Positions 1-38,608 of a stretch of DNA of 38,608 nucleotides are shown one piece after another; the stretch's first letter is position 1; each line of letters opens with the position of its first letter. The notes beneath the pieces were generated by a model. It saw only the letters and a program-made list of their open reading frames with translations. It ran no database searches and was not told the DNA's origin. The stretch is from Parcubacteria bacterium C7867-006 (GTDB taxonomy: Bacteria > Patescibacteriota > Minisyncoccia > Phycocordibacterales > DATDWN01). A program made the position numbers and the translations under genes. The stretch spans positions 1 to 38,608 of the forward strand of contig LFCP01000005.1 of the NCBI GenBank assembly GCA_001189155.1, read 5' to 3'.

Positions 1-62
1 TCCTGATCTAAAGCTGTTGCTCCTGGATCTGTGTACGTATTTCCAACTATTACTGTTGCTGG

Positions 63-98
63 GTTTGCTCCAACTAGAGTGATAACTGGTGCGTGGTT
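63..98 (-). repeat. 36-bp exact direct repeat, second copy at 691-726
   Basis: The sequence gtttgctccaactagagtga and the 16 bases after it occur at 63-98 and again at 691-726 (offset 628). The repeat encodes NHAPVITLVGAN. Copy 691-726 overlaps the end of the 613-692 repeat by two bases (GT), which marks a repeat-to-repeat junction. Confidence 0.85.
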
Positions 99-477
99 AA
101 CTGGCACCTCCTTCAATGCGTTGAAAGCAACACAGTAATATGTCTGGCCAGCAATAACTGGAGTTATAAAATCATAGTTATCGTAATTTAGATGATCAGC
201 ATTACAATATATTTCTGCTGAAATATTTTCTGTTGTATTTTGACCAGTAAAACCTACGTATCCTTCTCTCATTATTTCTCTTACCCAGATCAAAGAGTCC
301 ACTGGTACTGAAACCTCTGTTGTACCACTAGCATTTGTAGAATCAGGAAATGTAGTCCATGATCCCCCAGCTGGTGTTGTTATATTGTCACCTGGATTAG
401 CTGTTCCATTCGGAGCCCATTCAAAATCCCAGCCAGCCTGCAATCGACAATTAGGATGATTTAATAGAAAATTTGTC

Positions 478-562
478 GCTGTTGTACTAGCAATATCTGG
501 TCCACTTTTATCTCCCCAGTTTGGTAAATCTGTTTCAGAATCACAAACTATTTTAGTAGCAA
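478..562 (-). repeat. 85-bp exact direct repeat, second copy at 1088-1172
   Basis: The 85 bases at 478-562 recur without change at 1088-1172 (offset 610). They encode the start of the 135-aa surface module in copies A and B. The rest of the two modules has diverged visibly, so this stretch is either under strong constraint or recently homogenised. Confidence 0.85.
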
Positions 563-612
563 CTATTTTTACTGTATCCTGTGGAACAACATCAACAACT
601 CTAGTAACTTCT

Positions 613-692
613 GTTGCAGCCAAACCTTGTGAATCTTTCACGTTGTAAGTAACTGTGTATGAACCAACTACAGAGGTGTTAACTGTGCTTGT
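613..692 (-). repeat. 80-bp direct repeat with one mismatch, second copy at 1229-1308
   Basis: Bases 613-692 match 1229-1308 (offset 616) except at one site (cgttg versus cattg). They encode the end of the Ig-like repeat (TVNTSVVGSYTVTYNVKDSQG). The match stops exactly at the frame-breaking junction at 692. Confidence 0.85.
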
Positions 693-1356
693 TTGCTCCA
701 ACTAGAGTGATAACTGGTGCGTGGTTGATAACATTAAAAGCAACACAGTAGTATGTTTTTCCTGCTTCTGGGTTACTTATAAAATCATAGTTATCGTAAT
801 TCAAGTGGTCGGTATTACAATACATTTCTGCAGAAACGTTTTTATCAGTATTCTGTCCAGTAAATTTAAAATAACCCTCTTCCATAACCTCTCGGAACCA
901 AACCATCGAAGTAGTTGCGGGAATTGAAGTCATAGTAACTCCATCCACATTAGTAGGACCAAATGTTGTCCAAGGACTTCCAACTTCTCCGATTACATTA
1001 TCTCCAGGATTTTCAGCATTAACAGCCCACTGGAACTTCCAATCTTTTTGCAAATGACAATTAGGATGAGTGCTCAAAAAATCTATAGCTGTTGTACTAG
1101 CAATATCTGGTCCACTTTTATCTCCCCAGTTTGGTAAATCTGTTTCAGAATCACAAACTATTTTAGTAGCAAATATGTTTGATGATGTTAATGGTGCTGA
1201 AACAACATTCACTGTCCTTGAGATAGGAGTTGCAGCCAAACCTTGTGAATCTTTCACATTGTAAGTAACTGTGTATGAACCAACTACAGAGGTGTTAACT
1301 GTGCTTGTAGCGACAATGTTTGGTGTTATGTCACCATCTTCCTGATCTAAAGCTGT
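679..1356 (-). pseudogene. Fragment of repeat-rich surface protein (copy B)
   Basis: The frame is open from 1356 to the TAA at 679. The ORF track gives only its ATG-started part (679-1257). It starts inside an Ig-like repeat (ALDQEDGDITPNIVATSTVN), continues through the same 135-aa module as copy A (DLPNWGDKSGPDIASTTA, then NYDNYDFISNPEAGKTYYC) and re-enters an Ig-like repeat at NHAPVITLVGAN. It then runs out of frame into KHS and a stop. Compared with the intact join at 63-98, about 95 bases are missing at the 692/693 junction. That is not a multiple of three, so the frame breaks there. Upstream it is preceded by an in-frame TGA at 1357-1359. No translation start is visible, so this is a broken gene or a collapsed assembly, not an independent gene. 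Confidence 0.6.
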
Positions 1357-2027
1357 TCACAAGAAACTGTTTTTATTTTAACAACAATATCATTGTAATC
1401 TCTATCTGAAACTGAAAAAGGAAGATCCTCTAAACCAAGAATATAAGTTTGTGGTGAATTAGAAACATTGTAAGATATTATATTATCCTCACCATTTTCA
1501 TTTAAACTTGTTTCTGAAGTTCTATATGCGTGACCACCGAACTCCATGTGCATAGCAAAACCATAATCTCCAGCAGGAAGAGTAACTGTATAAACTTGTC
1601 CAGGATTTGCTTGTGTAACAGCAGGATAAACAGAGTTAGTTGATCCATTTTTAAACAATGGAACAAATGAATTTATATTTCCTTTTTTGTAATATCCGAA
1701 AACATCACCAGCCGCAGTGTAACCGTTCAAAAATGTTATTTCAAAAGTAGTTGTTGCCTTATTTGTATGCCAAATCTGGTATTGAGTTTGTGATCCAATA
1801 GAGATACCGTAATCAGAAACTATACTAGCAAATGTTGGTTCAGGGCTTGTTCCAACATCCTCTACATGTGTATCACCAAGAGTATCTGTTGTCACACATG
1901 GAGTGCTTGAAATAACATCCTCTGCAAAGGCATTTGGAGAAACATAAGAAAACATAAGAACAAACATAACCGCAAAAGCTAATGTTTTCTTAGTGATTTT
2001 ATTTGAAATTGGTGATAATTTTTTCAT
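1347..2027 (-). CDS. Secreted surface protein N-terminal part, DUF4114-like domain
   Basis: This is a 226-aa protein with a clear Sec signal peptide: basic KKLSPISNKITKK, a hydrophobic core TLAFAVMFVLMFSYV, and a likely cleavage site after AFA near residue 35. The mature part ends with SVSDRDYNDIVVKIKTV, the DxDYND-type motif seen in DUF4114-like domains of bacterial secreted proteins, where acidic residues may bind calcium. The stop TAG (1347-1349) comes from the repeat DNA itself. The string tcctgatctaaagctgtt at 1340-1357 is the same as bases 1-18, where it is read in another frame. The true gene therefore probably continued into the Ig-like repeats, and this ORF is likely its N-terminus. 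No good Shine-Dalgarno lies before the ATG; a sigma70-like promoter lies at 2097-2125. Confidence 0.65.
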   Translation of the reverse strand: MKKLSPISNKITKKTLAFAVMFVLMFSYVSPNAFAEDVISSTPCVTTDTLGDTHVEDVGTSPEPTFASIVSDYGISIGSQTQYQIWHTNKATTTFEITFLNGYTAAGDVFGYYKKGNINSFVPLFKNGSTNSVYPAVTQANPGQVYTVTLPAGDYGFAMHMEFGGHAYRTSETSLNENGEDNIISYNVSNSPQTYILGLEDLPFSVSDRDYNDIVVKIKTVSCEQL

Positions 2028-2096
2028 ATTTTTGCCAGAAAATCCTGACTGTTTTACCTCAGTGATTTGAAATAAATTTACTATTAATGTAACTAT

Positions 2097-2125
2097 GGTA
2101 TACGCTTAATTCGCTTTTATGTCAA
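2097..2125 (-). promoter_or_regulatory. Sigma70-type promoter for the secreted surface protein
   Basis: On the minus strand there is a perfect -35 TTGACA (2120-2125), a 17-base spacer and a -10 TATACC (2097-2102). It lies about 70 bases upstream of the ATG at 2027 and faces it. Confidence 0.6.
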
Positions 2126-2184
2126 TACCCACCAAAAAATCTCTTGCTTAATTATACCCTTATTTATAGCCATTTTATGAATTA

Positions 2185-2301
2185 TGTCTTTTATTAGCAA
2201 AAATGTGTCCTTTAGATTTTATTAAACTCAACTATTTAGTGCTTGTTCAGAAAAATTGTATAAAGGACATTTGATGTTTTAGCCATATATTATGTCTTTT
2301 A
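2185..2301. promoter_or_regulatory. Cluster of four TGTCYTTTA motifs (possible operator)
   Basis: TGTCTTTTA occurs at 2185-2193 and 2293-2301, TGTCCTTTA at 2206-2214, and the inverse TAAAGGACA at 2261-2269. The first and last sit in a longer match (ATTATGTCTTTTAT at 2181-2194 and 2289-2302, each preceded by an AGCCAT). The two central copies form a perfect 9-bp inverted repeat with 46 bases between. The layout fits a regulator-binding cluster between divergent promoters. No cognate regulator is visible in this window. Confidence 0.35.
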
Positions 2302-2367
2302 TAACAAAAAACCTAAAAATATGCTCAAAAACTACCAAGTGGCTAATTTATATGATAATCTAGAGAA

Positions 2368-4491
2368 ATGAATGAAATATTCTTATCCCCATACAGTGCG
2401 ACGAATACGGAATCAAAAATTTACAAAATATGGGAAGAAAGTGGATTCTTTAATCCAGATATTTGTGTAGAAAAAGGAGTAACAAATGAAAGCTCCGAAT
2501 CCTTTACCGTTGTTATGCCTCCTCCAAATGCAAATGGCGATTTACACGCAGGCCACTCACTATTCATAACACTAGAAGATATAATGACCAGATATAAAAG
2601 AATGTCTGGCTTTAAAACCCTATGGATACCAGGAGCAGACCATGCAGGCTTTGAAACCCAAGTAGTTTATGAAAAGAAACTAGAAAAAGAAGGACGCTCA
2701 AGATTTGGAATGGATCCAAATGATTTATATAAAGAAATACTTGATTTCACACTTCTTAATAAAAAAAATATGGAGTCCCAGGTTCGATCCATGGGAGCCT
2801 CATGTGATTGGTCTAGAGAAAAATTTACACTAGATGAAGATGTTGTAAGTAAAACACAGGATACATTCATCAAAATGTTCAACGATGGAATGATCTATAG
2901 AGGAAAGAGAACAATAAACTGGTGTTACAAACACCAAACTTCCCTATCAGAGGTTGAGACTGAGTCAGTAGAAGAATCTTCTCCTTTCTATTATTTCAAA
3001 TACGGACCTTTTGAAATAGGAACAGTTCGACCTGAAACAAAGTTTGGCGACAAATACGTAGTTATGCATCCAAACGATAAAAGATACTCTGAATACAAGG
3101 ATGGACAAAAAATACAGTTGGAGTGGATTAATGGACCAATTGAGGCGACAATTATAAAAGATGAAGCTGTTGATATGGAGTTCGGAACAGGAGTGATGAC
3201 TATCACACCATGGCACTCTCAGATAGACTTTGAGATAGCCCAGAGACATAACCTAGATATGGAGCAAATTATAGACTGGCGAGGAAAGCTCCTACCGATC
3301 GCAGGAGAGTTTGCTGGAATGAATATAAAAGATGCAAGACCTAAAATAGTAGAAAAACTCAAAGCAAAAGGTTTGGTTACAAGAGTTGATGATAAATACA
3401 CGAACGTCGTAAAACGTTGTTACAAATGCAACACAATTATAGAACCACAAACAAAAGACCAGTGGTTTGTAAAAATGGCTCCGTTAACAAAAATGGCGCT
3501 GGACTCTGTTGATAGAGGTGAAATTAAATTTATCCCTGACAACTATGAGAAAATCTTTAGATACTGGATGGAAAACAGTATTGATTGGAACATCTCAAGA
3601 CAAATAGTTTGGGGAATACCTATACCAGCCTGGTTCAATGGAGATAAAATTGCAGCAAGTAAAGAAAAGCCAGAGGGTGATGGTTGGGTAAAAGATATTG
3701 ATACATTTGATACATGGTTTTCTTCAGGTCAATGGCCACTTATGGTTACAGGTTTTCCAGATGGAGAAGATTTTAAAAAATTCTACCCAACACAAGTAAT
3801 GGAAACTGGTCATGATTTGATATTTAAGTGGGTTCCAAGAATGGTGATATTTGGACTTTATCTTGGTGGAAAAGCTCCGTTTAATACTGTTTATCTACAT
3901 GGTTTAGTTAATGACGCTCAAGGTAAAAAAATGAGTAAGTCAAAAGGTAATGTTATAAATCCCCTAACCCTAACTGATAAATATGGAACTGACGCTCTCA
4001 GAATGGCTTTGGTTATTGGCAACACTCCTGGAACAGACTTAGCTTTGAGAGAAGACAAAGTAAAAGGCTACAAAAACTTTGGAAATAAAATCTGGAATAT
4101 AACTAGATTTGTTCTTGAAAATACAAAAGACTGGGACGGTAAAAAACCAGATAACCTATCTGAATCATCAACAAAAAATATATCTGAATTAAATGAACTA
4201 GTTGCAGATGTGACCAAAGATATGGATAACTATAGATTCTATCTTGCTGCAGAAAAGTTATACCACTATGTTTGGCACACTTTTGCTGATAAAATAATAG
4301 AAGAGTCAAAAGAGAGTCTAAAAAGTGACGATACTTTAATAAAAACATCGGCACAATATACACTAAGATATATACTAGAAACATCTCTTAAACTCTTACA
4401 TCCATTTATGCCTTTTATTACAGAGGAAATCTGGTCTCATCTCGAAATAGAAAACAAAAAACTTCTCATGGTTACACAGTGGCCAAAATAA
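2368..4491 (+). CDS. valS: Valyl-tRNA synthetase
   Basis: Class I aminoacyl-tRNA synthetase that charges tRNA-Val in the cytoplasm. The HIGH signature is HAGH at residues 60-63 after PPPNANGDL, and KMSKS is near residue 521. A CP1 editing domain lies between (TVRPETKFGD, then VDMEFGTGVMTITPWHSQID near 270-290). A Cys-x2-Cys pair (CYKC near 350) fits a metal knob, and the anticodon-binding part ends with HPFMPFITEEIW. At 707 aa it is much shorter than the enterobacterial enzyme of about 950 aa and lacks the C-terminal coiled-coil arm. The editing motif reads WHSQID where the usual form is AHDPxD. A -10-like TATGATAAT ends 8 bases before the ATG and no Shine-Dalgarno is seen, so the mRNA may be leaderless. 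It heads a three-gene plus-strand cluster. Confidence 0.95.
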   Translation: MNEIFLSPYSATNTESKIYKIWEESGFFNPDICVEKGVTNESSESFTVVMPPPNANGDLHAGHSLFITLEDIMTRYKRMSGFKTLWIPGADHAGFETQVVYEKKLEKEGRSRFGMDPNDLYKEILDFTLLNKKNMESQVRSMGASCDWSREKFTLDEDVVSKTQDTFIKMFNDGMIYRGKRTINWCYKHQTSLSEVETESVEESSPFYYFKYGPFEIGTVRPETKFGDKYVVMHPNDKRYSEYKDGQKIQLEWINGPIEATIIKDEAVDMEFGTGVMTITPWHSQIDFEIAQRHNLDMEQIIDWRGKLLPIAGEFAGMNIKDARPKIVEKLKAKGLVTRVDDKYTNVVKRCYKCNTIIEPQTKDQWFVKMAPLTKMALDSVDRGEIKFIPDNYEKIFRYWMENSIDWNISRQIVWGIPIPAWFNGDKIAASKEKPEGDGWVKDIDTFDTWFSSGQWPLMVTGFPDGEDFKKFYPTQVMETGHDLIFKWVPRMVIFGLYLGGKAPFNTVYLHGLVNDAQGKKMSKSKGNVINPLTLTDKYGTDALRMALVIGNTPGTDLALREDKVKGYKNFGNKIWNITRFVLENTKDWDGKKPDNLSESSTKNISELNELVADVTKDMDNYRFYLAAEKLYHYVWHTFADKIIEESKESLKSDDTLIKTSAQYTLRYILETSLKLLHPFMPFITEEIWSHLEIENKKLLMVTQWPK

Positions 4492-4500
4492 GAAACAAAA

Positions 4501-5220
4501 ATGTTCCTTAGCCAAATACAACAGTATCCTTTCGTTCTTTCATTTATAGTTGGAATAGTTCCAGCTATGATTTGGCTTTGGTTTTGGTTAAAAGAAGATA
4601 GACATCATGAACCAGCAAAAATGCTCACTCTTTCATTTCTTGGTGGTATGTTAGCTGTTGTTGTTGTTTTACCACTTCAAAAAATTGTTTACAACGAACT
4701 TGGTGGTGATGGTTCTCTATCTTTTGCTCTCTGGGCATCACTGGAGGAAATTGCTAAATTTATATTTGTATATTTTATAGCACTCAGAAACAAAAAAGTT
4801 ACAGATGAACCTATTGATGACATTATTTACCTTATTGTATCGGCTTTAGGTTTTGTTACTTTAGAAAACACACTATTTTTGATGGATCTAGTTAGAAACG
4901 GAGATCTTGTTAACACAATAATACACGGAAACCTGAGATTTATAGGAGCTAGCCTACTTCACACAATGTCATCTGCAACAATAGGTATATGTATGGCTTT
5001 AGCTTTCTATAAATCAAAAAAGCAAAAAATATTGTATACATTATCCGGAATTATTATAGCGATTGTATTGCATACAGCCTTTAATTTATTTATAATTAGT
5101 CAAAGTGAAGGAAATATTTTCTTTGTTTTCGGAGCGGTATGGTTAAGCATAGTTATTCTTCTGTTACTCCTTGAGAAAATAAAACATATAAGAACTAATA
5201 ACTTGAATTTTCAAAATTAA
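4501..5220 (+). CDS. PrsW-family intramembrane metalloprotease
   Basis: A 239-aa protein with about seven hydrophobic segments. PrsW-type signatures are in order: EEIAK (EExxK, residues about 82-86), FVTLEN (FxxxE, about 117-122), HTMSSATIG in a later helix and HTAFN near 193. In this family these residues hold the catalytic metal in the membrane, and the best-known member makes a site-1 cut of an anti-sigma factor. The substrate here is unknown and no anti-sigma factor is in view. It starts 9 bases after the valS stop with no Shine-Dalgarno, so it is probably cotranscribed with valS. A CPBP-like annotation is the nearest alternative, since both share EExxxR/K-type motifs. Confidence 0.8.
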   Translation: MFLSQIQQYPFVLSFIVGIVPAMIWLWFWLKEDRHHEPAKMLTLSFLGGMLAVVVVLPLQKIVYNELGGDGSLSFALWASLEEIAKFIFVYFIALRNKKVTDEPIDDIIYLIVSALGFVTLENTLFLMDLVRNGDLVNTIIHGNLRFIGASLLHTMSSATIGICMALAFYKSKKQKILYTLSGIIIAIVLHTAFNLFIISQSEGNIFFVFGAVWLSIVILLLLLEKIKHIRTNNLNFQN

Positions 5221-5231
5221 AATAAAACTTT

Positions 5232-5702
5232 ATGAAAGATAACCGATCATTCTTTGAAAAATTAACTGGAAGTGTCAGACTAGATGAAGATACTTCTACA
5301 GTTGAAGAAACTTCAAACAAACTTCCTGGAAAAACGGGCCCAAACGGTGAGCCTTGGTTTGATGATGAGCCAGAAGAGGGTCAGCTGACTGTAGATATGT
5401 ACCAAACTCCTACAGAAATAATAATAAAAAGCATGGTTGCGGGTGTTAAACCAGAAGATCTAGATATTTCTATTGCTCGAGATACAGTAACAATAAAAGG
5501 AAAAAGAGAAACTGAAAGATTTGTAAAAGATGAAGATTATTTTCATCAGGAACTTTATTGGGGTTCATTCTCAAGAACAATAATGCTCCCGGCAGAAATA
5601 GATGTTGAAGAAGCTGACGCTATTGAAAAACATGGATTACTAATAATGAGACTGCCGAAAATAGATAAAAACAGACAAACTAGACTAAAAGTAAAAGGGT
5701 AA
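5232..5702 (+). CDS. Hsp20 family small heat-shock protein
   Basis: A 156-aa protein. A disordered acidic N-terminal arm (to about residue 50) is followed by an alpha-crystallin domain with the usual beta-strand pattern: VDMYQTPTEIIIKSMVAGV, then LDISIARDTVTIKGKRE, then ELYWGSFSRTIMLPAEID. It ends GLLIMRLPKIDKNRQTRLKV. Proteins of this family are ATP-independent holdases that bind unfolding clients in the cytoplasm. The C-terminal IxI/V anchor that many members use for oligomer assembly is not obvious, so oligomer type is uncertain. It lies 11 bases after the PrsW-like gene and is followed at once by a strong terminator, so it is the last gene of the valS cluster. Confidence 0.88.
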   Translation: MKDNRSFFEKLTGSVRLDEDTSTVEETSNKLPGKTGPNGEPWFDDEPEEGQLTVDMYQTPTEIIIKSMVAGVKPEDLDISIARDTVTIKGKRETERFVKDEDYFHQELYWGSFSRTIMLPAEIDVEEADAIEKHGLLIMRLPKIDKNRQTRLKVKG

Positions 5703-5713
5703 AAAATTAACTT

Positions 5714-5753
5714 ATAATCAAAAACCACTCATAGTTGAGTGGTTTTTGATTAT
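5714..5753. terminator. Strong bidirectional intrinsic terminator
   Basis: A perfect 18-bp stem (ATAATCAAAAACCACTCA / TGAGTGGTTTTTGATTAT) with a TAGT loop. It is A-rich on one side and T-rich on the other, so it can stop transcription of hsp20 on the plus strand and of the tRNA-Phe unit on the minus strand. Confidence 0.85.
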
Positions 5754-5757
5754 CAAA

Positions 5758-5833
5758 TGGTGCCAAGACCCAGGGTCGAACTGGGGACCTATCCCTCTTC
5801 AGGGGAGCGCTCTACCAACTGAGCTATCTTGGC
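5758..5833 (-). tRNA. tRNA-Phe(GAA), CCA encoded
   Basis: On the minus strand GCCAAGA pairs with TCTTGGC, followed by A73 and an encoded CCA (76 nt in all). The D-stem is GCTC/GAGC. The anticodon loop is CTGAAGA, giving GAA for Phe. The T-arm is CCCAG-TTCGACC-CTGGG. The 27:43 pair is a C-U mismatch and position 37 is G rather than the usual A; the rest of the cloverleaf is regular. Confidence 0.92.
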
Positions 5834-5839
5834 AATTCT

Positions 5840-6109
5840 CTATAAACTTAAATCTTTAAATGTGTCCAGAACAGAATTCAAATTACTATTTACAGTGTCT
5901 TTAGTGCCTGTATAGGCGCCTGTAATACCGTCTATATAGGGTTGTATCAAGTAATACGCACCTACAGCCGAACCAATGATAAAAACCCAATAAAGAATGC
6001 TCATGAATCGTGCTAAACGCATGGAACGCTGTATAGAGCGCAACATGCTATTATTCTCCTCTTCTAGCTCTACAGTCCTCCTAAGCAAAGCTTTTTCATC
6101 TGGTTGCAT
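5840..6109 (-). CDS. Small membrane protein with coiled coil (unknown function)
   Basis: An 89-aa protein I cannot name. Residues 1-30 (EKALLRRTVELEEENNSMLR) are charged and heptad-like. One TM segment follows at about 34-54 (FMSILYWVFIIGSAVGAYYL) and then a polar tail. A cytoplasmic coiled coil on a single anchor suits a scaffold or a partner of a membrane complex, but that is a guess. An extended -10 (TGtTATAAT, 6117-6125) ends 7 bases before the ATG, so the mRNA should be leaderless. tRNA-Phe follows only 6 bases downstream on the same strand, so the two may share a transcript. Confidence 0.7.
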   Translation of the reverse strand: MQPDEKALLRRTVELEEENNSMLRSIQRSMRLARFMSILYWVFIIGSAVGAYYLIQPYIDGITGAYTGTKDTVNSNLNSVLDTFKDLSL

Positions 6110-6116
6110 GAGCTAT

Positions 6117-6125
6117 ATTATAACA
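6117..6125 (-). promoter_or_regulatory. Extended -10 promoter, leaderless
   Basis: TGtTATAAT on the minus strand with 7 bases between the hexamer and the ATG at 6109. Transcription would begin at or next to the A of the start codon. No convincing -35 was found. Confidence 0.55.
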
Positions 6126-6152
6126 AACTTAAACAAAAATCAAAGCCGTTTT

Positions 6153-6173
6153 GTGCCACCAGCAGGAATCGAA
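6153..6173 (-). repeat. Duplicated 3' end of tRNA-Arg (att-like site, distal copy)
   Basis: These 21 bases are identical to 6297-6317 inside tRNA-Arg(CCT): part of the T-loop, the T-stem 3' strand, the acceptor 3' strand, A73 and one base of CCA. The copy ends ACAA instead of ACCA and its other half does not form a tRNA. It lies 144 bases downstream of the tRNA in the direction of tRNA transcription. That is the arrangement left by integrase insertion at a tRNA 3' end. Confidence 0.6.
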
Positions 6174-6250
6174 ACTTACAGTTTCAGTACCCCAATTGGA
6201 TTTTATAGTTCATTTCATTCCTATAAAATCTCAATCGGGCTTCGATTCCT
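6164..6250. repeat. Large imperfect palindrome between the tRNA-Arg 3' ends
   Basis: Nested arms: AGGAATCGAA (6164-6173) pairs with TTCGATTCCT (6241-6250), CCCAATTG with CAATCGGG with one mismatch, and GATTTTATAG (6199-6208) with CTATAAAATC (6221-6230). The loop is 12 bases. The outer arm reuses tRNA T-loop sequence. It could be a folded RNA tail, a recombination site, or the remains of a mobile element. Confidence 0.55.
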
Positions 6251-6254
6251 TTGA

Positions 6255-6297
6255 CCAAATTAAAATACTCAAGACGAACTTGAGTATTTTAATTTGG
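6255..6297 (-). terminator. Terminator after tRNA-Arg
   Basis: A perfect 19-bp stem CCAAATTAAAATACTCAAG / CTTGAGTATTTTAATTTGG with a 5-base loop. On the minus strand it starts at the encoded CCA of tRNA-Arg, so the tRNA 3' end is built into the stem. The inner ACTCAAG/CTTGAGT stem followed by ATTTTAATTT is the likely functional terminator. Confidence 0.7.
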
Positions 6298-6369
6298 TGC
6301 CACCAGCAGGAATCGAACCTGCATCTATCCCTTAGGACGGGACTGTTCTATCCATTGAACTACAGCGGC
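6295..6369 (-). tRNA. tRNA-Arg(CCT), CCA encoded
   Basis: On the minus strand GCCGCTG pairs with TGGTGGC (with G-U pairs), then A73 and an encoded CCA (75 nt). The D-stem is GTTC/GAAC. The anticodon stem is GTCCC/GGGAT with loop GTCCTAA, giving anticodon CCT for AGG codons. The T-arm is GCAGG-TTCGATT-CCTGC. The last 21 bases are repeated at 6153-6173. Confidence 0.92.
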
Positions 6370-6422
6370 AAGACCACAAATGAAGTCTAACTTATTTGGG
6401 TCTTAAATTCTACTTAATTCAA

Positions 6423-6683
6423 TTAAGCAGCAACTGATTGAGAAGGTTGGTTGATTTCCAAAATCTCTGCTAGTTTTGGTTTGTTAAAACCGATAACAAC
6501 ATCATTATCTACTGTTATCACTGGTACACCAAGCTGACCAGATATTTCCATCATTTCCCTCCTTTTATCTGGATCAACTGACACATCAAAACTCTCAAAA
6601 GGAACATTATTTGCCTTGAAATACTCCTTAGCCATATTACAGAAATGACAAGTTGGTGTTGAATATACTGTTACTTTTTTCAT
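6423..6683 (-). CDS. Glutaredoxin / NrdH-like thiol oxidoreductase
   Basis: An 86-aa single thioredoxin-fold domain. The active site is C12-H-F-C15 after VTVYSTPT, the cis-Pro is in LGVPVITVD, and the C-terminal helix motif is VVIGFNKPKL. These proteins reduce disulfides in the cytoplasm, for example ribonucleotide reductase in the NrdH case; the partner here is unknown. No signal peptide is seen, in contrast to the exported thioredoxin at 8753-9136. A promoter TTGTTT-17-TATACT (6746-6774) gives about 55 bases of leader. The gene is free-standing between tRNA-Arg and the FtsB-like gene. Confidence 0.88.
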   Translation of the reverse strand: MKKVTVYSTPTCHFCNMAKEYFKANNVPFESFDVSVDPDKRREMMEISGQLGVPVITVDNDVVIGFNKPKLAEILEINQPSQSVAA

Positions 6684-6745
6684 AGTTTTAATTGGTTATA
6701 GATTTATAATGACTGTTCAGCGGCTAATAATTTTAATGTCCAAAT

Positions 6746-6774
6746 AGTATATCTAATAATACAATCTCAAACAA
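6746..6774 (-). promoter_or_regulatory. Promoter of the glutaredoxin gene
   Basis: Minus strand TTGTTT (6769-6774), a 17-base spacer and TATACT (6746-6751), directed at the ATG at 6683. It lies directly after the stop of the FtsB-like gene (6779). Confidence 0.5.
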
Positions 6775-6778
6775 GTTT

Positions 6779-7159
6779 TTATTTTTTACTAAAAAATTCT
6801 CCGATTTTATCCCAAAAACTAGATTTTTTTACATCCTCTGATGTACTGGATTCATCTTGAACTATAATGACCATATTTTCATCCTCTTTAGCTACACTAA
6901 ATTTGGATCTAACTTCCTCCTCAACACCTTGTTTAGTGGCCAACCTATCTATTTTATACTGCAAGTCTTCACTTCTAACTCTTAAAGCCTCGACATCTTT
7001 AAGAGAAACACTCATCATTTCCTCACTCTCTACTTTTTTCCAGTAAACAACCCAAGTTGAATGAGCAACAATAAGCAAAATCAAAAAAAGAATACCTATA
7101 GTAATTCGGTTGTATAAAAACCCCCTAACCTTGCGTTTTTGTTGAAAATCAAGCATCAT
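6779..7159 (-). CDS. Septum formation initiator (FtsB/DivIC-like)
   Basis: A 126-aa protein with the FtsB/DivIC layout: a short basic N-terminus, one TM segment (about residues 18-38, ITIGILFLILLIVAHSTW), then a coiled coil (about 45-75, LKDVEALRVRSEDLQYKIDR) and an acidic tail. In the family these single-pass proteins form the FtsQ-FtsL-FtsB (DivIB-FtsL-DivIC) complex at the division site. The motif around GVEEEVRSKFSVAKEDE matches the post-coil region of the family. The start MMLDF has two ATGs in a row; TATAAT 12 bases upstream of the first implies a very short leader. A 36-aa plus-strand micro-gene begins 18 bases away, divergently. Confidence 0.75.
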   Translation of the reverse strand: MMLDFQQKRKVRGFLYNRITIGILFLILLIVAHSTWVVYWKKVESEEMMSVSLKDVEALRVRSEDLQYKIDRLATKQGVEEEVRSKFSVAKEDENMVIIVQDESSTSEDVKKSSFWDKIGEFFSKK

Positions 7160-7176
7160 AGTATAAAACCAATTAT

Positions 7177-7287
7177 ATGTTATTCCAGAAAAAGAACCAA
7201 AAAAGATTTCAGACTATATGGAAAGTAATATCAATACTGATGATTATTAGTATGATTATACTATATATTCCAGGTCTACTATCATAA
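7177..7287 (+). CDS. 36-aa single-TM micro-protein (unknown function)
   Basis: Too short for the ORF track. ATG at 7177, TAA at 7285-7287. A basic N-terminus (FQKKNQKRFQTIWK) is followed by a hydrophobic stretch VISILMIISMIILYIPGLL. The positive-inside pattern and full use of the gap between the FtsB-like gene and the MYG1 stop (1 base away) support a real gene. TATAAA at 7162-7167 lies 9 bases before the ATG, again implying little or no leader. Function is unknown. A chance ORF in AT-rich DNA is possible but would rarely give such a clean basic-plus-TM layout. Confidence 0.5.
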   Translation: MLFQKKNQKRFQTIWKVISILMIISMIILYIPGLLS

Positions 7288-7288
7288 A

Positions 7289-8200
7289 CTAAGAATTAAG
7301 AGCGATTCCCGCCATTTTTAATATACCTTCCTTTGTTTTATTAACAGCCATAAATCTGGCGTTATGACAAAATACGGCTCCAGGAACTCCGGATATTTGC
7401 TCTAGCTCAGCGTCTCTCTTTCCAGCCCAAGACTCTGGTAAATCCTTTCGTGCTTTATATGACCAAAAATCCCTAACACATTTAATGGACCAAGTATCAT
7501 TTTTTATATTTTTATAAACAACATAAAGTGGCTCAGGAAGTTCAGGCAAAACTCTAAGCCATGGATACTCGCTATTTTCCAGTAGTATAAGTCTCTTGTC
7601 TTCAGCATTTTTATAAGCTTCCAATACAAACTTTTCTCCTTCCACTTCATTTGAATAGTAAGTAATCATTCTACTCAACAAAGCTTTTGCATAAGAAACT
7701 AAAGTCAAAAAAGTTTCATCAATTTTCAAAATATCTTCTTTCCACGTTGGGGCAAACAAGATTTTTATCATCCCAAGATCAAATGGATGCAAGTCTTTAA
7801 CTGGAGATTCAAACAATGTCATCCCTTTTGGATCTGCATCAACAAAATCAACCGGTTGCACAAGCATTTTATCTATTCTTTCAGCAACAGTTTGACTACC
7901 AGAAATATCAACTCCGTATTCCTTCCAAACCAACCCAAATGAAGCATATGGAATTCCATTCTCTCTTTTTCCTGCACCACCTTCCTGGTGATGGTCAAAA
8001 CGTTTTATTGATGGATCATAAACACTTCCAAAATCTACAAGGTAGTCTGCCTTTTCAGCAATCTCCATATTTCTTGAACGAGTTATCGTATAACCCTTTC
8101 CTTCTTTCTCTAATAGTAGAGACAGTGTTGCTACAGCAAAAATATCATCAGTGTGGAACCCAGAGCTATGTGTGACTATCGAAATTTTATTCCCATCCAT
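7289..8200 (-). CDS. MYG1 / UPF0160 family metal-dependent hydrolase
   Basis: A 303-aa protein matching the MYG1 family of DHH-like phosphoesterases. It starts IVTHSSGFHTDDIFAVATL (H11, H16, D18-D19 as metal ligands), then VDFGSVYDP and KRFDHHQEGG near residue 70, and ends with the family's GAVFCHNARFMAV. Eukaryotic MYG1 is reported as a 3'-5' RNA exonuclease; bacterial members are uncharacterised, so an RNA substrate is only an inference. The ATG overlaps the last 14 bases of the DsbB-like gene, so it is probably translated from the same mRNA as the thioredoxin-DsbB pair. Confidence 0.85.
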   Translation of the reverse strand: MDGNKISIVTHSSGFHTDDIFAVATLSLLLEKEGKGYTITRSRNMEIAEKADYLVDFGSVYDPSIKRFDHHQEGGAGKRENGIPYASFGLVWKEYGVDISGSQTVAERIDKMLVQPVDFVDADPKGMTLFESPVKDLHPFDLGMIKILFAPTWKEDILKIDETFLTLVSYAKALLSRMITYYSNEVEGEKFVLEAYKNAEDKRLILLENSEYPWLRVLPELPEPLYVVYKNIKNDTWSIKCVRDFWSYKARKDLPESWAGKRDAELEQISGVPGAVFCHNARFMAVNKTKEGILKMAGIALNS

Positions 8201-8750
8201 TTTTTAATTTCCAAGACTTATGATAGTAGACGAACTTTAGAGCTATTATATAGACAAAAACTGTTAAAGACATAAAAGGTATTGTGATGTATGAGTATTG
8301 TGTAAAATATACCTTTGCACACTCTCCACCAACAGCAACACATCCACCAGTCACACCAAAAGAGAACCCCCACTGCACAAATGATTGATATAGAGCAAGA
8401 ACAGCCCCCATCACAGAAAGAGGAACCAGGTAATCTATAATACTTTTATCTTTTCTATACAGAGCAAGAGCCACGATAACTAATTGCGGATACATAAATA
8501 TTCTCTGCCACCAACACAAATCACAAGGAAGAAACCCTACAATATCAGAATAGACAAGACTTCCAACAACAGCGGATAGAATACCGAAAAATAGTAACTC
8601 TAGAATATATTTATGAACAAAGTTGTATAAATGCTTTCTAGAATCAGCGTGAGATAGAATAACAACTAAAACTCCAACAAAAATAATATTGGATAGTAGT
8701 GTCAGAAAACCGATAGTTGAAGTTGCGTTTGCTTGTATAAATGAAGTCAT
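8187..8750 (-). CDS. DsbB/BdbC-like disulfide bond formation protein
   Basis: A four-to-five TM protein of about 187 aa. C83-D-L-C86 in LPCDLCWWQRIFMYP is the quinone-side CxxC of DsbB-type enzymes (numbering from the ORF-track start). The second, outward pair is C144/C151 in GGCVAVGGEC. DsbB-type proteins re-oxidise an exported thioredoxin-fold enzyme and pass the electrons to quinone. I place the start at MTSFIQ (8750), two bases after the upstream TAA, rather than at 8771, which overlaps that gene. The neighbour upstream encodes the expected thioredoxin-like partner. Confidence 0.87.
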   Translation of the reverse strand: MTSFIQANATSTIGFLTLLSNIIFVGVLVVILSHADSRKHLYNFVHKYILELLFFGILSAVVGSLVYSDIVGFLPCDLCWWQRIFMYPQLVIVALALYRKDKSIIDYLVPLSVMGAVLALYQSFVQWGFSFGVTGGCVAVGGECAKVYFTQYSYITIPFMSLTVFVYIIALKFVYYHKSWKLKNGWE

Positions 8751-8752
8751 AA

Positions 8753-9136
8753 TTATTGTGGCAAAACACAAGAAGTTTTCTCTGCCAAAACATCCAACTC
8801 AATTTCACCAGACATTTTTTCAGGAGTTGAGCTTGAACTATTTGGGAAAAACCAAGTTGGATAACTAGTTATACCCTGATCTTTACAAACTTGAGTCTGA
8901 CCTTGTCCATCTGGAGTAGAACACTCTACATATGGAAGATATTGTGAAGATTTACCAAACATAGCTTTTTGTTTCTGACAATGTGGACACCAGAAAGCGC
9001 CGTAGAACTTTGCACCACTATCTTTTATGCACTTAGCAAAATCATCATATTTTCCAGCCTTTCCCGGAGTTTTAACTAACCAAACAATACCTCCTAAAAT
9101 CAAAATACCAATAAGAATATAAATAATTTTTTTCAT
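8753..9136 (-). CDS. Exported thioredoxin-fold protein (DsbB partner)
   Basis: With the start at MKKIIYILIG (9136) this is 127 aa: an N-terminal membrane anchor (about 4-20), then AKFYGAFWCPHCQKQ with C50-P-H-C53, a second cysteine pair in VECSTPDGQGQTQVC, and the cis-Pro loop SYPTWFF. This domain type is often found fused to or beside VKOR/DsbB oxidases and acts as the exported disulfide donor. The ORF track begins 14 codons earlier (MFYDILVV). I prefer 9136 because it gives a normal signal anchor. It is two bases from dsbB, so translation is probably coupled. Confidence 0.85.
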   Translation of the reverse strand: MKKIIYILIGILILGGIVWLVKTPGKAGKYDDFAKCIKDSGAKFYGAFWCPHCQKQKAMFGKSSQYLPYVECSTPDGQGQTQVCKDQGITSYPTWFFPNSSSSTPEKMSGEIELDVLAEKTSCVLPQ

Positions 9137-9193
9137 TTGTTTAATTGTTATAGTTACAACCAGAATATCATAAAACAACCCTTCTTTCCAATT

Positions 9194-11707
9194 CTACTTC
9201 CCCACCATTCTCCTCTGATGTTCCTCTGTATTTAACTCTCCACACTTTTTATATTTCTTTCCTGAACCACAAGGGCAAAGCTCGTTTCTACCAATTTTTT
9301 CACCGTCTGGACCACGTTCTTTTTCAACAGCTGGTATAGACTCTTTAGTTAAATCTTTTGCGTCTTCCCTAGTCTCAACCATTTTTACTGGTTCATTAAA
9401 AAATGTCTGATTTGGAACTATTTGAGGAATAATTTTCAAAATCTCCTGACCAATAGAAAATTCCATATCTTTAAACAACTTCAATCCTTCTTTTTTATAC
9501 TCTATAAGAGGGTCTCTTTGGCCGTAAGCTCGAAGATTTACAGAAGACCTCATATAATCCATAACCTCTAGATGCTCTACCCAAAACATATCTGTAGCCT
9601 GAAGTATCACTCGTCTTAATGCGTCCATATAACCAGCATCTGCATTTGTAAGTTTATCTTCAATAACCCCTCTCTCTTCTGGACTAGAATTAATTAAAAT
9701 TTCCTGAATGTATGACTTTATTTTTTCTGGATTTCCTAAAAGAATATCTCTTCTTCTGCTATACATTATTTTTCTTTGGAAATTTAGAACATCATCAAAT
9801 TCCAAAACATGTTTTCTGGCATCAAAGTTAAAACCTTCTATTTTTTCTTGAGCCCCTTCAAGTGAGCGAGTTATTAGCCGGTTTTCAATTGGCTCATCCT
9901 CTTTTATACCCAGTTTGCCCATCATATTTTTAATATTGTCTCCACCGAAAACACGCATTAGATGATCATCCAATGATACGAAAAACTGTGTCTCTCCTGG
10001 ATCACCTTGTCGCCCAGAACGTCCTCGTAGCTGATTGTCTATTCTTCTAGCATCATGCCTTTCTGTTCCCAAAACAAAAAGTCCTCCTAGAGATTTTACC
10101 TCTTCATACATTTCAGGACTTCCAGGATTTCCACCAAGTTTAACATCAACTCCTCTTCCGGCCATGTTTGTTGCAATAGTTACTGCACCCTTTCTTCCGG
10201 CTTGAGCAATTATCTCACCTTCTCTACCATGATTTTTAGCATTCAAAATCTCATGAGGAATTCCTTCCGCTTTCAAATATTCAGAAAGAAGCTCGTTTTT
10301 TTCAATGGATACTGTTCCGACCAAAACTGGCTGACCTTTTCTATGTCTTTCATTAATTTCTTTACTGATAGCTTTAAACTTTCCAGTCTCTGTTTGGAAA
10401 ATAAGGTCATTATGATCAATTCTGGCAATTGATTTATTTGTAGGAACAGAAACAACGTTTAAACCATACACTTTATAAAACTCCTCAGATGAAGTAGAAG
10501 CTGTACCAGTCATACCCGCTAATTTTTTATATAGCCTAAAATAGTTCTGGAAAGTAACAGATGCAAAAGTTTTAGATTCTTTTTGTATATTTACGTGCTC
10601 CTTTGCCTCAATAGCTTGATGCAAACCTTCTGACCATCTTCTTCCTGGCTGGAGTCTTCCTGTAAACTCATCTACAATCACAATCTCGTCATCTTTTACA
10701 ACATAATCTTTATCCTTGTTAAACAGAGCGGTTGCTCTGACCGCAGTCTCTAAATGATGAACATATTTTATACCTTTTTCTGTATAAATATTTTCAACAC
10801 CCAAAAGTTCCTCTGTTTTACTTATACCAGAGTCTGTTAAAGCAATAGTTTTGAATTTTTCATCTACAGTATAGTGCTCTCCCTTTTCTAGTTTTTTAGC
10901 TATCTCAGCAAACTTTTTATATAACTCGTCTGACTCAGTAGTAGGAGCAGATATAATGAGAGGAGTTCTGGCCTCATCTATCAAAATAGAGTCAATTTCA
11001 TCAACAATCGCAAAATTTGGTTCTCTTTGTCGAAGATTTTTTTCCTCATATTCAATATTATCTCTCAAATAATCAAAACCGTACTCGTTGTTTGTTCCGT
11101 ATGTAATATCTGCATGATATGCTTCTCTTCTTGAACAAGGTCTTAAAAATTCTGTTACTACTTTAAATGACGCAACCTGATCTCGTTCTTTATCAAGTTC
11201 AGATGTGTGTGTCGGATCATACAAAAAAGATTCATCATGATTTATGATACCAACAGAAACGCCAAGAAAATCATAAACCTCACCCATCCATACAGCATCA
11301 CGTCTTGAAAGATAATCGTTTACAGTTACAACATGAACACCCTTGCCAGTAAGAGAATTAAGATATGCTGGAAGTGTTGCAACCAAAGTTTTACCTTCAC
11401 CAGTTCGCATTTCCGCAATAGTTCCTCTATGCAAAATAATTCCTCCCATAAGTTGAACATCAAAATGACGTTCATTGTGGCATCTTTTTGAAGCCTCTCT
11501 AACAACAGCAAATGCTTCTGGCAAAATAGAGTCCAAAGTCTCCCCATTCTTAATTCTCTCTTTAAATTCAGTAGTTTTTGCCTTTAGTTCTTCATTTGAC
11601 AACACTGAAATACCGCTCTCTAGAGCGTTTATTTTGTCCACTAAAGGTTTAATCTCCTTTAAAACCTTTGATGACTCGTCTCCAAATATACTAGTTAAAA
11701 ATGACAT
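9194..11707 (-). CDS. secA: Protein translocase ATPase SecA
   Basis: The motor of the Sec pathway; it drives unfolded preproteins through SecYEG. Seen here (ORF-track numbering): Walker A MRTGEGKT at 103-110, DYLSRRDAVWMGEVYDFLG, the DEAD-type VDEID near 238-242 followed by SILIDEARTPLI, the helicase motif GRGVDVKLGG, QLRGRSGRQGDPG, and a C-terminal zinc motif ELCPCGSGKKYKKCG. The length of about 837 aa is normal to slightly short for a bacterial SecA. I choose ATG 11707 (MSFLTSIFG) over the TTG at 11716. An extended -10 (TGcTATAAT, 11718-11726) ends 10 bases before that ATG, so the leader is only a few bases. Confidence 0.97.
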   Translation of the reverse strand: MSFLTSIFGDESSKVLKEIKPLVDKINALESGISVLSNEELKAKTTEFKERIKNGETLDSILPEAFAVVREASKRCHNERHFDVQLMGGIILHRGTIAEMRTGEGKTLVATLPAYLNSLTGKGVHVVTVNDYLSRRDAVWMGEVYDFLGVSVGIINHDESFLYDPTHTSELDKERDQVASFKVVTEFLRPCSRREAYHADITYGTNNEYGFDYLRDNIEYEEKNLRQREPNFAIVDEIDSILIDEARTPLIISAPTTESDELYKKFAEIAKKLEKGEHYTVDEKFKTIALTDSGISKTEELLGVENIYTEKGIKYVHHLETAVRATALFNKDKDYVVKDDEIVIVDEFTGRLQPGRRWSEGLHQAIEAKEHVNIQKESKTFASVTFQNYFRLYKKLAGMTGTASTSSEEFYKVYGLNVVSVPTNKSIARIDHNDLIFQTETGKFKAISKEINERHRKGQPVLVGTVSIEKNELLSEYLKAEGIPHEILNAKNHGREGEIIAQAGRKGAVTIATNMAGRGVDVKLGGNPGSPEMYEEVKSLGGLFVLGTERHDARRIDNQLRGRSGRQGDPGETQFFVSLDDHLMRVFGGDNIKNMMGKLGIKEDEPIENRLITRSLEGAQEKIEGFNFDARKHVLEFDDVLNFQRKIMYSRRRDILLGNPEKIKSYIQEILINSSPEERGVIEDKLTNADAGYMDALRRVILQATDMFWVEHLEVMDYMRSSVNLRAYGQRDPLIEYKKEGLKLFKDMEFSIGQEILKIIPQIVPNQTFFNEPVKMVETREDAKDLTKESIPAVEKERGPDGEKIGRNELCPCGSGKKYKKCGELNTEEHQRRMVGK

Positions 11708-11717
11708 AACAGGCAAA

Positions 11718-11726
11718 ATTATAGCA
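11718..11726 (-). promoter_or_regulatory. secA extended -10 promoter, near-leaderless
   Basis: TGcTATAAT on the minus strand, ending 10 bases from the ATG at 11707. It lies between the upstream terminator (11735-11764) and secA. Confidence 0.6.
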
Positions 11727-11734
11727 TAAAATAC

Positions 11735-11764
11735 AAAAAACTCATACCTAAGTATGAGTTTTTT
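11735..11764. terminator. Intrinsic terminator upstream of secA
   Basis: A(6)CTCATAC, loop CTAA, GTATGAGT(6). It separates the Lys-rich micro-gene from secA. On the minus strand it terminates the micro-gene; A- and T-runs on both sides allow either direction. Confidence 0.8.
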
Positions 11765-11787
11765 GACTTCGAATGAAGTGGCGTAGA

Positions 11788-11856
11788 CTAAGCTCGCTTC
11801 TTAGCTGACTTCTTCTTTGCTACTTTCTTCTTTGCTACTTTCTTTTTTGCTGCCAT
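11788..11856 (-). CDS. 22-aa Lys/Ala-rich basic micro-protein
   Basis: Too short for the ORF track. ATG (11854-11856) to TAG (11788-11790) encodes MAAKKKVAKKKVAKKKSAKK followed by RA. It is a near-perfect KKKVA repeat, with the 15-base DNA unit gtagcaaagaagaaa repeated. Such tails resemble the C-termini of histone H1-like and AlgP-like proteins, which bind DNA or RNA through lysine. Here the tail is the whole gene. A terminator follows 23 bases downstream, and a possible TATAAT lies at 11961-11966 with a leader of about 100 bases. It could be a nucleoid or RNA-binding peptide, or a remnant of a longer gene; I favour a real micro-gene. Confidence 0.55.
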   Translation of the reverse strand: MAAKKKVAKKKVAKKKSAKKRA

Positions 11857-11960
11857 GATATTTTGTTGTAAGCCGCCCTGCTAAGAGCGATCTCACAGAA
11901 ATTATTTTTTTAAAGTTTAGAATGATAATAAAATTTATCTCACTCTTCCGACCTACGATA

Positions 11961-11966
11961 ATTATA
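11961..11966 (-). promoter_or_regulatory. Possible promoter (-10) of the Lys-rich micro-gene
   Basis: TATAAT on the minus strand in very AT-rich DNA, about 105 bases before the micro-gene ATG. No convincing -35. The stretch 11857-12061 holds no ORF; it contains a single TGTGGATAA (12007-12015) that matches a DnaA box. Confidence 0.3.
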
Positions 11967-12061
11967 TTACATAAAAATATATAAAAAATATTTTTTACAA
12001 AAAAATTGTGGATAACTTACAAAAATAAATTTATGAAAAAAAATATTTTTAAAATTTTATG

Positions 12062-12097
12062 AAAAAAATAATCTCGATTTCTCGAGATTATTTTTTT
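12062..12097 (-). terminator. Terminator of the Wzy/WaaL-like gene
   Basis: AAAAAAATA-ATCTCGA, loop TTTC, TCGAGAT-TATTTTTTT. It lies 4 bases beyond the stop codon at 12102. A-rich and T-rich flanks make it usable from both strands. Confidence 0.85.
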
Positions 12098-12101
12098 ATT
12101 A

Positions 12102-14288
12102 TTAGTTTCCGTTAATTTGTTTTATGTATTGATCTCCTTGTTCTTTGAAACTCGGATCTTCTTTTATCATTGCGTTTATTACATCAATCGCTTTTTGTTT
12201 CTGACCCATTGTGTAATAAGTAGACGCCAAAGAAAGTTTATAGTCTTTATTATTTGGATCTTGTTGAATTCTAGTTAACAATATGGAAATCACAGCATTG
12301 TAATCCCCAATAGCAGCATAGGTCTGCAAAAATCTATTGTCAGTCAAAATAGTTTGTTGATCTATTTTTTTAGACATCTCACTCAAAACAGCTGTGTTTT
12401 TTGTATATATTGCAGCTAGAGCATAAATAATTTGAGATTCTTTTGAGTTTGGAGCCAAATCATATGCTCTTTTCATATTCTCAAACATTTTGTTTAGATC
12501 TTTTTTACCTAAATATGATGAACCAAGTTCAGCATATATAGACTGTTTATTTGGAGACTCAACAATAGCTCTTTCTAGGTATTTTATTGCATCATCATAT
12601 TGTCCAAATCTGTTGTAGAAACTACCAGCAAAAACAAGGTACCTTGCATCGTTAGGAGTTTGTGCAACTTTTTCCTCAATTTTTAATTTTGCTAATTCGT
12701 AAAACTGTTGTTTTACATTATCTGGTACTCCACTTGCACCATTGACTTGATAAGCGATCTGAATCAACTGTTCTGTGGCTTCAGAATTGCCAAATGAATC
12801 ATAAGTATATACTTTCTTAAATAGATTAAAATTTTCTGTTATACCAGCAGACTGTGGAGTCATTGCCTGAATAAGAGTTTGATTAGCAATTAAAGCTGGA
12901 ATGTTTACAAAATAAACTCCAAGAACAGTAAATATAATTACTATAGGAGCAACAACATAATATACAACATCATCTGAAAATCTTTTTGTGTAAAAGCTAG
13001 ACTGTTCCAAAGAAGGATTCCTATTAACACTAATGGAATGAACAAATCCTAAAACAGAGAAAAACATAATGTAACTGATAAGGTTATCGAATACGAATAT
13101 GTTGTGGAATAAATATGCCGCAACAAGACCAGTTAGAATACTTTTCTCTGAAAGTTTTAACTGACTTTCTTTTCTCCAAATATAATAGAGAAGTGCAGCG
13201 TATAGACTCAAATACGATAGAAGACCCAAAAGACCTCCAGCAATAAGCCAATCAAGAAAGATGTCGTGTGTTCTATCGAACCATTGCTCCTGACCATACA
13301 TTCTTGGATCATAGTTTTTATTGAAAACAAAGTTAAAGTTCTCCTGACCCCAACCAAGTACAGGATTCTCTTTAAATCCTTTTATAGCCATTGGCCAAAC
13401 AAAATATCTTCCCTGATTTTTTATTTCAGAAAAACCTAAAGATGAAAATCTAGACAAAACTGGACTTTTTTGAACAAAATCTGTGTTTCTCACAGAAATA
13501 AAACCACCAACAATGACCAATATAATAGCCAATAGAGAATAAGAAATTTTTCTTAAAGCTAAATTTTCTTTTTCCTTAAAAACAGTGATTATACCAACCA
13601 AAACAAGGCCACCAATTAAACCCAGAATAGCTCCTCTTGTGGCTGTGTAATACAAAATTATCAAATCAAGTAAACCAATAGAAGCATAGACCCATCTCTG
13701 CCATTTAGCCTTACTAGAATCAACCAAAAAATACAAACAAAGGAAAATATTGAACACCAAATAAATGGCTAGATAAGTTGCGTTTCCGAATGTACCATCA
13801 ACTCTAACTCCACCCTGATTTATAGTTGCCTTCCCCGCTAACTGAAATAGACCATATATAGACATCAACGCACTAGCTCCAATATTTAAATTTAGATAGT
13901 TTACCCATTTTGAAAACGAGTTAAACATTGAGGTTGATACGATATAGAACAAAGCTAGATGAGAAATTAAAACAAAACCCTCCATTCTTTCATAGTTGCT
14001 CCAAAGACTCTTATATGGATTAACTCCAAAAATATCTGCAACCAGAACAATAAAAGTAAAAAGTAAAACAGACTTTGTAATCCATGACATTTTTGGTCTA
14101 TATTCACTATCTATAAATGCCAAGATCACAAATAGACCGAAAATTATCTCTGTAATAATTCTGAAGGCAAAACCTTTTCCTGTAATGAACGGGAAAAACA
14201 TTGCCTGTGGAACTATAAAAGGAATAAAAGGAATAATAAATAAACCAGCCAATACTGAATATTTAAGAATATTTTTAAATGTTTGCAT
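12102..14288 (-). CDS. O-antigen ligase/polymerase-like membrane protein with TPR tail (Wzy_C)
   Basis: A 728-aa protein. Residues 1-460 carry about 12 TM segments with the Wzy_C pattern: a long exposed loop with GRYFVWPMAIKGFKENPVLG, then RTHDIFLDWLIAGG, whose His lies in the family's usual catalytic region. Residues about 500-728 are TPR repeats (NDARYLVFAGSFYNRFGQYD, IYAELGSSYLGKKDLNKMFE). The family moves lipid-linked glycans onto an acceptor or polymerises repeat units outside the membrane. TPR-tailed members in Gram-positive-like and CPR genomes may glycosylate proteins. It stands divergent from the flippase gene, which supports a shared export route. TGcTATACT ends 7 bases before the ATG, so the mRNA should be leaderless. 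Confidence 0.82.
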   Translation of the reverse strand: MQTFKNILKYSVLAGLFIIPFIPFIVPQAMFFPFITGKGFAFRIITEIIFGLFVILAFIDSEYRPKMSWITKSVLLFTFIVLVADIFGVNPYKSLWSNYERMEGFVLISHLALFYIVSTSMFNSFSKWVNYLNLNIGASALMSIYGLFQLAGKATINQGGVRVDGTFGNATYLAIYLVFNIFLCLYFLVDSSKAKWQRWVYASIGLLDLIILYYTATRGAILGLIGGLVLVGIITVFKEKENLALRKISYSLLAIILVIVGGFISVRNTDFVQKSPVLSRFSSLGFSEIKNQGRYFVWPMAIKGFKENPVLGWGQENFNFVFNKNYDPRMYGQEQWFDRTHDIFLDWLIAGGLLGLLSYLSLYAALLYYIWRKESQLKLSEKSILTGLVAAYLFHNIFVFDNLISYIMFFSVLGFVHSISVNRNPSLEQSSFYTKRFSDDVVYYVVAPIVIIFTVLGVYFVNIPALIANQTLIQAMTPQSAGITENFNLFKKVYTYDSFGNSEATEQLIQIAYQVNGASGVPDNVKQQFYELAKLKIEEKVAQTPNDARYLVFAGSFYNRFGQYDDAIKYLERAIVESPNKQSIYAELGSSYLGKKDLNKMFENMKRAYDLAPNSKESQIIYALAAIYTKNTAVLSEMSKKIDQQTILTDNRFLQTYAAIGDYNAVISILLTRIQQDPNNKDYKLSLASTYYTMGQKQKAIDVINAMIKEDPSFKEQGDQYIKQINGN

Positions 14289-14295
14289 GGTTCAA

Positions 14296-14304
14296 AGTAT
14301 AGCA
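14296..14304 (-). promoter_or_regulatory. Extended -10 promoter, leaderless
   Basis: TGcTATACT on the minus strand with 7 bases to the ATG at 14288. It shares the 71-base gap with the divergent flippase promoter. Confidence 0.55.
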
Positions 14305-14359
14305 AAACTCCGGTCCAGTATCTAGTAATAAGGCTAAAAATAGAGTAATATGACGGAAT

Positions 14360-15628
14360 ATGGAAAGACTAAAAAATAGGTCTATCGAAGCTCTCCGGTC
14401 CCTAGAAAAATATACAAAAACTGATATGGTGTACCTCGCTAAAGGAGGTTTTTGGCTGGGTATCGGTCAGTTTATAGCCACAGGATCCGCCTTTCTTCTA
14501 TCTGTTGCATTTGCAAACCTAATATCTCCAGAGTCATACGGTTTGTACAAATTCGTACTATCAATTAACTCTCTTATTCTAATAACCACTCTCTCCGGCA
14601 TGGATTCTGCTGTCACACAAGCTGTTTCAAGAGGCTTTGATGGCACAATGGAAGCGGGATTTAAAATAAAAATGAAATGGGGATTTTTAGGTTCAATAAT
14701 TTCAATTATTGTAGCCGTATATTATTTGACACAAGGAAACACTATCTTAGCCCTCTGCTTTGGAATAATATCTATATTTGTACCATTTACTGAAAGTTCA
14801 GACATCTACAACTCTCTATTATGGGGTAAAAAACTTTTTAATGTACAAGCAAAATACAACGCAATAAATACTCTAATTATTTTATCTTCAACAACGCTTG
14901 CTCTATTTATAACTCAAAATTTATATATTGTTTTAGCCACTTATCTACTTGCACTAACTTTACCAAATTTATTTTTCATAAATAGAACAAAAAAAATATA
15001 TAAGGAGAATAATGAAATTGATCCAGATGCTATTGGGTATGGTAAACACCTGAGTATAATAGGACTCCTTGGGTTACTTGTTGCCCAACTAGACAAAATT
15101 CTTGTTTTCCATTATATAGGAGCTGTTAATCTAGCTATTTACTCATTAGCAGTTGCTCCAACAGATCAGGTTAAAGGTCTATTGAAAAACATAAACTCTC
15201 TTGCTATGCCAAAATTTTCCGAAAAAACTGTAGGGCAAATAAAAAATAGTATTTGGCACAAAGTTTGGATTCTATCACTCATAATGATAATAGTAGCTAC
15301 TGGATATATTATTTTTATTCCATTCTTATTTAAAATATTCTTTCCAAAATACCTAGCATCAATCATTTACTCACAAGTAATGTCTGTATCACTTATTTTT
15401 GCAGTTCTAGCTGGATTCTTGGCTACAGTACTTGAATCACAAAAAGCTCAAAAAGAACTCTATAAATACAATATATATACAAATGTTATAAATATTTTAG
15501 TTCTTTTTCCTTTAGTTTATTTTTACGGGATATGGGGAGCTATAATATCTAGACTTATAGCCAGAATATTTTCACTTGGATATTCTTCATATTTATTAAG
15601 AAAAATTTTGATCTTAAATCAAAATTAA
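14360..15628 (+). CDS. Wzx-like polysaccharide flippase (MOP superfamily)
   Basis: A 422-aa protein with about 12 TM segments. It opens like a family member: VYLAKGGFWLGIGQFIATGS, then FANLISPESYGLYKFVLSIN, then GMDSAVTQAVSRG. These proteins flip undecaprenyl- or other lipid-linked oligosaccharides across the membrane. Length is within the family's usual range. It diverges from the Wzy/WaaL-like gene over 71 bases, so synthesis of flippase and ligase may be co-regulated. A TAATAT ends 8 bases before the ATG. The 3' end overlaps the likely start of the FkbM gene in TAATA. Confidence 0.85.
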   Translation: MERLKNRSIEALRSLEKYTKTDMVYLAKGGFWLGIGQFIATGSAFLLSVAFANLISPESYGLYKFVLSINSLILITTLSGMDSAVTQAVSRGFDGTMEAGFKIKMKWGFLGSIISIIVAVYYLTQGNTILALCFGIISIFVPFTESSDIYNSLLWGKKLFNVQAKYNAINTLIILSSTTLALFITQNLYIVLATYLLALTLPNLFFINRTKKIYKENNEIDPDAIGYGKHLSIIGLLGLLVAQLDKILVFHYIGAVNLAIYSLAVAPTDQVKGLLKNINSLAMPKFSEKTVGQIKNSIWHKVWILSLIMIIVATGYIIFIPFLFKIFFPKYLASIIYSQVMSVSLIFAVLAGFLATVLESQKAQKELYKYNIYTNVINILVLFPLVYFYGIWGAIISRLIARIFSLGYSSYLLRKILILNQN

Positions 15629-16332
15629 TACTTCTAGCAAACTCAATAATCATACTATCTGAAAAAATAATACGCATAAAACCAGCCAATTTTTCAGTTT
15701 GGATTGGAGATAATAAACAAAAAACTAAAGTGAATTTTACCGGAACTTTAGATGAGCTACATGCTCTAACTGAAATATTTATAGATAAATGTTATAAACC
15801 AGAAAAAATACCAAACACAATAATAGATATGGGGGCAAATATTGGACTAGCTACTATATGGCTTAAACTAAACTATCCAAACACAAAAATTCATGCTTAC
15901 GAACCCAATCCTGAAATTTTTAATGTATTAAAAAGTAATATCTCAAATCTTAATAATGTATATCTCTATAATCTTGCAATTTCAGACACTGATAATGAAA
16001 AAATAGAGTTCAACATATCAAAAAGATCATTTTCTTCATCAAAATTCCCTATCCCAAATTCAAATAAAATATATGTTAGTGCAACTACAATAGACAATGC
16101 AATTAATATTGTTAATGAAAAAGTTGATTTAATAAAAATAGATATTGAAGGAGCAGAATTCTCCGCAATCAAAATCTCAAATAAAATAAATGAAGTAAAT
16201 GAAATTATTGGAGAAATTCATCCAGAAAAGGCCAATGAATCATCGGCTAATATTATCAACAAGCTAGAATTTTCACACAAAATCAAATACATAGGAACCA
16301 ACAAATCTCTATTTCACGCAATTAAAAAATAA
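15628..16332 (+). CDS. FkbM-family methyltransferase, probable ATA start
   Basis: A SAM-dependent methyltransferase of the FkbM type, which O-methylates sugars or polyketides. The motifs are IIDMGANIGLATIWL (SAM binding), HAYEPNPEIF and LIKIDIEGAE. The ORF track begins at GTG 15730, leaving only about 35 residues before the SAM motif. The frame is open back to 15553, and the DNA between encodes coding-like sequence (LANSIIILSEKIIRIKPANF). No ATG, GTG or TTG exists there. The natural start is ATA at 15628-15630, which overlaps the flippase stop as TAATA, as if a classic TAATG had mutated. That gives 234 aa; 15730 (200 aa) is the conservative start. Confidence 0.75.
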   Translation: MLLANSIIILSEKIIRIKPANFSVWIGDNKQKTKVNFTGTLDELHALTEIFIDKCYKPEKIPNTIIDMGANIGLATIWLKLNYPNTKIHAYEPNPEIFNVLKSNISNLNNVYLYNLAISDTDNEKIEFNISKRSFSSSKFPIPNSNKIYVSATTIDNAINIVNEKVDLIKIDIEGAEFSAIKISNKINEVNEIIGEIHPEKANESSANIINKLEFSHKIKYIGTNKSLFHAIKK

Positions 16333-18024
16333 CTATATTTTATAAATAAAATACCTATCATCTGACCAAACTAATTTTGCTGATTTTAAAAAATTCCATT
16401 TATCATATTCTTTATCAACTAATATATATGAGACACCATATTCTTTTAATTTATCATTTTTTTTATCCAAAATTAAATCATAACTTAATTTTAAATCATT
16501 AAAATATTCTTCTCCTTTTATGTCATAAGGGCCAATCAATGGTTTACAAGATAAATCCTTCAAAAACCTTTTAAAAATAAAACATATCTTAGAATTACGA
16601 TTAGCTAGATTATACTGGTGAACGGCGTTACCAACTCCTGCAAATTTTCTAAAATCATTTTTTATCTGACTTAAATCTAACCCGCTATACATTCTAGAAA
16701 CAAGATACCTGTCCTCGACTTCTCCGTCTGACATAATATGAAAACCAACATAGTTATTAAAAACCACATAGTCATTTGTTAGAAGCGGAATATACTCAGA
16801 TATACTATCATTGGCTAAAATAACAGACCCTGGTTTCGTATTATCTTTAAGCCAAGACAAGGGTTCAGCATAAGAGTCATTTATAAACAATTTATTATTT
16901 ATCCTCTTCCAAACCCCAACCTGACCGCCGATAATACTTATTATAATAAATACAAAAATTACTCCAGGAACCAACTGTTTAAATGTACGCCAATGGCCAT
17001 TTTTAAACACTTTAACAAAGAAAATAAATAAAAATATACAGATATATAGGTCGACAAATCTACCTATATGCTGAGCCAACTCAAAATCTATACCTATAAC
17101 AGTATTACTGAGTATTGCTAAAACTAAAGCTATATCAACTATACGAATAATAAAAATCTGTTCCTTGGTAAAAAACTCTTTATACAAATAGGTACTAATA
17201 AAAATTAAAAAACAAATAAAAAAATACACCAAACTAGTACTTGATAAAGAATGAGTATAGAGTAAACCTAGTCTTGTAACAGTCTCAGAATAATACAACT
17301 GGGTAGTTTGTAGCCAAGTATAGTAAATAAATGGAATAGCTAAAATTAAAGAAATAGAACCTGAAATAAAAATTGAAATAGCACTCTTTTTATCAGTTTT
17401 AAATAAATAATAACCGAACACTAATACATAAATAATAGCCATTATATAGGCTAGATATGTATACATATACAGGGCAATACCAGAATATATCCCAAGAGCA
17501 ATTCTTCTCTTCCACGAGTTAGGATTTTTTATAAACAAAAATAAAAGTAAAATAAATCCCAAAAAAAATGGGTAAACGACCTGCATAGCAACTGGTCTAG
17601 ATAAATACCAATAAATAGAAAAGATGGTTATTAATACACCCCAAAGAGATGCTTTTTTACCCAAATCAAACTCTGCAAAAATTCTGCTCAATACTAAAGA
17701 AAAAATAATAAACCAAATTATTTGATTTAAAAATGTTGTTTGATTAATAGAAAATCCTAAAAATAAAGGGGCGGACCATAACCAATCAGCTACAAAAAAA
17801 TTAGCAGAAACAGAATCTTTATATTCTGATACATATGGATTACCTATAAATGGATGACCTTTATAAACATCCATAGCTCTGGTGTAATAAAATATAGAGT
17901 CATCTGTAATTTGAACTGGAATTTTTGGATAAGACCAGTTAGAAATTTTTAATATAAACAAAAAAGGTAATACAGCCAGTAAAACAGAGAACAATACCGT
18001 TAGATAAAAGTACTTACTTTTCAT
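16333..18024 (-). CDS. GT-C fold membrane glycosyltransferase (putative)
   Basis: A 563-aa protein with about 11-13 TM segments and a soluble C-terminal domain. After TM1 comes TDDSIFYYTRAMDVYKGHP; a D-rich first loop of this kind is the usual catalytic site of GT-C enzymes, which take sugars from polyprenyl phosphates on the outer face. The C-terminal part (NTKPGSVILANDSISEYIPL) matches the extracellular domain seen in many of them. Acceptor and sugar are unknown. Its stop meets the FkbM stop end to end (16332/16333), and its start overlaps the GT4 gene by 11 bases, so it is the last gene of the minus-strand unit. Confidence 0.68.
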   Translation of the reverse strand: MKSKYFYLTVLFSVLLAVLPFLFILKISNWSYPKIPVQITDDSIFYYTRAMDVYKGHPFIGNPYVSEYKDSVSANFFVADWLWSAPLFLGFSINQTTFLNQIIWFIIFSLVLSRIFAEFDLGKKASLWGVLITIFSIYWYLSRPVAMQVVYPFFLGFILLLFLFIKNPNSWKRRIALGIYSGIALYMYTYLAYIMAIIYVLVFGYYLFKTDKKSAISIFISGSISLILAIPFIYYTWLQTTQLYYSETVTRLGLLYTHSLSSTSLVYFFICFLIFISTYLYKEFFTKEQIFIIRIVDIALVLAILSNTVIGIDFELAQHIGRFVDLYICIFLFIFFVKVFKNGHWRTFKQLVPGVIFVFIIISIIGGQVGVWKRINNKLFINDSYAEPLSWLKDNTKPGSVILANDSISEYIPLLTNDYVVFNNYVGFHIMSDGEVEDRYLVSRMYSGLDLSQIKNDFRKFAGVGNAVHQYNLANRNSKICFIFKRFLKDLSCKPLIGPYDIKGEEYFNDLKLSYDLILDKKNDKLKEYGVSYILVDKEYDKWNFLKSAKLVWSDDRYFIYKI

Positions 18025-19144
18025 TAATTTTTATATTATTCAAAATTTCACTTGCTCTATTACCCCATGTGTATTTTTTAACATCAGACTTAGCTTGATC
18101 AGCAATCTTTAATGAAAAATCGTAGTCTGAAAGAACTTTTTCTATTTGCGTCCTAAAAGATTCTGAATCATCTGGCTTAGCAAAAAAACAATTTTTTTCA
18201 TTTGCTACTTCTCTAATAGAAGGTAAATCAGAAGCTATTATTGGAACGCCACTAGCCATATGATTAAACATCTTTAATGGAGACGTAAAAAACTTTGAAA
18301 TATTGAACTTGCCGGAATTTGGGACAATCAAAACATCTGCAGCAACCTGATTTATGGATAATTCCGAATAAGGTCTAAAACCTAAAAAAATGACGTTTGG
18401 ATAAATTTTTTTTAAACTCTCTATTTGTTGTTTCTCGCCACCTATAATAACGACCTGAATACCCTCGGATAAACCTTTTGAAGCATCTAATAAAGTCTGG
18501 TATCCCTTCCAATCATCTAATAATCCTATATACATAACTATCTTTTTATCCAAAGGAAGATTTAAAAACTTCCTCGCCTCAAATTTATCCAAATCAGTCT
18601 TCAAATCATTGGGATCAAAACCACTAGGAGATACTAATATTTTATTTACATCAACACCAAAATCTATCAACTTGTTTTTTAAACCATTACTTATAACAAC
18701 AAAAAAACTAACTTTTCTAATTAAAAATTTAAACAAAAAAACTGATTTAGGAATATCGTGCAATTCCAAAATAATATTATTTTTTTTAGAAAAAAATAAT
18801 GGAATAACAAAATCCCTTGTATACAAAAAACCTCTTTTTCGTATTTTTGTTAAAAATTTCAAAGAAAAAATAAAAGATAATATATCTATCCAGTAAAAAA
18901 TTATACCAAACTTTCCAGAATTAGCTAATAAATCAGTACTTAATATTCTATTTATACTAAAATTTTTATTTACCTTATAAAAAATATATGGATCTTCTTT
19001 TATTTTATCCGCATTAACTCTATTAGGGATAAAAAGTTCAACATCACATCCATTATTAGCAAACTCTGAACACATCTTCATTATCGCGTAGCCTTGAGCA
19101 CGAGTAGTTGGTATTCTTACATTTGTTACGTAATTTATTTTCAT
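18014..19144 (-). CDS. Glycosyltransferase family 4
   Basis: A 376-aa GT-B enzyme. The N-terminal domain starts INYVTNVRIPTTRAQGYAIM. The C-terminal donor domain has KIVMYIGLLDDWKGYQTLL, VIFLGFRPYSEL and the family motif SPLKMFNHMASGVPIIASDL, in which E is replaced by N in the usual K-x-x-E-y-M region. It should transfer a sugar from an NDP donor on the cytoplasmic face. It overlaps the SDR gene upstream by 4 bases (ATGA), so the two are translationally coupled. Confidence 0.85.
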   Translation of the reverse strand: MKINYVTNVRIPTTRAQGYAIMKMCSEFANNGCDVELFIPNRVNADKIKEDPYIFYKVNKNFSINRILSTDLLANSGKFGIIFYWIDILSFIFSLKFLTKIRKRGFLYTRDFVIPLFFSKKNNIILELHDIPKSVFLFKFLIRKVSFFVVISNGLKNKLIDFGVDVNKILVSPSGFDPNDLKTDLDKFEARKFLNLPLDKKIVMYIGLLDDWKGYQTLLDASKGLSEGIQVVIIGGEKQQIESLKKIYPNVIFLGFRPYSELSINQVAADVLIVPNSGKFNISKFFTSPLKMFNHMASGVPIIASDLPSIREVANEKNCFFAKPDDSESFRTQIEKVLSDYDFSLKIADQAKSDVKKYTWGNRASEILNNIKINEK

Positions 19145-20142
19145 TTAGAAAAATTTTGATAGTAGTTTTTATACCATTCAAAAGTCTTACTTAATCCATC
19201 ATCCAAATTAGTCTTTGGTTTCCACCCAACCATTTTCTCAATTTTACTTATATCAGCCAATCTTCTTTTAACACTCCCCTGCAAACCTTGATTAATTTTA
19301 TATTCAACTGGTTGCCATCCAGCTATTTTAAAGAATTTTTTGGCTAGATTTTCCATAGTAATTTCATCTGTATTTCCTATATGGATAGTCTCAGCAATAC
19401 CCACATCTGTTTTTTGTGAATCCATTAGCATAACCATAGCTTCTACAGCGTCATCAATATAACAAAATGTTCTAGACTCATCAGCACCAAAAATATCAAA
19501 AGGTTCTTGTTTATCTATGATTCTTTTAGACATCTCTGGTATTACATGATCAAAACCAGCTCTAGGACCGTAGAAGTTATGAGGTCTAACAATAACTGCT
19601 GGAATATTAAATGCTTTTGAATAATAGATAACAAATAATTCTCCGATTAGCTTTGTTCCTCCATATGTCCATCTTGGATTATATGTATCCTCAACAACCA
19701 AAGGAACATTTTCTGGAGTTGGCAAAGGAAGTTGATCAAAAGCAGACAATGCGCCCGCATATGCTTCATTAGAAGATGTAAACAAAAGTTTTGGTTTTTT
19801 ATCAAAACCTTTTATCCACTCTAATATATTAAATAATGAAATTGTATTTATTCTTAAAACCTCTTCTGGCATTTTATAAAACCATTTTGTACCGTTAACA
19901 GCTGCTAAATGATAAATATGTTCAAAATCTTTATCTAAACTTTTATAAAAATCTATAGAAGTTAAATCACCGTTTATAAACTCAACGTTTTCATTATTCA
20001 ACAAACCATTAAAATCATCGTCCATTTTACCTCTTTGAAGGTTATCTACTATGACAATTTTATTATCCTTATTCACAGCAAGACTTTTTGCTAAATGAAA
20101 ACCAATAAAACCTGCACCACCTGTTATAAGTATTTTTTTCAT
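19141..20142 (-). CDS. NAD-dependent sugar epimerase/dehydratase (extended SDR)
   Basis: A 333-aa protein. The Rossmann motif GGAGFIG is at 8-14, the active site is SS near 123-124 with Y160-x3-K164 (WTYGGTKLIGEL), and RPHNFYGPRAGFDHVIPE is the substrate loop. It acts on an NDP-hexose, as a 4-epimerase, 4,6-dehydratase or decarboxylase; I cannot choose from sequence alone. It ends in TGA inside ATGA shared with the GT4 gene, and lies 4 bases after the UDP-sugar dehydrogenase-like gene. A UDP-hexuronate epimerase or decarboxylase would fit that neighbour. Confidence 0.85.
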   Translation of the reverse strand: MKKILITGGAGFIGFHLAKSLAVNKDNKIVIVDNLQRGKMDDDFNGLLNNENVEFINGDLTSIDFYKSLDKDFEHIYHLAAVNGTKWFYKMPEEVLRINTISLFNILEWIKGFDKKPKLLFTSSNEAYAGALSAFDQLPLPTPENVPLVVEDTYNPRWTYGGTKLIGELFVIYYSKAFNIPAVIVRPHNFYGPRAGFDHVIPEMSKRIIDKQEPFDIFGADESRTFCYIDDAVEAMVMLMDSQKTDVGIAETIHIGNTDEITMENLAKKFFKIAGWQPVEYKINQGLQGSVKRRLADISKIEKMVGWKPKTNLDDGLSKTFEWYKNYYQNFSK

Positions 20143-20146
20143 AAAA

Positions 20147-21073
20147 TTATTTCCTTATAAAGATTTTTTCTATCTTTCGTATTGTTGCTTTATAAAGGTG
20201 CTTTGCCGCCTCTTTACCAGAAACACTTGGCTTTTGCCACGCTGAATACCATTCAGAAAGATTTGGGTGAGTATCTTGCATTGCAATTCTTAACTCATTT
20301 GATCTGTGTGTTCCTTCAAGAAGTGGCATTGGGTGGTTTTGCTTTGCATAATAACTATGGTAGGCAAGAGTATCTTTTGGTAAGCAATGGCCATTATATG
20401 CTCTTCCATACCTCATATAAAACTTTCCATCAAACATCCAATCAATAACTTTCTCAATCTTTGCTACATCCTCTTTTGTATTCGGTTCTATAATAGAATC
20501 TCCAAATTCATTTATAAATGCAATTCGAACGGAGTTCCAAAGATTTGATAAATACTTTAAGTGTGAGGCCTCTTCAGGAGTTCCGTAAAATGTTTTGTAC
20601 GCCGTTTTTTTCCAATCCTCAAAAAACGCGGGCTCAGGTTTGTTTGTGTTCCTGCCAACAATAAAATAAAATGGCTTAATAGATTCTTCAACAGCAAGCT
20701 TTTCATGCAAGAATTCAGGAACATAAAAATCAAATGTAAGATTTTTAAGTGTTGCAGGAATTATTGTCGATCTTAAAATAACACTACCTTTTGTACCTTT
20801 TACCGCACTCAATGCTCTCTCGATTAATGATATGTCCTGTTCACCAGAAGGAGAGACTTTGTCACCTACACATATTATATATGCAACATCTTCTGCATCT
20901 ATTTCTAAAGGAGAACCAAGTCTTTTAATTTTCTTATATGTGTCAGCATATGTGCTTTTATAGTGCAGATTGGGATTAGCTGGATCAAAGTATGAAACAT
21001 CATTCCCCATTATTGCCAAAGATAATGCATTTGCCTGACCAACCCAACCGAAACCGATTATTACTATTTTCAT
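20147..21073 (-). CDS. UDP-glucose/GDP-mannose dehydrogenase-like protein, short form
   Basis: A 308-aa protein. The NAD-binding motif IGFGWVGQANALSLA is at 6-20, and the catalytic Cys lies in NGHCLPKDTLAYH near residue 230, equivalent to the G-x-C-x-P-K-D site. Family enzymes oxidise NDP-hexose to the uronic acid in two steps. Usual members have 390-450 aa with a C-terminal NDP-binding domain; here only about 75 residues follow the Cys, so that domain is missing or reduced. It may act on an unusual substrate or as a smaller dimer. TATAAT ends 8 bases before the ATG (leaderless). Confidence 0.78.
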   Translation of the reverse strand: MKIVIIGFGWVGQANALSLAIMGNDVSYFDPANPNLHYKSTYADTYKKIKRLGSPLEIDAEDVAYIICVGDKVSPSGEQDISLIERALSAVKGTKGSVILRSTIIPATLKNLTFDFYVPEFLHEKLAVEESIKPFYFIVGRNTNKPEPAFFEDWKKTAYKTFYGTPEEASHLKYLSNLWNSVRIAFINEFGDSIIEPNTKEDVAKIEKVIDWMFDGKFYMRYGRAYNGHCLPKDTLAYHSYYAKQNHPMPLLEGTHRSNELRIAMQDTHPNLSEWYSAWQKPSVSGKEAAKHLYKATIRKIEKIFIRK

Positions 21074-21081
21074 ACTTGAAT

Positions 21082-21087
21082 ATTATA
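21082..21087 (-). promoter_or_regulatory. Promoter (-10) of the dehydrogenase-like gene
   Basis: TATAAT on the minus strand, 8 bases before the ATG at 21073. It suggests a second transcription start inside the glycan locus with a leaderless mRNA. No extended TG is present. Confidence 0.45.
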
Positions 21088-21140
21088 TTTTATAAGGATT
21101 ATAGGCAAGTATACAAAAGCAATAAATACTACTATGCTTT

Positions 21141-22430
21141 TTATGATTTAATATAATTTTTTTTAACCTTTTCTAGTAATTCAAGCTTCTTGAGAGATGT
21201 ATATCGAATATCAATACTTTTTGCCAATTTAGAATTAAGTTCGCCCATTATCGTTCGCTGTTCTGGAGATAAGTTATACATTTCATAAATAGCTTTATAC
21301 AATGCGACTGTATCGTTCATAGGAACTGCAAAACCGCTTTTTCCACCCTGAATAGCCTCCATCATGTCTTCGTTGTCAAAAATAATAACTGGGAGTGAGC
21401 TGGCCATACCCTCCAATATAGCCATTGTGAAACCACATGCACGAGGTGTATTTTCTAGTTCGCAATATACATCCACAGATTTATACATTTTTGCAAGCTG
21501 TATTTCTGGAATTCGATTAAAGATGAAAAGTCGATCAGGTATACCCTCCTCTTTGGCAAGGGTTTTCCACTTTTCTGGATCACCAGAGCCGCCGCAAATT
21601 ACAGCACCTATATTCAATCCTGCTTTTGCAAGCTTAGCTACAGTTTTGATCAACAGATCATGGCCTTTTCTATATTCAAATGCTCCAACAGAAACAAGAA
21701 GAAACATATCTTCTGGCAAATTGAGGGATTTTCTTAATACTTTTTTGTCATTTGGTATATCAAACTTCAACACACCATAATCACTACCATCATACACATA
21801 TTGAACTTTTTCTTTTGGAAGATATTTTAACGGCCCTCGACTACAATATGGCCCTGGAGTAATGACAAAATCTGCCAAATCAAGGAAGGTCTGCCAGTAT
21901 TTTTCTCTTCCTCCATTTATAAGCCACTTATTTACTCCCATAGAATCATCATGGACCTCAGCATATGAATCAAATACAATTGGCACACCCCATTTCTTAG
22001 CAATTTTAGAAGCCATATATGTTTTTATGAGAACTCCTTCACCCAACACTATATCTGGTTTAAATTTTTTAAAAACTCCATCAATAAATACTCCATATGC
22101 TGCATATAACAAAACTTCTTTGTTAATCTTTGGTGCAATCCGAACATAACTCACAAGAAGATTCGTATAAAGAATAGGGCTTCTAAGAAAGTGCTTCAAT
22201 AGAAAAACTCCTTTATCAAAGTTTGTAGGTTTTTTGGTATATTCAAAAAAATATTCTGCGTTTGCCCCAAGATCATCCCGTTTACCCGATGCAGAGTCAT
22301 ATGGAAAGTTAGCAGCAACATTATGTCCTTTTTCTTTCCATATACCTGCATAAAACAATACAAGTTTTGGCACACCTCCATATGGTGGGGGCATACTCTC
22401 TCCTGTAGTTCCGGCAATCAAAATATTCAT
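21141..22430 (-). CDS. Glycosyltransferase family 4
   Basis: A 429-aa GT-B enzyme. The N-terminus is MNILIAGTTGESMPPPYGGV, with a glycine-rich loop usual for these enzymes. The donor domain has FLLVSVGAFEYRKGHDLLIK, PDRLFIFNRIPEIQLAKMYK and GFTMAILEGMASSLPVI, with the conserved Glu of the E-x7-E type. The donor and acceptor are unknown. It starts one base after the stop of the aminotransferase gene, so it is coupled to it. Confidence 0.85.
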   Translation of the reverse strand: MNILIAGTTGESMPPPYGGVPKLVLFYAGIWKEKGHNVAANFPYDSASGKRDDLGANAEYFFEYTKKPTNFDKGVFLLKHFLRSPILYTNLLVSYVRIAPKINKEVLLYAAYGVFIDGVFKKFKPDIVLGEGVLIKTYMASKIAKKWGVPIVFDSYAEVHDDSMGVNKWLINGGREKYWQTFLDLADFVITPGPYCSRGPLKYLPKEKVQYVYDGSDYGVLKFDIPNDKKVLRKSLNLPEDMFLLVSVGAFEYRKGHDLLIKTVAKLAKAGLNIGAVICGGSGDPEKWKTLAKEEGIPDRLFIFNRIPEIQLAKMYKSVDVYCELENTPRACGFTMAILEGMASSLPVIIFDNEDMMEAIQGGKSGFAVPMNDTVALYKAIYEMYNLSPEQRTIMGELNSKLAKSIDIRYTSLKKLELLEKVKKNYIKS

Positions 22431-22431
22431 A

Positions 22432-23553
22432 TTATTTTAAATTATCTATAACTTTTATAAATCTATCTACTACAAAAGCAAGTTCTTCTTCTGTTATATC
22501 AGTCCCACTTGGCAAATATAAACCATCAGAATACAAACTACTTGCAACTGGACATGAATCCTTTTCTACAATACCTTCTTTCAAAAATATTTCTTGCTCA
22601 TTATATGGAACAAAATCCTCCCTGGTTTGAACTCCACCCTCCAGAAGTTTACTCATGAGAACTTGTCTTTTTCCAGAAAGACTTCCTGTAAGCAAGATAT
22701 TAAACATCCAGTATACATTATATGCGTAAGGCTTTTCAACCGGTAGAATAATATCCTTCACCCCTGAAAGATGCTTGATATAGTAGTCAGCGATTTCCCT
22801 TTTTCGCTCAATTATTTTTTCAATTTTTTTAAGTTGCCCAACACCAACAGCAGCCTGAAGATTGGTCATCTGATACTTGAAGCCAAGCGCTTGGTGCATA
22901 AATTTATCCTTGTCACCAAAAGCAAGATTCTTTAGAAGTCTACACTTCTCGATAAGCTCTTTATCATCTGTTACAACCATACCTCCTTCACCTGTCGTTA
23001 TTATCTTATTGGAATAAAAACTAAAACAACCGATATGACCGATGCCTCCAACCACTTTTCCTTTATACTTTGCTCCATGAGCTTCAGCTGCATCTTCAAT
23101 TACGAATAGATTATGTTTTTTTGCAATCTCCATAATAGGATCCATATCAACTGGATGACCGTATAAATGAACAACAATGATGGCTTTTGTCCTAGAGGTA
23201 ATTTTAGCTTCAATGAGCTTAGTATCAATATTAAGAGTATCGGGCTCACAATCAATTGGAATCGGCTTTGCACCTTGGTAAAGAACCGCAAAAAAAGTTG
23301 CCATATTAGTCATTGTAGCAACAAGGACTTCATCATCTTTACCTATTCCAAGAGCAGCGACAGCCAAATGCAATGCCGTTGTACCACTATTTACAGCGGC
23401 TCCGTATTTTACACCACAGTATCGTGCAAAACCTTCCTCAAATTCTGGTAAAAATGTTCCTGCAAGACCTGAAATGTCTTTTTTTGTAATAGCCTCAGTT
23501 ACATTATTTATTTCCACCTCATCTAAAAATGGTTTTGATACTGGTACAAACAT
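22432..23553 (-). CDS. DegT/DnrJ/EryC1/StrS aminotransferase
   Basis: A 373-aa PLP enzyme. The motifs are AAVNSGTTALHLAV, VIEDAAEAHGA and CFSFYSNKIITTGEGG, in which K183 is the Schiff-base lysine. The family turns a 3- or 4-keto-6-deoxy NDP-sugar into its amino sugar, using Glu as amine donor (perosamine synthetase type). The cupin and the sugar C-methyltransferase next door suggest a branched or amino-deoxy sugar. It starts 15 bases after the cupin stop. Compare the second DegT protein at 31986-33149, which has His in place of the lysine. Confidence 0.9.
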   Translation of the reverse strand: MFVPVSKPFLDEVEINNVTEAITKKDISGLAGTFLPEFEEGFARYCGVKYGAAVNSGTTALHLAVAALGIGKDDEVLVATMTNMATFFAVLYQGAKPIPIDCEPDTLNIDTKLIEAKITSRTKAIIVVHLYGHPVDMDPIMEIAKKHNLFVIEDAAEAHGAKYKGKVVGGIGHIGCFSFYSNKIITTGEGGMVVTDDKELIEKCRLLKNLAFGDKDKFMHQALGFKYQMTNLQAAVGVGQLKKIEKIIERKREIADYYIKHLSGVKDIILPVEKPYAYNVYWMFNILLTGSLSGKRQVLMSKLLEGGVQTREDFVPYNEQEIFLKEGIVEKDSCPVASSLYSDGLYLPSGTDITEEELAFVVDRFIKVIDNLK

Positions 23554-23568
23554 AGTATTTTATTTTAA

Positions 23569-23949
23569 TTAATTCGTTAATGGTTTCTCTAACCTAATCG
23601 TGTCCTTTTCATAATCAGCTCCATTTCGAGGACCTTTTGTAAGTGATATAAAAACTGTATCCTCCAGAGCTTTAAATGCATGAGCTTCCATTGCTGGATG
23701 AAATGCAACATCTCCCGCCTTTAAAATACGACGTGTAGTTTTTCCACCTGGCATTAGCTTAGTATAACATGCAAACTTTCCTGATATTACATAGTCGTAT
23801 TGAACTGTTTTTTTGTGGTAATGATTACCTCTTACGCTTCCTTTATTACAAGTTATTAGTGTAACTGCATCAACAGCAGTCTTTGTAATAAGATCTCTAA
23901 TCTCACCACGTGCATCTTTAAAGTTTACCTTTGTTTTTTGTATATTCAT
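23569..23949 (-). CDS. Cupin-fold NDP-sugar modifying protein
   Basis: A 126-aa single cupin. The first cupin motif is VRGNHYHKKTVQYDYVISGK and the second is AGDVAFHPAMEAHAF. Similar short cupins are NDP-sugar 3,4-ketoisomerases (FdtA/QdtA), the WxcM type, or the C-terminal domain of CapF. The RGNHYHxxT form resembles CapF most. Its place between a DegT aminotransferase and a sugar C-methyltransferase supports a role in making a rare NDP-sugar. The exact reaction cannot be read from sequence. Confidence 0.72.
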   Translation of the reverse strand: MNIQKTKVNFKDARGEIRDLITKTAVDAVTLITCNKGSVRGNHYHKKTVQYDYVISGKFACYTKLMPGGKTTRRILKAGDVAFHPAMEAHAFKALEDTVFISLTKGPRNGADYEKDTIRLEKPLTN

Positions 23950-23950
23950 A

Positions 23951-25156
23951 TTATTTCATTTTAGGAATTATAAATTTGAGATTCAAGTGCGAAAGTTTTG
24001 AAACCAGAAAATCAGCGATGTTCCACGGCAAGATCAATGCGTGTGATATTTCATTTGAAATATCACTATCAGGACGAATTGGGATATTAGACCCAGGTGC
24101 AAATTTCCCAATTTTAAGCGGAGAACTATCTGTAATAAACTCTATAACGGTAGAGTCTATCTTGCAATAATTAAGCAAGGTATTTCCTTTCGTCGCAGCA
24201 CCGATAGCTACAATTTTTTCCCCAGACGCCTTGGCCTTATACAAATCAAAATTTAATCTTCCACTGAAATCAATGATCCGCTTAGTAAAATCTGCATATG
24301 TTGCCAAATCATACATACCATATTTTTTTTCTTCATCTATATATTCGTTTACAATAGAGCTATCTTTCGGCTTTATCTTTGAAACATACACTCGTATCGA
24401 ACCACCCATATAATCATTTTTCTCCAAACTATGAATATATAAGGCGTGTTCTTTAAAAAACTTGTGAAAAGGCATTACGTTGAAATATGAGACATGCTCA
24501 AGATATATGGTATCAAATGCTCCTTGTTCAACAAGAGTTTTAAAATATGGAACTTCAAATATAAATAATCCTGTCTTATCGAGCGCAAGAGAAATGTCTT
24601 TCACAAATGCTTTCATATCCGTAATATGGTTAAATACATTTGTGGCTATAATTACTTTTGCTTTTTCTTTCTTTGAAATGACTTTTGCAGTTTTCGTATT
24701 GAAAAAATCATTTATTGTTGTAATACCATTTTTCTTTGCAATTTTGGCAATATTTTTTGATGGTTCAATCCCAATGACCTTCGTACCAAATTGAGACTTA
24801 AATGATTTGAGTAAAGTCCCATCATTGCTACCAATATCAATAACCAAGTCCTTACTGCCTAGAGAAATTTTTGTACCAACAGATTCTGCCATTTTTGCAA
24901 AATGCTCAACAGATACCTTTGAATTTGATGCCGTATAACTGTAATCAATTTTTTGATACCTTTCTTCTGGAGGAACAACATACCCCAGCATAGCATGACC
25001 ACAACTTTTACATAAAAGCACATTGAGTGGATATAGCGTGATTGGCTTATCGGCACACTCTTTTGGTAAAAATGTATCTGCTAATGGATGCAATCCAAGA
25101 TCTATTATTTTAACAAGTTTACTTCCTCCACATAATTGACATTTTTTTGTATGCAT
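23951..25156 (-). CDS. Sugar C-methyltransferase (TylC3-like, zinc-binding N-terminus)
   Basis: A 401-aa protein with the three-part layout of NDP-hexose C-3-methyltransferases. An N-terminal zinc site is C6-x2-C9 and C49-x2-C52 (CQLCGG, CKSCGH). A SAM domain has VIDIGSNDGTLL near 104-115. A C-terminal Rossmann-like domain has IVAIGAATKGNTLLNYCK. The central YLEHVSYF carries the Glu-His pair used in catalysis in this family. It would add a C-methyl branch to a keto-deoxysugar. One base separates it from the cupin gene. Confidence 0.87.
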   Translation of the reverse strand: MHTKKCQLCGGSKLVKIIDLGLHPLADTFLPKECADKPITLYPLNVLLCKSCGHAMLGYVVPPEERYQKIDYSYTASNSKVSVEHFAKMAESVGTKISLGSKDLVIDIGSNDGTLLKSFKSQFGTKVIGIEPSKNIAKIAKKNGITTINDFFNTKTAKVISKKEKAKVIIATNVFNHITDMKAFVKDISLALDKTGLFIFEVPYFKTLVEQGAFDTIYLEHVSYFNVMPFHKFFKEHALYIHSLEKNDYMGGSIRVYVSKIKPKDSSIVNEYIDEEKKYGMYDLATYADFTKRIIDFSGRLNFDLYKAKASGEKIVAIGAATKGNTLLNYCKIDSTVIEFITDSSPLKIGKFAPGSNIPIRPDSDISNEISHALILPWNIADFLVSKLSHLNLKFIIPKMK

Positions 25157-25163
25157 AAATTTT

Positions 25164-25955
25164 TTATGTATTAATTCTCTTTAATACAAAACCTCTCAAT
25201 CCACCAAAATTATCTTCCTTTACAGTGTATAAATCCTTCCAATACCCCTGAAAAGTTGTCTTTGTCCGCAAATAACCAGCAAATGCAAAAGATTCTCCTT
25301 TGAGCATCCACATTATTCTTCTCTTGATTCTTATGAATAGAGAAAATATCGTCAAAAAATTCGTAGGAATATATAGTATGTTTTTCACACCTGAATTGTG
25401 CATATTGATAAATATATTCCTCCATTCTTTATCAGTGAAACTGGCGTCTACTCTATAAATCATAGCTATTGAATTATTTTCGCTAAGATACTTTGGCCAT
25501 TCCTTGCTAGAGATATCAAACAATTCTATTGAATCTGCTTCAATAAAAACTTTTTGTAAAGTTTCAACACTGACAGCAGAATATTCAGAACATATCAATT
25601 TTAATTCTGGTTTATATTTCTTTATGTTATATTCAAGACCTGCACCTCCAACTCCTGTAGAAAAAAGTAACTGTATTCCAGAATTATTCAAAACTTTAAC
25701 AATATCCAGCGCTCTTTGTTTTAGGCCATTATCTTGACCATCTTTCTTAATCTCCATTTCGCAGGCTTTAAGCCATTCGGCACGGTTTGTGGATATTGAA
25801 AATGAATCATGGCTAGAACGCAATGTATTCCATGAATCGACAGAGTCTAATTTACCGTTCTTAAGTATCGATCCAATATCACCAAAGGCATAATAGTGTT
25901 TTATTGTTAACGGAATTGGAAGAGAATTTATTTTTTTAAGAATTGATTTTGCCAT
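25164..25955 (-). CDS. Unknown protein, SAM-methyltransferase-like core
   Basis: A 263-aa protein I do not recognise. Residues about 95-110 (LLFSTGVGGAGLEYNIKKY) followed by KLICSEYSAVSVETLQKVF look like the first two strands of a class I methyltransferase. No clear catalytic motif follows, and a hydrophobic patch (NFLTIFSLFIRIKR) lies near 195-210. It is the first gene of the minus-strand unit that runs down to the GT4 at 21141. It begins next to the GC-rich cassette at 26011. A divergent -10 (TGtTATAGT) lies 26 bases before the ATG. It may complete the rare-sugar pathway. Confidence 0.6.
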   Translation of the reverse strand: MAKSILKKINSLPIPLTIKHYYAFGDIGSILKNGKLDSVDSWNTLRSSHDSFSISTNRAEWLKACEMEIKKDGQDNGLKQRALDIVKVLNNSGIQLLFSTGVGGAGLEYNIKKYKPELKLICSEYSAVSVETLQKVFIEADSIELFDISSKEWPKYLSENNSIAMIYRVDASFTDKEWRNIFINMHNSGVKNILYIPTNFLTIFSLFIRIKRRIMWMLKGESFAFAGYLRTKTTFQGYWKDLYTVKEDNFGGLRGFVLKRINT

Positions 25956-25981
25956 AGTAATTTTACTTTTCAGCAGAATTT

Positions 25982-25990
25982 ACTATAACA
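25982..25990 (-). promoter_or_regulatory. Possible promoter of the 25955-21141 unit
   Basis: TGtTATAGT on the minus strand, 26 bases before the ATG at 25955. No clear -35. It lies back to back with the cassette promoter at 26011-26039. Confidence 0.4.
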
Positions 25991-26010
25991 TTTTTTGTAA
26001 TAATATTCAT

Positions 26011-26039
26011 TTGACATATACATACTTTTATGCTATTCT
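26011..26039 (+). promoter_or_regulatory. Strong promoter of cassette 1
   Basis: A perfect -35 TTGACA (26011-26016), a 17-base spacer and -10 TATTCT (26034-26039) with an extended TGc before it. The start site should be near 26046, giving a leader of about 25 bases with a Shine-Dalgarno. Confidence 0.8.
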
Positions 26040-26057
26040 TTGTACAGAACGTCAGTC

Positions 26058-26064
26058 AAAGGAG
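26058..26064 (+). promoter_or_regulatory. Shine-Dalgarno that sets the cassette 1 start
   Basis: AAAGGAG lies 6 bases before TTG 26071 and decides that start over the ORF-track ATG at 26011. The latter lies on the -35 box, before the likely transcription start. Resident genes of the window rarely show such a site. Confidence 0.75.
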
Positions 26065-26070
26065 CGGCAA

Positions 26071-26787
26071 TTGAACAACCCAAGAAAAGCCTTCGTTGAG
26101 CTACGGGATCGGTACAGACCGCTGTACGATGCACGTGTAGCGCTCCACGAACGATTATTAGAAGCGAAGGTCCCAATGATTGGGCACGACTTCTTCGGTC
26201 ATGACCTGCCAGTAGCCCAGACATGCCTTCTTATCCACGAAGACAAGTCTGCCTGTGAAAGGGCATGGGTCGCGGCACTGCTACATAGCCTGGACAGGCT
26301 TATGTCACCGCAGGAAGAGGAAGATACTCTTACAGAACTCCTCTCGCTCGTCTCCGAAAAAGTGATGGGTACCGAAGTCAAGAAGGAAATCCGACTTGCA
26401 CTCCGAAACCACGATAAGGCGAACGGTGAAAACGATTCGCTGACTCAGCAGATTCTCCAGGATGCTGACCGACTTGCAAACGCCCAATCAATCATCCTGA
26501 TTAGAGCTGGGCAATTCACGTCGACTGTTCCGGCGGTCGAGCTCGGCCATCTAGGCTTTGCTCGTCATCCGGAAAGTAGCTACCGGAATACCCGATCCAC
26601 TCACGACGACCTCATTGGGGTTCTGGAGTGGGATCCTGAAGGCCCCGAGGCCTGTGCCCCATTCTGCTTACGTCTACCAAAGGCAATCGAGTTCGGTAGG
26701 CCCCACTTCGCGTACATTCGTGACTGGATACGGCGAGTCCAGTCAGACTTCGCAGTGCTCGGTCTCGATCCGTGGCCGATTGAATAG
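26071..26787 (+). CDS. HD-superfamily-like hydrolase (cassette gene, TTG start)
   Basis: A 238-aa soluble protein from TTG 26071. Its histidines and acids follow the order of an HD domain: HDLPVAQTCLLI, then AALLHSLDRL, then RNHDKANG, then QDADRLANAQSI. The second element reads HS where a canonical HD domain has HD, so the usual metal pair is altered; an Asp two residues on could substitute. The ADRLAN element matches HD phosphohydrolases, which act on nucleotides or phosphoesters. Substrate is unknown. Codon use is GC-rich (CTC, GCC, CGG) and unlike its neighbours. The ORF-track extension to 26011 overlaps the promoter and is not translated. It is probably foreign cargo. Confidence 0.65.
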   Translation: MNNPRKAFVELRDRYRPLYDARVALHERLLEAKVPMIGHDFFGHDLPVAQTCLLIHEDKSACERAWVAALLHSLDRLMSPQEEEDTLTELLSLVSEKVMGTEVKKEIRLALRNHDKANGENDSLTQQILQDADRLANAQSIILIRAGQFTSTVPAVELGHLGFARHPESSYRNTRSTHDDLIGVLEWDPEGPEACAPFCLRLPKAIEFGRPHFAYIRDWIRRVQSDFAVLGLDPWPIE

Positions 26788-26805
26788 AGAGAATGGATCA
26801 AACCT

Positions 26806-26831
26806 GGTGGGGCTCACGCCCCACCTTTTTT
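26806..26831 (+). terminator. Terminator of cassette 1
   Basis: GGTGGGGC (26806-26813), loop TCAC, GCCCCACC (26818-26825), then six T. It is a strong one-way intrinsic terminator; the reverse strand lacks a T-run. The stop of the converging gene is at 26833. Confidence 0.92.
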
Positions 26832-26832
26832 A

Positions 26833-27816
26833 TTAAAATGGAAGATTAACATAATTAAGAATAAAAGAATCCATATAAATATTAATTAGAAAATATACCA
26901 AAAGTAGTGGTGTAAAAAAATAAATATTATCCTCAAATCTCTTTATAAAAAATGATGAGATGATGGTAATAACAGGAACTGAAACAAATAAAACTCTCTG
27001 TGTAATACCTGGCCAAACTAACATTGGGAGAACAGATAAAATTACAGACACAGCATACAACTTTATTTTACTGTCCAAGTATTTGAATTGTTTAAAAAAA
27101 TAATATAATCCTCCAATAAAAATTAAACCTAAAACGTTCAATAGCGAACCGTAAGATTTTATATATTCTACTATTTTATTAAAATCACTATATCTTTCGT
27201 TATTAGTATTTAACCAATCTATATACGTATAGTGAAATTTTGTATACACAAAAATATATAAAATTATTATTGGAATGACAGCAAACAAAGCTGGAATTAT
27301 AGAATTTAAAAATATTTTTTTTAATGAATACAACCAAGAATTCCTATCAAAATTTTGATACACCAAAACAGTAGCGATAGGAATAACCCCTAAAACAGCA
27401 TACTCCTTAAACAATAGGCCGACACCAACTGAAATAGATGCCGATAGTATATACATTCTTAAATCCGTCTCTAAATATTTAAATACTAGATATATAGACA
27501 ACATATAAAAAAACCATCCTCCCATATCCATAAGAAAATTTAAACCAAAAGAAATCAAAGCATAGTTAGTCGCCAGAAAAAGTGTGGAAACTAGAGCAAC
27601 TTGCCTGCTCTTATGAATAGACAATACTGTTTTGTAGAACAAAAAGTTAAAAAGAAAATAAAAAATAGTATTTATAAAAATCCAAGAAAAAGTAACTGAT
27701 CTAAATATTTTTGATAAAAAAATCACTGAAGCAAGACCCCCGAAAGTTGTTAAAATCCTATTTGGTAAAAAATCTATATACTTTTGACCAGTTTCCAAAA
27801 AATTTATTGAATTCAA
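26833..27816 (-). CDS. GT-C-like membrane protein, probably 5'-truncated
   Basis: A 327-aa protein with about 8-9 TM segments, similar in style to the GT-C enzymes of this locus but much shorter (the others have 485-563 aa). The ORF track uses TTG 27816. The same frame is open back to 27870 and encodes RILILKPKIVGDGLDYL just before it. A D-x-x-x-Y element of this kind normally follows TM1 in GT-C enzymes, so TM1 seems lost and the catalytic loop lies outside the annotated ORF. No ATG or GTG exists in that extension. It may be a decaying gene or start at a rare codon. Its stop abuts the terminator of cassette 1. Confidence 0.5.
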   Translation of the reverse strand: MNSINFLETGQKYIDFLPNRILTTFGGLASVIFLSKIFRSVTFSWIFINTIFYFLFNFLFYKTVLSIHKSRQVALVSTLFLATNYALISFGLNFLMDMGGWFFYMLSIYLVFKYLETDLRMYILSASISVGVGLLFKEYAVLGVIPIATVLVYQNFDRNSWLYSLKKIFLNSIIPALFAVIPIIILYIFVYTKFHYTYIDWLNTNNERYSDFNKIVEYIKSYGSLLNVLGLIFIGGLYYFFKQFKYLDSKIKLYAVSVILSVLPMLVWPGITQRVLFVSVPVITIISSFFIKRFEDNIYFFTPLLLVYFLINIYMDSFILNYVNLPF

Positions 27817-27854
27817 ATAATCAAGACCATCCCCTACTATTTTAGGTTTTAAAA

Positions 27855-29288
27855 TTAAAATTCTTTCTCTTCACCTACAGAATCCATATTATATTTAACA
27901 CCATCTATTATACTTTTTGCAGCCAACATTCCCATCTCTAAAGAATGGTCCTGATTATTATATCTAAACCGTCCTGGACGGCCTATATAATATAAGTTAT
28001 TGAAACCGTCTAAATAACTCTTAACTACAGATAAATATCTCTGGTAATCTAAGTCATACACTGGATAGACATTTTTCTGTCTGATTAAATAATAATTTCT
28101 AACATCATTTTTCTCAAAAAAACCAGCAGAAGACAGCTCAGAAAGTGCAATTTCAAAAATCTCATCTTTAGTGCTATTCCATATTTTATCATTCTCAAAA
28201 CAGAAAAACTCAATAAAAAGAGAAGTCTTTCCTGCTGGGCTCATTTCCTTTGAGAAATTTTTCATCTCACTTACTCTCGCAACTTTATTTTCTTGTCTTG
28301 GGAAATAAACCCATTGATCGGGAGTTAGAGATTCTTTATTTAAAGTTATAAACAAATAAACCTGGCTTCTATGTCTAAGTTTTGAAATTGACTCTTTGAC
28401 ATCTTTTGGAACTGAAGGTCCTAATATAGAGATAAATTCTGTGACAGGAACAGATTCAACTAAATTTTTACATTCTATAATAAAATCCCCTTCTTTACTC
28501 CTTAAAACAACTTCGTAAATTAAATTATCTTTATGTTTTATAGAAACTGGATATGTTTCCATAAAAAACTTGTAGTTTAATTTCTCAAGTTTATTTTTAA
28601 TTGTTTCATATATAAGACCAGTTCCCTTTGCTGGATAGAAAAATTCATCAACTAAACTTTTCGGAGTGCTGTTTTTATTTTTAGAAAATATTTTTGAAAT
28701 AAAATTTTTCAAAACACTGGTAACATTTAGACCTTTTATTCTCTGCACAGCCCATTCAGCATGAATCTCGTTAGAAGGAATTCCCCAGATTTTTTCAGTG
28801 TAATTTATGATATTAAAATCAGCCAAAGATTTACCGAAATTAGCCACAGCATAATCCTCAAAAGTCCTGATTTCCTTACCAAACACCCCGTAGACCACTT
28901 TTGCCCACAAGTAGTCTAAAAGCATCCTAGAAGCCATTATAGGGCCAATATTGACCAAAGCCTGGACTGGATTAACTGGATAGTCGTAGAACTTACCGTC
29001 TATAAACTGCCTAGTTTGGCGCCTTACCTTTATCCAGTCCTCTCCTATGAGTCCCTCAATAAAAGAGTAGAGGTTTTGATTTTTGGAGAAAAATCTATGA
29101 GGTCCATTATCTGTATAAAAAACTAGACCGTCTGTTTCTTTAAAAGTATATGTTTTAGCCAATCCTCCTACTTGTGAAGATTTTTCAATGACAATAAAAT
29201 CTTTACCAGCTTTAGATAATTCCATTGCACAGGCAAGACCAGCTGGTCCAGCACCGATTATAAGTGTCTCGGTTTTTATTTTGTTCAT
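27855..29288 (-). CDS. FAD-dependent oxidoreductase, UDP-galactopyranose-mutase/PPO-like
   Basis: A 477-aa protein. The N-terminal FAD motif is LIIGAGPAGLACAMELSKAG (10-29), followed by IEKSSQVGGLAKT and, near the end, YYIGRPGRFRYNNQDHSLEM, the second FAD contact of the family. It belongs to the NAD(P)-binding amine-oxidase/UGM-like superfamily often found in polysaccharide clusters, where members may act on lipid carriers or NDP-sugars. A precise substrate is not visible. An extended -10 (TGaTATAAT, 29305-29313) stands 16 bases before the ATG. Confidence 0.72.
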   Translation of the reverse strand: MNKIKTETLIIGAGPAGLACAMELSKAGKDFIVIEKSSQVGGLAKTYTFKETDGLVFYTDNGPHRFFSKNQNLYSFIEGLIGEDWIKVRRQTRQFIDGKFYDYPVNPVQALVNIGPIMASRMLLDYLWAKVVYGVFGKEIRTFEDYAVANFGKSLADFNIINYTEKIWGIPSNEIHAEWAVQRIKGLNVTSVLKNFISKIFSKNKNSTPKSLVDEFFYPAKGTGLIYETIKNKLEKLNYKFFMETYPVSIKHKDNLIYEVVLRSKEGDFIIECKNLVESVPVTEFISILGPSVPKDVKESISKLRHRSQVYLFITLNKESLTPDQWVYFPRQENKVARVSEMKNFSKEMSPAGKTSLFIEFFCFENDKIWNSTKDEIFEIALSELSSAGFFEKNDVRNYYLIRQKNVYPVYDLDYQRYLSVVKSYLDGFNNLYYIGRPGRFRYNNQDHSLEMGMLAAKSIIDGVKYNMDSVGEEKEF

Positions 29289-29304
29289 TATATTTTATGA
29301 AAGA

Positions 29305-29313
29305 ATTATATCA
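29305..29313 (-). promoter_or_regulatory. Extended -10 promoter of the FAD oxidoreductase gene
   Basis: TGaTATAAT on the minus strand, 16 bases before the ATG at 29288. It lies in the 37-base gap after the gmd stop, so it may start a new unit in the locus. Confidence 0.45.
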
Positions 29314-29325
29314 GATATTCTATCC

Positions 29326-30345
29326 CTATTTAATCCGATCCGCTTCTACCATAATTTTTACAAGCTCTTTAAATGAAGTTTTAGGTTTCCAACCCAAAAC
29401 TTTTTCAGCTTTTGACGAATCCCCACAAAGATAATTCACTTCATTTGGTCTAAAATACCCCGGATCAATTTCCACAATAACCTTTCCAGTTTTTTTATCA
29501 ACTCCTTTTTCTTTTAAACCTTTACCTTTCCATACAATATTTATATCTAAAACTTTACAAGCTTCTTCAACCAACTCTCTGATAGAGTGGGTCTTACCAG
29601 TAGATATAACGAAATCTTCTGGCTTTTTTTGTTGAAGCATTTTCCACGCAGCTTCCATATATTCAGGAGCATAACCCCAATCTCTATGAGCATCCAGATT
29701 CCCCAACAATATTTTATCCCTTTTACCAGCTTTTATTTCATTTAAACCAATAGTTACTTTTCTTGTAACAAAATTATCACTTCTTCTAGGACTCTCGTGA
29801 TTGAACAAAATGCCATTTACAATAAACATACCGTAACTTTCTCTGTATATTCTAGCTATCTCATAGCCGTAAAGTTTTGCTACACCATAAGGACTTTTTG
29901 GTTTAAAATGAGTTTTTTCATTTTGAGGAGCTTCTTTTGGGTCACCACTAAATAATTCTGATGTTGACGCTTGATAGATCTTTGTTTTTAAACCAAGGTT
30001 TTTTACAGCTTCAACCATATTCAAAACACCTATAGCATCTGATTGTGCTGTATAAAAAGGAATATCAAAAGAAACTCTAACATGTGACTGCGCAGCTAGA
30101 TTATATATTTCATCAGGTCTAACCTCTCTCAATATTCTTAAAATAGAATCAATATCGGTCATATCTCCATAATGCAGCTCGTGAGAATAAGTTTCCCGCG
30201 TATTAAATATATGTTCGATATTCTTCCTATTAAACGTACTACTTCTTCTTACCATTCCATGAACCTCGTAACCTTTTTTTATTAAAAACTCTGCTAAGTA
30301 TGATCCGTCCTGACCAGTAATACCTGTGATAAGGGCTTTTTTCAT
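29326..30345 (-). CDS. gmd: GDP-mannose 4,6-dehydratase
   Basis: A 339-aa extended SDR that turns GDP-mannose into GDP-4-keto-6-deoxymannose. The NADP motif TGITGQDG is at 8-15, the active site is T128-S129-E130 with Y153-x3-K157 ([12 protein letters not shown]), and [16 protein letters not shown] is the GDP-mannose loop that marks Gmd. Length and order match the family closely. The product feeds GDP-fucose, GDP-rhamnose, GDP-perosamine or GDP-colitose. The ColD-like enzyme and GFS-like SDR nearby (31118-33149) point to the last. Confidence 0.95.
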
Positions 30346-30408
30346 ATAAATCTAATTAATATAATGTAGATACCATTCTAGCCCAACTAATACCTTTAGT
30401 CTATTTGA

Positions 30409-31116
30409 CTATTTATTATAATTTAATCTAACTCTTACCACAGAAGTAAAAGCTTCTTTCACCTCCTTAAGTGAAAAATTTGACACCCCTCTACTTCGAT
30501 TCCTAAAAACTGTCGGAATTTCTACAAACTTTACACCTTTTTTAAATAACTGATATGAGATTTCAGACAAAACTATATACCCTATTCCTTTTATTTTTGA
30601 CATATCAAGTTTTTCCAGAGCAGCTCGACCATAAACCCTATAACCATTTGTGTAATCCTTTATTCCTATTCCTAAAATTATATTTGCGTAAAAATTAGCT
30701 AATTTATGAAATATAATTCTATTCATTGGCCACCCAACTATTCTACTGTCTTTCAAATCACGCGAACCTATAACCAGAGTATTATCTCCTGAAACTGCAA
30801 CTAATGATGAGAACTCGTGAGGATTATGGGATGAATCTGCATCCATTTCTGCTATTAATTTATAGTCTCTAGCCAAAGCAAATTTAAACCCTTCCAAAAC
30901 AGCGGTGCCTCTTCCGCCTTTTCCATTTCTTTTTATTAAATGAAGTCGAGGTTCATTAACCTGTCTTTGTTTAACTAAATCAGATGTATTATCTATACTA
31001 TCATCAACAACGAGAACATCCGTATTTTCATTTTCTTTAAGAAGAATATCTACCAGCCTAATAATATTCTCGCTCTCATTGTAACAGGGGATAATTATCA
31101 GTGTTTTTGGTCTCAT
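30409..31116 (-). CDS. Glycosyltransferase family 2, polyprenol-phosphate mannose synthase-like
   Basis: A 235-aa soluble GT-A enzyme. It opens TLIIIPCYNESENIIRLVD, with the donor-site VVDDS at 36-40 and MDADSSHNP near 91-99, the Dxd-type metal site of dolichol/polyprenol-phosphate mannosyltransferases. It ends FRNRSRGVSNFSLKEV, a motif of that subgroup. It likely loads a sugar onto a polyprenyl phosphate that the GT-C enzymes of this locus then use. It lies one base from the SDR gene. Confidence 0.85.
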   Translation of the reverse strand: MRPKTLIIIPCYNESENIIRLVDILLKENENTDVLVVDDSIDNTSDLVKQRQVNEPRLHLIKRNGKGGRGTAVLEGFKFALARDYKLIAEMDADSSHNPHEFSSLVAVSGDNTLVIGSRDLKDSRIVGWPMNRIIFHKLANFYANIILGIGIKDYTNGYRVYGRAALEKLDMSKIKGIGYIVLSEISYQLFKKGVKFVEIPTVFRNRSRGVSNFSLKEVKEAFTSVVRVRLNYNK

Positions 31117-31117
31117 A

Positions 31118-31981
31118 TTATTTTATAGATTTGTAATACTCAATAGTCTTTTTTAAACCGTTTTCAAAATCAATTTTTGGAGAAGTTGGATTGTTAAAAT
31201 CAAAAAGTTTTGTAGGTTTATCTGGTTTTGTTGGATCATTGATTATTCCAACACCTTTATTTGATAACCTTATAATTTTGGAGGTAATATCATTAATAGT
31301 CAATACTTCTTCATTGCCGACAATAAAAAAGTTATCTTTTAGATTACTGACTTCGATTAAACTAGAGACTAAATCATCAATATAGACAAACTGCATTTGT
31401 CGTTTGCCAGTTCCCCATACAGATATATCTCCACTACTATTAAATACTTTATTAATCATAGATGGTATAAAGTTTGCAGTTTCTGGATTAAAATTATCTC
31501 CTGGGCCATATATCCCAGCGCTTCTTACAATTTTTATATCAACACCAAACTGTTTTGTGAAAGATTTCAGAATTAACTCATTTATGTATTTACCAACAAC
31601 ATAACCATCTTCTTCTCCATCTTTATATAAACCAACGTTTGTGGAACTTAAATAAATAATCTGTTTTACAGATGAACCCTTAACCGCCTCAAGAAAAGAG
31701 ATTACTGGTTTAACATTCCCCACAACAAAATCGTTTGGATTTTTTGTGTGAAAAGCTATATTTTCTTTATAACCAGCTAGATAATAAACTATATCAATAT
31801 TTTTAACTATATTTTTACAAAAACCCTCATCAGAAAGATCTCCATAATAAACGTGCGCACCAGAATACTTAAAACCACTATCTCTTGAAACCAAAAATAA
31901 ATTATTAGTTATTAGCTTTTCAACTAAGGATTTTCCAACAAAACCGTTAGCCCCAGTGATTAAAATGTTTAACTTTTCCAT
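31118..31981 (-). CDS. GDP-fucose-synthase/ColC-like SDR
   Basis: A 287-aa SDR. The Rossmann motif TGANGFVG is at 9-16 and the active site is SS near 112-113 with Y127-x3-K131. The loop IYGPGDNFNPETANFIPSMI and VWGTGKRQMQFVYIDDL is the pattern of GDP-L-fucose synthases, which epimerise and reduce a GDP-4-keto sugar; ColC (GDP-colitose synthase) is a close relative. Its place 4 bases after a ColD-like gene and two genes from gmd supports the GDP-dideoxysugar reading. A generic 4-epimerase or reductase remains possible. Confidence 0.72.
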   Translation of the reverse strand: MEKLNILITGANGFVGKSLVEKLITNNLFLVSRDSGFKYSGAHVYYGDLSDEGFCKNIVKNIDIVYYLAGYKENIAFHTKNPNDFVVGNVKPVISFLEAVKGSSVKQIIYLSSTNVGLYKDGEEDGYVVGKYINELILKSFTKQFGVDIKIVRSAGIYGPGDNFNPETANFIPSMINKVFNSSGDISVWGTGKRQMQFVYIDDLVSSLIEVSNLKDNFFIVGNEEVLTINDITSKIIRLSNKGVGIINDPTKPDKPTKLFDFNNPTSPKIDFENGLKKTIEYYKSIK

Positions 31982-31985
31982 AAAG

Positions 31986-33149
31986 TTATGAAAATGTCTT
32001 TACCAAAATTTGGATTTCTTTTTCTGTAAGATCTGGATTATTCCCAAAATAAAAACCATTATTATGAACCATCTCTGCATTTTTTAATAAAAACTTTTTA
32101 CTAACATATTTACCGAAAAAAGCCTGATTATTTATGCTTCCTGCAACAATAGGGCGAATTTCCACTTCTGCTTTTTTTGCTAATTCAATATAATTGTCTC
32201 TGGTTTTTTTATCTTTACAAATAAGAGGAAAAGCGAAATTTGAAATTTTTGTTAGTTTTGAGGTATCCATTTTTATAAAATCAGAGTTTAAATATATTTT
32301 CTCAAATTTCTTATAATTAGTCTCTCTCTTACTAACCATAGCATCAAGATATTTTAATTGATCTGAACCGAGAAAACCCTGGATTTCAGTGGGGCGAAAG
32401 TTATAACCAATATCATAGAAAGTGTACTTTCCATAAAAATCATCAACTTTGTATTTTTTTCTGAGAGCTGATTGTTCATCCAAAGTAAGATGTCTGTCCC
32501 AACCGTGAGAACGCACGATTCTAAGCATAGTGTCTATCTCTTTGTCATCCGTACAAACCATACCACCTTCAATAGTAGAAAGATGATGTCCAACATAAAA
32601 AGAAAAAGTTGAAGCTAAACTAAAATTACCTAATTTCTCCCCTTTATATTCAGTACCAAGTGATTCACAGTTATCTTCAATCAAAAGTATTTTTTTTGAT
32701 ATACAGAATTTTCTTATATTATCTATATCATCAGAAAAACCAAGCAAGTTAGTGATAAAAAGACATTTAAATTTATGTTTATTGTAAGACTCTATCACTT
32801 TTTTAGATGAAATATTTAAAGTATCAGTCTCAATATCAATAGGAATGGGCTTTAGATTCATCGTTATGATAGGCATAACATTTGTTGCCCAAGTTAATGC
32901 TGAGAACCCCACACTATCTCCTGGTTTTATTTTTCCTAAATTTACAAGAACCTGTACCAAGGCAAGATTGGCAGAGCTACCACTATTAAACATCACTGAA
33001 TATTTCCTACCCTGCCATTTTGAAAAATCATTTTCAAACTGGCTAACATTTTTACCGATAGACATCTGCTCGGTTTTCATAATGAAATTACAAAGTTTTT
33101 TCTTTGTTATTTTTTCATTATAGAATGTAGATTTAATTAGCTTAATCAT
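31986..33149 (-). CDS. ColD/RfbH-like PLP-dependent sugar 3-dehydratase (His in place of Lys)
   Basis: A 387-aa protein of the DegT/EryC1 fold. It has FNSGSSANLALVQ, LLIEDNCESLG and YNFRPTEIQGFLGSDQL. At the position of the PLP lysine it has histidine: SFYVGHHLSTIEGG, H188. Aminotransferases of the fold read SFYSNK there (see 22432-23553). Lys-to-His is the mark of the deoxygenating branch: ColD (GDP-4-keto-6-deoxymannose 3-dehydratase) and RfbH (CDP-sugar E1). With gmd nearby, ColD is the better fit, which would make a 3,6-dideoxyhexose. The gene overlaps the GT-C gene by 4 bases (ATGA). Confidence 0.78.
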   Translation of the reverse strand: MIKLIKSTFYNEKITKKKLCNFIMKTEQMSIGKNVSQFENDFSKWQGRKYSVMFNSGSSANLALVQVLVNLGKIKPGDSVGFSALTWATNVMPIITMNLKPIPIDIETDTLNISSKKVIESYNKHKFKCLFITNLLGFSDDIDNIRKFCISKKILLIEDNCESLGTEYKGEKLGNFSLASTFSFYVGHHLSTIEGGMVCTDDKEIDTMLRIVRSHGWDRHLTLDEQSALRKKYKVDDFYGKYTFYDIGYNFRPTEIQGFLGSDQLKYLDAMVSKRETNYKKFEKIYLNSDFIKMDTSKLTKISNFAFPLICKDKKTRDNYIELAKKAEVEIRPIVAGSINNQAFFGKYVSKKFLLKNAEMVHNNGFYFGNNPDLTEKEIQILVKTFS

Positions 33150-34603
33150 ATTTTACATTTAGTCGTTTTTTCTAAAAAATAATACTGGCTCAATGGTCTT
33201 TCTGTATAACAAGATAATGCAACATTACCACGCTGGCTCTTGTCAGTCAAAATAAAGTCTGGGCCAGGTTTAGACAAAGATTTTTCGTCTCCTACAACTA
33301 AAAAATCATCCATTTGTAGATATTGAAAGTAATTATCCGATTTAAGGAAGACAATAGTCTCAATAGAATTGTAGAATAGAACACTTTTATTAACTGAAAT
33401 ATTTCCTAAAACAGAAGCTAATTCTGAATTTCTAGTCCTATTAACAACAAAAGAAACATCTGAAAGAAATACAAGATAATAAAATTGAAATACCACCAAT
33501 GCAATAGGAATTATCGCTAGGAGATTTATCAATATTCTATTTTTAAAAAACTTAACTAGCGATAAAACGGATCCAATAAAAACAATGTAAAGTAAAGTGT
33601 TGGCTGGAAAAAAATATCTGTACCATCCCGTACCATTCAAATATCCTGCCCAGTTCAAGAAAATAAATGAGAAGATAATAAACTCAGAGATTGTAACTAC
33701 ATTATCTTTTTGTTTATAAAATCTAATGTAGATAGAAGATAAAACAAAAAATGAGATGAATGAAAACAATATAGGTGTAGACTCTGTAAAAAATCTTTTA
33801 AAATTATTCCAAATAATAATAGATTTTGATAAATCCGAACTATGATTACCAGCAAAATATAAATAAGAACCAACCATTCCAGACATTAATTTAATCGTCG
33901 GAAAATGCATAAAAAACCAAAGTAAGATTGGAATACAGAAACCTAAAGAAAAATACAAAATAGTTTTATTATTAATTTTTTTATACCAAATAACTAGTGC
34001 AATAATCAAAGAAACTGAAATAAAAGTTAAATAAATAGCCTTAGTCGCACAAGATAAACCAAATGCTAACCCCGAAAGAAGTGAAAATTTAGTACTATTG
34101 TAATTTTTCTCTTCTAAAATAAGTAAAAAATATGAACCAAGCACTAGAAAAAATAAACCAGGGACCTCTCCCTGGACAGGTCGTCCATTACCGTATAAAG
34201 GAGCAAAAGATAGCAAAAGGAGAGTTGAAAGAAAAGCTGGGTAATCTCCATATCTTTTTCTTACAAAAAGATATGATGCAAACAAAAAAAGCAGTACATA
34301 AATAACCATAGGTAACCTAGCCTGCCATATACCTACCCCAAATAATTTAAAACTCAACGCCACCGGAAATAGCACTGGGTAACTTGAAGAAAGAACCCAT
34401 CCTTTTACTTCAGACACATTTCCAGGAGAGGTTTGAATACCAATTACCCCATTATCCTCTAAGTTTCTAGCTATATTAGTAAAAACTCCTTCATCAACCC
34501 AAACCTTCGGAGTACTAGTGAATCTAAATAATGCTAGAAAAAACGAAAGAAAAACTAGAAAATAGATAGCGAACTTTCTATTTTTTATAAATATATTTTC
34601 CAT
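33146..34603 (-). CDS. GT-C (GT39/83-like) membrane glycosyltransferase
   Basis: A 485-aa protein with about 11-12 TM segments. After TM1 it has VWVDEGVFTNIARNL; D37-E38 is the typical acidic pair of ArnT/PMT-type enzymes. A second element is RPVQGEVPGLFFL near residue 145. Such enzymes use polyprenyl-phosphate sugars on the outer face. The C-terminal domain (SVNKSVLFYNSIETIVFLKS) is soluble and small. The gene ends in TGA overlapping the ColD-like start and begins one base after the next GT-C gene. Confidence 0.78.
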   Translation of the reverse strand: MENIFIKNRKFAIYFLVFLSFFLALFRFTSTPKVWVDEGVFTNIARNLEDNGVIGIQTSPGNVSEVKGWVLSSSYPVLFPVALSFKLFGVGIWQARLPMVIYVLLFLFASYLFVRKRYGDYPAFLSTLLLLSFAPLYGNGRPVQGEVPGLFFLVLGSYFLLILEEKNYNSTKFSLLSGLAFGLSCATKAIYLTFISVSLIIALVIWYKKINNKTILYFSLGFCIPILLWFFMHFPTIKLMSGMVGSYLYFAGNHSSDLSKSIIIWNNFKRFFTESTPILFSFISFFVLSSIYIRFYKQKDNVVTISEFIIFSFIFLNWAGYLNGTGWYRYFFPANTLLYIVFIGSVLSLVKFFKNRILINLLAIIPIALVVFQFYYLVFLSDVSFVVNRTRNSELASVLGNISVNKSVLFYNSIETIVFLKSDNYFQYLQMDDFLVVGDEKSLSKPGPDFILTDKSQRGNVALSCYTERPLSQYYFLEKTTKCKI

Positions 34604-34604
34604 A

Positions 34605-36293
34605 TTAAACTTTTAAGTCTGGAGCTCTTCTACAGTCATAAACTTTGGCAGAAATAGATCTGTCAATTTTTTCATAAACTATCTTGCAAGAATCAAAATA
34701 TTTTTGATAAGGACTTATTGGATCAATTCTTGGAATATCTAATACAAAATAGTGTTCTTTATACTTATTTAAATTAGCCACCTTATCATTTAAATCAAAT
34801 TTAGGATCTATATATAATCTTTTTCGATACTTACCAATCCACTGAAGTTCAAAACCTGCATTATCATTATATGTCGTAACCATTTTGATATCTGGATTAT
34901 TTTTTATATATTCCATGGATGAAGCGATCAATCTTGGAGCAGAACCGTTGTAGAAACCGAACAAATATTCCTCTATAAACATCCCGTTATAAACAATGCC
35001 TAAAGGAATTAAGAACAAAATAAATCTCTTTTTATTTTGAGGTTTCCAGATAACAAAAATAACGACACAGATAAAGATAATCCAAACTAATGCCATAAAC
35101 AGAAAAGATACATAAAAACCTACTGGACCAGAACCTCCAGAAAATGGATAAAGAAAATTCCATTTCAAACTGATAATTCTTGATACCCACTCGGTTTTAG
35201 GATGAAGAGGTGGTACGTAATGAGGTAAAGATTGGACCATAATTAATATTAGTGAAACTATAGTTCCAATTAATAAAAATTCTTTAGATCTTCTATCATT
35301 AGTATCCAAAATTTTAGAAATAACAACCGATGAGAGAATTGTTAGCGGTATAACAAGTAACTGTAAATACCTATCCAATGCCCCAATAGAAAAATCAAAC
35401 AAAATAATGTAAAAAATGAATGCAAAAGAAAGGAAGAAAACGAAAATTCTATTTTTAACAAAATCTTCTTTTGTTAAAAATAATGGAACTAAAATAAGGA
35501 ATGGGGAGGAAAAAAGTGCCGCCTTTATACACTGAATAATAGTTTGAAACCATCCACGATCCCAAACTATAAAATGTTCCCAATATTTTAAGGCATATTC
35601 AAAATTAAAAAATGGAAATATAAATTTAGACAATAATAAAAGAACAAACAGTAAAACCAAACCGAGCAAACCATACCCCGTGTATTTAAACACCCTTTTC
35701 TTGTCAGTGAAAGCTTTTTTAAAAATTATGAAATCAAAAAATACAGCCAGTATTGGTAAAACACTACTAATCTTTATAAAAAATCCTCCGATAGCTCCTA
35801 TCAGAATTAAACACATCCATTTATAATTTTTATAATCAAAAGTAAAATTCGAGTTTTTCCATTTTAAATAACCTATCAAAAGAATTAGGAAGAAAAAAGG
35901 CATTACCGCACCGTCTACATCAACCATCAATGATGCGAGCAACGAGTAAAAAGATAATGTAAAAATAGTAATTGCTATATAAGCTGTTTTTTTATCATAC
36001 AAATATTTAACTAAATAAAAAAGTAGAAAGATGTTTAAAAAACCAAAAATAAAAGGAATGGTTCTAAAATTATAATCTCCAACAATTGGGCCAAGTCTTG
36101 TATAAATAAACTCTGTTAAAGGTGGATGTGGTACTGTGCCAGGAGTAATTATTTCTGGATGAGAATACAAAACCCATTTGTATTCATCTTGATGATAAGG
36201 AGAACGCAAGCCGAATAAATGTAACCCTATAAATAAGGTGATGACTGAAAACCAGATTATCCAGTCTTTCTTGCTGAGTTTAACTAAATTCAT
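34605..36293 (-). CDS. GT-C (GT39-like) membrane glycosyltransferase
   Basis: A 562-aa protein with about 12 TM segments. The first loop carries YHQDEYKWVLYS with D36-E37 and HPPLTEFIYTRLG; HPPL is the second hallmark of ArnT/PMT-type GT-C enzymes. MVDVDGAVMPFFF supplies a further acidic loop. The soluble C-terminal tail (residues about 455-562) contains LQWIGKYRKRLYIDP. It should add a polyprenyl-linked sugar outside the membrane. Its start is about 60 bases from the divergent promoter of cassette 2. Confidence 0.8.
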   Translation of the reverse strand: MNLVKLSKKDWIIWFSVITLFIGLHLFGLRSPYHQDEYKWVLYSHPEIITPGTVPHPPLTEFIYTRLGPIVGDYNFRTIPFIFGFLNIFLLFYLVKYLYDKKTAYIAITIFTLSFYSLLASLMVDVDGAVMPFFFLILLIGYLKWKNSNFTFDYKNYKWMCLILIGAIGGFFIKISSVLPILAVFFDFIIFKKAFTDKKRVFKYTGYGLLGLVLLFVLLLLSKFIFPFFNFEYALKYWEHFIVWDRGWFQTIIQCIKAALFSSPFLILVPLFLTKEDFVKNRIFVFFLSFAFIFYIILFDFSIGALDRYLQLLVIPLTILSSVVISKILDTNDRRSKEFLLIGTIVSLILIMVQSLPHYVPPLHPKTEWVSRIISLKWNFLYPFSGGSGPVGFYVSFLFMALVWIIFICVVIFVIWKPQNKKRFILFLIPLGIVYNGMFIEEYLFGFYNGSAPRLIASSMEYIKNNPDIKMVTTYNDNAGFELQWIGKYRKRLYIDPKFDLNDKVANLNKYKEHYFVLDIPRIDPISPYQKYFDSCKIVYEKIDRSISAKVYDCRRAPDLKV

Positions 36294-36357
36294 AATGTAA
36301 AAATCATATTAGCATTTTAAGTAAAGCTATGGAATAACTTGCTTTTTTAAAAAAATG

Positions 36358-36366
36358 TGATATAAT
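36358..36366 (+). promoter_or_regulatory. Extended -10 promoter of cassette 2
   Basis: TGaTATAAT at 36358-36366. The -35 is weak (TTGCTT, 36339-36344, 16-base spacer). The start site would be near 36373. Confidence 0.65.
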
Positions 36367-36375
36367 CGCATGAAG

Positions 36376-36383
36376 AGAGGTGA
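36376..36383 (+). promoter_or_regulatory. Shine-Dalgarno of cassette 2 gene
   Basis: AGAGGTGA lies 3 bases before GTG 36387, and its AGGTG core 4 bases before. It supports GTG 36387 over ATG 36411. The leader would be only about 14 bases. Confidence 0.55.
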
Positions 36384-36386
36384 GAA

Positions 36387-36962
36387 GTGCTCCGGTTTAT
36401 CCTGGATAAGATGTCTTCGAACGACAGACCACCTGAAAAGATCGATGCGATCGTTGTCATCTCATATGGGTCAACCAAAACGAGACTGACAAGAGCCTCC
36501 AGCGAAGTTGCTCTCAAGGCAGCCTCCTTGGCCAAAGAACACCCGGAATCAACGCTCTATTGGGGTTTCTTTGGAAAGAGTACTTTCCAAACAACCGAAA
36601 AGTTTCTTAAGGACAGACTCTTCAGAGGACTGAAACACATTTGCGTCGGCTCGGTAACGAGCACAACCGACGAGTGTGAAGCTATCAGCAAGTACCTCCC
36701 CAATACCACACAGAATATTGTGGTTGTTGTGGAAGGGTGTCATTCAAGGCGCTGCATGAAAGTCTGGCGGTACTTCCACCAGAACAGTTATGTATACGCC
36801 TCATCCATCAATCCAATTGATGGATCTGACCCAGGAAATCCAATGTGGACCCAGCGCCACTGGATAATCTGGCTTCCAGTAAACATTATCCTTATCCCCC
36901 TTTACTGGGGTAACGGACCACGCAGGATGGCGAAGGTAAACTTCAGCCAACCAACGTGGTAA
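36387..36962 (+). CDS. DUF218/YdcF-like protein (cassette gene, GTG start)
   Basis: A 191-aa protein with the DUF218 pattern (ElyC/SanA/YdcF). It has DAIVVISYGSTKTRLTRAS at the start of the fold, then the conserved turn VTSTTDECEAISKYL (S-x-T-x-x-E) and VVVEGCHSRRCMKVWRYF, which matches the H-x-x-R region. Family members in other bacteria take part in envelope or peptidoglycan steps, but the biochemical reaction is poorly known. The usual N-terminal TM segments are absent; one hydrophobic stretch (WIIWLPVNIILIPLYWG) lies near the C-terminus. Codon use is richer in GC than the neighbours. ATG 36411 is the alternative start. Confidence 0.7.
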   Translation: MLRFILDKMSSNDRPPEKIDAIVVISYGSTKTRLTRASSEVALKAASLAKEHPESTLYWGFFGKSTFQTTEKFLKDRLFRGLKHICVGSVTSTTDECEAISKYLPNTTQNIVVVVEGCHSRRCMKVWRYFHQNSYVYASSINPIDGSDPGNPMWTQRHWIIWLPVNIILIPLYWGNGPRRMAKVNFSQPTW

Positions 36963-36967
36963 AACAA

Positions 36968-36994
36968 AGCCCGCCCTTGCAAAAGGGGCGGGCT
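36968..36994 (+). terminator. GC-rich hairpin at the end of cassette 2
   Basis: AGCCCGCCC (36968-36976) pairs with GGGCGGGCT (36986-36994). The T-run (CTTTT) comes 4 bases after the stem, so it is a weaker terminator than that of cassette 1. Confidence 0.75.
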
Positions 36995-37000
36995 CAGCTT

Positions 37001-37714
37001 TTATAATTTTATAAATCTATATTTAACGATCATCGGCAACATTTTGAAACCAAGTTTTGCTGCTCTCCATACACTACCAGTATAACCTGAAACACCAACT
37101 CTAGGTTTGTACATAACTGGAATTTCAATTACTCTTTTTTCCTTTCTAATAAGCCATATCATCATTTCTGGAGAAAATTTTCCATCACCGTGAGACATTG
37201 AAAAATATTTTTTTATATCCTCTAAAGATTTTCTGTCTAACAACCTATACGTACATCCTACATCTGTTAATGTTGGGCCGTTATGTAATACTTCCAATAT
37301 TTTTGCTACCGCCCAATTACCAAATCTAACAGACCACGGCATAAACGCTCCTGACCATATAGCCGCTCTAGAAGTCCTAGTACCAAGAACCACAGGAAAA
37401 TCGTCACTGTATAATAAAAATTTATGTAAGTCATTCGGCTCAAAAGTCCCATCTACCTCAGTCATAACAATCAAATCCCCTGTCGCTTCACTCAAGGCTC
37501 GCATATAAGCGTGACCGTAACCCTGTTTATTTTCTAATACACGCCTAGCCTTAGTTTTAGCAATCTCCTCTTTTGTATTTCCTAAAGCATTGTTATCTAC
37601 AGCTACTACCTCATCAACAAATCCTGTAGCAAAAAAACCATCTATAACTGCTTTTATAGAATCTGCTTCATTATATGTTCCAAAAACTACACTTACTTTT
37701 TTATTTTTATACAT
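37001..37714 (-). CDS. Glycosyltransferase family 2
   Basis: A 237-aa soluble GT-A enzyme. It opens KKVSVVFGTYNEADSIKAVI, with VVAVDNNALGNT and the acidic site MTEVDGTFEPNDL near 105. The tail has SGYTGSVWRAAKLGFKMLP. It resembles DPM/DPG-synthase-like proteins that load polyprenyl phosphate, but the metal site reads EVDG, so it may use another acceptor. It starts one base after the partial GT4 gene and ends right at the hairpin of cassette 2. Confidence 0.82.
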   Translation of the reverse strand: MYKNKKVSVVFGTYNEADSIKAVIDGFFATGFVDEVVAVDNNALGNTKEEIAKTKARRVLENKQGYGHAYMRALSEATGDLIVMTEVDGTFEPNDLHKFLLYSDDFPVVLGTRTSRAAIWSGAFMPWSVRFGNWAVAKILEVLHNGPTLTDVGCTYRLLDRKSLEDIKKYFSMSHGDGKFSPEMMIWLIRKEKRVIEIPVMYKPRVGVSGYTGSVWRAAKLGFKMLPMIVKYRFIKL

Positions 37715-37715
37715 T

Positions 37716-38608
37716 TTACTTCATTTCAATTAAAAGTTTCTTTACTAAACCAGACAAACTTTGAGAATTAACAAAAACTTCTAACTCTTTATGTATTTCT
37801 ATTTGCTCATGTGGCTCAAGAAGTCTTTTTATTGCCAAAGCAATCATTTTTGTATCAGGTTCCACAAAACAATATTCTGGAACTAATTTTTTTAAAGACT
37901 TATTAGAAATAAGTGGAATTGCTCCACAACTCGCCGCCTCTACAATAGTTTTATCAAAAGAACCTGAATCAGTAAAATTTAAACAAACTTCATGACTACT
38001 ATATATTTCTGGGAGTTTGTCTGGAGACACACCATCAACAAACTGAACATAAGAAGCTATTGTGCTTTCAGAAGCAAGTTTTTTTAGTGATTCGTAGTAA
38101 ATCCTATCCCTCTCCAAATACGAACCTACTATAGTAAGTGAGACCTGCTCGCCAGACGAAATCATATTATTTATTGCAGAAAGTGCTAATTCTATATGTT
38201 TTATTGGGGCGATACGACCCACCATACAAACTGAATATTTTCGTCTTACAACTCCTGGAACGGGTCTGAAAAGGCTGGTATCTATGCCGGCTGGCATTAT
38301 TACAGTCTTACTGAATTTTGCTGTAAATGAATCGGTTGATGTACAAAAAAGCTTTGTTGAAAAAAAGACTGCTATGTGAGTTAATAGACTTCCATCCTTA
38401 TGATTTCTCCACATATAAACTGGAATTGAAAATATTTTCCAATACAAACCAGCAAGCAAAACGTACTCTTCATTCATATGAACAAAAACTCTGTCATATG
38501 AACCACGAATTAAAAATAAATATTTATATAAATTAATTATATAACCAATATGAGAAACTTTATTCTCTTTACCGAGAGAATAAACTGTAACATTTTTAGG
38601 TAAATCAT
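37716..38608 (-). CDS. Glycosyltransferase family 4, partial at right edge
   Basis: The ORF track starts at ATG 38477, but the frame is open to the window edge and encodes further coding-like sequence (NVTVYSLGKENKVSHIGYII, then SYDRVFVHM). The gene is therefore cut by the edge and 38477 is internal. The C-terminal donor domain has VVRRKYSVCMVGRIAPIKHI, FVDGVSPDKLPEIYSSHEVC and GSFDKTIVEAASCGAIPLIS, the E-x7-E-like region of GT4. It is the most upstream gene seen of the minus-strand glycan unit. Confidence 0.85.
   Translation of the reverse strand, partial: DLPKNVTVYSLGKENKVSHIGYIINLYKYLFLIRGSYDRVFVHMNEEYVLLAGLYWKIFSIPVYMWRNHKDGSLLTHIAVFFSTKLFCTSTDSFTAKFSKTVIMPAGIDTSLFRPVPGVVRRKYSVCMVGRIAPIKHIELALSAINNMISSGEQVSLTIVGSYLERDRIYYESLKKLASESTIASYVQFVDGVSPDKLPEIYSSHEVCLNFTDSGSFDKTIVEAASCGAIPLISNKSLKKLVPEYCFVEPDTKMIALAIKRLLEPHEQIEIHKELEVFVNSQSLSGLVKKLLIEMK

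Follow-up and report, generated by a model that had tools for sequence, protein, structure and literature searches.

A GC-rich DUF218-like gene, antisense at a surface-glycan junction in a Patescibacteria genome, may belong to a class of fast-changing islands

Near the right end of a Parcubacteria contig, a GC-rich gene runs backwards between two glycan genes, which raises the questions of how it would be expressed there, what its protein might do, and whether it is an old resident of the locus or an accessory unit. The window analysed here is the whole 38,608-nucleotide stretch, contig C7 of genome G000 (673,860 bases, 98% complete). An earlier note on this DNA had placed the gene between two minus-strand glycan genes; its neighbours do encode PMT-type and GT2 glycosyltransferases, both on the minus strand. 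The features are as follows.

26011–26831, plus strand: the other GC-rich unit of the window, with TTGACA at 26011, TATTCT at 26034, AAAGGAG, and a GGTGGGGC/GCCCCACC hairpin followed by a T-run
26071–26787, plus strand: HD-domain-like gene within that unit, likely TTG start at 26071
34605–36293, minus strand: PMT-type glycosyltransferase (Pfam PMT_2, 1.8e-7; homologues in 11 relatives)
36339–36344, plus strand: candidate −35, TTGCTT, a poor match, 16-nt spacer to the −10
36358–36366, plus strand: extended −10 TGATATAAT (TG-A-TATAAT), read from the sequence
36377–36384, plus strand: Shine-Dalgarno GAGGTGAG, read from the sequence
36387–36962, plus strand: DUF218-like gene, 191 aa, GTG start at 36387, 48% GC, GC3 0.565
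36968–36994, plus strand: GC-rich intrinsic terminator hairpin from the terminator scan, tail CAGCTTTTAT, T-run from 36998
37001–37714, minus strand: GT2 glycosyltransferase (Pfam Glycos_transf_2, 2.3e-15)
37716–38477, minus strand: GT1-type glycosyltransferase, next gene of the GT2 operon, reaching or passing the contig end

The signals proposed earlier for the plus strand (extended −10, Shine-Dalgarno, GTG start and GC-rich hairpin) were all located at the positions listed. The stop codon of the gene ends at 36962 and, as had been claimed, six bases (36995–37000, by the terminator scan) separate the hairpin from the converging GT2 stop at 37001. The hairpin arms, GCCCGCCC at 36969–36976 and GGGCGGGC at 36986–36993, fold with −24.0 kcal/mol (z = −4.3), and none of 200 shuffles folded as well. 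A strict sigma-70 scan did not flag the promoter of the DUF218-like gene, because the −35 is weak. The case for this putative promoter rests on the extended −10 and on its recurrence 5′ of homologues: similar TGnTATAAT/TATATT/CATAAT/TATAGT sequences precede the copies in G005, G006, G014 and G288, and TTG-type hexamers at a similar spacing are also visible 5′ of homologues. The step in composition is likewise present. The row with a reported GC count of 28/60 (36400–36459) has exactly that, the row before the gene (36280–36339) has 12/60 rather than 13/60, the row 37000–37059 has 14/60, and the two flanks of the gene have 29% and 35% GC. The anatomy supports reading the DUF218-like gene as a self-contained transcription unit.

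Read on the minus strand, window positions 36945–37003 present the hairpin followed by TTTGTTTT. In the window's genome, the hairpin could consequently also act as a stop for the GT2 operon, splitting the host operon in two. A two-strand terminator as a general feature was considered and rejected, as by eye there is no reverse-strand T-run in the copies of G005, G006 and G014.

The earlier note had called the protein DUF218/YdcF-like, which holds at the level of profiles and falls short at the level of family membership. The match to Pfam DUF218 (PF02698) reaches 20.7 bits (E = 4e-4), below the gathering cut-off of 27.6 bits, and the best of the six family members, out of ten, that match DUF218 at E <= 0.1 reaches 5e-6. 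When the ten homologues are aligned as a profile by hhalign with undisputed DUF218 proteins from this order, the probability is 83% (E = 9e-6, 113 columns), and with L094 alone it is 86% (E = 5e-6). Because Pfam's curated threshold is not reached, we describe the protein as DUF218-like rather than as a member; judged by these alignments, it is a divergent relative. Searches of the PDB by sequence gave no match, those of NCBIfam and PHROGs nothing above chance, and a related-loci search with the same protein found nothing.

In the ten-homologue alignment, Glu71 and Thr/Ser93 are conserved in 10/10 sequences and His119 in 9/10, and most of the typical DUF218 proteins aligned carry equivalents at these E/T/H positions. 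SanA needs a Thr/His/Glu triad for its function (PMC12176290), and our alignment suggests which Glu this would be. The structure model is an alternating alpha/beta fold (mean pLDDT 86, pTM 0.86), for which Foldseek gave no PDB match of significance; none of the 50 matches listed is YdcF. Most homologues share a hydrophobic C-terminal helix with the window protein. No N-terminal membrane anchor is evident in the latter, which places it closer to the cytosolic YdcF. The claim that DUF218 proteins are envelope-linked is borne out in E. coli by ElyC, which acts on lipid-carrier metabolism (PMC3879167), and by SanA (PMC12176290). A role in handling surface-glycan precursors is the likeliest functional reading, a tentative one that draws on the family, the neighbouring genes and the conserved Glu/Thr/His set.

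How does the locus look in relatives? Among named records with the GT2 gene, most of the closest ones are Patescibacteria that bear the label Candidatus Zambryskibacteria, which places the genome indirectly. GT2 is 59–79% identical in a ten-sequence alignment of relatives, PMT and GT2 genes are frequent neighbours, and the GT1-type gene mostly adjoins GT2. Within the genus, some junctions contain no DUF218-like gene: the PMT and GT2 genes are 2 bp apart in G003, overlap in G004 and are separated by 58 bp in G002, and in G010 a methyltransferase gene is the only gene between them. The DUF218-like gene is antisense at the junction in G000, G005 and G006 and in the family members G014 and G015, and it also occupies this junction in G288, of another family. 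Elsewhere, the homologue is antisense among other glycan genes in G157, follows glycan genes in G275, and lies at other positions in G080 and G119. In G351 (L088) it is an ordinary operon gene with the GC of its neighbours.

The earlier note had expected homologues to be flanked by the same promoter and hairpin at different genomic positions. The first part nearly always holds, with a promoter-like sequence 5′ and a hairpin just 3′ of the stop in G005, G006, G014, G015, G288 and G157, the same layout seen by eye in G119, G080 and G275, and G351/L088 as the exception. The second part fails within the family, where five of five copies sit at the PMT–GT2 junction, as does that of G288; positions differ only in more distant genomes. 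The opposite pattern, an operon gene of equal GC lacking its own promoter and hairpin, was found for a single homologue, again G351/L088.

We note three further observations from these loci. In G288, a 948-aa gene (L089, 3876–6722, plus strand) without similarity to window proteins adjoins the DUF218-like gene. The junction of G015 holds another GC-rich antisense gene (L031, 10925–11521, plus strand), a DUF218 protein above the Pfam cut-off, with a promoter-like sequence of its own; it is only distant kin of the first. The G119 homologue (L090, 873–1415) has an in-frame TAG inside an otherwise conserved gene, from decay or a sequencing error.

Comparison of the six same-junction copies shows that the DUF218-like gene is no recent arrival and that the copies are old. 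Protein identity among them is 20–43% for DUF218-like, 45–57% for PMT and 67–77% for GT2; relative to the window copy, the DUF218-like protein is 43 and 40% identical within the genus, 30 and 24% within the family, and 20% outside it. Each of the five same-junction orthologues (G005, G006, G014, G015, G288) nevertheless has its own hairpin and is GC-richer than its flanks, and GC3 of the same-junction copies is 0.33–0.57 versus roughly 0.2–0.4 for most flanking genes. Such a high GC3 despite age would reflect either repeated replacement from GC-richer sources or selection on composition.

The strongest rival builds on the second of these options: ancient vertical descent from the family ancestor's glycan locus, with several lineages deleting the gene, and a high GC kept by codon or mRNA selection and not by foreign origin. 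It accounts for the shared junction and orientation across two families (six genomes) and for an identity that declines with kinship. However, synonymous sites should long ago have reached host composition, but GC3 remains close to 0.5 in the majority of hosts with flanks near 0.2–0.4; the DUF218-like gene has diverged far more than its PMT and GT2 neighbours; and deletions would have needed to leave genes that abut (G003) or overlap (G004). Trees of DUF218, PMT and GT2 have support too weak to separate vertical descent from re-acquisition. We consider this explanation rather unlikely.

The note had counted the gene as the second of two cassettes. A survey of GC in all ORFs of at least 90 aa (n = 659) on contigs C1–C8, the whole G000 genome, revealed a far larger set of 66 GC-rich ORFs. 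The distribution is two-peaked, with 88% of ORFs around 0.350 and 12% around 0.494 (BIC gain 282), and the 66 ORFs form 53 islands, 40 of them single-gene, with a median span of 578 bp. The same-genus genome G011 has 76 GC-rich ORFs in 59 islands (peaks 0.386/0.529), and a 200-kb sample of G018, which belongs to a different family, shows peaks at 0.381/0.537. A smaller G031 sample did not settle the shape of the distribution either way, and most of a G052 sample was masked. The GC3 of the DUF218-like gene, reached by 34 of the 659 ORFs, is thus unusual in its genome but not unique. Recognisable GC-rich members include DHFR, thymidylate synthase, FMN reductase, adenylate kinase, GNAT, HIT, ClpP and radical SAM proteins. 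Among 99 genomes, homologues of the HD-domain-like gene of the window occur in five further families of the order but not in the family of G000 itself.

The content of the islands is poorly conserved between G000 and G011, yet their junctions are shared more often than expected by chance. A reciprocal-best match in G011 exists for only 7 of the 66 GC-rich ORFs, versus 388 of 572 others. The islands of G000 and G011 coincide at 16 conserved-gene junctions (OR 7.1, p = 1e-6), and the genes found there are mostly without reciprocal matches. Among genes with 30 bp or more of free space after them, a terminator follows 48% of GC-rich genes versus 13% of others in G000 (p = 1.5e-7), and 30% versus 9% in G011; no terminator was detected for roughly every second GC-rich gene with such space. 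Antisense placement between parallel flanks occurs for 13 of 28 GC-rich ORFs versus 32 of 341 others. Many GC-rich ORFs have no Pfam match and hence an unproved strand, but among those with a match both orientations occur. The largest island, at 22465–26081 of G000 contig C4, has six GC-rich ORFs in a row, and its junction holds other genes in G011. Stronger-than-host promoters were ruled out as a mark of the class, since GC-rich genes score no better than the remaining genes that have space upstream (p = 0.6).

This last result, together with the G351 homologue in an operon of equal GC, fits an ordinary glycan-locus gene whose high GC is due to protein composition or chance. A GC3 of 0.565 against the usual 0.2–0.3 is, however, a difference at synonymous sites, and the two-peaked GC of the whole genome and the terminator enrichment also disfavour this explanation, which we regard as improbable.

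Repeats, direct or inverted, between the two flanks of an island showed no excess over permuted pairs in the class as a whole; neither target duplications nor terminal inverted repeats were found at island borders across the class, and no 8-mer beyond AT-rich words is enriched there, nor any motif shared. The DUF218-like gene has no homologue in phage or plasmid collections. Insertion by the recombinase of a mobile element (an integron-type cassette, IS or transposon cargo) would fit the mostly single-gene units, their presence and absence and the shared hot junctions, but is very improbable given flank repeats that equal permuted pairs, borders with only AT-rich 8-mers and the lack of phage or plasmid homologues.

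In sum, on balance we lean towards the view that the gene is an accessory, autonomous, monocistronic unit at a glycan junction and part of a fast-turnover class of GC-rich islands. The unit would comprise a promoter, a Shine-Dalgarno, a GC-rich coding sequence and an intrinsic terminator, and would occupy one surface-glycan operon junction in Zambryskibacteria-like Patescibacteria. With its own signals, the gene could sit backwards in an operon and, judged by anatomy, still be expressed; comparison of junctions shows it in some relatives and not in others, with its neighbours undamaged either way. Islands of this kind turn over quickly at preferred junctions in the two genomes compared, and would most likely come from a gene pool common to many Patescibacteria, taken up as bare DNA; uptake followed by recombination into gaps is the route of spread we favour by inference. 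The product of the DUF218-like gene would be an alpha/beta protein of YdcF type, located in the cytoplasm and possibly in contact with the membrane; by acting on a sugar intermediate, either activated or lipid-linked, it may tune the synthesis of surface glycans. A broader version, an order-wide pool of GC-rich (about 50–54%) self-expressing, mostly one-gene units exchanged at preferred junctions without a classical mobile element, with the DUF218-like gene as a long-standing occupant, seems to us doubtful.

The gene itself is fairly ordinary, being related to a known family from which it has diverged, and the island pattern is the more interesting result. It may represent a little-described route of gene turnover; we found no description of a class of GC-rich, mostly one-gene islands in the open-licence literature on GC-rich or cassette-like genes of these bacteria. 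Despite the small genomes of Patescibacteria, roughly one ORF in ten in G000 and G011 belongs to a set that stands apart by composition and changes fast. Should these units be exchanged singly, they would offer a concrete, countable handle on the adaptation of streamlined organisms, and accessory genes could readily be recognised by composition. The gene also points to a DUF218-like factor tied to surface-glycan loci, a layer presumed important for host contact.

Among known systems, the nearest for the protein is the DUF218 family (PF02698, including YdcF, ElyC, SanA and YgjQ of E. coli), to which it aligns over residues 20–135 and which it appears to resemble in the E...T...H positions of Glu71, Thr/Ser93 and His119, in its modelled alpha/beta architecture and in its glycan-locus setting. 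Unlike ElyC and SanA, it has no evident N-terminal membrane anchor, and its homologues form a group of their own within this comparison, usually GC-rich and monocistronic and mostly with a hydrophobic C-terminal helix. As units, the islands resemble integron gene cassettes in their one-gene size and variable content. Such cassettes normally have no promoter of their own and carry attC, whereas here a promoter-like sequence and a terminator are present, and the island borders revealed no recombination site in common. Gios et al. 2025 describe, by sequence similarity, about one transferred gene per genome and islands of 2.7–45 kb (PMC12455944). The likeness lies in single genes gained by small Patescibacteria genomes and exchanged mostly within Patescibacteria; in contrast, we find about 50 islands per genome of about 0.6 kb each, marked by GC and sharing junctions.
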